This document shows positions 1 to 36,199 of a stretch of DNA of 36,199 bases, one piece after another. The notes below the pieces were generated by a model. The model ran no database searches, was not told the DNA's origin, and worked only from the letters and a program-made list of their open reading frames with translations. The translations under genes and the position numbers were made by a program. Every line of letters begins with the position of its first letter. The stretch's first letter is position 1. Source of the DNA: Candidatus Aenigmatarchaeota archaeon (lineage in GTDB: Archaea; Aenigmatarchaeota; Aenigmatarchaeia; QMZP01; QMZT01); contig JAFGCI010000007.1 of the NCBI GenBank assembly GCA_016932735.1, positions 1 to 36,199 on the forward strand, given 5' to 3'.

Positions 1-1
1 C

Positions 2-424
2 CTGACATTAAGCATGACCAGAGGATGGAATACCGTCTTCGTTCCGACTAACGATAATATAACAAGGGATTCTATAGAGAATTTCTGTGGCTCTGTCAGA
101 ATTTTTTCAATTGAAAGCAAAAAACTTATAATAGAAAACGGCTTGTATGGCGGCGATTCTTACCTTGTCCGGACTGAAAGGCAGTGTTCTTTAAAGCTGA
201 ATAAGACAAGAGCTACTCAGGATTCCATCGAAATCGGGGAAGGATGGAACATAGCAGGCACACAGACAGAAATTACTTACAGTGATATAGCCTCCGTTTG
301 CGGCAGCATCCAGATATTTACAATCAATAAAGGCCGGCTGATTTCAGTGAAGGATGGGGACATCTTACGAAAAGATAATGCATATCTTATAAGAAGCGGT
401 TCAGACTGCACATATTCATTTTAA
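2..424 (+). CDS. C-terminal fragment of a surface/secreted repeat protein
   Basis: The reading frame is open to the left edge, so the N-terminus lies outside the window; the first ATG is at 14. About 140 residues are visible. They hold two copies of a roughly 60-residue unit. Each starts with GWN, has a central CGS(V/I)(R/Q)IF block and ends in a (S/A)YL(V/I)R..(R/S)..C block. Each copy has two cysteines at matching places, which suggests one disulfide per repeat. Repeats beginning with GWN are common in archaeal and bacterial cell-surface proteins, but I cannot assign a named family. The gene converges on ftsY, and the stop codons overlap by a few bases. An extracellular location is inferred from the cysteines and the repeat style; no signal peptide can be seen. 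Confidence 0.6.
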   Translation: MTLSMTRGWNTVFVPTNDNITRDSIENFCGSVRIFSIESKKLIIENGLYGGDSYLVRTERQCSLKLNKTRATQDSIEIGEGWNIAGTQTEITYSDIASVCGSIQIFTINKGRLISVKDGDILRKDNAYLIRSGSDCTYSF

Positions 425-1335
425 TCTAAAAGCTCATCAACTGTCTTTTCCGCGCTGAATTCTATCAGGTCTTCATATTTCTGACCTGTCCCCAAAAACA
501 AAATCGGTTTTCCTGTCGCGTATGTGGCTGAAAGAAGCGATCCGCCCTTCTCGTTTATTTCTGTCTTGGTCAGTATCATTCCATCAATACCATTGACGGC
601 CTTGTCGTAATTGGTCGCCTGGATAACAACGTCGTTTCCTGTCAGTGAGTCTATAACAAGAATCTTGAGGTCAGGTTTGTTCACCCTGACAATCTTTGAT
701 AATTCATCCATGAGGTTCTTGTCGTTGTGCATCCTTCCGGCAGTGTCTACTAACACGACATCTTTTCCCTTGGTCTTCGCATACTTCATCGCATCAAATA
801 CAACCGCCGCCGGGTCGGAGCCGTATTCATGCTTTATCACAGGAACTCCGAGCTTTTCTCCGTGATGCTGGAGCTGCTCTATTGACGCGGCCCTGAAAGT
901 ATCCGCGGCGGCGAGAACCGGCTGGTGTCCTTTCATTTTCAGGGCGCTCGCTACTTTTGCAATCGTTGTCGTCTTTCCAGAACCATTGAAACCCAGGAAT
1001 ATTATACATGCAGGTTCTTTTGCTGCTTTCTTCGAGTTTATTGTGTCCTCTATACTCACAGGTTCCTTCCCGATAATCTCCATGAGTATATTTTTGAAAG
1101 TTGTTCTGATTTCTTCCCTTGCAGACATTCTGCCAACCTGTTTCTGGATAAGCTCTTCCTTCATCCTCTTCTTCAGATAGTCAATGACGTCAACGGCGAC
1201 ATTATCCTGCATAAGCTCTATCTCAATCTCGGAAAAGAAATTATCAATATCATGTCCGCTGATTTCTTTCTCCAGAACTTTTTCCGTTACCTTTTTTACA
1301 GATTTTGAGAAATGTTTTTTGAGCAGTCCGAACAT
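421..1335 (-). CDS. ftsY: Signal recognition particle receptor FtsY
   Basis: SRP-receptor GTPase that docks the SRP-ribosome complex at the membrane for co-translational insertion. An N-terminal helical (N) domain covers about residues 1-105. The NG GTPase core follows, with the P-loop GFNGSGKT near residues 115-122, a DTFRAAS insertion-box motif, DTAGRM (G3) and TKTE (G4, normally TKxD), then a closing GTGQ..DL segment. About 304 residues, typical for archaeal FtsY, which lacks the long acidic domain of bacteria. I chose the ATG at 1335 (MFGLLKK) because FtsY proteins commonly begin this way; an in-frame ATG five codons upstream (1350) is possible. The gene is followed on the same strand by no close partner. 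Confidence 0.95.
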   Translation of the reverse strand: MFGLLKKHFSKSVKKVTEKVLEKEISGHDIDNFFSEIEIELMQDNVAVDVIDYLKKRMKEELIQKQVGRMSAREEIRTTFKNILMEIIGKEPVSIEDTINSKKAAKEPACIIFLGFNGSGKTTTIAKVASALKMKGHQPVLAAADTFRAASIEQLQHHGEKLGVPVIKHEYGSDPAAVVFDAMKYAKTKGKDVVLVDTAGRMHNDKNLMDELSKIVRVNKPDLKILVIDSLTGNDVVIQATNYDKAVNGIDGMILTKTEINEKGGSLLSATYATGKPILFLGTGQKYEDLIEFSAEKTVDELLD

Positions 1336-1370
1336 ATGGAAACCTATCATATTCTTAGTTATATAAAACT

Positions 1371-1661
1371 TTAACGGGAATGCTTCTTTTCATTCTTGTA
1401 AGCAGCCTTTGTTATTGCATGAGTGGCCACTGGAGACGTGACAAAAATAAGCACTATCAGAATCAGGAACTTCCACACTATCGTTGATTCGAGCATCTCG
1501 AAAATGAAACCTATGAGCATGAGCGCCACTCCTCCAACATTTATGACCGTCTGGGCATGCGACCTCGTGAAGACGTCGGGGAACCTGACTAAACCAAAAC
1601 TTCCTATAATAGCTACAATAGCTCCTATGAAAATGAATGCAAGCCCGATCATTCCTTCCAC
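1371..1661 (-). CDS. mrpG: Mrp-type Na+/H+ antiporter subunit G
   Basis: 96-residue membrane protein with three predicted transmembrane helices. The conserved block RFPDVFTRSHA(Q)T between helices 1 and 2 is diagnostic of MnhG/MrpG (PhaG). It is a small accessory subunit of multisubunit monovalent cation/proton antiporters. It overlaps the end of mrpF by 13 bases, so the two are translationally coupled. An ATG three codons in (1652) would remove most of the overlap. mrpE, mrpF and mrpG are consecutive, but the large subunits A-D are not in the window. The tail is lysine-rich and cytoplasmic. Confidence 0.9.
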   Translation of the reverse strand: MEGMIGLAFIFIGAIVAIIGSFGLVRFPDVFTRSHAQTVINVGGVALMLIGFIFEMLESTIVWKFLILIVLIFVTSPVATHAITKAAYKNEKKHSR

Positions 1662-1912
1662 ATCCTCTCCTTAAGGAAATATTTTGAGACTGCAAGAGTC
1701 CCTATGAAGTTCAATATGGCATAAAGCACAGCGATGTCTATCAGCATCACATCGCTGATGATGAATGCAAGAAGCACTATTAATATAATCATTAATGATG
1801 ATATTGCATCAATCGCTATCATCCTGTCATATGCCGTAGGTCCTCTAATCAACCTTATGAGTGATATAATGACCGAAACCAATACCAAAAAACCGACAGC
1901 TTCGTAAAACAT
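1649..1912 (-). CDS. mrpF: Mrp-type Na+/H+ antiporter subunit F
   Basis: 87-residue protein with three hydrophobic helices and the MrpF signature RGPTAYDRMIAID in the first cytoplasmic loop. In Mrp complexes the F subunit belongs to the small-subunit (E-F-G) layer of the antiporter. One base separates it from the upstream mrpE stop, and it overlaps mrpG, so the three form a tight operon on the minus strand. The length is normal for the family. Confidence 0.92.
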   Translation of the reverse strand: MFYEAVGFLVLVSVIISLIRLIRGPTAYDRMIAIDAISSLMIILIVLLAFIISDVMLIDIAVLYAILNFIGTLAVSKYFLKERMWKE

Positions 1913-1913
1913 A

Positions 1914-2375
1914 TCAATCCCAAACTTTCTTCAGGAAGTGGTCGAAACCTCCTGATATATCCTTCTTTTTAATATTCTTGTTCAGGCAGTGTATGAGCAG
2001 TCTGCCTTCCAGCACATCAACGGTCAGGGTTCCCGGTGTCATTGTTATAGCATTGGAAAGCGTTGCTGTTCCCCATTCATTCTTGTGGTGATTGGAGACC
2101 TCGACGAACCCCGGATTTATCCTTCCTGTAATAATCATGTAAATGACCTTAAGGTTGGCCTTTATCTCCTCGAATATGTAATAAGGGACGAATGCGATGA
2201 GGCCTAAAAAAGCTTTTACATAGCCCGTTCTTTCCCCGTGTGTAAAGCTGTAGTGGACCGAGAACGATATAATGAGAGCAAGAACCCCTCCGATGACTAT
2301 CTCCTCAGGATTGAATCCGGTAAGCATCATATAGAATATCCATAATAAAACGAATAGGAGTATATGCCCTTTCAT
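1914..2375 (-). CDS. mrpE: Mrp-type Na+/H+ antiporter subunit E
   Basis: 153-residue MnhE/MrpE-family protein. Two N-terminal membrane segments (residues about 4-45) are followed by a hydrophobic stretch near 58-70. The C-terminal domain contains the family block LSNAITMTPGTLTVDV and an HCL element. It is the first gene of the mrpE-F-G operon. The 54-base gap to the divergent Dph6 fusion gene must hold both promoters. EFG triplets without A-D occur in some archaea, associated either with distant mrpABCD genes or with membrane-bound hydrogenase/oxidoreductase complexes; which applies here cannot be told from the window. Confidence 0.9.
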   Translation of the reverse strand: MKGHILLFVLLWIFYMMLTGFNPEEIVIGGVLALIISFSVHYSFTHGERTGYVKAFLGLIAFVPYYIFEEIKANLKVIYMIITGRINPGFVEVSNHHKNEWGTATLSNAITMTPGTLTVDVLEGRLLIHCLNKNIKKKDISGGFDHFLKKVWD

Positions 2376-2398
2376 GCATTAGTATTGGTCTAACTAGT

Positions 2399-2410
2399 AA
2401 TTAAATATAT
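2399..2410 (+). promoter_or_regulatory. TATA-box region of the Dph6-fusion gene
   Basis: AT-rich box (AATTAAATATAT) about 20-25 bases before the ATG at 2430. This spacing fits a leaderless archaeal transcript; no Shine-Dalgarno site is visible before that ATG. Confidence 0.45.
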
Positions 2411-2429
2411 TCCTTATTCAATTATAACC

Positions 2430-3695
2430 ATGAAACTCGGGGTTTTGTTTTCAGGAGGAAAGGATTCCTGTTATGCTTTACATAAAGCCACGCAGAAAGA
2501 AGAAGTAGTATGTCTTATATCAATAATTTCTGAAAATGCTGAAAGCTATATGTTCCATACGCCAAACATAGGACTGACAAAGCTTCAGGCCGAAGCAATC
2601 GGACTTCCATTAATACAAAAGAAAACAAAGGGCGAAAAGGAAAAGGAACTTAAAGAATTAAAAAGCGCCATCAAAGAAGCCAAAGAGTTATATAGGATAG
2701 AAGGCATCGTGACAGGAGCTGTCGAATCTGTCTACCAGGCAACCAGAATCCAGAAGATATGCGCCGAACTTGGATTAAAATGCTTCAATCCTCTATGGCA
2801 GAGAGAACAGCTTGAACTAGTCAGAGAGATATCGTCTGTTTTTGATGTGATGATTTCCGGCGTGTTCGCCTACCCGCTGACAAAAAGCTGGCTGGGCGAG
2901 AAGATAAACGATGAACTTATCGGAAAATTACAGGTTCTTCAGGAGAGATATCAAGTAAGCCCTACAGGAGAAGGCGGCGAAATTGAGACGACCGTTCTCG
3001 ACGCCCCCTTCTTCAGAAATAGAATAGAAATAACAGATTCTGAGAAAAAATTCGACGGCTACTCGGGTACAATAGAAGTGAAGGATGCGAAGCTTGTCAG
3101 GAAAGTCAAGAAAGTGTACGGGGAGATTCCTGAAAAGAAACTGGACGGTAATACCCTTATAATAGATTCATGCGACAGGAAAGATTCCCTGTCAAAGGAC
3201 GAATTTGTCCTTCCCATTGCAAAAGCTGTCGGTTATGACTGCTTTGTCAGACACTTTTCCGAGGTCGGGGAGAAAGACCTCAAAAAATGCAAAAGAGTCA
3301 TCATATCAGGAAGCCCTTTCGGGGATTTCGAATCGACCAAACATTTAGAGAAATTCAAATGGCTGAAAACTTTCGAAAAGCCCGTTCTCGGGATCTGCGC
3401 GGGTCATCAGGTTATCGGCCTTGTATTCGGTTCAGAGATTAAAAATGGAAAGATTATAGGAATGAAAAATATCAAGGCTGCAAAAAAGAACGAACTTATC
3501 CCAAAAGACATAGAGGGATATTGCATGCATAGCCAGATAATCACAAAACCAGAAGGCTTTGACATAATAGCAAAAAGCGGGAATTTTATCGAAGCAATAA
3601 AGCACAAAAAGAGACCGATTTTTGGTGTCCAGTTCCATCCGGAGGTCAGGAATCATGCAATAATACAGCGGTTTTTGCGAATTTCAGTAATGTGA
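2430..3695 (+). CDS. Diphthine-ammonia ligase (Dph6) fused to class I glutamine amidotransferase
   Basis: 421 residues in two domains. Residues 1 to about 230 are an ATP-binding N-type PPase domain of the Dph6/MJ0570 family: SGGKDS at 8-13, the block GAVESVYQATRIQKIC, and GEGGEIETTVLDAPFF near 179. Dph6 performs the last step of diphthamide synthesis on EF-2, amidating diphthine with ammonia and ATP. Residues about 240-421 are a class I glutamine amidotransferase: nucleophile C323 in GICAGHQ, and H403 and E405 in GVQFHPE, so the triad is complete. The obvious reading is that the second domain supplies ammonia from glutamine to the first. Dph6 proteins are usually described as using free ammonium, so the fusion is unusual. 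Its job is inferred from domain order only. Confidence 0.85.
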   Translation: MKLGVLFSGGKDSCYALHKATQKEEVVCLISIISENAESYMFHTPNIGLTKLQAEAIGLPLIQKKTKGEKEKELKELKSAIKEAKELYRIEGIVTGAVESVYQATRIQKICAELGLKCFNPLWQREQLELVREISSVFDVMISGVFAYPLTKSWLGEKINDELIGKLQVLQERYQVSPTGEGGEIETTVLDAPFFRNRIEITDSEKKFDGYSGTIEVKDAKLVRKVKKVYGEIPEKKLDGNTLIIDSCDRKDSLSKDEFVLPIAKAVGYDCFVRHFSEVGEKDLKKCKRVIISGSPFGDFESTKHLEKFKWLKTFEKPVLGICAGHQVIGLVFGSEIKNGKIIGMKNIKAAKKNELIPKDIEGYCMHSQIITKPEGFDIIAKSGNFIEAIKHKKRPIFGVQFHPEVRNHAIIQRFLRISVM

Positions 3696-3724
3696 AAAAT
3701 AATCCGTTTTCAAGAGTGAATATT

Positions 3725-3914
3725 TCACATATATGAATTTAGGGAAAAATTAATTATTTCATATATATGATAACTATTTTTTCCGGATTTTTTATTGAAA
3801 ATAATAACTTATGCCCTCTGCATTCCTGTTTTAATAAAAAATGCAGGCAGACAGCATTTTTATAAATTTTCACTTATGTGATTTAAAAAATATACTTTTT
3901 TATCACATATATGA
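3725..3914. promoter_or_regulatory. Cluster of four 12-bp palindromic operator-like sites
   Basis: Four near-identical palindromes lie in the AT-rich gap before the regulator gene: TCACATATATGA (3725-3736), TCATATATATGA (3759-3770, perfect palindrome), TCACTTATGTGA (3870-3881) and TCACATATATGA (3903-3914). They form two pairs with start-to-start spacings of 34 and 33 bases, about three helical turns. The last site lies about 10 bases upstream of the TATA box of the downstream operon. This is the arrangement expected for cooperative binding of a dimeric regulator; the winged-helix protein encoded directly downstream is the obvious candidate. Confidence 0.65.
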
Positions 3915-3922
3915 TATAAAGT

Positions 3923-3930
3923 ATATAAAC
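3923..3930 (+). promoter_or_regulatory. TATA box of the wHTH/V4R operon
   Basis: ATATAAAC about 24-29 bases upstream of the ATG at 3952, the expected distance for a leaderless archaeal mRNA. The adjacent operator at 3903-3914 would cover the BRE/TFB side of this promoter. Confidence 0.55.
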
Positions 3931-3951
3931 CATGCATGCGAAATTATATGC

Positions 3952-4203
3952 ATGAAGAATAAACCCTTCAGGCAAGTGGTTTTAGAACACATCGAACTCA
4001 ACTGGCCCATAAACACCAAGGAAATAGCCAAGGGGCTTGGGATGAAACCTGACAATGGTGCAATAAAGAGGATATCATATCACATCAAGAATCTCGAAAA
4101 GGATGAAAAGGTCATGACAAGAAGGGTAGGAAAGGCTCTTGTTGCGTGGCCTCAGGAGATTGAAAGGCTACGAATGATTCATGAGTTGTTAAGAACCGGA
4201 TAA
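3952..4203 (+). CDS. Small winged-helix DNA-binding protein
   Basis: 83 residues that are almost entirely one winged helix-turn-helix. A first helix (RQVVLEHIELN) is followed by an HTH with TKEIAKGLGM and IKRISYHIKNLEKDEKV, a wing with VMTRRVGKALVAW, and a closing helix. An in-frame ATG at 3841 would extend it by 37 residues, but that extension would run through two operator sites and the TATA box and has unusual composition, so I take ATG 3952. It lies immediately before two V4R-like genes (14 bases to the first) and behind four palindromic sites. An autoregulated, ligand-responsive regulator is a reasonable inference. No closer family assignment is possible. Confidence 0.75.
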   Translation: MKNKPFRQVVLEHIELNWPINTKEIAKGLGMKPDNGAIKRISYHIKNLEKDEKVMTRRVGKALVAWPQEIERLRMIHELLRTG

Positions 4204-4217
4204 AGGGGTTGGGATGT

Positions 4218-4763
4218 ATGGCAGATATAGCAGATCCGTTGAAGAAGATGCTGATGTCAAAATCATTTTCAACAGATAGAAGCAGAATAAGAATGTTCGG
4301 AAAGATGGATTGGACTCTCGAGCCTTCAAGGGGTATGGCAGAGCTCATACAGATACCCGGAGAAAAAATGACTCAGGAAGAATTGTTTCGATTTGGTTAT
4401 GATAATGGGAAGATAATTGTTGATGAAATAAAAGGAATCCTGTTGGGAACTGAAAAGTCAATAACGCAGAAGGCAATAAACGATCTGCTTGAATTCATTG
4501 GTATGGGTCAGATTGATTTCATCAGAAGCGAAACAAGCGAGGACGGTCATCATCATATCGTAGCCCATATGATTAACAATCCCATAATTGAGCACGCAAA
4601 GGAAATGTATGGAGAGATATCCGTCATTTGCACATTCCTGAGAGGATTGTTCTCGGCACATGCTGAGATGGTCCTTGGTTTGAAGAATGTGCACTTGAAT
4701 GAGCTTAAATGCCAGTGCAAAAATCAGGCAAAGGATTTTTGCGAATGGGAGAGCAAGTGGTAA
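4218..4763 (+). CDS. V4R-like domain protein, copy 1
   Basis: 181 residues counted from ATG 4218, chosen because it aligns with the start of the next gene; an in-frame TTG at 4209 is an alternative. The C-terminal half resembles the V4R (4-vinyl-reductase/hydrocarbon-binding) fold: DGHHHIVAHMINNPI, then a short segment with a cysteine, a hydrophobic loop, LGLKNVHLNELKCQCK and a final FCEWESKW. V4R domains bind small molecules and are linked to regulators or tetrapyrrole enzymes. The two cysteines of CQC and the C of FCEW are candidates for metal or ligand contact. It is a close paralogue of the following gene and probably arose by tandem duplication. The ligand is unknown. Confidence 0.7.
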   Translation: MADIADPLKKMLMSKSFSTDRSRIRMFGKMDWTLEPSRGMAELIQIPGEKMTQEELFRFGYDNGKIIVDEIKGILLGTEKSITQKAINDLLEFIGMGQIDFIRSETSEDGHHHIVAHMINNPIIEHAKEMYGEISVICTFLRGLFSAHAEMVLGLKNVHLNELKCQCKNQAKDFCEWESKW

Positions 4764-4764
4764 T

Positions 4765-5310
4765 ATGCCGGTAATATCGTCGTTGTTAAAGAAAATGATT
4801 ATCGCAAGAGCATTCCGAACAGAAGATGGCAGAATAAAAATGTTCGGAGCAATGGACTGGACATTATATTCCTCAAAAGCGCTTGCGCATTTCTTCCAGG
4901 TAATAGGAGACAAATTTGGGGAAGATTTCCTTTATGATTTAAGTTACAAGAACGGGAGACTCAATGCAATGGAAATGACAAAAGCGATGAAAATCAAGCC
5001 GAAAGGCGGATGGACCACCCAGACGGCCATTGTGAGCCTTCTTGATTTCCTTGGCTACGGCAAACTGAAATTCGTCAAGATAGACGTAGGTGAAGAGGGA
5101 CATCATCATCTTATAGTACATACAACAGAAAATCCTATATCAGAACATTCAATAGAAATGTATGGGAAAAAATCACACGCATGCACATATTGGGCAGGGC
5201 TGCTAGCAGGCCACGGGGAACTTGAACTCGGTGTAAAGAACATAAAGCTGAAGGAAAACACCTGCATAAAAGACGGTGCAGGTTATTGCGAGTTTGAGAG
5301 TAAATGGTGA
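4765..5310 (+). CDS. V4R-like domain protein, copy 2
   Basis: 181 residues from ATG 4765, one base after the previous stop; a longer frame from 4699 would overlap the upstream gene and is rejected. It matches copy 1 over its whole length: (R/K)IKMFGAMDWTL near the N-terminus, DVGEEGHHHLIVHTTENPIS, a cysteine in SHACTYWAGLLAGHGELELGV and the ending GYCEFESKW. The ATYW/LAGHGE stretch is closer to typical V4R domains than that of copy 1, and GYC.F is the classic family ending. Equal length and the adjacent position suggest that the pair may form a heterodimer sensing a small molecule. Confidence 0.72.
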   Translation: MPVISSLLKKMIIARAFRTEDGRIKMFGAMDWTLYSSKALAHFFQVIGDKFGEDFLYDLSYKNGRLNAMEMTKAMKIKPKGGWTTQTAIVSLLDFLGYGKLKFVKIDVGEEGHHHLIVHTTENPISEHSIEMYGKKSHACTYWAGLLAGHGELELGVKNIKLKENTCIKDGAGYCEFESKW

Positions 5311-5353
5311 ATGATTACATAAAGATTGGAAAAAATTACTAAGGAGTGATAAT

Positions 5354-6586
5354 ATGCCAGCAAAAGTATTATTTGAATATAACGGTGGAAAGAAAGTTAT
5401 TGTATGTTCAGAGGCAGGCCAATATCAGGATGCCGCAATGTGCCAAGAAATATATAAGAGCCGTTTCAGTGTTCAGACCGGAAGCTCTGAGAAGAAGGTA
5501 GGGCCTGCACCAATGTATTGTACAGCCGTGACCCCGGACTTCGAAAAGAAAGTCGAAAGGGGTCCTCATGATGAAAGAGCAATACATGTGGCTTCGGTAA
5601 ATAAACATGGTAAAATTCTATACGCACTTTCGCTTGCAGTTGATAACGGAGAAACGCATCACGGAGCAAGAATTGGTGTTCCCTTAGAGAACAGATACAA
5701 ATCACCTCTTATGCCTGATGGCAGCGGTCAAAGTTATGAAGAAAGTGCTTCACTTGATGCTTTCAGAGAGAAATATGCCAGATTGAATGAAGGTTCAAAT
5801 GCCCCTGTCGCAGATGGTAGGGTTGTAGAACTTTTCAGGCATCATCAGAACACTGCAATGAAAACCACGCTTGCTGAATTTGCGCATCTTCCAAAAGAAC
5901 AACGAAGGGAAGCTGTTAAAAGGTCAGTAATGATTGATTTTGGCGACAGGCTTATGACTTACGGTGCTGCGTTCAAAGTCTTATGCACAGACCCTGTCGC
6001 AAGAGGACAGCAGCCAGCCGATTTATGGGTATGGGATGCTATACCAAACTACGCAAAGATGTATGCAGTAGTCGGCGGAGTCTTCAGGGATTTCACATTG
6101 AAACAAAACGGCAACGGCGGAGGAATATATCTTCCAACAAGAATGACGTTAATAAAAGAAGACAAAGCAATGGACCCAGATGGAGCAAAACCATGGAAGC
6201 TTAGAAAAGACATCGCTGCAACAATAAACGGAGGCTCACCTATACAGGTGTCAAGAAATCTTCAGATATTCCATCCTGATAAAGATTATGCACAAACGGG
6301 AAGGGGTGTAATAGAAAAGGATCCCATGCTGGATGGCTTAGTGCCAACTGGTGTGATTGCTGGAGAATTAAACAGGCATCCTATCAGTCCATTCAGGAGG
6401 CTGTGGGGCTATTACACCACAGTAGCTGAAAGACAGGAGATGAGAGGGGCTATAGCTGTCGTCACAAACGGTCACGGATTCCCAAGCCACAGATGCAATC
6501 CTGTTGTTCATTACATGAACAAGAAAGCAAAAGATATGGTAGGAGTCACTCCTCTAAGAGAAATTAAAACGAATGGAAAAATCTGA
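5354..6586 (+). CDS. Unknown 410-residue protein, possible acyltransferase-like enzyme
   Basis: 410 residues, no membrane segment or signal peptide. A strong Shine-Dalgarno site (AAGGAGTGAT, 5341-5350) fixes the start. I do not recognise the family with confidence. The N-terminal half has a layout recalling the GNAT-type autoinducer-synthase/N-acyl-amino-acid-synthase group: IYKSRF near residue 35, a HVASVNKHGKILYALSLAV strand pair, a GARIGVPL segment and GRVVELFRHHQN near 160. The C-terminal half has YYTTVAERQEMRGAIAVVTN and GHGFPSHRCNPVVHY, with conserved-looking histidines and a cysteine. It sits 43 bases downstream of two V4R-like genes and a wHTH gene, probably in the same transcript. 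The acyltransferase idea is a weak structural analogy, not an assignment. Confidence 0.55.
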   Translation: MPAKVLFEYNGGKKVIVCSEAGQYQDAAMCQEIYKSRFSVQTGSSEKKVGPAPMYCTAVTPDFEKKVERGPHDERAIHVASVNKHGKILYALSLAVDNGETHHGARIGVPLENRYKSPLMPDGSGQSYEESASLDAFREKYARLNEGSNAPVADGRVVELFRHHQNTAMKTTLAEFAHLPKEQRREAVKRSVMIDFGDRLMTYGAAFKVLCTDPVARGQQPADLWVWDAIPNYAKMYAVVGGVFRDFTLKQNGNGGGIYLPTRMTLIKEDKAMDPDGAKPWKLRKDIAATINGGSPIQVSRNLQIFHPDKDYAQTGRGVIEKDPMLDGLVPTGVIAGELNRHPISPFRRLWGYYTTVAERQEMRGAIAVVTNGHGFPSHRCNPVVHYMNKKAKDMVGVTPLREIKTNGKI

Positions 6587-6590
6587 TTTT

Positions 6591-7265
6591 TTATTCATCA
6601 TTTCTTACTTCCATTCCTTTTTCTGTTATCATGATAGGATAGACGTTAGTTCCCTGATTAGTTCTCCTCATCTTTCTTATCATCATAGAACGGGAAACCC
6701 CTTCACCGATACCGAAATAGTACATTGATATAACTCCGTCAACAACAAATTCCTCGACGCCAAACCTTGAAAGACCCTTCTCCTCGCTGTCCAAAACTTC
6801 TGAAATGAGGACAGATGTCGCGCCGGTTCTCTTGACAGAATTTATCAGCGAGATAAGTTTCTTTCTGACCTGCATCTCGTTCGGAAGCATCATTCCAACT
6901 ATGGAAACAGAATCAACGACAACCCTTTGTGCATCTATTTTATCAATATCGTCTACAATGTTTATTCCCATCTCATTGACCTGTAAAGGGTCGTAATAGA
7001 CTATCCTGAACAGGTTTTTCTTTTCGTATTCTGAGAAGTCCCAGCCGAACCTGCGGGCATCCTCTCTGATATCCTCGACGTCCTCTTCAAGGGTTATATA
7101 GACACCGGGCTCTCCTTTCTTCAGACCGTCCCACAAGAACTGGAGACCGAAAATCGTCTTACCTGTTCCTGCTCCGCCGGTGACAAGGATTGAAGCGCCT
7201 TTGATAAAACCGCCTTCCATAAGCGGATCAAGTCCCTTGATTCCTGTTGTTACTCTGCGTACCAT
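6591..7265 (-). CDS. KaiC/RecA-like single-domain ATPase
   Basis: 224 residues forming one RecA-fold domain of the KaiC type. It begins with RRVTTGIKGLDPLMEGGF, has Walker A TGGAGTGKT near residues 29-37, the YITLEED strand, Walker B RVVVDSVS, and the late block FGVEEFVVDGVI. Archaeal single-domain KaiC homologues are common and poorly characterised, with roles suggested in signalling, motility or gas vesicle control. The gene converges on the unknown 410-residue gene with only four bases between stops. A TATA-like AATATTATA lies just before the start on the minus strand. Confidence 0.85.
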   Translation of the reverse strand: MVRRVTTGIKGLDPLMEGGFIKGASILVTGGAGTGKTIFGLQFLWDGLKKGEPGVYITLEEDVEDIREDARRFGWDFSEYEKKNLFRIVYYDPLQVNEMGINIVDDIDKIDAQRVVVDSVSIVGMMLPNEMQVRKKLISLINSVKRTGATSVLISEVLDSEEKGLSRFGVEEFVVDGVISMYYFGIGEGVSRSMMIRKMRRTNQGTNVYPIMITEKGMEVRNDE

Positions 7266-7344
7266 AATATAATATTATTTAAATCAAGTCCCTTATATTG
7301 TTTATATTAATATATGTTTTCGGATATCACTTAGGTGTATTTTT

Positions 7345-8418
7345 ATGACTGACAATGATGCTACAGATTTTGTCAGGGAAAAGTCCGGGATTATTGAAGA
7401 CGCGATGAAAAAGTTCATCCCGAAAAAAATGGACAAAAAATACATAGACTGGCTTATGGGGCCTCACAGATACAAATACAATATAGAATCCCTGAACAAG
7501 ACGCTGTCAGAACCGATATGGGATTACCTTGACAGGGGTGGTAAGAGGCTTCGTCCTGCGTTGTTCCTTCTTCTTACAGAGGTTCTCGGAGGCGACGTTG
7601 AAATGGTTAAGGATTTTGCCGCTGTTGTCGAACTTCTCCATAACGGAAGCATAATGGTCGATGACATTGAAGACAATTCCGACCTTAGAAGAGGAAAGCC
7701 CTGCACACATAAGATATTCGGAATTGACATAGCGATAAACGCGGGCAATTACATGTATTTTGCCGCTTACGGAGCGCTAATGAAAAACAGCGATAAATTT
7801 CCTCCAGAGATTATGCTAAGGGCATATAATGCTATAGCGCGGGAGATGATAATAATCCATACGGGCCAGGGAATGGACATTGCATGGCATAATAATCTCG
7901 CGGATGCGGATAATATTTCTGTTGATGAATACCTCCAAATGTGCGCCAACAAGACCGGAGTCCTTTTAAGGGTTGCAGCGAGGCTTGCCGCTATCTTTTC
8001 CGGTAAGGATGCAAAAATTGAAGAGGCGCTTGCAGAGTTCACGGAGACTATCGGAATTGCCTTCCAGATACAGGATGACATAATGAATCTCCAGCCCACG
8101 GAGAAGTGGGGAAAGGAAATAGGCGACGACATAAACGAGGGAAAAAGAACGCTCATAGTCTTGCACGCATTAAAAAATGCGAATCAAAAAGACAGGAAAA
8201 GGCTTCTTGAGATACTGAATATGCACACAAAAGAGCAAAAGACAATCATTGAAGCTATAGAAATCATGAAAAAATACGATTCGCTTAATTATGCAAAGGA
8301 GTTTGCAAGGAAGATCATAAAGGATTCTTGGTCAGGAATAGACCCGCTTCTTCCGGAATCAGAATCAAAAGACAAACTGAAGAAACTGGCTGAATATCTT
8401 GTTGAAAGGGATATCTAG
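7345..8418 (+). CDS. Polyprenyl (geranylgeranyl) diphosphate synthase
   Basis: 357 residues, a trans-isoprenyl diphosphate synthase that builds the C20 (or similar) chain for archaeal ether lipids. Visible motifs are GGKRLRP near 65-71, the first aspartate-rich motif DDIED at 106-110 with downstream LRRG, and the second motif QDDIMN near 243-248. The second motif ends in N instead of D, as in eukaryote-type GGPP synthases, and is followed by K.GDDINEGKRT. The N-terminal extension of about 50 residues is longer than average. An AGGTG Shine-Dalgarno site precedes the ATG. Chain length cannot be deduced with confidence. The gene overlaps the end of the next, convergent gene by four bases. Confidence 0.88.
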   Translation: MTDNDATDFVREKSGIIEDAMKKFIPKKMDKKYIDWLMGPHRYKYNIESLNKTLSEPIWDYLDRGGKRLRPALFLLLTEVLGGDVEMVKDFAAVVELLHNGSIMVDDIEDNSDLRRGKPCTHKIFGIDIAINAGNYMYFAAYGALMKNSDKFPPEIMLRAYNAIAREMIIIHTGQGMDIAWHNNLADADNISVDEYLQMCANKTGVLLRVAARLAAIFSGKDAKIEEALAEFTETIGIAFQIQDDIMNLQPTEKWGKEIGDDINEGKRTLIVLHALKNANQKDRKRLLEILNMHTKEQKTIIEAIEIMKKYDSLNYAKEFARKIIKDSWSGIDPLLPESESKDKLKKLAEYLVERDI

Positions 8419-8852
8419 CAGGGTTCAAACCATTCTCTTAATTTTCTTATTCCTTTACAGTTAGCTGGGGCGACCTCATTATTCAGCCTGGTTATATCCA
8501 TTTCCGCGATAAAGTTGTCGGTTATTTCGCCTTCATGAATCCTTTCCGAACCGCATTTGCCGTTTTCGAATCTCCTGAAATTCCTGCATATCCATGGACG
8601 CCTTTCATATGCAATGCATTTCCCTTTATCATCAAGAAATATGCATCCGCCTTTCTTGTTTTTTGAACACAGCCCCTTAATCTGTTTTTCATTAATTCCT
8701 TTTATCAGATAAGCAAATTCGACATATGTCATTTCAATATTATCGACACAGCATCTGGAGCAGTTAGCTGAACAAAATTTCTTTTTGTCGTCTATCTTTT
8801 TGTAGATATTTTCCAGTCTTTTAACTGCATCTTCGGAAAGCTGAACTAACAT
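8415..8852 (-). CDS. YkgJ/UPF0153-family cysteine-cluster protein
   Basis: 145 residues with a cysteine pattern typical of the YkgJ (zinc- or iron-chelating) family: CSANCSRCCVDN near residues 28-39, C.......GGCIF, GKCIAYERRPWICRNF and a later C in NGKCGS. The motif CxxYxxRPxxCRxF is the hallmark of the family. The cysteines probably bind a metal or Fe-S cluster; the role is unknown. An additional C occurs at the C-terminal end (EPC). It is 36 bases upstream (in sequence order) of the uS15 gene's stop on the same strand, so it may be transcribed with uS15 as its second gene. Confidence 0.85.
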   Translation of the reverse strand: MLVQLSEDAVKRLENIYKKIDDKKKFCSANCSRCCVDNIEMTYVEFAYLIKGINEKQIKGLCSKNKKGGCIFLDDKGKCIAYERRPWICRNFRRFENGKCGSERIHEGEITDNFIAEMDITRLNNEVAPANCKGIRKLREWFEPC

Positions 8853-8888
8853 AATAAGAAATGAAAATGGGAATTAAAAAAAGAAGGC

Positions 8889-9341
8889 TTATTTTACAAG
8901 AAGCTTTGCCTTCTCCGGGTCATACTTCCAGTCTGCAGGAAGCACACCGGTCCTTATGTAGAACTTCGCTAACCTTCTGACCTTGGATTCGGTAAGTTCG
9001 AGACCTCTTTTTGAGGTCGCATCTTTCTTGTTTTTTCTCATGTGCTCATGAAGATTGACAGCTTTTTCAAGCATGTTGAAAAGGTCTTCGGGAAGTTTTG
9101 GATAGGTTTTATTATTTTTCATTACTTCCGAAATAGTCTTCTTTGTGAACATTTTGACCGACGGTATTCCGTACTGGTCTCTCAGTATGGTTCCTATCTG
9201 GGCGGATTTCTGGCCTTTCTTAGCGAACTTTACGACTAAAGCCTCAATCTCTTTCGGAGAAAGCTCCACCCATGGAGCAACCTTTTTCATTGGCTTGTGG
9301 GAGCCTGATTTTCCTTTCTTCCTTGAATACATTCTTGACAT
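8889..9341 (-). CDS. rps15: 30S ribosomal protein uS15, archaeal type
   Basis: 150 residues, the normal size for archaeal/eukaryotic uS15. It starts MSRMYSRKKGKSGSHKP, the conserved archaeal N-terminus, and has WVELSPKEIEALVVKFAKKG, the S15 core HMRKNKKDATSKRGL and RRLAKFYIRTG. The start at 9341 is supported by GGAGGT (acctcc at 9349-9354 on the plus strand), seven bases upstream; an upstream in-frame codon at 9365 would bury this site. It is divergent from the regulator gene at 9482. Confidence 0.96.
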   Translation of the reverse strand: MSRMYSRKKGKSGSHKPMKKVAPWVELSPKEIEALVVKFAKKGQKSAQIGTILRDQYGIPSVKMFTKKTISEVMKNNKTYPKLPEDLFNMLEKAVNLHEHMRKNKKDATSKRGLELTESKVRRLAKFYIRTGVLPADWKYDPEKAKLLVK

Positions 9342-9437
9342 TTCATCTACCTCCGATACGAGCAAGCTTGGTAACCGGCCCGTTCCTTGATAGGATATAT
9401 AAGGTGGAGTAACATTTAAAAGTGTTTATCTTATCGA

Positions 9438-9452
9438 TATAACGACGTTATA
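9438..9452. promoter_or_regulatory. 15-bp palindrome in a divergent promoter region
   Basis: TATAACGACGTTATA is a perfect odd palindrome (seven-base arms around a central A) 29 bases before the ATG of the HTH gene. It overlaps the likely TATA element, so a bound dimer would block the promoter. Autoregulation by the adjacent HTH protein is the simplest explanation; an effect on rps15 is also possible. Confidence 0.55.
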
Positions 9453-9481
9453 CTTATATTGCTCTGAATCAATCCATAACT

Positions 9482-9799
9482 ATGAAACCCTTCTGTGAGA
9501 GATTCTCGAGCGAAATTCTTCCGGTAGTCAAGGCCATGGTAGCCAAGAAGATGATGGAAGACTATAAGCTGTCACAGAACAGGATTGCGGACCTTCTCCA
9601 GCTGACACAGCCTGCGATTTCCCAGTACAAGCGGTCTCTCAGGGGAAGCAAGTTCGAACTCCTTGAAAGGGATGAAGATGTCCTTTCGCTTATGGAAAAA
9701 CTGACCAAGGAACTTGCAAACGGCGAGATGTCTGAAGATGAGAAACAGCTTTTCTATTGCAGGATTTGCAGGAAGATACAGGAGAATAAGATAGTATGA
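9482..9799 (+). CDS. HTH transcriptional regulator (COG2522-like)
   Basis: 105 residues. The first two thirds hold a lambda-repressor-like helix-turn-helix: VVKAMVAKKMMEDYKLSQNRIADLLQLTQPAISQYKRSLRG, with recognition helix around QPAISQYKR. This layout (CE..F..EILP.VRA.VA..L...YG.SQ..IA..LG.TQ.AVS.Y) is that of the archaeal COG2522 regulators, some of which are fused to ThiE/ThiN-like enzymes; here only the DNA-binding part and a short helical tail are present. No Shine-Dalgarno site is visible, so the mRNA may be leaderless. Its stop is three bases from the 3' end of the convergent tRNA-Ile gene. Confidence 0.85.
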   Translation: MKPFCERFSSEILPVVKAMVAKKMMEDYKLSQNRIADLLQLTQPAISQYKRSLRGSKFELLERDEDVLSLMEKLTKELANGEMSEDEKQLFYCRICRKIQENKIV

Positions 9800-9801
9800 T
9801 A

Positions 9802-10079
9802 TGGGCGGGATGGGATTCTCCCGGAGATAGCCGCATTCGCGGCAAAAACTTATTTTCACATGAATTCTGTGAAAATATCTCCATTTGAACCCATGACCTC
9901 ACGATTTCAGTTCCGATGAAGCCAAAGGCTTTCGTCTTCCGGAATATCAGTCGTGCGCTCTAATTGCCTGGAGAACCGCTTATTTCTGAACCGGACTCAC
10001 ATGTAAATCTTGTTTGACGTGCACGATAGTGCGCGTATGTCCAATCAGCGGCTCTGCCGCCAAGCTGAGCTACCTGCCC
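9802..10079 (-). tRNA. tRNA-Ile (anticodon GAU) with apparently three introns
   Basis: The gene reads on the minus strand. Exon pieces: acceptor GGGCAGG (10079-10073), TA, D-stem GCTC (10070-10067); D-stem partner GAGC (9960-9957); anticodon stem CACGA (9955-9951), loop CTGATA with anticodon GAT at 9948-9946; TCGTG (9904-9900); T-stem ATGGG (9894-9890) and CCCAT (9814-9810); acceptor CCCGCCC (9809-9803) and discriminator A. Three insertions interrupt it: about 90-95 nt in the D-loop, 39 nt at the standard 37/38 site (9906-9944), and 68 nt in the T-loop (about 9815-9882). Each is flanked by complementary segments that can form bulge-helix-bulge-like structures: AGAGCCGCT with AGCGGTTCT, TTCCG with CGGAA, GGAGATA with TATCTCC. 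The acceptor has one A-C mismatch (5-68). Exact D-loop splice sites are uncertain. Confidence 0.8.
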
Positions 10080-10085
10080 ATATAT

Positions 10086-10164
10086 TGGATTTCCTCACGC
10101 ATTTCCTGCGTGAGGCATGCTTTTGTTGGATTTCCTCATGCATAGAAATGCATGAGGCATGCTT
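10086..10164. repeat. Two tandem hairpin repeats with compensatory changes, upstream of tRNA-Ile
   Basis: Two copies of a unit of about 41 bases, each starting TTGGATTTCCTCA and ending TGAGGCATGCTT. Copy 1 folds as CCTCACGCA / TGCGTGAGG with a 5-base loop (10093-10115). Copy 2 folds as CCTCATGCAT / ATGCATGAGG with a 4-base loop (10134-10157). The differences inside the stems are paired on both sides, so structure is conserved. The repeats lie between the tRNA 5' end and its probable TATA region near 10185-10205 on the minus strand, so they would be in the tRNA primary transcript's leader. Function unknown. Confidence 0.7.
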
Positions 10165-10216
10165 ATGATACCATAGAATATGGTTTAGATATTTTTAAAT
10201 ATAAACAGGAGCATCA

Positions 10217-11281
10217 TCAGAACTTCAGCATGAAAGAATCGCTGCCCTTTATCCTTTTGAGCAGGCCGCAGCCTTTAAGTATCCTCAAAGCCTTCCTTTC
10301 ATCCATTTTCATGTAGCGCGCAAAGCCCCTGACAGAAAGGACTGCGATGTCGCCTGTCATTTCCGACGGTATTTTGACGAGGTCCTTAAAGAACATTGGC
10401 CTCTGGTTCGGGTCAAGCCAGGATGAATAGAAAAGGTCAAGTCCGTCGCTTGACCTGTGCAGCTGCCTTTTCTGGGCGTCGTAAAAGAACAGGGATGAAG
10501 CCATGCTCTCAAACCTGTTTATCAGGTCAATCGTATCTCTTGTTATCCTTCCGGTGTCTGTTACAAAAACAAATATGTTGTAGATGCCTCTCCCTGCCCC
10601 GTTTATTATTCCCGCTATATAGTTCTCAAGCGGCGGTTCGTATCTGGCAAATGGCAGGATATGTATCCTGAGCATGCCTCTTTTGAAAATAAGGAATTTT
10701 CTGAAAATAAGGAAGCTGTTATCTTCCGTCCGGAACTTGCCATGCTCAAAATAGCCTTTCGGGGAGAAATCCGGAGTCCCGTAGATGACTAGCCTGTCAT
10801 GGACGAATTCCCTGAAATCGGAAGCATATCCCATTATAACATTCTCATCGTTAGTTATCCCTGAGGCCCTCTGTACAATGTTTCTGATGGGGACTTCTTT
10901 CAGCTCTTCTTCCTTACTGATGACCTCAGTTTCTTCATCGGTTTTTTCCGGCTCTTTTGTTTCCTTCTGTTTCTTCTTTGGTTCTTCCTTTATGGAAATA
11001 ATACCTTCATTGGAATGCACTTTGCATTTCTTCTTTCCGTTCTCCCAGCAGTCTATGCAGATAAGCTCGGTGCATCCGTCTCTGATGCACTTTCCACCCC
11101 ACTCCATCCTTGAATCGACTTTCCTTCCGCAACGGCTGCAGAATTCCATCTTGTTTTTGGAAAGGGTTTCATCAAGCTTTTCAGTTGCTTCTTCCCTAGC
11201 TTTCTCAATATATTCGGCTAAGTCTATCCGTTCGTCGTTCAAATCCTTCTCAATCTCTTCTTTCTTTTCCTTGCCGAACAT
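10217..11281 (-). CDS. Zinc-finger protein with C-terminal winged-helix-like segment, unknown function
   Basis: 354 residues from the ATG at 11281; a longer frame starts at 11323. N-terminal 40 residues are charged and helical. Residues about 47-90 carry a treble-clef or RING-like metal site: FCSRCGR, then GGKCIRDGCTEL, ICIDCWEN and KKCKVH. A highly charged Lys/Glu linker follows (about 90-140). The remaining 210 residues look globular, with FLIFRKFLIFKRGMLRIHILPFARYEP and IFVFVTDTGRITRDTIDLINRF, and end in a likely winged helix (AVLSVRGFARYMKMDERKALRIL). I do not recognise a known family. It lies between tRNA-Ile and rfcS on the minus strand and could be co-transcribed with rfcS. Confidence 0.7.
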   Translation of the reverse strand: MFGKEKKEEIEKDLNDERIDLAEYIEKAREEATEKLDETLSKNKMEFCSRCGRKVDSRMEWGGKCIRDGCTELICIDCWENGKKKCKVHSNEGIISIKEEPKKKQKETKEPEKTDEETEVISKEEELKEVPIRNIVQRASGITNDENVIMGYASDFREFVHDRLVIYGTPDFSPKGYFEHGKFRTEDNSFLIFRKFLIFKRGMLRIHILPFARYEPPLENYIAGIINGAGRGIYNIFVFVTDTGRITRDTIDLINRFESMASSLFFYDAQKRQLHRSSDGLDLFYSSWLDPNQRPMFFKDLVKIPSEMTGDIAVLSVRGFARYMKMDERKALRILKGCGLLKRIKGSDSFMLKF

Positions 11282-11344
11282 TCTAAAAACCCAAAAAGAA
11301 CTATGTATGATAATTGTAGACATGTTTTAAAAAATATGAAGAAT

Positions 11345-12289
11345 TCAGCCTTTCAGGAAATTTGAAAGCAGAGCTTCAAGCTGTATTTCCGGACTTCCTC
11401 CCTGGTTAAGCCGGAATTCATACTCTCCGCACTTCTCAATTAATCTGAGCCTTTTTTCTTCTTCAATTTCGAGCTCAAAAATCTGCTTATAGATGCCTTT
11501 TATGATATCCTCGCCGGAAAGTCCCTGATTTATGAGCATGTCAAAGAGCATCTTCCTCCCGGACTGGAAATCACCCTTCAGAACGGTTTCAAGCATCTTC
11601 TTTATGTCCTCCGGCCTTGCCTGCGCGACGGTCTCGTAAAGCCTTTCCTTAGTAACGTCGCCGAGGGCGCTTGTCGCTTGCAGGACGTTCGTAGCTGTCC
11701 TGAGGTCTCCGCCGGTTATCTCATAAAGAGCTTTGAATGCATCGGAACTCAGCTTTATGTTCTCGCCCTTTGCAAGCCTTTCAGCATAAGTCCTCACGTC
11801 GTCCTCGGATAATGATTTGAACCGGAAGACTGCACATCTCGACTGGATAGGCTCGATTATATGGCTGGAATAGTTGCATGAAAGAATGAAACGGCAAACG
11901 CCTGCGTATTTCTCCATGGTCCTTCTGAGAGCCTGCTGCGCCTCCGGCGTCAAAGCGTCGGATTCGTCCAGAAAGACTATCTTGAAGTCATGTCCAATGG
12001 GGATAGTCCTTGCGAAATCCTTTATCTTTCCGCGGACGATGTTTATTCCCCTTTCATCAGAGGCGTTGGTTTCCTGAAAGTTGTCGTGCCAGTTCTCCCC
12101 GAAAAGCTCCCTCGCCAAAGCCAGAGCGATTGTAGTCTTGCCGACACCTGCGGGTCCTGCAAAGAGCATATTCGGGATTGAGCCTTTCTTGACCCACGCC
12201 TTGAGCCTGTCTACGACGTGCTCCTGTCCGACCACTTCAGAAAGTTTTTTAGGCCTGTATTTCTCTGTCCAGATTTCAATATCAGCCAT
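11345..12289 (-). CDS. rfcS: Replication factor C small subunit
   Basis: 314 residues, AAA+ clamp-loader subunit that opens and loads PCNA at primer-template junctions together with RfcL. It begins EIWTEKYRPKKLSEVVGQEHVV, and has Walker A GPAGVGKTT near 45-53, Walker B LDESDAL, sensor 1 SCNYSSHI, the arginine-finger SRC motif IQSRCAVFRF, and sensor 2 GGDLRTATNVLQ. The C-terminal collar domain is complete. ATG 12289 is chosen over the in-frame GTG at 12298 because GTGAT just upstream is a fitting Shine-Dalgarno site. Confidence 0.96.
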   Translation of the reverse strand: MADIEIWTEKYRPKKLSEVVGQEHVVDRLKAWVKKGSIPNMLFAGPAGVGKTTIALALARELFGENWHDNFQETNASDERGINIVRGKIKDFARTIPIGHDFKIVFLDESDALTPEAQQALRRTMEKYAGVCRFILSCNYSSHIIEPIQSRCAVFRFKSLSEDDVRTYAERLAKGENIKLSSDAFKALYEITGGDLRTATNVLQATSALGDVTKERLYETVAQARPEDIKKMLETVLKGDFQSGRKMLFDMLINQGLSGEDIIKGIYKQIFELEIEEEKRLRLIEKCGEYEFRLNQGGSPEIQLEALLSNFLKG

Positions 12290-12332
12290 AAGAATCACGA
12301 TAACAAACCATTGTCGGTTTGATTTATATGAT

Positions 12333-12539
12333 TTATCCGCCCGAAACCACTTTCAGAACGTATAATGAATCCCCGTCCCTGACTTCTTCGTCGTCGGGGA
12401 TTATAGTATTCTTTCTCCTGACTATCACGGTTTCTGGATTTATCTTCGCCTTTTTCAGGATATCTGAAACCGTATCTCCTTTTACCAGAGGCATATCCTT
12501 CTCTTCCCCTGAAACAATGATTGTCACTTCCATAATCAT
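12333..12539 (-). CDS. Ubiquitin-like small modifier/sulfur-carrier protein (MoaD/ThiS type)
   Basis: 68 residues with a beta-grasp pattern (TIIVSGEEKDMPLV, then GDTVSDILKKAKINPETVIV, then the acidic turn IIPDDEEVRDGDSLYVL) and a C-terminal Gly-Gly. The exposed GG tail is what E1-like enzymes adenylate in MoaD, ThiS, Urm1 and SAMPs. It could act in tRNA thiolation, cofactor sulfur transfer or protein tagging; no E1-like gene is in the window to decide. Its ATG overlaps the stop of the upstream transglutaminase-like gene as ATGA, so the two are probably translationally coupled. A second ATG at 12533 is possible. Confidence 0.85.
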   Translation of the reverse strand: MIMEVTIIVSGEEKDMPLVKGDTVSDILKKAKINPETVIVRRKNTIIPDDEEVRDGDSLYVLKVVSGG

Positions 12540-14377
12540 AACCCCAGCAGGTTTTCAATCATTTCCCCGAGCTGTATAAAGAAATCTAGAATCATGCTTA
12601 AAATGTCTTTCGCCCCGTCAGTTATCGCCTGTTCCCGGCTTTCCACCTTCAGTGAGCCTGCCCAGCCGTCCTGGTAGATGTCCGTGAAAACTTTAACCGA
12701 TATGTCTTTCTTTCCCGCTTCCTGCAGGCTGATGGGGAATGTGAATTCTCTTCTTGAGCTGCCAAGAATAGAGAATTCCTGCTTATCCTTATGAGAACCA
12801 AATATCAGTTCCACATAGCCGTTTGACGTGGAATCGGCTGCTATTGTCACGTTTATCGTGACGTTATCTCCCAAATCGGCTTTTGAAGGTACTTCGATTT
12901 TTGATATCTGGAGGACTCTGTTGCTCAATACTGTGATTTCCCTTGTTTCCAGCGCGCCGCTGTCTGCAAAGACTATCAGCTGATATTTCCCCGGAACATC
13001 GGGCGATTCGAAAAAGAACTCGGCATCTTCACCTGATACATCCTTTGTTTGTGTTTCGCCATTAAAATCTGTGTATATTGTACCTGAATCAAAATTCTTG
13101 ACTAAAACTTCTATCCGGCTTCCTACAACGATGCTGTCTGTTGAAGATACGTACAAATCAGGATTCCCGGCAGTTCCTTCAATCGCGACACCAACAATGT
13201 CCCTGTCGCCTTCTGATGTCGATATGACGACAGGACAGGAATATTTTGTAAACATTGAACCGGTTGACGAAGACCTGAAAAAGAAATTGAAGCTTTCGCT
13301 TCCACAGAAGCCTATGTGTTTTTCCTTATTGAGGAATTCAAGAAGAGGATTTCCATCTTCTCTTGTGCAGCTCGTAGCCGTAAGGGTTCCCTGATGGCAT
13401 CCTTCTGCTTCCACGAAAGCTGTGATGACTCCGTATGAGCCTCCTTTCATGTCGTCGTCAAGAACGTTCGCCGTGACCTTTGTTATATTCTCTTTATTAT
13501 ATTCATTTATTTCCAGCCGGACGTCGCTCTTTGTCCAGATAATCTTGTATCCTGAACCTTCGCTCTGGACATACTCAGTATTGTTAGAATCTGGAATAGT
13601 GGTGAATTCGACGTGGGTCGCATCAATCGGGTATTCAAGCCACGTGGGGTCCATTCCGACTGTCTTGTCTTCAAGATATACTTTAACCCATGCATGGGGC
13701 TCCCAACCCTTTCCTGAATATGCCCATCCGGCGGAATACCATGCATTGTAGTCCAGTGCATTCAGCAATGCTATAGCAAGGTTTGAGAACTCGTCGCATG
13801 TTCCTTTGCGGTTCTCGCAGACCCATGAAGCCGTCTCTACCGACTGCGTATACTCCAAGTCATACTTTACATTCTCATAGACCCACCTGTTTATTTCGAA
13901 CAATGTTTCAATATCTGTATCCCTTTTCAGGCTGTAAGCTATCTGCATTATATCCTCGTTGGGCCGGGTATACTCGGATGTTGGAGGCTTCATCCTCTTT
14001 CCCTCAAGCTCGCTTTTCCCGAGCTTGACATTATAGACAATCTCGTAGGAAAGATCCTTTCCCACGGGCGGCTTGTTCCATTTGAGCATAAGTATATCAT
14101 TACCCCATTCATCGACGGAAACCTCATGCTCGTCCGGTCCTTCGACTGAAATAAGCCGTCTGGTCTGCATCCCGTTTATCTGGGGCATGTTCAGAAAAAC
14201 TTTGATATGATTCGAAAAGGCGTTGTCTGTCTGCGACTTGAGGTTTATCGTCCCTCCCTTTGTAATTGTCAGATCCATATAGGTGACTGCTCTGGAATTT
14301 ATTTCTTCTGCAGAAATCCTGCTGGCGGAGAGCATAATTAAGAATAGAAATACAAGAACAATCAGAATTTTTTTCAT
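12536..14377 (-). CDS. Secreted transglutaminase-like protein
   Basis: 613 residues. A signal peptide is plain at 1-23 (KKILIVLVFLFLIMLSA, cleavage near SAEE). After a beta-rich N-terminal region (about 30-130) comes a transglutaminase-like core with C194 (KGTCDEFSNL), H228 (EPHAWVKV) and D243 (VGMDPTW), the full catalytic triad of the family. C-terminal of it are at least two Ig-like beta domains (about 300-480 and 480-575) and a hydrophobic or amphipathic tail helix that may touch the membrane. It could crosslink, deamidate or hydrolyse proteins of the envelope; the exact reaction is not known. Its stop overlaps the start of the ubiquitin-like gene. Confidence 0.85.
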   Translation of the reverse strand: MKKILIVLVFLFLIMLSASRISAEEINSRAVTYMDLTITKGGTINLKSQTDNAFSNHIKVFLNMPQINGMQTRRLISVEGPDEHEVSVDEWGNDILMLKWNKPPVGKDLSYEIVYNVKLGKSELEGKRMKPPTSEYTRPNEDIMQIAYSLKRDTDIETLFEINRWVYENVKYDLEYTQSVETASWVCENRKGTCDEFSNLAIALLNALDYNAWYSAGWAYSGKGWEPHAWVKVYLEDKTVGMDPTWLEYPIDATHVEFTTIPDSNNTEYVQSEGSGYKIIWTKSDVRLEINEYNKENITKVTANVLDDDMKGGSYGVITAFVEAEGCHQGTLTATSCTREDGNPLLEFLNKEKHIGFCGSESFNFFFRSSSTGSMFTKYSCPVVISTSEGDRDIVGVAIEGTAGNPDLYVSSTDSIVVGSRIEVLVKNFDSGTIYTDFNGETQTKDVSGEDAEFFFESPDVPGKYQLIVFADSGALETREITVLSNRVLQISKIEVPSKADLGDNVTINVTIAADSTSNGYVELIFGSHKDKQEFSILGSSRREFTFPISLQEAGKKDISVKVFTDIYQDGWAGSLKVESREQAITDGAKDILSMILDFFIQLGEMIENLLGL

Positions 14378-14415
14378 AAATAATAATTGGTTGGAACCTT
14401 AATTAACTGTTCAGT

Positions 14416-15045
14416 TCAGACTTCTATACTCTTCCCATAAGCGGTTTCCATAACTATGTCCGATCTTCCCTGAAGCATTTTCCTGAATTCTTCGGGATTC
14501 GCTTCGGTTCCCTGTATGGTGTTATAGTGCATGGGTATGACCGTGCCGGGGCGGATAATCAATGCCGCCTCAATAGCTTCTCCCATATCCATTGTATAGG
14601 TTCCGCCGATTGGAAGAAGTGCAACGTCAATGTTTTCGAGCCTATTCATTTCAGGTATAAGGTCGGTGTCGCCTGCATGATAAATCCTTTTTCCTTCGGA
14701 TTCAAGAACAAAACCGGAAACGTCTCCTTTCTGATGGAATTTTTTGTTTGGATTGTATCCGGGCACTGCCGTAACTTTTATTCCGTTAAAATCTTTGGTC
14801 TTCCAGTAATCGACGACAGTTATTTCGCGAAACGACCGCGCTGTTTTTTCATTGCCAATAAAAATAGTGCCGGGCTTTCTTATTTCGCCAATCTTTCCAA
14901 TGTCGAGATGGTCGAAATGGTCGTGCGTGATGAGAATCATGTCCGCCAGAGGCGAGTTTTTTGGCAGAACATAAGGGTCTATGTAGATTATTTTTCCTTT
15001 GGTTTCTATCCGAAAAGACGCATGACCTAACCACTGGATTTTCAT
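14416..15045 (-). CDS. UPF0173 metallo-beta-lactamase-fold hydrolase (UlaG-like)
   Basis: 209 residues. Metal-binding motif THDHFDHLD near residues 40-48 follows the N-terminal WLGHASF motif. Later elements are VTAVPGYN, YHAGDTDLIPEM and MHYNT, each contributing a metal ligand typical of the COG2220/UlaG branch. Substrate unknown; members include lactonases and phosphodiesterases. ATG 15045 is preferred to GTG 15054 because of a GTGAT site directly upstream. The start lies 46 bases after the mtnA stop on the same strand. Confidence 0.92.
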   Translation of the reverse strand: MKIQWLGHASFRIETKGKIIYIDPYVLPKNSPLADMILITHDHFDHLDIGKIGEIRKPGTIFIGNEKTARSFREITVVDYWKTKDFNGIKVTAVPGYNPNKKFHQKGDVSGFVLESEGKRIYHAGDTDLIPEMNRLENIDVALLPIGGTYTMDMGEAIEAALIIRPGTVIPMHYNTIQGTEANPEEFRKMLQGRSDIVMETAYGKSIEV

Positions 15046-15090
15046 TTGAATCACTAATACAAACTTTGGTGTTGCTCAATAAAAATGTTA

Positions 15091-16181
15091 TTATTTATAC
15101 TCAGGATAAAGTTTCAGAATGGATTTCTCATCTGCTTTGCATATTCCCCTTTCAGTTATTAACCCTGTCACCAATCGTGCAGGGGTCACATCAAAGCCGA
15201 AATTCTTTGCCGGGCTTTCTTTGGGTGTCAGAAGAACCTTTTTTATCTCTCCGTCAATTAGCCCCTGCGCGTATTTCACTTCATCGCTTCCGCGCTCTTC
15301 AATGGGTATTTCTTTTACTCCGTCCCTGATATTCCAGTCAAATGTTGATGAAGGCAAAGCAACGTAAAAAGGAACGTTGTTATCCTTTGAGGCTAATGCT
15401 TTCAGATAGGTTCCAATCTTGTTAGCGACATCGCCTGCACGGGTCGTCCTGTCAGTTCCCACTATGCACATATCGACCATTCCGTGCTGCATAAGGTGAC
15501 CCCCCGTGTTATCGGCTATGACCGTATGAGGAACACCGTGCTTTCCGAGTTCCCACGCAGTAAGGGTCGCTCCCTGATTCCTCGGACGGGTCTCATCGAC
15601 CCAGACATGAAGCTTAATGCCCTTGTCGTGAGCAGCATATATCGGAGCAGTCGCCGAGCCGTAATCTACGAATGCCAGCCAACCCGCGTTGCAGTGGGTC
15701 AGTATGTTGACGGTTTCTTCTTTCTTGACAACTCTTCGATTATCTTAACCCCATGTTCACCTATCCGCCTGCAGAAATCAGCATCCTCATCAGCAATCTC
15801 CTGAGAGGTTCTTTTTGCGATTGCAATCTTTTCATCCACTGACTTGCCTTTCGATATTTGTGTAAGCTGCCTTCTGCAGGCCCATGCAAGGTTAACCGCA
15901 GTCGGGCGTGTCGCTTTCAGCCTTTCAGCTGATTTCACCATGAATTCGTCGAAAGAATCTTCCGGAGCTTCAAGCGATGCTATATACATTCCGTAGCCGG
16001 CAGTAGCTCCTATAAGCCCAGCCCCTCTGACGTGCATGTCCTTTATAGACACGCAGAAATCATCCACCGCCTTCAGATCCTCTATAATGAACTTATGCGG
16101 GAGCCATCTCTGGTCTATTATCTGGACTGTCTTTTCATCCTTTAACCAAATAGTCCTGTAATGCTTTCCGTCAACGTTCAT
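15091..16181 (-). pseudogene. mtnA: S-methyl-5-thioribose-1-phosphate isomerase (MtnA/aIF2B-like), frameshifted
   Basis: The frame from 16181 carries the N-terminal half: QIIDQRWLPHKF, DMHVRGAGLIGATAGYGM (family motif near residue 50) and RPTAVNLAWA. It meets a stop at 15699-15701 after [10 protein letters not shown] one-base shift in the A-rich stretch near 15714-15724 restores the rest: [12 protein letters not shown] with the expected catalytic cysteine, [48 protein letters not shown] and the C-terminus to 15091. With the shift corrected the product would be about 363 residues, normal for MtnA. The cause may be a sequencing or assembly error, a real mutation, or frameshifting. MtnA isomerises methylthioribose-1-phosphate to methylthioribulose-1-phosphate. 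ATGA overlap with the upstream aldolase gene. Confidence 0.85.
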
Positions 16182-16786
16182 TTGTATTCCTCAAAATATT
16201 CTATCATCCGGCTCCCGACCTCTTCGAGAGTCTTTCCGAAGGTTATTATACCTTCTTCGTGGCCGCCCATAACGAATATCCCCTTCTTCTTGACATCGGT
16301 TTCACGGAATATCCTCATGACTTCCTCCGCCATTTCAGGAGTCCCGTATGTGGCATCTTTTGACGTCGTCGGGACTTTATTAAGCAGTTTTTTCCATATT
16401 TTCAGGTTGTGGACATGGATGACTGCCATAGCATTTGGGTCGGAATCATAAACTGCTGCGTGGGTCATTGATTCTGATGACGCTTTTATCGGCCCAACGC
16501 ATACGAGGCTGTTCTTCTCGTGACGGACTTCGGTGACTTTGACATAATGCTCCGGACCAAGATTTTTGGTGCCTCCTGTCGCAGAACCGGTTATTATGAA
16601 CTGCCTCGTCTCTCCTATTCTGATGCTGATATTGCCGAAACCGATTCCGTTGTCATACATTCCGATTAGGCCCAAATCGAACATCTTCTTTCTCCAGAAG
16701 TTTAGTTCCTTGATGGATTTTTCAGGGAGAGGTTCTCCTTTAATCCATTCACAACTGAATTTGATATAACCATTTTCGTCCGGCAT
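16178..16786 (-). CDS. Class II aldolase/adducin-family protein
   Basis: 202 residues of the class II aldolase fold. GFGNISIRI near residue 48 and ITGSATGG form the phosphate site; VIHVHN (about 117-122) and GGHEEGI (about 173-179) provide zinc-binding histidines. The acidic residue for catalysis is likely in SSESMTHAAVY. Because its stop overlaps the start of mtnA (ATGA), the substrate is probably methylthioribulose-1-phosphate. The enzyme would then be either a lyase giving dihydroxyacetone phosphate and an aldehyde, or an MtnB-type dehydratase. The sequence does not let me choose between them. Confidence 0.82.
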   Translation of the reverse strand: MPDENGYIKFSCEWIKGEPLPEKSIKELNFWRKKMFDLGLIGMYDNGIGFGNISIRIGETRQFIITGSATGGTKNLGPEHYVKVTEVRHEKNSLVCVGPIKASSESMTHAAVYDSDPNAMAVIHVHNLKIWKKLLNKVPTTSKDATYGTPEMAEEVMRIFRETDVKKKGIFVMGGHEEGIITFGKTLEEVGSRMIEYFEEYK

Positions 16787-16832
16787 GAATTTTTATTGTT
16801 TTTCTTTTTAATATTCCTTATAAATTTCTGTA

Positions 16833-16857
16833 ATCACATCATGATGACAAATGTGAT
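16833..16857. promoter_or_regulatory. Inverted repeat ATCACAT-N11-ATGTGAT before the zincin gene
   Basis: Perfect 7-bp arms (16833-16839 and 16851-16857) lie just upstream of a TATA box (TATATAAAG, 16861-16869). Operator position on the BRE side of the promoter. The TCACAT/ATGTGA half-site is the same as in the operators at 3725-3914, though the spacing differs. Confidence 0.5.
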
Positions 16858-16924
16858 AGGTATATAAAGATTTGTATAGAAAATTTATTTAGTTGAAGAT
16901 AGGTTGACTATCAGGTGTATATAG

Positions 16925-17662
16925 ATGACATCTTACCAAGGCGTTCTCGGTAGAGAAGTTCTGGCAGGCACAGAGGCAGTCGATGGCTTATTCTCGCTTC
17001 TTCCGGGTGGAAGAAGGTGGAGCAATGCTTACAAAAAAACACTGGCCGGTATAACGAAGTACACAAGCAAGCTCGGTATCAAGAAAGATGCAAACGATCT
17101 TCCCGAGGGCGGCGTTTTCGGTGTCAATCATCAGGATCTTGACAGGACTTATCAGATAGGTATATCAGATATGCTCGATGGAGAAAACGGCTCTGAAAGA
17201 GCCAGAGACTATCTGGCAAGAAAAAAGGACTGGATGCAGAGAACGCTTAGATACACCAGAGATCCTGAAGGCGAGACATACCTGAAGGCGAGACTTAATA
17301 CTGTTGACAGTCTTCTTGACGGTCTCGATTCATCCAAAGTCAAGAAGAACAGGTGGGCGACATTGGTTCATGAACTCACCCATTCGAAATGGCTGGATTA
17401 TTTCAAGAATATAAGGTTAGGTCAATACCTTAATGAAGGCCTTACGACCTGGGTAGAGGAAAGGCTTACAGGAAATAAAAGAGACCCCAGAGAGTTGTAT
17501 TCACATTTAAGAGACAGAGCTGTCCAGATAGGTGGCAGTTTTTACGGAACTCTGAGAGAATTAAAAGAATATGACAGCTACTTGGAATCGCAGAAAAGAC
17601 AAGGAGTTCTCAGTCCCGATGCAAGAGCTGTGGTAGACATGCAACCAGCCATTGCGGCTTGA
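16925..17662 (+). CDS. Cytoplasmic zincin-like putative metalloprotease
   Basis: 245 residues with no signal peptide or membrane segment. HELTH at 149-153 followed by NEGLTTWVEE with E171 gives a HExxH-(17)-E arrangement typical of gluzincins, where the two histidines and the glutamate bind zinc and E150 is catalytic. The N-terminal 120 residues are rich in charged residues and lack a recognised domain. No family name can be given. A CAGGTG ribosome-binding site precedes the ATG at 16925. The gene has its own promoter with an inverted repeat, and its stop abuts that of the convergent nucleotidyltransferase gene. Confidence 0.65.
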   Translation: MTSYQGVLGREVLAGTEAVDGLFSLLPGGRRWSNAYKKTLAGITKYTSKLGIKKDANDLPEGGVFGVNHQDLDRTYQIGISDMLDGENGSERARDYLARKKDWMQRTLRYTRDPEGETYLKARLNTVDSLLDGLDSSKVKKNRWATLVHELTHSKWLDYFKNIRLGQYLNEGLTTWVEERLTGNKRDPRELYSHLRDRAVQIGGSFYGTLRELKEYDSYLESQKRQGVLSPDARAVVDMQPAIAA

Positions 17663-18412
17663 TTATCTCTTTTTCAGCTCAGCATAAAACTCCCTAGCTT
17701 CAGCCAGGGCTTCGTGGCTTCCTATGTCGAACCAGTGCTCGTCGAAGACAAATCCTATGACCTCTTCCTTTTTGTGAAGCCATGATATGAAGTATCCGGG
17801 AGCGTCTCTCTTGTCTTCGCTCTTCATATATTCGTCAAGAAGCCTGAGAGCGGATTTAGGGAATATATAGCACGCAGTGCTTATCAGAGTGGATAAGGGC
17901 TCGGCGGGCTTTTCAACAAAATTCCGGACTCTGCTTACCTCATCAAGAAGGACATTGCCGTAAGTGTTCCTGACTTTGTCGATGTCCTTTATGTCATAGA
18001 ACGCTATGACGGGCTTATGCGCCTTTCTGAATGTATATACAAAATCGTTTATGTCAAAGCCGAAGAGGTTGTCTCCTGCAATTATAAGGATGTCATCATC
18101 AATTTTCTCTTTCTTTATGAGATAATGTATGGCGCCTATAGCTCCCAGTTTATCCCCTTCGTGGGTTGTGGGCTCTATAGCAAGGTCTATATGCTCTTTC
18201 TCCAGATGGTGCTTCAGCTCGTCCCTGAAATGCTTTTCGAATGTTTCATTGGACGATATGTATATCTTATCAATGCCATCAACTGTCACTATCTTCTCAA
18301 GAATATGCTCTATTATAGCCTTCTCGTTGACTTTAAGAAGGGGCTTTGGATAGTCTTTCGTCAGAGGCCAGAGTCTCTTTGCAAACCCGCCCGCAAGAAT
18401 TATGGCTTTCAT
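17663..18412 (-). CDS. Sugar-phosphate nucleotidyltransferase
   Basis: 249 residues of the NTP_transferase family. It opens with the nucleotide-binding signature MKAIILAGGFAKRLWPLTKDYPKPLL, has IAGDNLF with the metal-binding aspartate near residue 100, VEKP near 164, and the sugar-binding DEHWFDIGSHEAL near the end. It joins a nucleotide to a sugar-1-phosphate (glucose- or mannose-type), for glycan or glycolipid synthesis; the sugar and base are not determinable. The start at 18412 is chosen because the signature begins there and AAGGTGA lies upstream; in-frame upstream codons reach 18445. Confidence 0.9.
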   Translation of the reverse strand: MKAIILAGGFAKRLWPLTKDYPKPLLKVNEKAIIEHILEKIVTVDGIDKIYISSNETFEKHFRDELKHHLEKEHIDLAIEPTTHEGDKLGAIGAIHYLIKKEKIDDDILIIAGDNLFGFDINDFVYTFRKAHKPVIAFYDIKDIDKVRNTYGNVLLDEVSRVRNFVEKPAEPLSTLISTACYIFPKSALRLLDEYMKSEDKRDAPGYFISWLHKKEEVIGFVFDEHWFDIGSHEALAEAREFYAELKKR

Positions 18413-18581
18413 ATAGAGATTCACCTTGGTCATGATTCCTGACATAAAATAATCCTGAATATGTCAGGAAAATGTATTGAAAGGCCAAATTCAATAAAGT
18501 AGTGCCCTTCACTATAATCTAAGGTCTATGTCATCTATAAAGATTACGGAATAAAGTTCCTAAAAAGAATAAATAAAGGAT

Positions 18582-18830
18582 TTACATCCTGTCAACTGCC
18601 AGAATCTCGCTTCCGCCTGAATGGGGAAGCTTCTCCAGCTGTTCCTCGAATTTAGGCATTGCGCCGTCCTCTTCAGGAACTACTTTGACAAGCTTTATCG
18701 CCCTTACACCAAAACCAATATCTTCAATCTCTATGTTCTCGGGCTGCAAAGCCTCGACTGCCGCCTTAAGAGAGTCGAAGTTTTCCGGCTCATCAGGCGT
18801 CACTCTTGCAATAACTCTTACTTTTCCCAT
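18582..18830 (-). CDS. Translation elongation factor aEF-1beta
   Basis: 82 residues, the archaeal nucleotide-exchange factor for aEF-1alpha. MGKVRVIARVTPDEPENFDSL, then the central EIEDIGFGVRAIKLVKVVPEEDG and the closing GGSEILAVDRM are the conserved blocks (VxPe, IGFGLKA, VEVTRM-like end). The start is fixed by GGTGAT just upstream; a frame open to 18926 is only run-through of the upstream zinc-ribbon gene region. It follows the zinc-ribbon gene by 82 bases, the gene order common in archaea. Confidence 0.93.
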   Translation of the reverse strand: MGKVRVIARVTPDEPENFDSLKAAVEALQPENIEIEDIGFGVRAIKLVKVVPEEDGAMPKFEEQLEKLPHSGGSEILAVDRM

Positions 18831-18912
18831 AGTATCACCATAAAAATGATTAGAATTGTTTAATGGCATGTGCACTTCGTGCAATGCCCTGAAGTCACAA
18901 GCAAGCGCTCCT

Positions 18913-19071
18913 TCAGGGTCCTTCAAATCCGCACTTTCCGCACTTGTAAGTGTTCCCTACAAGCTTGCACTTCTCGCATCTGACCACTTCAGATTCCCCG
19001 CAAGACGGGCATTTGAACTGGACCCAGTTGTTCTGGACTTCAACGTTAATTCCGCAACTTACACATTTCAT
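18913..19071 (-). CDS. Zinc-ribbon RNA-binding-type protein (52 aa)
   Basis: Small 52-residue protein beginning MKCVSCGINV. It contains four CxxC knuckles: CVSC, CPSC, CEKC and CGKC, so two zinc ribbons, and ends CGFEGP. This is the short archaeal Zn-ribbon protein (DUF1610 type) usually encoded just upstream of aEF-1beta, as here. Start 19071; a second ATG two codons upstream (19077) is possible. A role in translation is inferred from genomic context only. Confidence 0.85.
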   Translation of the reverse strand: MKCVSCGINVEVQNNWVQFKCPSCGESEVVRCEKCKLVGNTYKCGKCGFEGP

Positions 19072-19202
19072 AATCATCACTTGGATTTTAAAGAAGCATA
19101 TTTAATATGCTCAAGACCTCAAAGGTATAAGGGATTATGTGATTTTAAGCTTAAATATGTTTAATTTATTTATCAGTCTCCAAATATCAACTGATGATTT
19201 TT

Positions 19203-19892
19203 ATGACCGTCAAACTTTACCTTCAGGATCCTTATATGAAGAAATTTGATGCCAACGTCGTCAGGAGAGGCGATGGCTTCGTGGTTCTCGACAAGACGGC
19301 TTTCTATCCAAAATCAGGCGGCCAGGATTACGACACGGGTGTTCTGAATAGTGTCAGAGTTCTTCGCGTGGAAAGAGACGGTGATGATGTTCTCCATTAC
19401 ACCGATGGAATGATTGGCTCGGATTCGGTCAGCGGCGAGATAAACTGGAACAGAAGATACTCTCTGATGAAGATGCACACTGCCCAGCATATGGTATCAG
19501 GCATCATAGCGAAAAGATTCAAGATAAAGACGAACAGCGTCTCTATAGAGGAGAGCGAGTCTGCAATCAAAATAGCCCCGCTTCCGGTCGATACAGGAGT
19601 AAAGGTCGATATAACCGAAGATTTCAGAGAACTCGTAATGAAGAGAATTCCTCTCAGATTCTATGAATTGGGAAGGCAGGAAGCGCTAAAAAACCTTGAC
19701 CCGATGCGCACTTCCGGAATCCAGAAGCTTCCTGAAGTTATTAAGAAACTGAGAGTCGTCGAGATACCGGGCATAGATAAATGCGCATGCGCGGGAACTC
19801 ATGTAAAGAACACTTTCGAGCTTGGACAGCTTGAAATAACGAGAAGCGAAGAGAAGGATAACGAAACGACTATTTATTTCAGGCTGATTTAA
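19203..19892 (+). CDS. alaX: Alanyl-tRNA editing protein AlaX
   Basis: 229 residues related to the editing domain of alanyl-tRNA synthetase. It hydrolyses mischarged Ser- (or Gly-) tRNA-Ala. FYPKSGGQDYDTG near 35-48, the zinc ligands HTAQH at 92-96 and C.C.GTH in KCACAGTHVKNT near the end are the AlaX/AlaRS editing motifs. The length suggests the medium AlaX class. ATG 19203 is chosen; another in-frame ATG lies three codons upstream at 19194. It converges with the inositol monophosphatase gene, overlapping by four bases. Confidence 0.92.
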   Translation: MTVKLYLQDPYMKKFDANVVRRGDGFVVLDKTAFYPKSGGQDYDTGVLNSVRVLRVERDGDDVLHYTDGMIGSDSVSGEINWNRRYSLMKMHTAQHMVSGIIAKRFKIKTNSVSIEESESAIKIAPLPVDTGVKVDITEDFRELVMKRIPLRFYELGRQEALKNLDPMRTSGIQKLPEVIKKLRVVEIPGIDKCACAGTHVKNTFELGQLEITRSEEKDNETTIYFRLI

Positions 19893-20659
19893 ACCTTCAG
19901 AAGCTCTATAACCTTCTTTTCAAGATGCCCATTCGTTGCGAGGAAATGGCCATCCATTTCTGAGAAAGTTCCGCCCGCCTCTTTTACAATGATTGAACCA
20001 GCTGCGACGTCGACGAGTTTCGTGAAGCCTGTGATGTCAAAATAAATATCGTAAGAGCCTTGGGCAAGATGGCACAAACCAAGAGCTCCGGAGCCATAAC
20101 TGTGAACACGGAATACCGATGTAATAAGTATATTAAGCCTTTCAAGAGCTTTTTTCCTGTCCGTTTCATTTAACCCGTATATTTTTCCTGAATCTATGTA
20201 TACGTATGAATGGTCAAGTTTCTTGATACCAGATACCTTTATCTTATGGCCATTGAGCCGGGTTCCCCCTCCATTTCTGGCATGAAAAGTCATCTGTGCC
20301 AGTGGGTTAAATACTACCCCGACAATCGTTTCCCCACTGAATTGCAGAGCTATCGAAACGCAGAACATGGGCATATTTCTCATGAAGTTTTTAGTCCCAT
20401 CTATCGGGTCTATTATCCATGCATAATCAGACTTCTTATCGACTTTTCCTATCTCTTCGGAAATTATAACATGATCCGGATATTCCTTCTTTATAGCATC
20501 GATTATCAGTTTTTCCGACTTCAAATCAACATTGGTGCAGAAATCCTGCTTGTCCTTTATTTCTGTTATTTCTATTTTGTTTTTGTTCTCAAGAATAAGC
20601 TTTCCGGCCCTTTCCGCGATCCAGATTGCGAACTTCTCTGCCCTGACAAGGTCTATCAT
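19889..20659 (-). CDS. Inositol-monophosphatase-family phosphatase
   Basis: 256 residues. Metal-binding motifs of the IMPase/archaeal FBPase superfamily: SEEIG near 67-71, WIIDPIDGTKNF at 81-92 and, later, GFTKLVDVAAGSIIVKEAGG. Archaeal members often hydrolyse both inositol monophosphate and fructose-1,6-bisphosphate; the substrate is not decided. The frame can be read back to 20875, but that part is the tRNA-Ser gene, so ATG 20659 (MIDLVRAEKF) is the start. Confidence 0.92.
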   Translation of the reverse strand: MIDLVRAEKFAIWIAERAGKLILENKNKIEITEIKDKQDFCTNVDLKSEKLIIDAIKKEYPDHVIISEEIGKVDKKSDYAWIIDPIDGTKNFMRNMPMFCVSIALQFSGETIVGVVFNPLAQMTFHARNGGGTRLNGHKIKVSGIKKLDHSYVYIDSGKIYGLNETDRKKALERLNILITSVFRVHSYGSGALGLCHLAQGSYDIYFDITGFTKLVDVAAGSIIVKEAGGTFSEMDGHFLATNGHLEKKVIELLKV

Positions 20660-20694
20660 ATAGAATATAATTAGGCAGACTGAATAAAAATAAG

Positions 20695-20881
20695 CGCCGG
20701 GAACAGGATTCGAACCTGTGCGGACTTGCGCCCAATAGATGTCTCTTATGTCATAGCGGATCTCCCGCTCATAACATCCATTCAAGTATGAAGCATATGC
20801 AATATGCTTCTTTCCGACATTCGAGTCTATCGCCTTTGGTCCCACCTTCTTTGGGGCTGAACCGGACTCGGCCATCCCGGC
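20695..20881 (-). tRNA. tRNA-Ser (anticodon CGA) with two probable introns
   Basis: Class II tRNA on the minus strand. Acceptor GCCGGGA (20881-20875) pairs with TCCCGGC (20702-20696), discriminator G at 20695. D-stem GCC (20872-20870) and GGC (20834-20832). Anticodon stem ATAGA (20830-20826) with loop C-T-CGA-A; the 3' arm TCTAT (20739-20735) follows a 79-nt intron at 37/38 (20741-20819) flanked by TGTC and GACA. Long variable arm GGGCGCAAGTCC. T-arm ACAGG-TTCGAAT-CCTGT. The D-loop is about 35 nt long instead of about 12, implying a second small intron of roughly 20 nt (about 20838-20860) with GGTTC/GGACC pairing. Confidence 0.82.
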
Positions 20882-21124
20882 ATCTTATATTTGTTAATTG
20901 ATTTTATTGTTTATTTGTTGTCTCCCGCTTTATGATATTGGTATTGGCGGGCATGTACTTGCTATATGACTTGTGATTTTATTGTTTAGTTTTGACTCAA
21001 TAGGCTTCATCTATGGCAAGCACTCCTGCGTGACTTATGTTTAGATTGTTTTGATTGTTTATTATGGTACTTTTATTAATTAATACATTAATAGTATAGA
21101 TACAAATTCAGTTATGGTGATATC
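20882..21124. other. Gene-free AT-rich region between tRNA-Ser and aIF2-gamma
   Basis: About 240 bases with no convincing coding frame. Holds two exact copies of GATTTTATTGTTTA (20900-20913 and 20975-20988), a short potential hairpin CCCGC / GCGGG (20924-20928 with 20947-20951) and TATA-like sequence before the aIF2-gamma gene. It must contain the promoters of both divergent neighbours. The function of the repeat is unknown. Confidence 0.5.
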
Positions 21125-21160
21125 ATAGTTTCTAAGAAAAAGACAGAAAAGAAAACAACA

Positions 21161-22438
21161 GTGAAAGAAAAAATAGCTCCTTACAAGCCTTCTCATGTAG
21201 AGAAAAAAACTCAGGAAAAAAAGCCTAAAGAAATAAATCTTATTCCGGAAGTAAATATAGGCCTTGTAGGCCATGTAGACCATGGTAAAACAAGCCTCAC
21301 GGAAGCCCTTTCGGGAAAATGGACAGACACCCATTCAGAGGAAATAAAAAGAGGCATTTCCATAAGGCTTGGCTATGCTGATGCAACATTCTACAAATGC
21401 AGTAAATGCGGCGGCCACACAACGACAGACAAATGCATGAAATGCGTGAGTGAATGCGCCCCTCTGAGAACGGTTTCTTTTGTCGATGCGCCGGGCCATG
21501 AAACGCTTATGGCTACAGTTCTTTCAGGAGCGTCTTTAATGGACGGAGCGATGCTTCTTGTTGCGGCTAATGAGAAATGCCCGCAGCCTCAGACGCTGGA
21601 ACACATTCTTGCGCTCGATATTGTCGGAATAAAAAATATTGTCGTTGTGCAGAATAAGATAGACCTTGTGACAAAGGAGCAGGCAATGCAGAATTATAAG
21701 CAGATAAAGGAGTTCCTTAAAGGGACAGTGGCTGAGAATGCTCCGATAATACCGATTTCAGCAAGGAAAAAGATTAACATTGATATGCTCATTGAAGCTC
21801 TCGAAAACGAAGTACCGACACCAAAAAGAGATCCGAAGAAAGAGGCAAAAATGTATGTTGCCCGTTCTTTTGATATAAACAAGCCCGGAACATCTATTGA
21901 AAAGCTGGGCGGAGGAATATTAGGCGGCTCTCTTGTCGAAGGCTTCCTGAATATAGGTGAAGAGATAGAAATCAGGCCAGGACTCAAGATAAAGGAAAAA
22001 TATGAGCCGATAAAAACAAAAATCATGGGTATTCATAAAGGCGGCAAAAAACTGGATGTCCTTGAGCCGGGAGGCCTTGCGGGAATAATGACAACGCTTG
22101 ATCCGGCACTCGCCAAATCGGATGGCCTTTCAGGAAATGTGGCAGGCCGTATTGGCAAACTGCCTCCCATTTTCAGTGAGATAAGTATGGAATATCATGT
22201 ACTCAAAAGGGCTGTCGGAGCCAGAACCGATGAATCGGCTTCTCTTCTGAAAATAGGGGATCCGCTACTCCTGAATGTCGGTATGTCTAGAACCATAGGA
22301 GTTATCACATCAATAAAGGGCGAAAAGATTAGCCTGACACTCAAGCTTCCTATTTGTGCAGAGAAAGGCGACAGGCTGGCAATCTCTCAGCAGGTTCTCG
22401 GGAGATGGAGACTGACCGGTCACGGGAAACTTTTATAA
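21161..22438 (+). CDS. Translation initiation factor aIF2, gamma subunit
   Basis: 425 residues, the GTPase core of aIF2 that delivers Met-tRNAi to the small ribosomal subunit. Motifs: GHVDHGKT (G1), a zinc knuckle CSKC..C..C typical of aIF2-gamma (CSKCGGH, KCMKC), DAPGH (G3), QNKIDL (G4), and domain II/III elements ARSFDINKPGT, GGVLGGSL-like GGILGGSL and GRWRLTGHGKL at the C-terminus. A GTG at 21161 is the first canonical start in frame. The only good ribosome site (GGTGAT, 21116-21121) lies 40 bases earlier, just before an in-frame ATA GTT, so a non-standard start near 21125 is possible. Confidence 0.94.
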   Translation: MKEKIAPYKPSHVEKKTQEKKPKEINLIPEVNIGLVGHVDHGKTSLTEALSGKWTDTHSEEIKRGISIRLGYADATFYKCSKCGGHTTTDKCMKCVSECAPLRTVSFVDAPGHETLMATVLSGASLMDGAMLLVAANEKCPQPQTLEHILALDIVGIKNIVVVQNKIDLVTKEQAMQNYKQIKEFLKGTVAENAPIIPISARKKINIDMLIEALENEVPTPKRDPKKEAKMYVARSFDINKPGTSIEKLGGGILGGSLVEGFLNIGEEIEIRPGLKIKEKYEPIKTKIMGIHKGGKKLDVLEPGGLAGIMTTLDPALAKSDGLSGNVAGRIGKLPPIFSEISMEYHVLKRAVGARTDESASLLKIGDPLLLNVGMSRTIGVITSIKGEKISLTLKLPICAEKGDRLAISQQVLGRWRLTGHGKLL

Positions 22439-22564
22439 AGCCATTGTATGCTCTTTTTATGTAAATTTTACAATCGGACTCCTTTTAGAAATTATCCTTG
22501 TGTTTGATTTTTCGAGCCATTTTTTTTACATTTGTTAAAAATATACCATTTCTATAAAAAAATC

Positions 22565-22572
22565 TTTATAAA
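22565..22572 (+). promoter_or_regulatory. TATA box of the 57-aa gene
   Basis: TTTATAAA lies 24-31 bases before ATG 22596, consistent with a leaderless transcript. Confidence 0.45.
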
Positions 22573-22595
22573 TCACCAAACTATAATTTTGAAAT

Positions 22596-22769
22596 ATGGG
22601 AAAGAAAAAAATTACGATAAAGAAGATTAATGTTGTTCCTGCGTTCGGAAATGGTTTTCTGGATACGGCTTTTTCAGCCCTCAGAAAAGAAATGGAATTT
22701 TTTGACCTCTCGTTTGATAATGAAAGTGTCGATACGATCCATGACAGGAAGCTTGAAATTAAAAAATAA
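22596..22769 (+). CDS. Small hypothetical protein (57 aa)
   Basis: 57 residues, beginning MGKKKITIKK and ending LEIKK; basic ends around a middle part with VVPAFGNGFLDTAFSALRKEMEFFDLSF. No recognised domain. The gene has a well-placed TATA box and no Shine-Dalgarno site, which supports a leaderless small gene. It is the only candidate on the plus strand between aIF2-gamma and the convergent membrane protein gene, whose stop lies 13 bases away. Confidence 0.45.
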   Translation: MGKKKITIKKINVVPAFGNGFLDTAFSALRKEMEFFDLSFDNESVDTIHDRKLEIKK

Positions 22770-22782
22770 TTTCTCTAAAACA

Positions 22783-23166
22783 TTATTCTTCGTCGTCCTT
22801 GCTGCTTATTCTCTTGGGAAACAAGAAATTCTTTACGGGCTTTGAATATACCGCTATAGATGCTATTAACAGTATTATAAAATAAATGTACATATACGGG
22901 CTTAGTATTATTGCCGCAATAACCCCTAAAATAAGTGCAACGGAGCCGTTTAATCCATGAAAACGCCTATGATACGGGAGGATTGCATCAAAGACCATAA
23001 GAATAGACCATGCAAGGAATATGCCCATGAAAAAGGCCACGAACTCGTTATGGGCAAAATACGCTATTAGAAACACTGTTGAGGCCATGCTGCCTGCAAG
23101 ATAGCATCTTGAGAATGTGCGCCCGTCAATTACGCTTTCTTCCCTGACAAGCTTCCTCGGCAGCAT
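22783..23166 (-). CDS. Membrane protein of unknown function (4 helices)
   Basis: 127 residues from ATG 23166 (MLPRKLVREESV); a longer frame reaches 23214. Two pairs of transmembrane helices: about 22-40 and 43-60, then 78-95 and 96-112, joined by an HRRFHGLNG loop; a charged, acidic C-terminus (SSKDDEE). No family recognised. It follows uL18 by about 120 bases on the same strand and may be a distal gene of the uS2 operon or have its own promoter. Confidence 0.65.
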   Translation of the reverse strand: MLPRKLVREESVIDGRTFSRCYLAGSMASTVFLIAYFAHNEFVAFFMGIFLAWSILMVFDAILPYHRRFHGLNGSVALILGVIAAIILSPYMYIYFIILLIASIAVYSKPVKNFLFPKRISSKDDEE

Positions 23167-23287
23167 AATATAATCACCGGCAAAAAATTGCCGTTGAAAT
23201 ATAATGAACGACACTGTTCTGAGTGATTATGTCCTCCATTATAATTAGTTGGTGTCGGTCACTTTAATATCTAATTGAAAAAAGAGT

Positions 23288-23950
23288 CTATTCCTTTTCA
23301 GGTTCCTTTTTGGGAGTTGCTTTCTTTTCTTTTTTCTGGGTTACGGGTTTTGGTTTTTTCTCTGAAGCCCCTTCGCTGATTACTTTTGATTTGACCGTCT
23401 CAAAAAGCTTTGCAATTGTTTCCGGGTCGACTTTCGCTTTGATGTAAGCGGAAAAATATTTCTCGTACTTTGCATTGTCGCCCTTCTTGAGTTCAGCTGC
23501 ATAATTAGCTATGTGCGCTCCATTCATCCTGTCTTCAGGCGGGAAAGCCTCCTTACTGTGCGGGATTTCCAGGCCGCCATCAAGTGCTCCCTTAAGTGCA
23601 GAAAGAACCCTTGAGCCGTGGTGCGCCTCAAAGAATCCTATATCCGGCACGGCTTCCTTAATTCCCGCTGATTTTGCACGTACAGCGCAAAGAAGACCTG
23701 TCAGGTATGCTCCAGGTATGTTTCCTGTATTTGCATTCCACCCGAAATTCGCGAGCTCTATGGAGGAAGCGGATACAAGTGTTTTATCGCTCTTCTTATC
23801 AAAACTGACAATCTGGCAGCTCATGTTCCTGTTTGCCCTTCTCACCACAAGTCTGGGTTTTCCGGACTTTACAAGTTTTAGACGCTGCCTGTAATCGGTC
23901 TTTCCTTCCCTTACCCGTCTGTGCGGAACTATTTTTCTTCCTCTAGGCAT
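23288..23950 (-). CDS. rpl18: 50S ribosomal protein uL18, archaeal type
   Basis: 220 residues. Binds 5S rRNA in the central protuberance. MPRGRKIVPHRRVREGKTDYRQRLKLVKSGKPRLVVRR is the standard archaeal L18 N-terminus; IVSFDKKSDKTLVSASS, GLLCAVRAKSAGI and DIGFFEAHHGSRVLSALKGALDGGL follow. The last 30 residues form a lysine- and glutamate-rich tail that is an extension relative to most archaea. Its start overlaps the end of eL19 by eight bases (operon uS2-eL19-uL18). The canonical neighbours uS5, uL30 and uL15 are not next. Confidence 0.96.
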   Translation of the reverse strand: MPRGRKIVPHRRVREGKTDYRQRLKLVKSGKPRLVVRRANRNMSCQIVSFDKKSDKTLVSASSIELANFGWNANTGNIPGAYLTGLLCAVRAKSAGIKEAVPDIGFFEAHHGSRVLSALKGALDGGLEIPHSKEAFPPEDRMNGAHIANYAAELKKGDNAKYEKYFSAYIKAKVDPETIAKLFETVKSKVISEGASEKKPKPVTQKKEKKATPKKEPEKE

Positions 23951-24536
23951 CTTTCTTCACCTTTTTTGCTGCGGACGGCTTCTTTTTTGGAGAAGCTGTT
24001 TTTGTCGCAGTGCTTTTTGTCTGTGGCTTTGTTTTCTTGGGTTCTGAATCTGTCTTGGTATTTGCAATACTTGTTTTGTTCTTCCTTGGCTTTGAGCCTT
24101 TAAGCATGTCATGGTCAGCTGCATACATGAGTATATGTTTCTTGCTTCTGAAAGTCCCTCCGCTTGAGAGTTTGTAAAGTTTTTTGTAATCGGCATTATT
24201 CAGCTGGGCTCCCTCTTTCATTCCTTTAAGGAGCCTCCTTATGGGCCTTATCTTTTCCATCCATTTTACCTTAGGGTTCTTTCTTGCTTTTTTTGTTCCC
24301 TTCTTGCTTCCTTTTGACATCTTCCTTCCTTTCTTCTTCTGGAGTGACTTTTTCCTGGATGATGACTTGCATTGGCCTTTCTTAGGGACGGCCGAAATGA
24401 GACCGCTTCTTATGAGTTCTCTGATATCGTTCCTTGTTATCGCTTCGGCTACATCTGGATCGTTCTCAACTTTTATCCTTGAAACCCCCGATTTGAGTAT
24501 CTTTGCAGCCATTGCTTTCTGTGACTTTAGATTCAT
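23943..24536 (-). CDS. 50S ribosomal protein eL19
   Basis: 197 residues. NLKSQKAMAAKILKSGVSRIKVENDPDVAEAITRNDIRELIRSGLI is the conserved N-terminus of eL19, followed by the basic helix region (SRKKSLQKKKGRKMSKGSKKGTKKARKNPK..W) and RRLLKGMKEG...DYKKLYKLSSGGTFRSKKHI. The C-terminal 45 residues are a Lys/Thr/Ser-rich tail. The start overlaps the uS2 stop by four bases. Confidence 0.96.
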   Translation of the reverse strand: MNLKSQKAMAAKILKSGVSRIKVENDPDVAEAITRNDIRELIRSGLISAVPKKGQCKSSSRKKSLQKKKGRKMSKGSKKGTKKARKNPKVKWMEKIRPIRRLLKGMKEGAQLNNADYKKLYKLSSGGTFRSKKHILMYAADHDMLKGSKPRKNKTSIANTKTDSEPKKTKPQTKSTATKTASPKKKPSAAKKVKKDA

Positions 24537-25114
24537 ATCTGGCCTCCGAAATCCTTGATATCAAACTTGAACTCGCTGTCTTCCTTTATTTTCTTCTTAT
24601 GTTTCAGTATTTCCCTTGCGATAAGCATGAAGAATATTGCAAGCGATTTCCTTCCGTTGTTGTTCATCGGGACAACCATATCAATATTTTTAACCTCGTT
24701 GAACGTGTCGCAGAGAGCGACTATTGGTATCCTTTTCTGAACAGCTTCTTTAACAGCCTGCTTGTCTATAAGCGGGTCAACAACAAGAATGACGTCAGGT
24801 TCATAGAAGTCCTTGAATGACGGGTTCGTAAGGGTTCCGGGAGGGAATCTGCCAGTAACAGCCTTTCCTCCTATCATTTCCGTGAACTTCTCGACAGCGG
24901 TTCTTCCGTTGCCTTTCCTTGAAACGGCCATTATGTTTTCAAATCCTGAAAGGAACTTTGCTGCAGCTTCTATCCTTTCATCAACCTTCTGAATATTGAA
25001 AACCGACAATCCGTCTTCTCTTGTCTTGTACACGAACTTCTTCATGAATTTCGTGCATGATTTCATGCCGATATGCACACCGGCAGTCAGATATTCAGTC
25101 TTTTCAATGAGCAT
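24533..25114 (-). CDS. rps2: 30S ribosomal protein uS2
   Basis: 193 residues. First gene of the uS2-eL19-uL18 operon. EYLTAGVHIGMKSCTKFMKKFVYKTREDGLSVFNI, FTEMIGGKAVTGRFPPGTLTNPSF, EPDVILVVDPLIDKQAVKEA and PIVALCDTFN are conserved uS2 blocks of the archaeal/eukaryotic type. A Shine-Dalgarno AAAGGTG stands upstream, and a TATA box TATAAAA (25157-25163, minus strand) gives the promoter. Confidence 0.96.
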   Translation of the reverse strand: MLIEKTEYLTAGVHIGMKSCTKFMKKFVYKTREDGLSVFNIQKVDERIEAAAKFLSGFENIMAVSRKGNGRTAVEKFTEMIGGKAVTGRFPPGTLTNPSFKDFYEPDVILVVDPLIDKQAVKEAVQKRIPIVALCDTFNEVKNIDMVVPMNNNGRKSLAIFFMLIAREILKHKKKIKEDSEFKFDIKDFGGQI

Positions 25115-25463
25115 TCATACACCTTTAACTTACACTTATAATTCCCGTCCAGTGCCTTTTATATGCCCGGGAAAATATAGTGAAAGAGATTGGTTTGATT
25201 GTTATATCTTCCACTATAATTAATTAACAGATATTTATATCTTTCACGCACTTTTTTATAGTTTTGCTTCAATTTGGGTCAAATTGCCCATAAATAGCCG
25301 CCGCAAACTATACTGAACATTATTGAAATATATAACTATTTATAGGTTCAGTAGATCGCACATCCCCAGACTGGATATGTGTGCGCATATTGTCTATTAT
25401 CGGCTAATTGAGCTTAAAAAACCAAGTCTCCCATGAGGGTCATGAGAGTTCCCAGAAAGAGAA
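25115..25463. other. Gene-free region upstream of uS2 with promoter and a hairpin
   Basis: About 350 bases without a convincing gene. It contains the uS2 promoter and motif set, an AT-rich TATATAACTATTTATA stretch (25329-25344), and a possible hairpin CGCACATCC / GGA..TGTGCG (25357-25385). The AT-rich stretch sits about 25 bases before the hairpin on the plus strand, so an unannotated small RNA is conceivable; I see no match to a known RNA family. Confidence 0.4.
25175..25247. promoter_or_regulatory. Three copies of a GTGRAAGA-type motif upstream of the uS2 operon
   Basis: TATAGTGAAAGA (25176-25187, plus strand), its near-inverse TCTTCCACTATA (25207-25218, one mismatch) and TCTTTCAC (25240-25247). 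Arms 1 and 2 form a 12-bp inverted repeat with 11 matches around 19 bases. All lie upstream of the uS2 TATA box at 25157-25163, where an activator would bind. Confidence 0.5.
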
Positions 25464-25757
25464 TCAATCTGCTCCCGGCGGCATGTCATCAACATCTTCG
25501 GCTACCGGTGCCGTGATGTGCTTTATTATTACGACATCGCCGATTGAGCTAACCATCGGGAACGGGACAACAAGACCTTTCTTGTTTCCGAGCATGTTTG
25601 TAAGGTATGAGCCCTTCATCGCTCTCACGACAACTGCCCTGACCTTGAATTTCCTTAAATCGCATTCAAAATCCTCAATCTTTCCGCAGTACATTCCCTT
25701 ATCAGTAAAAACATCTTTTCCAAAAGTCTCTGTGACGCTTGCCACCTTGATTGCCAT
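25464..25757 (-). CDS. PRC-barrel domain protein
   Basis: 97 residues. A single PRC-barrel: FGKDVFTDKGMYCGKIEDFECDLRKFKVRAVVVR, VVPFPMVSSIGDVVIIKH. In archaea short PRC-barrel proteins are widespread and linked to RNA metabolism or cell division (for example the CdpB type); a precise role cannot be given. ATG 25757 with GGTG upstream is chosen over the TTG at 25760. Confidence 0.88.
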   Translation of the reverse strand: MAIKVASVTETFGKDVFTDKGMYCGKIEDFECDLRKFKVRAVVVRAMKGSYLTNMLGNKKGLVVPFPMVSSIGDVVIIKHITAPVAEDVDDMPPGAD

Positions 25758-25948
25758 CAACCAACACCCCCACTATGAAAATTATCAAAAGCATGTAATT
25801 ATACGCTTTTGAGCTATGCCAGCCACGATGAGCTGCATTTTATGTATATAAATGTATAACTAATCTTTATATTTGTGAATTTATTAAGCAACCTGATTAA
25901 AAAATTTTTATTGATTGAAATTCATATCTTGAAGATGTCAATAGGTGT

Positions 25949-26092
25949 GCCCTGGTAGCATAGTGGTAATGCGTCCGCCTCGTAAGCGGAAGACCGCGAG
26001 TTCAAAAGCCGGTTTCATCCCGCTTCGCGGGTATGGAACTCGAATACAAGGAATATTGTGAAAAATAAAGGCTGAAATTCTCGCCCGGGGCT
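25949..26092 (+). tRNA. tRNA-Thr (anticodon CGU) with a T-loop intron
   Basis: GCCCTGG (25949-25955) pairs with CCGGGGC (26085-26091, one T-G pair), discriminator T at 26092, as usual for archaeal tRNA-Thr. D-stem GCAT/ATGC, anticodon arm TCCGC-CTCGTAA-GCGGA with CGT at 25981-25983; no intron at 37/38. T-stem GCGAG (25996-26000) meets its partner CTCGC only at 26080-26084, so an intron of about 72 nt splits the T-loop (about 26006-26077). Flanking AGCC and GGCT can pair to form the central helix, and the intron has its own hairpin (CCCGCTTCGCGGG). Confidence 0.87.
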
Positions 26093-26277
26093 TATTTACC
26101 TTTACCTGACCCGCTTGTCTTCAGTCTATATTTCCCGTTCTGCATCTCGTCAAAAAAGAAAATTGTATCGGCCTTTTCGAATACTGCGTACCCGGTAAAA
26201 TTATCCCGTCTTCTTAATCCGTATCTTTTCAATGTGCCAATTGTGTAATCCCTGTATATCCTTGGATTTCTATTCAT
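26092..26277 (-). CDS. Small hypothetical protein (61 aa)
   Basis: 61 residues from ATG 26277 (a TTG at 26283 is also in frame), with a basic N-terminus RNPRIYRDYTIGTLKRYGLRRRD and a GKYRLKTSGSGKGK end. No known domain. No clear ribosome-binding site. The stop overlaps the last base of the convergent tRNA-Thr. Coding status is likely but not certain. Confidence 0.4.
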   Translation of the reverse strand: MNRNPRIYRDYTIGTLKRYGLRRRDNFTGYAVFEKADTIFFFDEMQNGKYRLKTSGSGKGK

Positions 26278-26358
26278 ACCCAATAGATTTCCTTTTTAGA
26301 TTTTTTAAATGGTTCAGAAGTCGCGAGATATATAATATATCCATTCCATATTATACCT

Positions 26359-27279
26359 ATGAAACATACATGGATGGTCACCGCAATACTTCTCGCTATT
26401 TTCCTGCTGACGCAGGTTCTTGGAATATATGCGATAAGCCATAGCATGCAGGTTGAGACCCTTCCAGACGGCAGTGTCAATGTGAATTATCCCGATACGG
26501 CCGTCGGGGAACGGCCAGAAATGGAAGGCATGGATTCGTTTCTTTTCATACTGATGAGCATCGGGATAGGGACAGGACTTCTTCTGTTATTGATAAAAAT
26601 AAAGAAATTCCAGTTCTGGAAGATATTTTTCTTTTTAGCTGTGTGGATGTCCGTGACAATCCTGCTCGGCGTTTTCATAAATCCTGATATTGCTTTGGCT
26701 ATCGGTTTCATACTCGCGGTAGCCAAACTTTACAGCAGAAACATATTCCTGCTCAATCTGACAGAGGTTTTCATGTACTCGGGTATCGCCGTCCTTTTCG
26801 CCCCTCTCATAGAAGTCCAGTACATGGCCATCCTTTTGGTGATTATAGCAATCTATGATATGATTGCAGTGTGGAAATCGAAACATATGGTCACGATGGC
26901 AAAGGAGATGACAAAAAACAACATATTCGCGGGATTCACGATTCCTTACAGCGGGAAAAAAATATCGGTAAAGCTGAATAAGAATCAGGAAGTAGGGAAA
27001 GAGAAGGCAAAAACAACCGTTGCCATACTCGGCGGAGGCGATGTAGCGTTCCCTCTGCTTTTCTCAGGTTCTGTCATAAATTATCTTGTCAAAGTTATGG
27101 GGGTCCCGAAGAATATTGCTTTCCTGGAAACGTTGATAATACCGCTGGCTGTCATGACATTCCTTCTTTTGCTTTTCCGGTTAGCAAAGAAGGACAGGTT
27201 CTATCCTGCAATGCCTTTTGTATCAGCGGGGGCTTTCATCGGTTTTGGCCTGATTCTTGCTATCAATATGCTTATATGA
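26359..27279 (+). CDS. Presenilin-like intramembrane aspartyl protease (A22 family)
   Basis: 306 residues with eight or nine membrane helices. The two catalytic aspartates are D167 in IYDMIAVW (YD motif) and D228 in LGGGDVAF (GxGD motif). A P-L-A element in TLIIPLAV near 271 takes the place of the PAL motif. Archaeal presenilin homologues of COG3389 have just this layout and cleave transmembrane segments. TATA-like ATATATAATATAT lies before the start. The next gene begins 36 bases downstream on the same strand. Confidence 0.92.
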   Translation: MKHTWMVTAILLAIFLLTQVLGIYAISHSMQVETLPDGSVNVNYPDTAVGERPEMEGMDSFLFILMSIGIGTGLLLLLIKIKKFQFWKIFFFLAVWMSVTILLGVFINPDIALAIGFILAVAKLYSRNIFLLNLTEVFMYSGIAVLFAPLIEVQYMAILLVIIAIYDMIAVWKSKHMVTMAKEMTKNNIFAGFTIPYSGKKISVKLNKNQEVGKEKAKTTVAILGGGDVAFPLLFSGSVINYLVKVMGVPKNIAFLETLIIPLAVMTFLLLLFRLAKKDRFYPAMPFVSAGAFIGFGLILAINMLI

Positions 27280-27315
27280 TTCCATATTTAAGGTGCCGGA
27301 ATCAATAGTTAAATT

Positions 27316-27723
27316 ATGAGAGGAATAGTAAAGAAAAGCGCTTCTGTTATTCTCATTGTAATGGTCATTGCCCTTTTTTATTCCCTGTATTCTTTCATAA
27401 GAATAGAATCCGGGGACGGAATGGCGGGATATCTGACAAAAGAAGACCGTTTGTTCTCAGTCGATTACACGAGCTGCAAAAACGGTGATGTGGTTGCGAC
27501 ATTAAGAAACCTTGACGGTGTTGATGTCAGGACCGCGGATGATGTCGAAGTAATCCGGGAAAATGACGGGAAAAGAGTCAATTGGAATATCGTCATACCT
27601 CCGGGAGATACCGGGACGTTCAGCGACGAATGCAGAACGGATGGCTATTCGGTTCCCTGCCGCTACACAGTCAAATCAAAAAAATACGGACTGATAACAA
27701 GGATATCGGTCTTATGTTCCTGA
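27316..27723 (+). CDS. Single-pass membrane protein of unknown function
   Basis: 135 residues. One N-terminal membrane helix (about residues 9-28: SVILIVMVIALFYSLYSF) followed by a 100-residue beta-rich extracytoplasmic domain with three cysteines (C at about 54, 115 and 121, plus the final CS). It looks like a membrane-anchored Ig-like domain. It may be transcribed with the presenilin-like gene; it could be a substrate or partner, but only proximity suggests this. Confidence 0.65.
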   Translation: MRGIVKKSASVILIVMVIALFYSLYSFIRIESGDGMAGYLTKEDRLFSVDYTSCKNGDVVATLRNLDGVDVRTADDVEVIRENDGKRVNWNIVIPPGDTGTFSDECRTDGYSVPCRYTVKSKKYGLITRISVLCS

Positions 27724-27809
27724 GGTAATTCTTAGTTAACTATCAGAATTTTAACAGATAGTTTTATAGCTGCTTCAACATTTCATTTTAAATAAAAAGG
27801 TTAGAAAGT

Positions 27810-28028
27810 TCATTCCTTTTTGCTTAATTCCGTGTAGCCGCACTTTCCGCAGTATTTCCTGTTTTTGTTATCTGAAAGGAACGTTCCCGGACCGCATCTT
27901 GGACAGGCCTTGTTCTTCCTTTTTAAGGAATTGCCGCTGACCTCGTACTTTGTCCAGACCTTCACAGATTCATGCTTCCTTCCTTTTCTCTGCTTCTTTC
28001 CTTTCTTATTTACCTTCTTTGATGCCAT
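27810..28028 (-). CDS. 30S ribosomal protein eS31 (S27ae)
   Basis: 72 residues. Zinc-binding eS31: CPRCGPGTFLS and YCGKCGYTELSK provide four cysteines. A basic N-terminal extension of about 25 residues (KKVNKKGKKQRKGRK) precedes the core. It follows eS24 with three bases between, in the archaeal order rpo7-spt4-eS24-eS31. Confidence 0.95.
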   Translation of the reverse strand: MASKKVNKKGKKQRKGRKHESVKVWTKYEVSGNSLKRKNKACPRCGPGTFLSDNKNRKYCGKCGYTELSKKE

Positions 28029-28031
28029 TAA

Positions 28032-28409
28032 TTACACCTGTTCTTTCTTCTCTTCTTCAGAGGGGTTTGGCTCTTCCTTTGGTGCTTCATCGGTTGCCGG
28101 AGCCGCCTCCTCTTTTACTTCTGAACCCTTAGGAGGCTTGTTTCTTCTGGCCATCTTTTCCGCAACAGCCTTCGGGATGTCTTTCTTGTCTTTGTAGACT
28201 GCAATCTTCGCTTCTGACTTGTCTATGCCCTTTAGCCCGAAAATCTTATTTATCACAATATTGTCTTTGTTGGCTTTGAGTGATTTTGACAAATGCTCTA
28301 AAATCTGCACCCTTGAAGGGGTTGCACCGCCTTCATGATGGATTATAGCCCTAACTTCATTCCTTTTCATGAGAGGGTTCTCTTTGTTTTCAGTCACATC
28401 AATTTTCAT
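28032..28409 (-). CDS. 30S ribosomal protein eS24
   Basis: 125 residues from the ATG preceded by AGGTGATTATA. MKIDVTENKENPLMKRNEVRAIIHHEGGATPSR and KIFGLKGIDKSEAKIAVYKDK are the conserved eS24 blocks; the C-terminal 40 residues are a Glu/Pro/Ala-rich tail. It is between spt4 and eS31. Confidence 0.95.
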   Translation of the reverse strand: MKIDVTENKENPLMKRNEVRAIIHHEGGATPSRVQILEHLSKSLKANKDNIVINKIFGLKGIDKSEAKIAVYKDKKDIPKAVAEKMARRNKPPKGSEVKEEAAPATDEAPKEEPNPSEEEKKEQV

Positions 28410-28440
28410 TATAATCACCTTTATTCAACATCGGTATACG

Positions 28441-28635
28441 TCATTTGACCCAGAGGGCATATTTACCGGGAACTTTAAGTTCCAGCAAAGATGCTATCTC
28501 GGAGCCGTTGGGATCATTAATCAGGACTACCCCTTTCCATGTCCTGGAGAATTCAGCCACGGCACAGGCAGGGCATTTGTCCTCAAGGACTATTCTCCTG
28601 CATTTCCTGCATACTTTCTGTTTCTCTAATCCCAT
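28441..28635 (-). CDS. spt4: Transcription elongation factor Spt4 (RpoE'')
   Basis: 64 residues from ATG 28635, which has GGTG upstream. KVCRKCRRIVLEDKCPACAVAEFSRTWKGVVLINDPNGSEIASLL has the two zinc knuckles (CxxC, CxxC) and the WKG..I..P..SEIA core of Spt4. It pairs with Spt5 on RNA polymerase. An upstream in-frame start at 28656 would overlap rpo7 and is less likely. Confidence 0.95.
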   Translation of the reverse strand: MGLEKQKVCRKCRRIVLEDKCPACAVAEFSRTWKGVVLINDPNGSEIASLLELKVPGKYALWVK

Positions 28636-28652
28636 AACAACACCATTAATTA

Positions 28653-29234
28653 TCATTTCTTTTTCTTCTCTTCCTTTTTCTCAGGTTCTTTCTTTCTGGG
28701 CTTATCTTCCTCTTCTTTCCAGTCCAGCCCTCCGAGGCCGGGCTGTCTCATCGTCAGTCCAATCTTATAATCTGTTTTTGCAAGCGATATGGAAATTATC
28801 CTCGCCTTTACAAGGTCTCCTTCCTTGATAACTCTTTTTGTCTTCTTGCCGGAGAATGTCGAATTCTTCATGTCGTATGAAACAAAATCGTCCAGAAGCT
28901 GCGACATGTGAACCATTCCGTCTATCGGTCCGATGTTAACGAATGCGCCGAACTCGGTGACGTCGATGACTTCGCCCTTGACGAGTTCATGTTGCTCCGG
29001 AAGGTACGATAAAAGCTTGAAATCAACAGGATAATATATTGCTCCGTCGCCGGGTATTATTATTCCCTCGCCCATGTTTTTTATTTCGGTTATCCCAAGG
29101 ACTATACCGACCTCTCTCTCAACGATACCCTCCCATTTCTCCTGAAGGCTCTTTTTAATGGCTTCCTCGGGCTCAAGTATGAACTTCTCCGGTGGAACCC
29201 TCACCCTGTCCTCAACATCGAATATCTTATACAT
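28653..29234 (-). CDS. rpo7: DNA-directed RNA polymerase subunit Rpo7 (RpoE')
   Basis: 193 residues. N-terminal RNP-like domain (IFDVEDRVRVPPEKF) and an S1 domain from about residue 80 (GEVIDVTEFGAFVNIGPIDGMVHMSQL...IGLTMRQPGLGGL). It forms the stalk with Rpo4. The C-terminus is a Lys/Glu tail of about 25 residues. Normal for archaea apart from the tail. First gene of the rpo7-spt4-eS24-eS31 operon. Confidence 0.96.
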   Translation of the reverse strand: MYKIFDVEDRVRVPPEKFILEPEEAIKKSLQEKWEGIVEREVGIVLGITEIKNMGEGIIIPGDGAIYYPVDFKLLSYLPEQHELVKGEVIDVTEFGAFVNIGPIDGMVHMSQLLDDFVSYDMKNSTFSGKKTKRVIKEGDLVKARIISISLAKTDYKIGLTMRQPGLGGLDWKEEEDKPRKKEPEKKEEKKKK

Positions 29235-29317
29235 AATGTACGTACCCCTATATAGTATAATGAAATTTAATAAACTTATTTAAAAGAGAACTTATATAAG
29301 TTTGTCTTTTTTGGCCT

Positions 29318-29752
29318 CTACATTTCCATTATCAGGCACTCTTTCGGCTGTTTCATGGCAACACTGCAGAATACGGCCATAAAATCCTGACCGGTTGTAA
29401 CGTTTCCGAGTTCCATCGTGTCGCCGTAATTTCCAATAATCCTGTCAGCAGTCTCGTTCGCGGGAACTTCTGCAAGTTCAAGAACTGCATAATCTTTGAA
29501 ATTGTTAACGAAGCTCTGGTATAAGGCTATCTTTTCAGAGCAGTCTGTGCATCCTTCAGGATACAGGTATTCAATCAGGACTCTTCCTGTCTGAAGGATA
29601 TAAACCCTGTCCTGGGGGCCAAGAGGCTTGTCTATGATACTCGGTATCGTATTCTCCGGCGGAGCCTGATAGACGTTCATGATAGCGAATCCTGCCACTG
29701 AAGAAAGCATCAGGATACCGACGACAATTGCAAAAATCCTTTGCGACAGCAT
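29318..29752 (-). CDS. Membrane-anchored thioredoxin-like protein with CTDC motif
   Basis: 144 residues. N-terminal hydrophobic anchor or signal (RIFAIVVGILMLSSVAGFAIM) and then GRVLIEYLYPEGCTDCSEKIALYQSFVNNF, a strand-CxxC-helix arrangement resembling a thioredoxin active site. Two more cysteines sit near the end (AVFCSV and KECLIMEM). A redox role outside the cytoplasm is plausible. ATG 29752 is preferred over TTG 29758. Confidence 0.6.
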   Translation of the reverse strand: MLSQRIFAIVVGILMLSSVAGFAIMNVYQAPPENTIPSIIDKPLGPQDRVYILQTGRVLIEYLYPEGCTDCSEKIALYQSFVNNFKDYAVLELAEVPANETADRIIGNYGDTMELGNVTTGQDFMAVFCSVAMKQPKECLIMEM

Positions 29753-29838
29753 ATTCAATCACTTTACCTTCCGGATGCTTAAATTTCTTCATCCGGTTCT
29801 ATCTCCATAAATTGTGGATTTGGAATTTATATAGATGC

Positions 29839-30147
29839 CTACTCTTTTTTATGTTTTGGTTTTTTGCTCCCTGCCCTTTTTCTGGCTATCTCCTTTGCCC
29901 TGCGCTTGCTTATATTATTCCCATTATGATGATATTCAGAAATCACACCTGATGTTGTCACAGGGCTTTTTTTGTGTCTTTTAGAAAAAAGGATACCTGA
30001 AAATAAGCCTCTATATACCGAGGATTCTCCTGAGATGCAAATTTTATCATCGGCGCCTGCATAGCAGGGCTGATATCCACCGCCGGAAAACATGCCGATG
30101 ATTTTTCTGAAATAGCTACTCGAGGTTTCTTTTTGGACGTAAGACAT
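29839..30147 (-). CDS. Hypothetical protein (102 aa), unknown
   Basis: 102 residues from ATG 30147, chosen because AAAGGTG stands about nine bases upstream; an in-frame ATG at 30168 would swallow that site. Serine- and glycine-rich N-terminal half (IIGMFSGGGYQPCYAGADDK), a basic C-terminal third ending KKPKHKKE. No domain recognised. Could bind nucleic acid through its basic tail; this is a guess. Confidence 0.5.
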   Translation of the reverse strand: MSYVQKETSSSYFRKIIGMFSGGGYQPCYAGADDKICISGESSVYRGLFSGILFSKRHKKSPVTTSGVISEYHHNGNNISKRRAKEIARKRAGSKKPKHKKE

Positions 30148-30301
30148 AAGTGATGCACCTTTTTTCATCTCAAATTTTACTTAGTTATTGCCTATCTTTA
30201 TAAATTTTAACTGTTCCAATAATTTTCGGCAAAATAACTCAGATGCTATAAAAAACGCGTTCTATAAAACTTTTTTAATGACTCTTTAAGAAATCTATTA
30301 A

Positions 30302-31240
30302 ATGAAAAAAATACTTCTCATCACAACAAATGACATCAAAAACGTAAAGCTTCCATCAAGAACTCTTTCGGGATTCGTTGACCTCGGATGCAGGCAGTTC
30401 GAGCTTGACGTTGCTTTCCTTTCATTGCTCGGATTCTATAACACCGATTTTTATCCCGGAAGGGCTTACATTGAAGCGCTCGGAATGGGCCTCTCCCCGC
30501 AGGAGCAGATTTGCGCAAGCGGTATCGTTGCTTCTTTGTCTGAAGACAGCTTCCTCGACAGAAGAATCATGATAAACAGGGATTCCCTCGAGTTGATTGC
30601 GGAGATGGTGGACGGGGTTGAGATTGATGGAGTCCATTTCTCTGTGACTCCTGCTGAAGGCGGTCTCATGATATTGCTTAAAGGCGACAATCTCACCGAA
30701 AGGGTTTCCCCGAACTATTCCTCAAGCGCCAGGGGATCTGTAGGACAGGTAATCGCGTTTGATGAGGACTCCAAAAAGACTGCTTCGGTCCTGAACAGGT
30801 TCATAACAAAGACCCATAGGAACCTTAATTCAGCGAACCTGGGAATAGAGCCCAAGCCAAACATCATACTGATAAAATCTCTGGGAAAGAGCCAGAGCAT
30901 CGTAGGCCTCTCCCCATACAAAGACAAAGCTGTCTGCATCTCCGATTCAGTTGTCGGCAGGGGTGTGGCGAGGTTCTGCAGGATTGTCACGGAAAGCAAA
31001 GTTCCCGATAGAATTTCCGACATCTTCAAAAAACAAAACATCGTATGGATAGACACGAGGAATGAAAAAATCGATATTTCAAAACTTCCGGAAGATGTCA
31101 GGATCGCAGTCGTTTCTCTGGGAAAAGAGGATTTTAAAATGCTGACTTATCCTGCAAGGGTCCATCTTTCCGGCGATTTCAAGATGAAGAAGATTATTTT
31201 TGAAAAGAACGAATTGCTGCCATGGATGATTAAGAGCTAA
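30302..31240 (+). CDS. Archaeal phosphoglycerate-mutase-like protein, catalytic residues apparently lost
   Basis: 312 residues that follow the archaeal cofactor-independent phosphoglycerate mutase (aPGAM, ApgM) scheme but without its active site. The conserved aPGAM segments LALLGYDP..YYPGRGP.EALGAG and DRRAGR appear as LSLLGFYNTDFYPGRAYIEALGMG and LDRRIMIN. The GVHF..TPAEGGLMILLKGDNLTERVS block also fits. The DGxGD metal motif is replaced by TNDIKN at the N-terminus; the SDTAHL block with the catalytic serine reads ELDVAFL; the late DHS motif reads LGKEDF. It is also about 90 residues shorter than usual. I infer a pseudoenzyme or a protein with a new function, not an active mutase. Confidence 0.65.
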   Translation: MKKILLITTNDIKNVKLPSRTLSGFVDLGCRQFELDVAFLSLLGFYNTDFYPGRAYIEALGMGLSPQEQICASGIVASLSEDSFLDRRIMINRDSLELIAEMVDGVEIDGVHFSVTPAEGGLMILLKGDNLTERVSPNYSSSARGSVGQVIAFDEDSKKTASVLNRFITKTHRNLNSANLGIEPKPNIILIKSLGKSQSIVGLSPYKDKAVCISDSVVGRGVARFCRIVTESKVPDRISDIFKKQNIVWIDTRNEKIDISKLPEDVRIAVVSLGKEDFKMLTYPARVHLSGDFKMKKIIFEKNELLPWMIKS

Positions 31241-31677
31241 TACCATACTGTTAAGTCAAGAATGACTATCCTGTCGTTGTAGATGCCTCTTCTCTCGACA
31301 GGCATGGTCGTGTTCTGGAAAGAAGGCTGCTGGCCTTTTGTATAATAGACCGTTCCGTTGATATCTTTCAGCTCGAAGTAAAAATCGTATCCGAAAATTG
31401 TTTTCAGTTTCTGGTAATCCGTTCTGTTGAACTCGGACAGCTTCTGGTCTTCAAGGATGTTCTTTTCAGTTGCGAATCCTACAGATATGACGGTTGTATT
31501 GTTCCATGATGACGGAACGCCGGGAGTCGCCATCATCATGTCTGTGACTGTTAGAACCTGCCTCTCCGCCCTGAATATGTTTCTTTGTTCAGTGCTTTCG
31601 CTGCTTGCGTTATACCAGAGCAAAAGAGCCGGCACTATGATAATCAGCAGTATGACTATGGAAGCGGTGAAATCCAT
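31237..31677 (-). CDS. Pilin-like protein, third of the pilin operon
   Basis: 146 residues from the first ATG (31677). A long hydrophobic helix (ASIVILLIIIVPALLLWY) starts at residue 4, followed by a mostly beta domain with glycosylation-type NxT/S sites. In the same frame upstream of the ATG the codons read KGQIWS before MDF, a good class III prepilin signal (cut between G and Q). No ATG, GTG or TTG precedes it within the open frame, which ends at the stop 31771-31773, so the real start may be a rare codon such as ATA or ATT. Otherwise the ATG product would lack a cleavable signal. Confidence 0.7.
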   Translation of the reverse strand: MDFTASIVILLIIIVPALLLWYNASSESTEQRNIFRAERQVLTVTDMMMATPGVPSSWNNTTVISVGFATEKNILEDQKLSEFNRTDYQKLKTIFGYDFYFELKDINGTVYYTKGQQPSFQNTTMPVERRGIYNDRIVILDLTVWY

Positions 31678-31754
31678 CGACCATATCTGCCCTTTAATTT
31701 GGACAGACCGCTTTCGCGGTCGGCATTCTTTCTTTTTCGAAGAATTTGTTTTTC

Positions 31755-32195
31755 TTATGATATCACCAGTTCATCATTCACGTTGGAAATGGTGTTGGAC
31801 CCTTTCTGTATGTTTCCTGTTATTCTGTTTGTCATAAGCCTTTCTGTCCGGACGTTCCCGCTTACATTTATGACCAGAAAGCCGTTTGTTATGTTTATCT
31901 CATAATCTTTTCCGGATATCATCTCAGGTATTGATATGTTCGCTGAGAAGCCATTCCCACTCAGAAAAACCATGTCAATCCTGTTCTTTATGCTTTCTAT
32001 ATCGTCCTGAATGTTTTGTGTGCTTTTCTCAATGTTTATCTGACCGACGGATATATGGGAATTATATGTAACTGCAATGATTAAGGCCATAATCACGCCG
32101 AAGAATATCATGAACTCTACTGCGGCCTGGGCACACATTCTCGTTGGTTTTCTTCGCAATCCATAGAATGCTCTATGAAGCTGTAATATTGACAT
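31755..32195 (-). CDS. Pilin-like protein, second of the pilin operon
   Basis: 146 residues. After a 20-residue basic leader comes CAQAAVEFMIFFGVIMALIIAV, a class III signal in which QAAVEF starts the mature protein. The extracellular part has several NxS/T sites. The gene overlaps the end of the previous pilin gene by 23 bases, so it is probably translated by coupling. Confidence 0.8.
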   Translation of the reverse strand: MSILQLHRAFYGLRRKPTRMCAQAAVEFMIFFGVIMALIIAVTYNSHISVGQINIEKSTQNIQDDIESIKNRIDMVFLSGNGFSANISIPEMISGKDYEINITNGFLVINVSGNVRTERLMTNRITGNIQKGSNTISNVNDELVIS

Positions 32196-32589
32196 AGTCC
32201 CCCATCGCCCTCATCATGTAATAGTAGTCTCCCTTGACGGTCGGTATAGTTCCTGTTATATTGGCCTTTGACTGTTCCAGAACAGTGACGTTGCCGGAAG
32301 GCGTTGCAACGACAATGAGAACGCTCCTGTTCGCAATGTTCGTGTACTGGACGCCGTCTGGGATGTGTATCATTATCCGGATGCTTGCATTCTCCCTCTG
32401 GGAGTATAGGAGATCGGCCGTCTGTGTTATCTTCATTGCCGTGTTTTTGGCGTAAGAAATTGAAAGGTCTCCGGAAACGCCCTGCCTTGTCTGCATACCG
32501 TAATACCAGAGTGGTATTATGAACATCATCACTATGACAACAATAACCATGTATTCAAAAGCCGCCTGGCCTTTTCCGGAGGATACCAT
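32173..32589 (-). CDS. Pilin-like protein, first of the pilin operon
   Basis: 138 residues. A short leader SSGKGQAAFEYMVIVVIVMMFIIPLWYYG is a textbook archaeal class III signal: cut after KG, mature start QAAFEYMV. The exported domain has multiple tyrosines and NxS/T sites. Type IV pilus subunits or pseudopilins for adhesion or secretion. No ATPase (PilB) or platform (PilC) gene lies in the window. Confidence 0.85.
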   Translation of the reverse strand: MVSSGKGQAAFEYMVIVVIVMMFIIPLWYYGMQTRQGVSGDLSISYAKNTAMKITQTADLLYSQRENASIRIMIHIPDGVQYTNIANRSVLIVVATPSGNVTVLEQSKANITGTIPTVKGDYYYMMRAMGDYVNITAS

Positions 32590-32744
32590 GATATTTAATT
32601 CATTTTCCTTCGTATAAATAGATTGAAAACAGAAAAGAGCTCACAGCCCGGCAACCGGAATTTTCAAAAACCTTTATATTTATTTGGCGTAAATATACAA
32701 GACATATTAATAGATTATAAATAAACTGTAAGGTGTAATTGTTT

Positions 32745-33272
32745 ATGGCTACATTAAGACCGGCAAGGTGCTACAGGACGATAAAGAGGGCTAATACCAG
32801 ACAGTCCCAGAGAAAGCCCAAAAAAGGCTATGTAAAGGGCGTCCCTTACCCGAAGATACACAGGTATACTTTCGGCGATAAAAAGACGGATTACAGGCTG
32901 TCCATGTACCTCAGGGTCGATAATGCCGTATCGATAAGGCACAATGCTCTTGAGGCCGCAAGGGTGGCGCTGAATAAAGCGATGACAAAAAATGTCGGCG
33001 ATGGCTTCTATATGATGAAAGTGCTTGTTTTCCCTCATCACGTCATGAGAGAGAACCCTTTGGCAACAGGCGCAGGTGCGGACCGTTTCTCAACAGGAAT
33101 GAGGAAATCATTCGGAAAGCCTATAGGCCTTGCCGCAATGGTAAAGAAGGACCAGAGGATACTTCAGATAAAGCTCAACCCCGATAAAGAGGCGGCCGGA
33201 AAGAAAGCGCTTAAGGTCGCATCGTCAAAAATACCTTCTACATGCAGGATAGAGAGCGTCCTGACGAAATAA
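32745..33272 (+). CDS. rpl10e: 50S ribosomal protein uL16 (L10e)
   Basis: 175 residues from ATG 32745, preceded by AAGGTG. TLRPARCYRTIKRANTRQS, GVPYPKIHRYTFGDK, VSIRHNALEAARVALNKAM, GFYMMKVLVFPHHVMREN and GADRFSTGMRKSFGKPIGLAA are the conserved L10e blocks. It contacts the peptidyl-transferase tRNA region. Upstream AT-rich sequence includes a likely promoter (AATATACAAGACATATTAATAG). Confidence 0.96.
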   Translation: MATLRPARCYRTIKRANTRQSQRKPKKGYVKGVPYPKIHRYTFGDKKTDYRLSMYLRVDNAVSIRHNALEAARVALNKAMTKNVGDGFYMMKVLVFPHHVMRENPLATGAGADRFSTGMRKSFGKPIGLAAMVKKDQRILQIKLNPDKEAAGKKALKVASSKIPSTCRIESVLTK

Positions 33273-33300
33273 ACAAAATAAAAAAAGAAGAGGGGGATTT

Positions 33301-33573
33301 TTACTTGTTCTGTAATAGTGTTACAACTCCCCACAATGCGCCTACGAGAAGCAATATCCATCCTAAGAACTGGAATAATGCTGAACCCAATGGTCCGTAA
33401 GCGGCTGCGTACATCATCCACAATGATGTCTCGAAACCAGCTGCAAGCAGGAAGAATAATCCCGATCCAGCTATGAATCCTAGTGGTTTGGCTAATCCCT
33501 TGATCTTTCCGTACTCAGCTAATACAGGTACGAGTAGAGCAAAGAAAGCGAGCCATAGTAAATCAACTGCCAC
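33301..33573 (-). CDS. Small membrane protein (90 aa), three helices
   Basis: 90 residues, very hydrophobic, with three predicted membrane helices (about 4-20, 31-50 and 64-86). No family recognised. The start is GTG 33573 with a GGAGAGGTGAT ribosome site directly upstream. It has a separate promoter on the minus strand (TTTATATA near 33645-33652) and a hairpin in its leader, which implies regulated and possibly strong expression. Its stop lies 28 bases from that of the uL16 gene. Confidence 0.65.
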   Translation of the reverse strand: MAVDLLWLAFFALLVPVLAEYGKIKGLAKPLGFIAGSGLFFLLAAGFETSLWMMYAAAYGPLGSALFQFLGWILLLVGALWGVVTLLQNK

Positions 33574-33594
33574 CTTATCACCTCTCCCGTTTTT

Positions 33595-33616
33595 CTATAA
33601 TGCATCAGCATTATAG
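33595..33616. promoter_or_regulatory. Leader hairpin CTATAATGC/GCATTATAG
   Basis: Perfect 9-bp inverted repeat with a 4-base loop, between the TATA box (about 33645-33652) and the start of the 90-aa gene on the minus strand. It would form at the 5' end of the mRNA, about 10 bases before the ribosome site. A second short stem GTAG/CTAC lies next to it (33617-33636). Confidence 0.5.
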
Positions 33617-33651
33617 GTAGTTATTCCTATAGCTACGTCTTAGTATATAAA

Positions 33652-33676
33652 TCAATCGCCAATCTTCGACGATTGA
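33652..33676. promoter_or_regulatory. Inverted repeat TCAATCG-N11-CGATTGA
   Basis: Perfect 7-bp arms (33652-33658, 33670-33676) upstream of and touching the TATA element of the 90-aa membrane protein gene (minus strand). Likely regulator site on the BRE side. Confidence 0.45.
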
Positions 33677-33733
33677 CGAAAATAAAGAAAGAGTGTGAGC
33701 GGTTTCTTATTTTATTCGGGATGTTTATGACAA

Positions 33734-36199
33734 TCAGACAACCCATCTATTATTATCTCCGCAAGTCCATGGAGGTCCATAACTTCTGGATCCTCTGCTC
33801 CTGCATTTCTGGTCCACATCTACACAGTCGGTCGGGCTGTTGCAGCATCTAGCCACACTGACAAATCCTTGAGGACCTGCTGAGGTTATATAATATTCAT
33901 TTGCATCATCCCCGCAGCATTCCGCTTTGCTGGAGCTTATGTCAGAAGATGAATACTCCCCATGCGCGGAGGTCTCTCCGCTCCTGACGCCTGCGCCGAG
34001 CCCGCATATGCCGGTCCCGCAGGCGGAAATGAAGCCGTCGCAGTCTTCCCATCTTCCGCTGTTGCAGTATGCTTTCATGTCAGTGCCAGAGCCGCTTGTC
34101 GATATCACATGGCCTGTCCCCGAGGATATGCAGGTCTGGTAGAACGGATCAATGCAATCAGTTGCGCCAGAACAGCAGTTCTTGTCTGCTGAAGTGCATC
34201 CCTGCCCCCAGTTTTCAATGCCTGATGAACTGCATGTGCGATATGCCTCATCCGGCTCGTCTCCGCAGCAATCTTCTGCGACGCATGCACTATTGGCTCC
34301 GTCACAACCGGTCGGTCTTGCTCCATCTACCTCATCTTCGCATGGATTTTCAATCGATCCTGCAAAAGTAAAGCTTCCGCTTACAGATAAAAGAGTGTTT
34401 CCTATTTGCGGACTTGTGCCAGGATAAGGTCCATCCCATAATGCAGCTGCAATTCCGCTGACAGTTGCCCCTTCACATGCAGTCGGTATAGATGGAACAT
34501 TCCAACTGTATGATTTATAGAATGTTGTATCAGTAGATGCTAGGGATAATTGTTTTGTTATTCCAGCAATATCTCCACCGGAATATTCAATATTACAACC
34601 ATCCCCGCCGGCATCTATTTGAATTGTGTCAACATTGGTACAATCACCTTCAAATGTTGTAAGAATATTTACATTTTCTCCCGGATCTACCTTTCCGTTG
34701 AAGTTTTCATCACTAAAGCTTAAATGAGCACTTTTTAGTTTGCAAGGCTTTACGTAAGTGACGGTCGTTGTGTCCGTTTTCGTCACTCCGCCTTCCACAA
34801 CCCTAGCTTCAATCGTGTCTGTTCCGGAAGTGCTGCCCGGATAGAATGCGCAGACAGGTGCAGGCACATGCTGAAAATGGCCGCGCCCATCAACTACTCT
34901 GCATGTGAAATATGTTGAGCCTGTGGTTGTCTCTGCAGGCCCTATTGTTCTTGACGTTCCATCTGTATAATGAAGTGTTACGGTAAATGTCTGGGATGTA
35001 CTTATTGTTGGATCTTTTGGATTCAGTTCTATATGGTCCAGAGTAACCGCACCTGAAGTCTTTGTAAACGTTACATCGAGGTTGTTGCTTGCCGAATTCT
35101 CGTTTAAGCTTGTGTCTGTGCATGAGATATGCCTTTCATGCTGGCCGTCTGCACTTACGGTCACAGGGCATTCGTAAGTCCTGCTGTTCATTCTTGTGCA
35201 GGGGTCTATGTATCCGTGTGGGCATCCTCCCCTGCACTGAAGGCCCATCTCTCTCCAGCCCATATCGGAAGTGCTGATGCCACATCCTGAAGTCAGTGAT
35301 GCGAAGCCTGTTGTCGATATATCCTCATTGCTTGTGATAATTATATTGAATTGGTTTCGCGTTGTCTCGTAGGGCGAGGACGTATCATTGCCTACTGCTG
35401 AGACTGATAAAGATGGTGGTGTTGTGTCTTCAACTGGCTGAAGGTTTATAGTTTTTGTGAATTCATGACCTCTGAACGTTGTAACTATCTGAACTGTTTT
35501 AGTTGTGGCAGGAACCTGAACATCATTTGCACAAGTCGATCCGGAACATGTCCCAACCTGAACCCCATCTGCTTTTATTTTTGCTGAAATCCCTGTTCCG
35601 AAAGCCGAAAGGGCTCCTGGATTGAAATCCAAATCCACATTTACGGTTCCTGTTACCGGCGGCGCGGCCGCCATTCCTGTTATTCCTGCTAAATATGCTT
35701 TTTGAGTTTCCATTATCAAATTTCCGGACATGCTTGCACAGTCATAAAGAGGTATAATCTCGACGCTTCTTTCTGCAGATGATTTTATAGTGGGTACATT
35801 ATCTACTACCTTTATTCCTGCCACACAGATTTTATGCGGACCTGAAATGCAGCCAAGTGTTAAGTCTTTGTTTAGAGTTGATGTCGGATTATTTATTTTA
35901 TCCGCAGCACTGGAAGCATAGTCATATGCATTGAGGTTACCGCAGTTAGGTGCCACAACTATAGAGATGTAATCAAGGTTGTTGACGCCACCGACGCCTC
36001 CTTTCACACCGCTTTCAAGTGGCACACTGTGCCATATATTGCCTGTATCATCTTCTAATAGCACTATTTCGTTATTTGCCGGTTTAGATATTGTTATAAA
36101 GCTTGAGCCTTCTGCAGCCACTGCTATAGTTCTCTTTGCGGTCTGCTTGGTTGCGTCTCCATGAATGGCGGCAGCGCATATGGTGTATGTTCCTGCAGA
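33734..36199 (-). CDS. Large cysteine-rich surface protein (5' end outside window)
   Basis: The frame is open to the right edge, so about 820 residues of the C-terminal part are visible. The first part has several Ig-like beta domains rich in Thr and Ser (for example FNIIITSNEDISTT, VTLDHIELNPKDPTISTSQTFTVTLHYTDGTSRTIG, a bacterial Ig-like group 2 style unit). The last 200 residues are cysteine-rich with repeated CCGDEPDEAY, NCCSGATDCID and CCGDDANEYY, CCNSPTDC units. These probably form disulfide-bonded or metal-binding knots outside the cell. No C-terminal anchor is visible (ends DNNRWVV). Likely secreted or attached to the S-layer; no specific function. Confidence 0.7.
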   Translation of the reverse strand, partial: SAGTYTICAAAIHGDATKQTAKRTIAVAAEGSSFITISKPANNEIVLLEDDTGNIWHSVPLESGVKGGVGGVNNLDYISIVVAPNCGNLNAYDYASSAADKINNPTSTLNKDLTLGCISGPHKICVAGIKVVDNVPTIKSSAERSVEIIPLYDCASMSGNLIMETQKAYLAGITGMAAAPPVTGTVNVDLDFNPGALSAFGTGISAKIKADGVQVGTCSGSTCANDVQVPATTKTVQIVTTFRGHEFTKTINLQPVEDTTPPSLSVSAVGNDTSSPYETTRNQFNIIITSNEDISTTGFASLTSGCGISTSDMGWREMGLQCRGGCPHGYIDPCTRMNSRTYECPVTVSADGQHERHISCTDTSLNENSASNNLDVTFTKTSGAVTLDHIELNPKDPTISTSQTFTVTLHYTDGTSRTIGPAETTTGSTYFTCRVVDGRGHFQHVPAPVCAFYPGSTSGTDTIEARVVEGGVTKTDTTTVTYVKPCKLKSAHLSFSDENFNGKVDPGENVNILTTFEGDCTNVDTIQIDAGGDGCNIEYSGGDIAGITKQLSLASTDTTFYKSYSWNVPSIPTACEGATVSGIAAALWDGPYPGTSPQIGNTLLSVSGSFTFAGSIENPCEDEVDGARPTGCDGANSACVAEDCCGDEPDEAYRTCSSSGIENWGQGCTSADKNCCSGATDCIDPFYQTCISSGTGHVISTSGSGTDMKAYCNSGRWEDCDGFISACGTGICGLGAGVRSGETSAHGEYSSSDISSSKAECCGDDANEYYITSAGPQGFVSVARCCNSPTDCVDVDQKCRSRGSRSYGPPWTCGDNNRWVV

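Follow-up and report, generated by a model that had tools for sequence, protein, structure and literature searches.

The 36,199-nucleotide stretch analysed here (the window) contains, between positions 3725 and 6586, a locus that we read, with somewhat more confidence than doubt, as an autoregulated, ligand-responsive cassette in which a split MsvR-like sensor would control exchangeable lipid-type enzymes. Comparison across genomes shows that the winged-helix (wHTH) protein encoded by its first gene is tied both to its own predicted operator and to a sensor of the V4R or FIST type.

Locus organisation and predicted operators

Four plus-strand genes follow one another with gaps of 14, 1 and 43 nt in the order wHTH, V4R1, V4R2 and a gene for a 410-aa protein (Table 1), matching the tiny winged-helix gene, two 181-residue proteins and 410-residue protein described in the original prediction. 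The upstream neighbour gene stops at 3695, leaving a 256 bp intergenic region with four near-palindromes. All coordinates are window positions, the genome comprises 1.18 Mb in 11 contigs, operator offsets are counted from the wHTH start codon, and G001 denotes a same-genus neighbour.

Table 1. Predicted features of the cassette and its neighbouring genes
Feature	Position	Strand	Remarks
Operator 1 (distal), TCACATATATGA	3725..3736		-227
Operator 2 (distal), TCATATATATGA	3759..3770		-193; 34 bp from operator 1
Operator 3 (proximal), TCACTTATGTGA	3870..3881		-82; G001 counterpart at -81
Operator 4 (proximal), TCACATATATGA	3903..3914		-49; position kept in most of the wHTH family
TATA-like box, AGTATATAAACC	3919..3930	+	~25-30 nt before the wHTH start codon; similar layout in relatives
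wHTH, 83-aa winged-helix regulator	3952..4203	+	Recognition-helix region IKRISYH; Pfam and family alignments
V4R1, 181-aa V4R-type sensor	4218..4763	+	Putative Zn ligands C138, E162, C165/167, C175; family profile against PDB
V4R2, 181-aa V4R-type sensor	4765..5310	+	C140, E164, C167, C175; family profile against PDB
410-aa orphan in the enzyme slot	5354..6586	+	Sole homologue a 372-aa G001 protein in the same place, 38% identity
KaiC-like ATPase	6591..7265	-	PF06745, E=4e-64; convergent, recurrent cassette neighbour, outside the transcript
Polyprenyl (GGPP-type) synthase	7345..8418	+	PF00348, E=3.6e-73; recurrent neighbour

The four palindromic sites that had been proposed to precede the promoter were recovered at -227, -193, -82 and -49. 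Exact copies of TCAYWTATRTGA occur at five places in the 1.18 Mb genome, four of them in the intergenic region ahead of the wHTH gene and the fifth elsewhere, within an ORF. With one mismatch allowed, the window holds 10 strand-matches, compared with a mean of 1.77 and a maximum of 9 in shuffled sequences, a count that none of the shuffles (0/100) reached. G001 retains two of the sites, at -81 and -49 (-82 and -49 in the window). The leaderless promoter of the original prediction has a fitting TATA-like box at 3919-3930, and it is from the spacing of this box that we infer a leaderless transcript. A regulon elsewhere in the genome was also considered and rejected, as all five other motif sites examined lie within ORFs.

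The wHTH family and its linkage to sensors

Matches of the wHTH to Pfam are weak (HTH_12, E=1.9e-4; HTH_HVO_0163_N in 7/17 family members), and a query with the wHTH alone retrieved 28 small archaeal genomes. In other genera, too, a palindrome usually lies ~50 bp 5' of the wHTH start codon and is followed by a TATA-like box. The palindrome at this distance is specific to the wHTH clade: CACATATGTG in G000, G001, G003, G008, G019 and G034; GCAACTAGTTGC in G015 and G027, with a looser form in G131; GGAATATTCC in G006, G011 and G023, with looser forms in G129 and G147; and GGCATGCC in G174 and G215. The wHTH clades differ in their recognition-helix region (IKKISYH, VSKIRYH, SAKYLYH, HLCYH and STKYSYY), and their palindromes differ as well: TTCACATATGTGAA, TTGCAACTAGTTGCAA, TTGGAATATTCCAA, TCCCACATGTGGGA and TTCTGGCATGCCAGAA. 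Among these, TCCCACATGTGGGA was found only in G071 and G124, farther upstream, and TTCTGGCATGCCAGAA is clear in G174 and G215 and looser in G308 and G377.

Based on three tested class consensuses, matches to a genome's own class of operator reached a shuffle p <=0.02 in 13 genomes, and no clear site was detected in G103; a looser variant, TCACTATAGTTA, is present in G002 and G007. In a generic best-palindrome test, many single promoters were not significant alone, and the weight therefore rests on the class pattern. Placed on a wHTH tree (97 columns; strong support for five branches), operator class requires 4 changes, the minimum possible, against a mean of 12.6 for shuffled assignments, which is the pattern expected from co-evolution of a putative repressor with its own operator. 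With a separate palindrome for every clade, mostly some 50 bp before the start codon, control of the wHTH promoter by the wHTH itself is very probable.

A V4R or FIST gene is the first or second gene downstream of the wHTH in 23 of the 27 readable loci, which were chosen by wHTH similarity alone and many of which come from incomplete MAGs; G103, whose locus stops at a contig edge, was excluded. V4R stands first in 15 genomes (G000, G001, G002, G006, G007, G008, G019, G023, G027, G147, G174, G215, G235, G308 and G377; the G001 locus is spread over two contigs and its V4R1 was joined by inference) and second in G034, G264, G071 and G124, and FIST stands first in G003, G129 and G131 and second in G015. 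The four exceptions (G011, G189, G209 and G359) have no sensor in the two downstream positions, and their V4R genes lie nearby in other arrangements. Nine wHTH-positive genomes fall outside the phylum of the window (kinship "same domain"; 0.8-1.3 Mb where listed), and are probably of DPANN type. The pairing of wHTH and sensor is therefore old.

These results are in line with the original prediction of a self-contained unit of operators, wHTH and V4R sensors, as are the clade-specific operators, and the gene order, whose absence in relatives had been named beforehand as evidence against the unit, is kept. Fusions of HTH and V4R were considered as direct proof of contact between the two and discarded, because the weak 395-aa matches have no V4R-like part by eye and represent other HTH proteins.

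V4R proteins and the exchangeable enzyme slot

V4R1 and V4R2 are 41% identical. Pfam V4R gives a sub-threshold match (E=0.0014) for one of the two window proteins and matches 8/15 family members. The family profile, however, matches the structures of MJ1460 (1.3e-7), PoxR (5.8e-6) and MopR (4e-5) over most of the domain, and also those of CapR/DmpR. All 15 aligned members keep the Glu and the last two Cys of the zinc site without exception, and 12/15 have the first Cys as well; the putative ligands of V4R2 follow the Cys, Glu, Cys, Cys pattern of V4R/XylR_N domains, which are the zinc ligands of DmpR (PMC7264223). By this profile evidence, both proteins are real V4R proteins with the predicted zinc-site residues kept, which bears out the paired V4R-like proteins noted originally. 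V4R domains are thought to take hydrophobic ligands (PMC2253512).

The same cysteines allow another reading, namely an MsvR-type redox or metal switch, in which they would sense oxidation or zinc loss and free the wHTH, the linked genes being stress-response cargo and not producers of what is sensed. Cys 140, 167 and 175 of V4R2 are spaced nearly as the redox-relevant Cys 206, 232 and 240 of MaMsvR (PMC3729527), whose promoter is likewise autoregulated and leaderless. The corresponding cysteines are, however, zinc ligands in DmpR, a phenol sensor that answers an aromatic ligand (PMC7264223); moreover, the first Cys is absent in some V4R family members and the cargo is of lipid rather than oxidative-stress type. 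We consider such a switch unlikely; it and chemical signalling are the chief alternatives to the reading that we favour.

The slot behind the sensor is occupied by different genes in different genomes, as assigned by Pfam/NCBIfam. It holds the 410-aa orphan in the window and in G001, a KAS III in G002 (PF08541, 3.8e-14) and a Methyltransf_20-like methyltransferase in G007, G008, G019 and G027; a UbiA prenyltransferase lies close by in G006, G023, G034, G071, G235 and G264, and LuxE and LuxC follow FIST in G003 and G015, with a looser version in G129. A further V4R locus, found by V4R similarity in G018, has no wHTH and carries B12-radical-SAM and FeeM genes (FeeM: PF21926, 6.9e-39; PDB FeeM, 1.2e-10). 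Cargo requires 7 changes on the wHTH tree. G019 and G034 belong to one genus and differ in their cargo enzymes; similarly, G027 (methyltransferase) and G015 (FIST-LuxE-LuxC) share one operator class and a sister branch with support 98/92, both beside a KaiC gene. Identity to G001 amounts to 66% for the wHTH, 81% for V4R2 and 83% for KaiC, but to 38% for the 410-aa protein. Judging from these comparisons, the cargo evolves fast and the regulator-sensor core is stable.

The original prediction had placed an enzyme-like protein in the unit. In spirit this holds, as other species have lipid-type enzymes in the slot, whereas the 410-aa protein itself matches no family: its sequence found nothing in Pfam, NCBIfam or PHROGs, and neither the sequence nor a two-row profile found a solved relative in PDB. 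Beyond G001, homologues were absent from phages, plasmids, viral contigs, genome contigs and 392 archaeal genomes, which confines the gene to one genus among the genomes searched. The "enzyme" label is thus due to position and to what replaces the gene elsewhere.

A loose resemblance to N-acyl/autoinducer synthases, also suggested at the outset, found no backing, within the low power of a two-sequence query. The protein did not match PF21926, PF00765 or TIGR03694 at E<=10, and its hhalign score against the FeeM profile was 13.7, with shuffles reaching up to 25.4 and 21/40 scoring equal or better (two-row query, low power). The profile did not rise above shuffles against any other cargo family either, in a comparison whose methyltransferase positive control gave E=1e-22 but whose single-sequence LuxE control failed, so that its power is limited. 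On these profile comparisons, a FeeM/autoinducer-synthase identity is unsupported. As regards the GNAT fold of such enzymes, AlphaFold models had a pLDDT of ~32 in two tries and gave no usable fold. By eye, the motif PHDE...H...IGVPLENRY recalls DEWD..H...GLPMERVF of FeeM.

Pairs of wHTH and V4R with no obvious enzyme directly behind (G174, G215, G308 and G377) indicate that the enzyme is not obligatory. Together with the confinement of the 410-aa gene, across the genomes searched, to a single genus, they would also suit the view that this gene is an unrelated orphan lying downstream by chance, the real unit being wHTH and V4R only. Yet G001 keeps a 38%-identical protein in place, the window gene begins 43 nt after V4R2 and ahead of the convergent KaiC gene, and most Micrarchaeota loci have another enzyme gene in that position; we judge a chance neighbour rather improbable.

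Alternatively, the enzyme could make a diffusible lipid-derived signal that V4R senses while the wHTH closes an autoinduction loop, as in quorum sensing, and an enzyme swap would amount to a change of signal. Sensor, operator and enzyme are co-located, and the swapped enzymes include two of kinds that occur in the chemical signalling of bacteria: KAS III in G002 and, next to a V4R gene in G018, the autoinducer-synthase relative FeeM. The 410-aa protein, at 38% identity to G001 against 66-83% for the proteins encoded around it, also diverges far more quickly. However, UbiA, geranylgeranyl-reductase-like and methyltransferase cargo fits membrane-lipid or pigment metabolism equally well, the locus has no linked exporter, homology to synthases was not detected for the 410-aa protein, G018 lacks the wHTH, and V4R does not figure in a census of CPR/DPANN quorum-sensing genes (PMC7567580). 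We regard this loop as rather improbable, and we hold equally slim prospects for its extension to a widespread family of chemical-signalling cassettes in DPANN-type archaea, in which a conserved wHTH-operator module and a V4R or FIST receptor would be combined with interchangeable lipid-signal synthases and an enzyme swap would change the dialect. In such cassettes the synthases would be LuxE/LuxC with FIST and, with V4R, the 410-aa orphan, KAS III, UbiA or a methyltransferase.

Proposed control circuit and comparison with known systems

For the ligand-responsive cassette that we favour, three steps can be envisaged. In the first, which has strong comparative support, a wHTH dimer would occupy the palindromic sites next to the TATA box of its leaderless promoter and govern the entire wHTH-V4R1-V4R2-410 transcript. 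It would probably act by repression, given that the -49 site directly adjoins the TATA box. In the second, the zinc-type V4R proteins, paralogues that may heterodimerise, would take up a small molecule of hydrophobic or aromatic character and, by protein contact, alter wHTH activity, which may relieve or strengthen repression; this step is suggested by the V4R family and by MsvR, where HTH and V4R form one protein. In the third, suggested by the swapping of genes in the slot, the last gene would encode an enzyme acting on the compound sensed by the V4R proteins, one of lipid or isoprenoid type, which would provide feedback control; the enzyme may make, modify or remove this ligand. The regulator-operator-sensor core would thus be conserved, and the enzyme, hence presumably the chemistry, exchangeable.

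Ligand-sensing regulation is little known in DPANN archaea. In this unit a compact regulator comes with one predicted operator per clade and with a sensor whose fold is known and whose putative metal site is intact, and the list of linked enzymes restricts the candidate ligands to lipid- or isoprenoid-like compounds. Both the identity of the ligand and the logic of sense-and-respond control in archaea can therefore be tested directly. Matched wHTH/operator classes could act as independent archaeal switches, and the FIST-LuxE-LuxC version sets a long-chain aldehyde-type pathway beside an archaeal sensor. A search of the openly accessible literature found no work joining V4R with regulation in Micrarchaeota or DPANN, and the only paper in that search containing both "V4R" and "DPANN" was a survey of two-component systems.

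Among known systems, LuxI/FeeM and bacterial quorum-sensing units offer a functional analogy only, in that sensor, regulator and small-molecule enzyme share one locus; no homology to them could be detected for the 410-aa protein, and regulator and sensor come from other families. The V4R proteins are homologous by profile, across most of the domain, to XylR_N/V4R of the phenol sensors DmpR, MopR and PoxR and share the C...E..C...C zinc site, but they lack AAA+ and sigma-54 parts, stand alone beside an archaeal wHTH and have a GHHH motif of their own. They are stand-alone proteins like the archaeal V4R of MJ1460 type (COG1719, "predicted hydrocarbon-binding"; PMC2253512), their best PDB match (1.3e-7), for which the cited literature does not report a linked wHTH/operator unit.

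MsvR combines HTH and V4R in one protein, is leaderless and autorepressed, and has boxes upstream of its TATA box (PMC3729527). The cassette shares with it an HTH plus V4R, three conserved V4R cysteines at nearly equal spacing and, as far as sequence can tell, operator boxes just upstream of BRE/TATA in an autoregulated leaderless promoter (here -82, -49 and TATA at ~-30). In contrast to MsvR, HTH and V4R are encoded apart, by the ORFs 3952-4203 and 4218-4763, V4R is duplicated, the operators are of the TCAYWTATRTGA type instead of the inverted repeat TTCGTAN4TACGAA, and an exchangeable enzyme gene follows. Overall, the parts (wHTH, V4R and lipid enzymes) are of known kinds and MsvR is the nearest precedent; what we rate as new is an operator-matched V4R regulator that is split and has exchangeable enzyme cargo, apparently an undescribed unit of metabolic or chemical-signal control.

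Elements within and beside the cassette

In the second V4R protein (V4R2), residues 112–119 carry a GHHH motif followed by H119; both are kept in most cassette V4Rs, not in distant V4Rs, and may mark a second site for a metal or cofactor. The inverted repeat between the distal and proximal predicted operator pairs may be an upstream terminator or a further operator.

A KaiC-like ATPase and a polyprenyl synthase lie next to the cassette in many genomes, including some outside the window's phylum, and KaiC is found within the cassette in loci L068 and L069.

Coordinates of the features, with L-numbers denoting loci from other genomes
Feature	Position	Lineage
V4R2	window 4765-5310	
Inverted repeat CTGCATT...AATGCAG	window 3817-3848	
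KaiC-like ATPase, polyprenyl synthase	window 6591-8418	
Methyltransferase-like, V4R-containing 391-aa protein and UbiA, consecutive	L067:638-3537	
V4R, then B12-radical-SAM protein, FeeM N-acyl amino acid synthase	L030:5570-8428	
wHTH, then FIST-domain protein, LuxE-type acyl ligase, LuxC-type acyl-CoA reductase	L062:1647-5961	Micrarchaeota
Same order	L065:1877-6240	Micrarchaeota
wHTH, then FIST-domain protein; LuxE unmatched, Aldedh in place of LuxC	L072:4955-9093	Micrarchaeota

Related loci in other genomes

The L067 gene row lies close to two wHTH paralogues, between which sits a HEPN/nucleotidyltransferase-like pair. The V4R-FeeM locus (L030), whose V4R shares 53% identity with V4R2, lacks a wHTH and adjoins an integrase-like remnant. 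The layout of the three FIST loci is a predicted long-chain aldehyde pathway tied to a sensor, in archaea.
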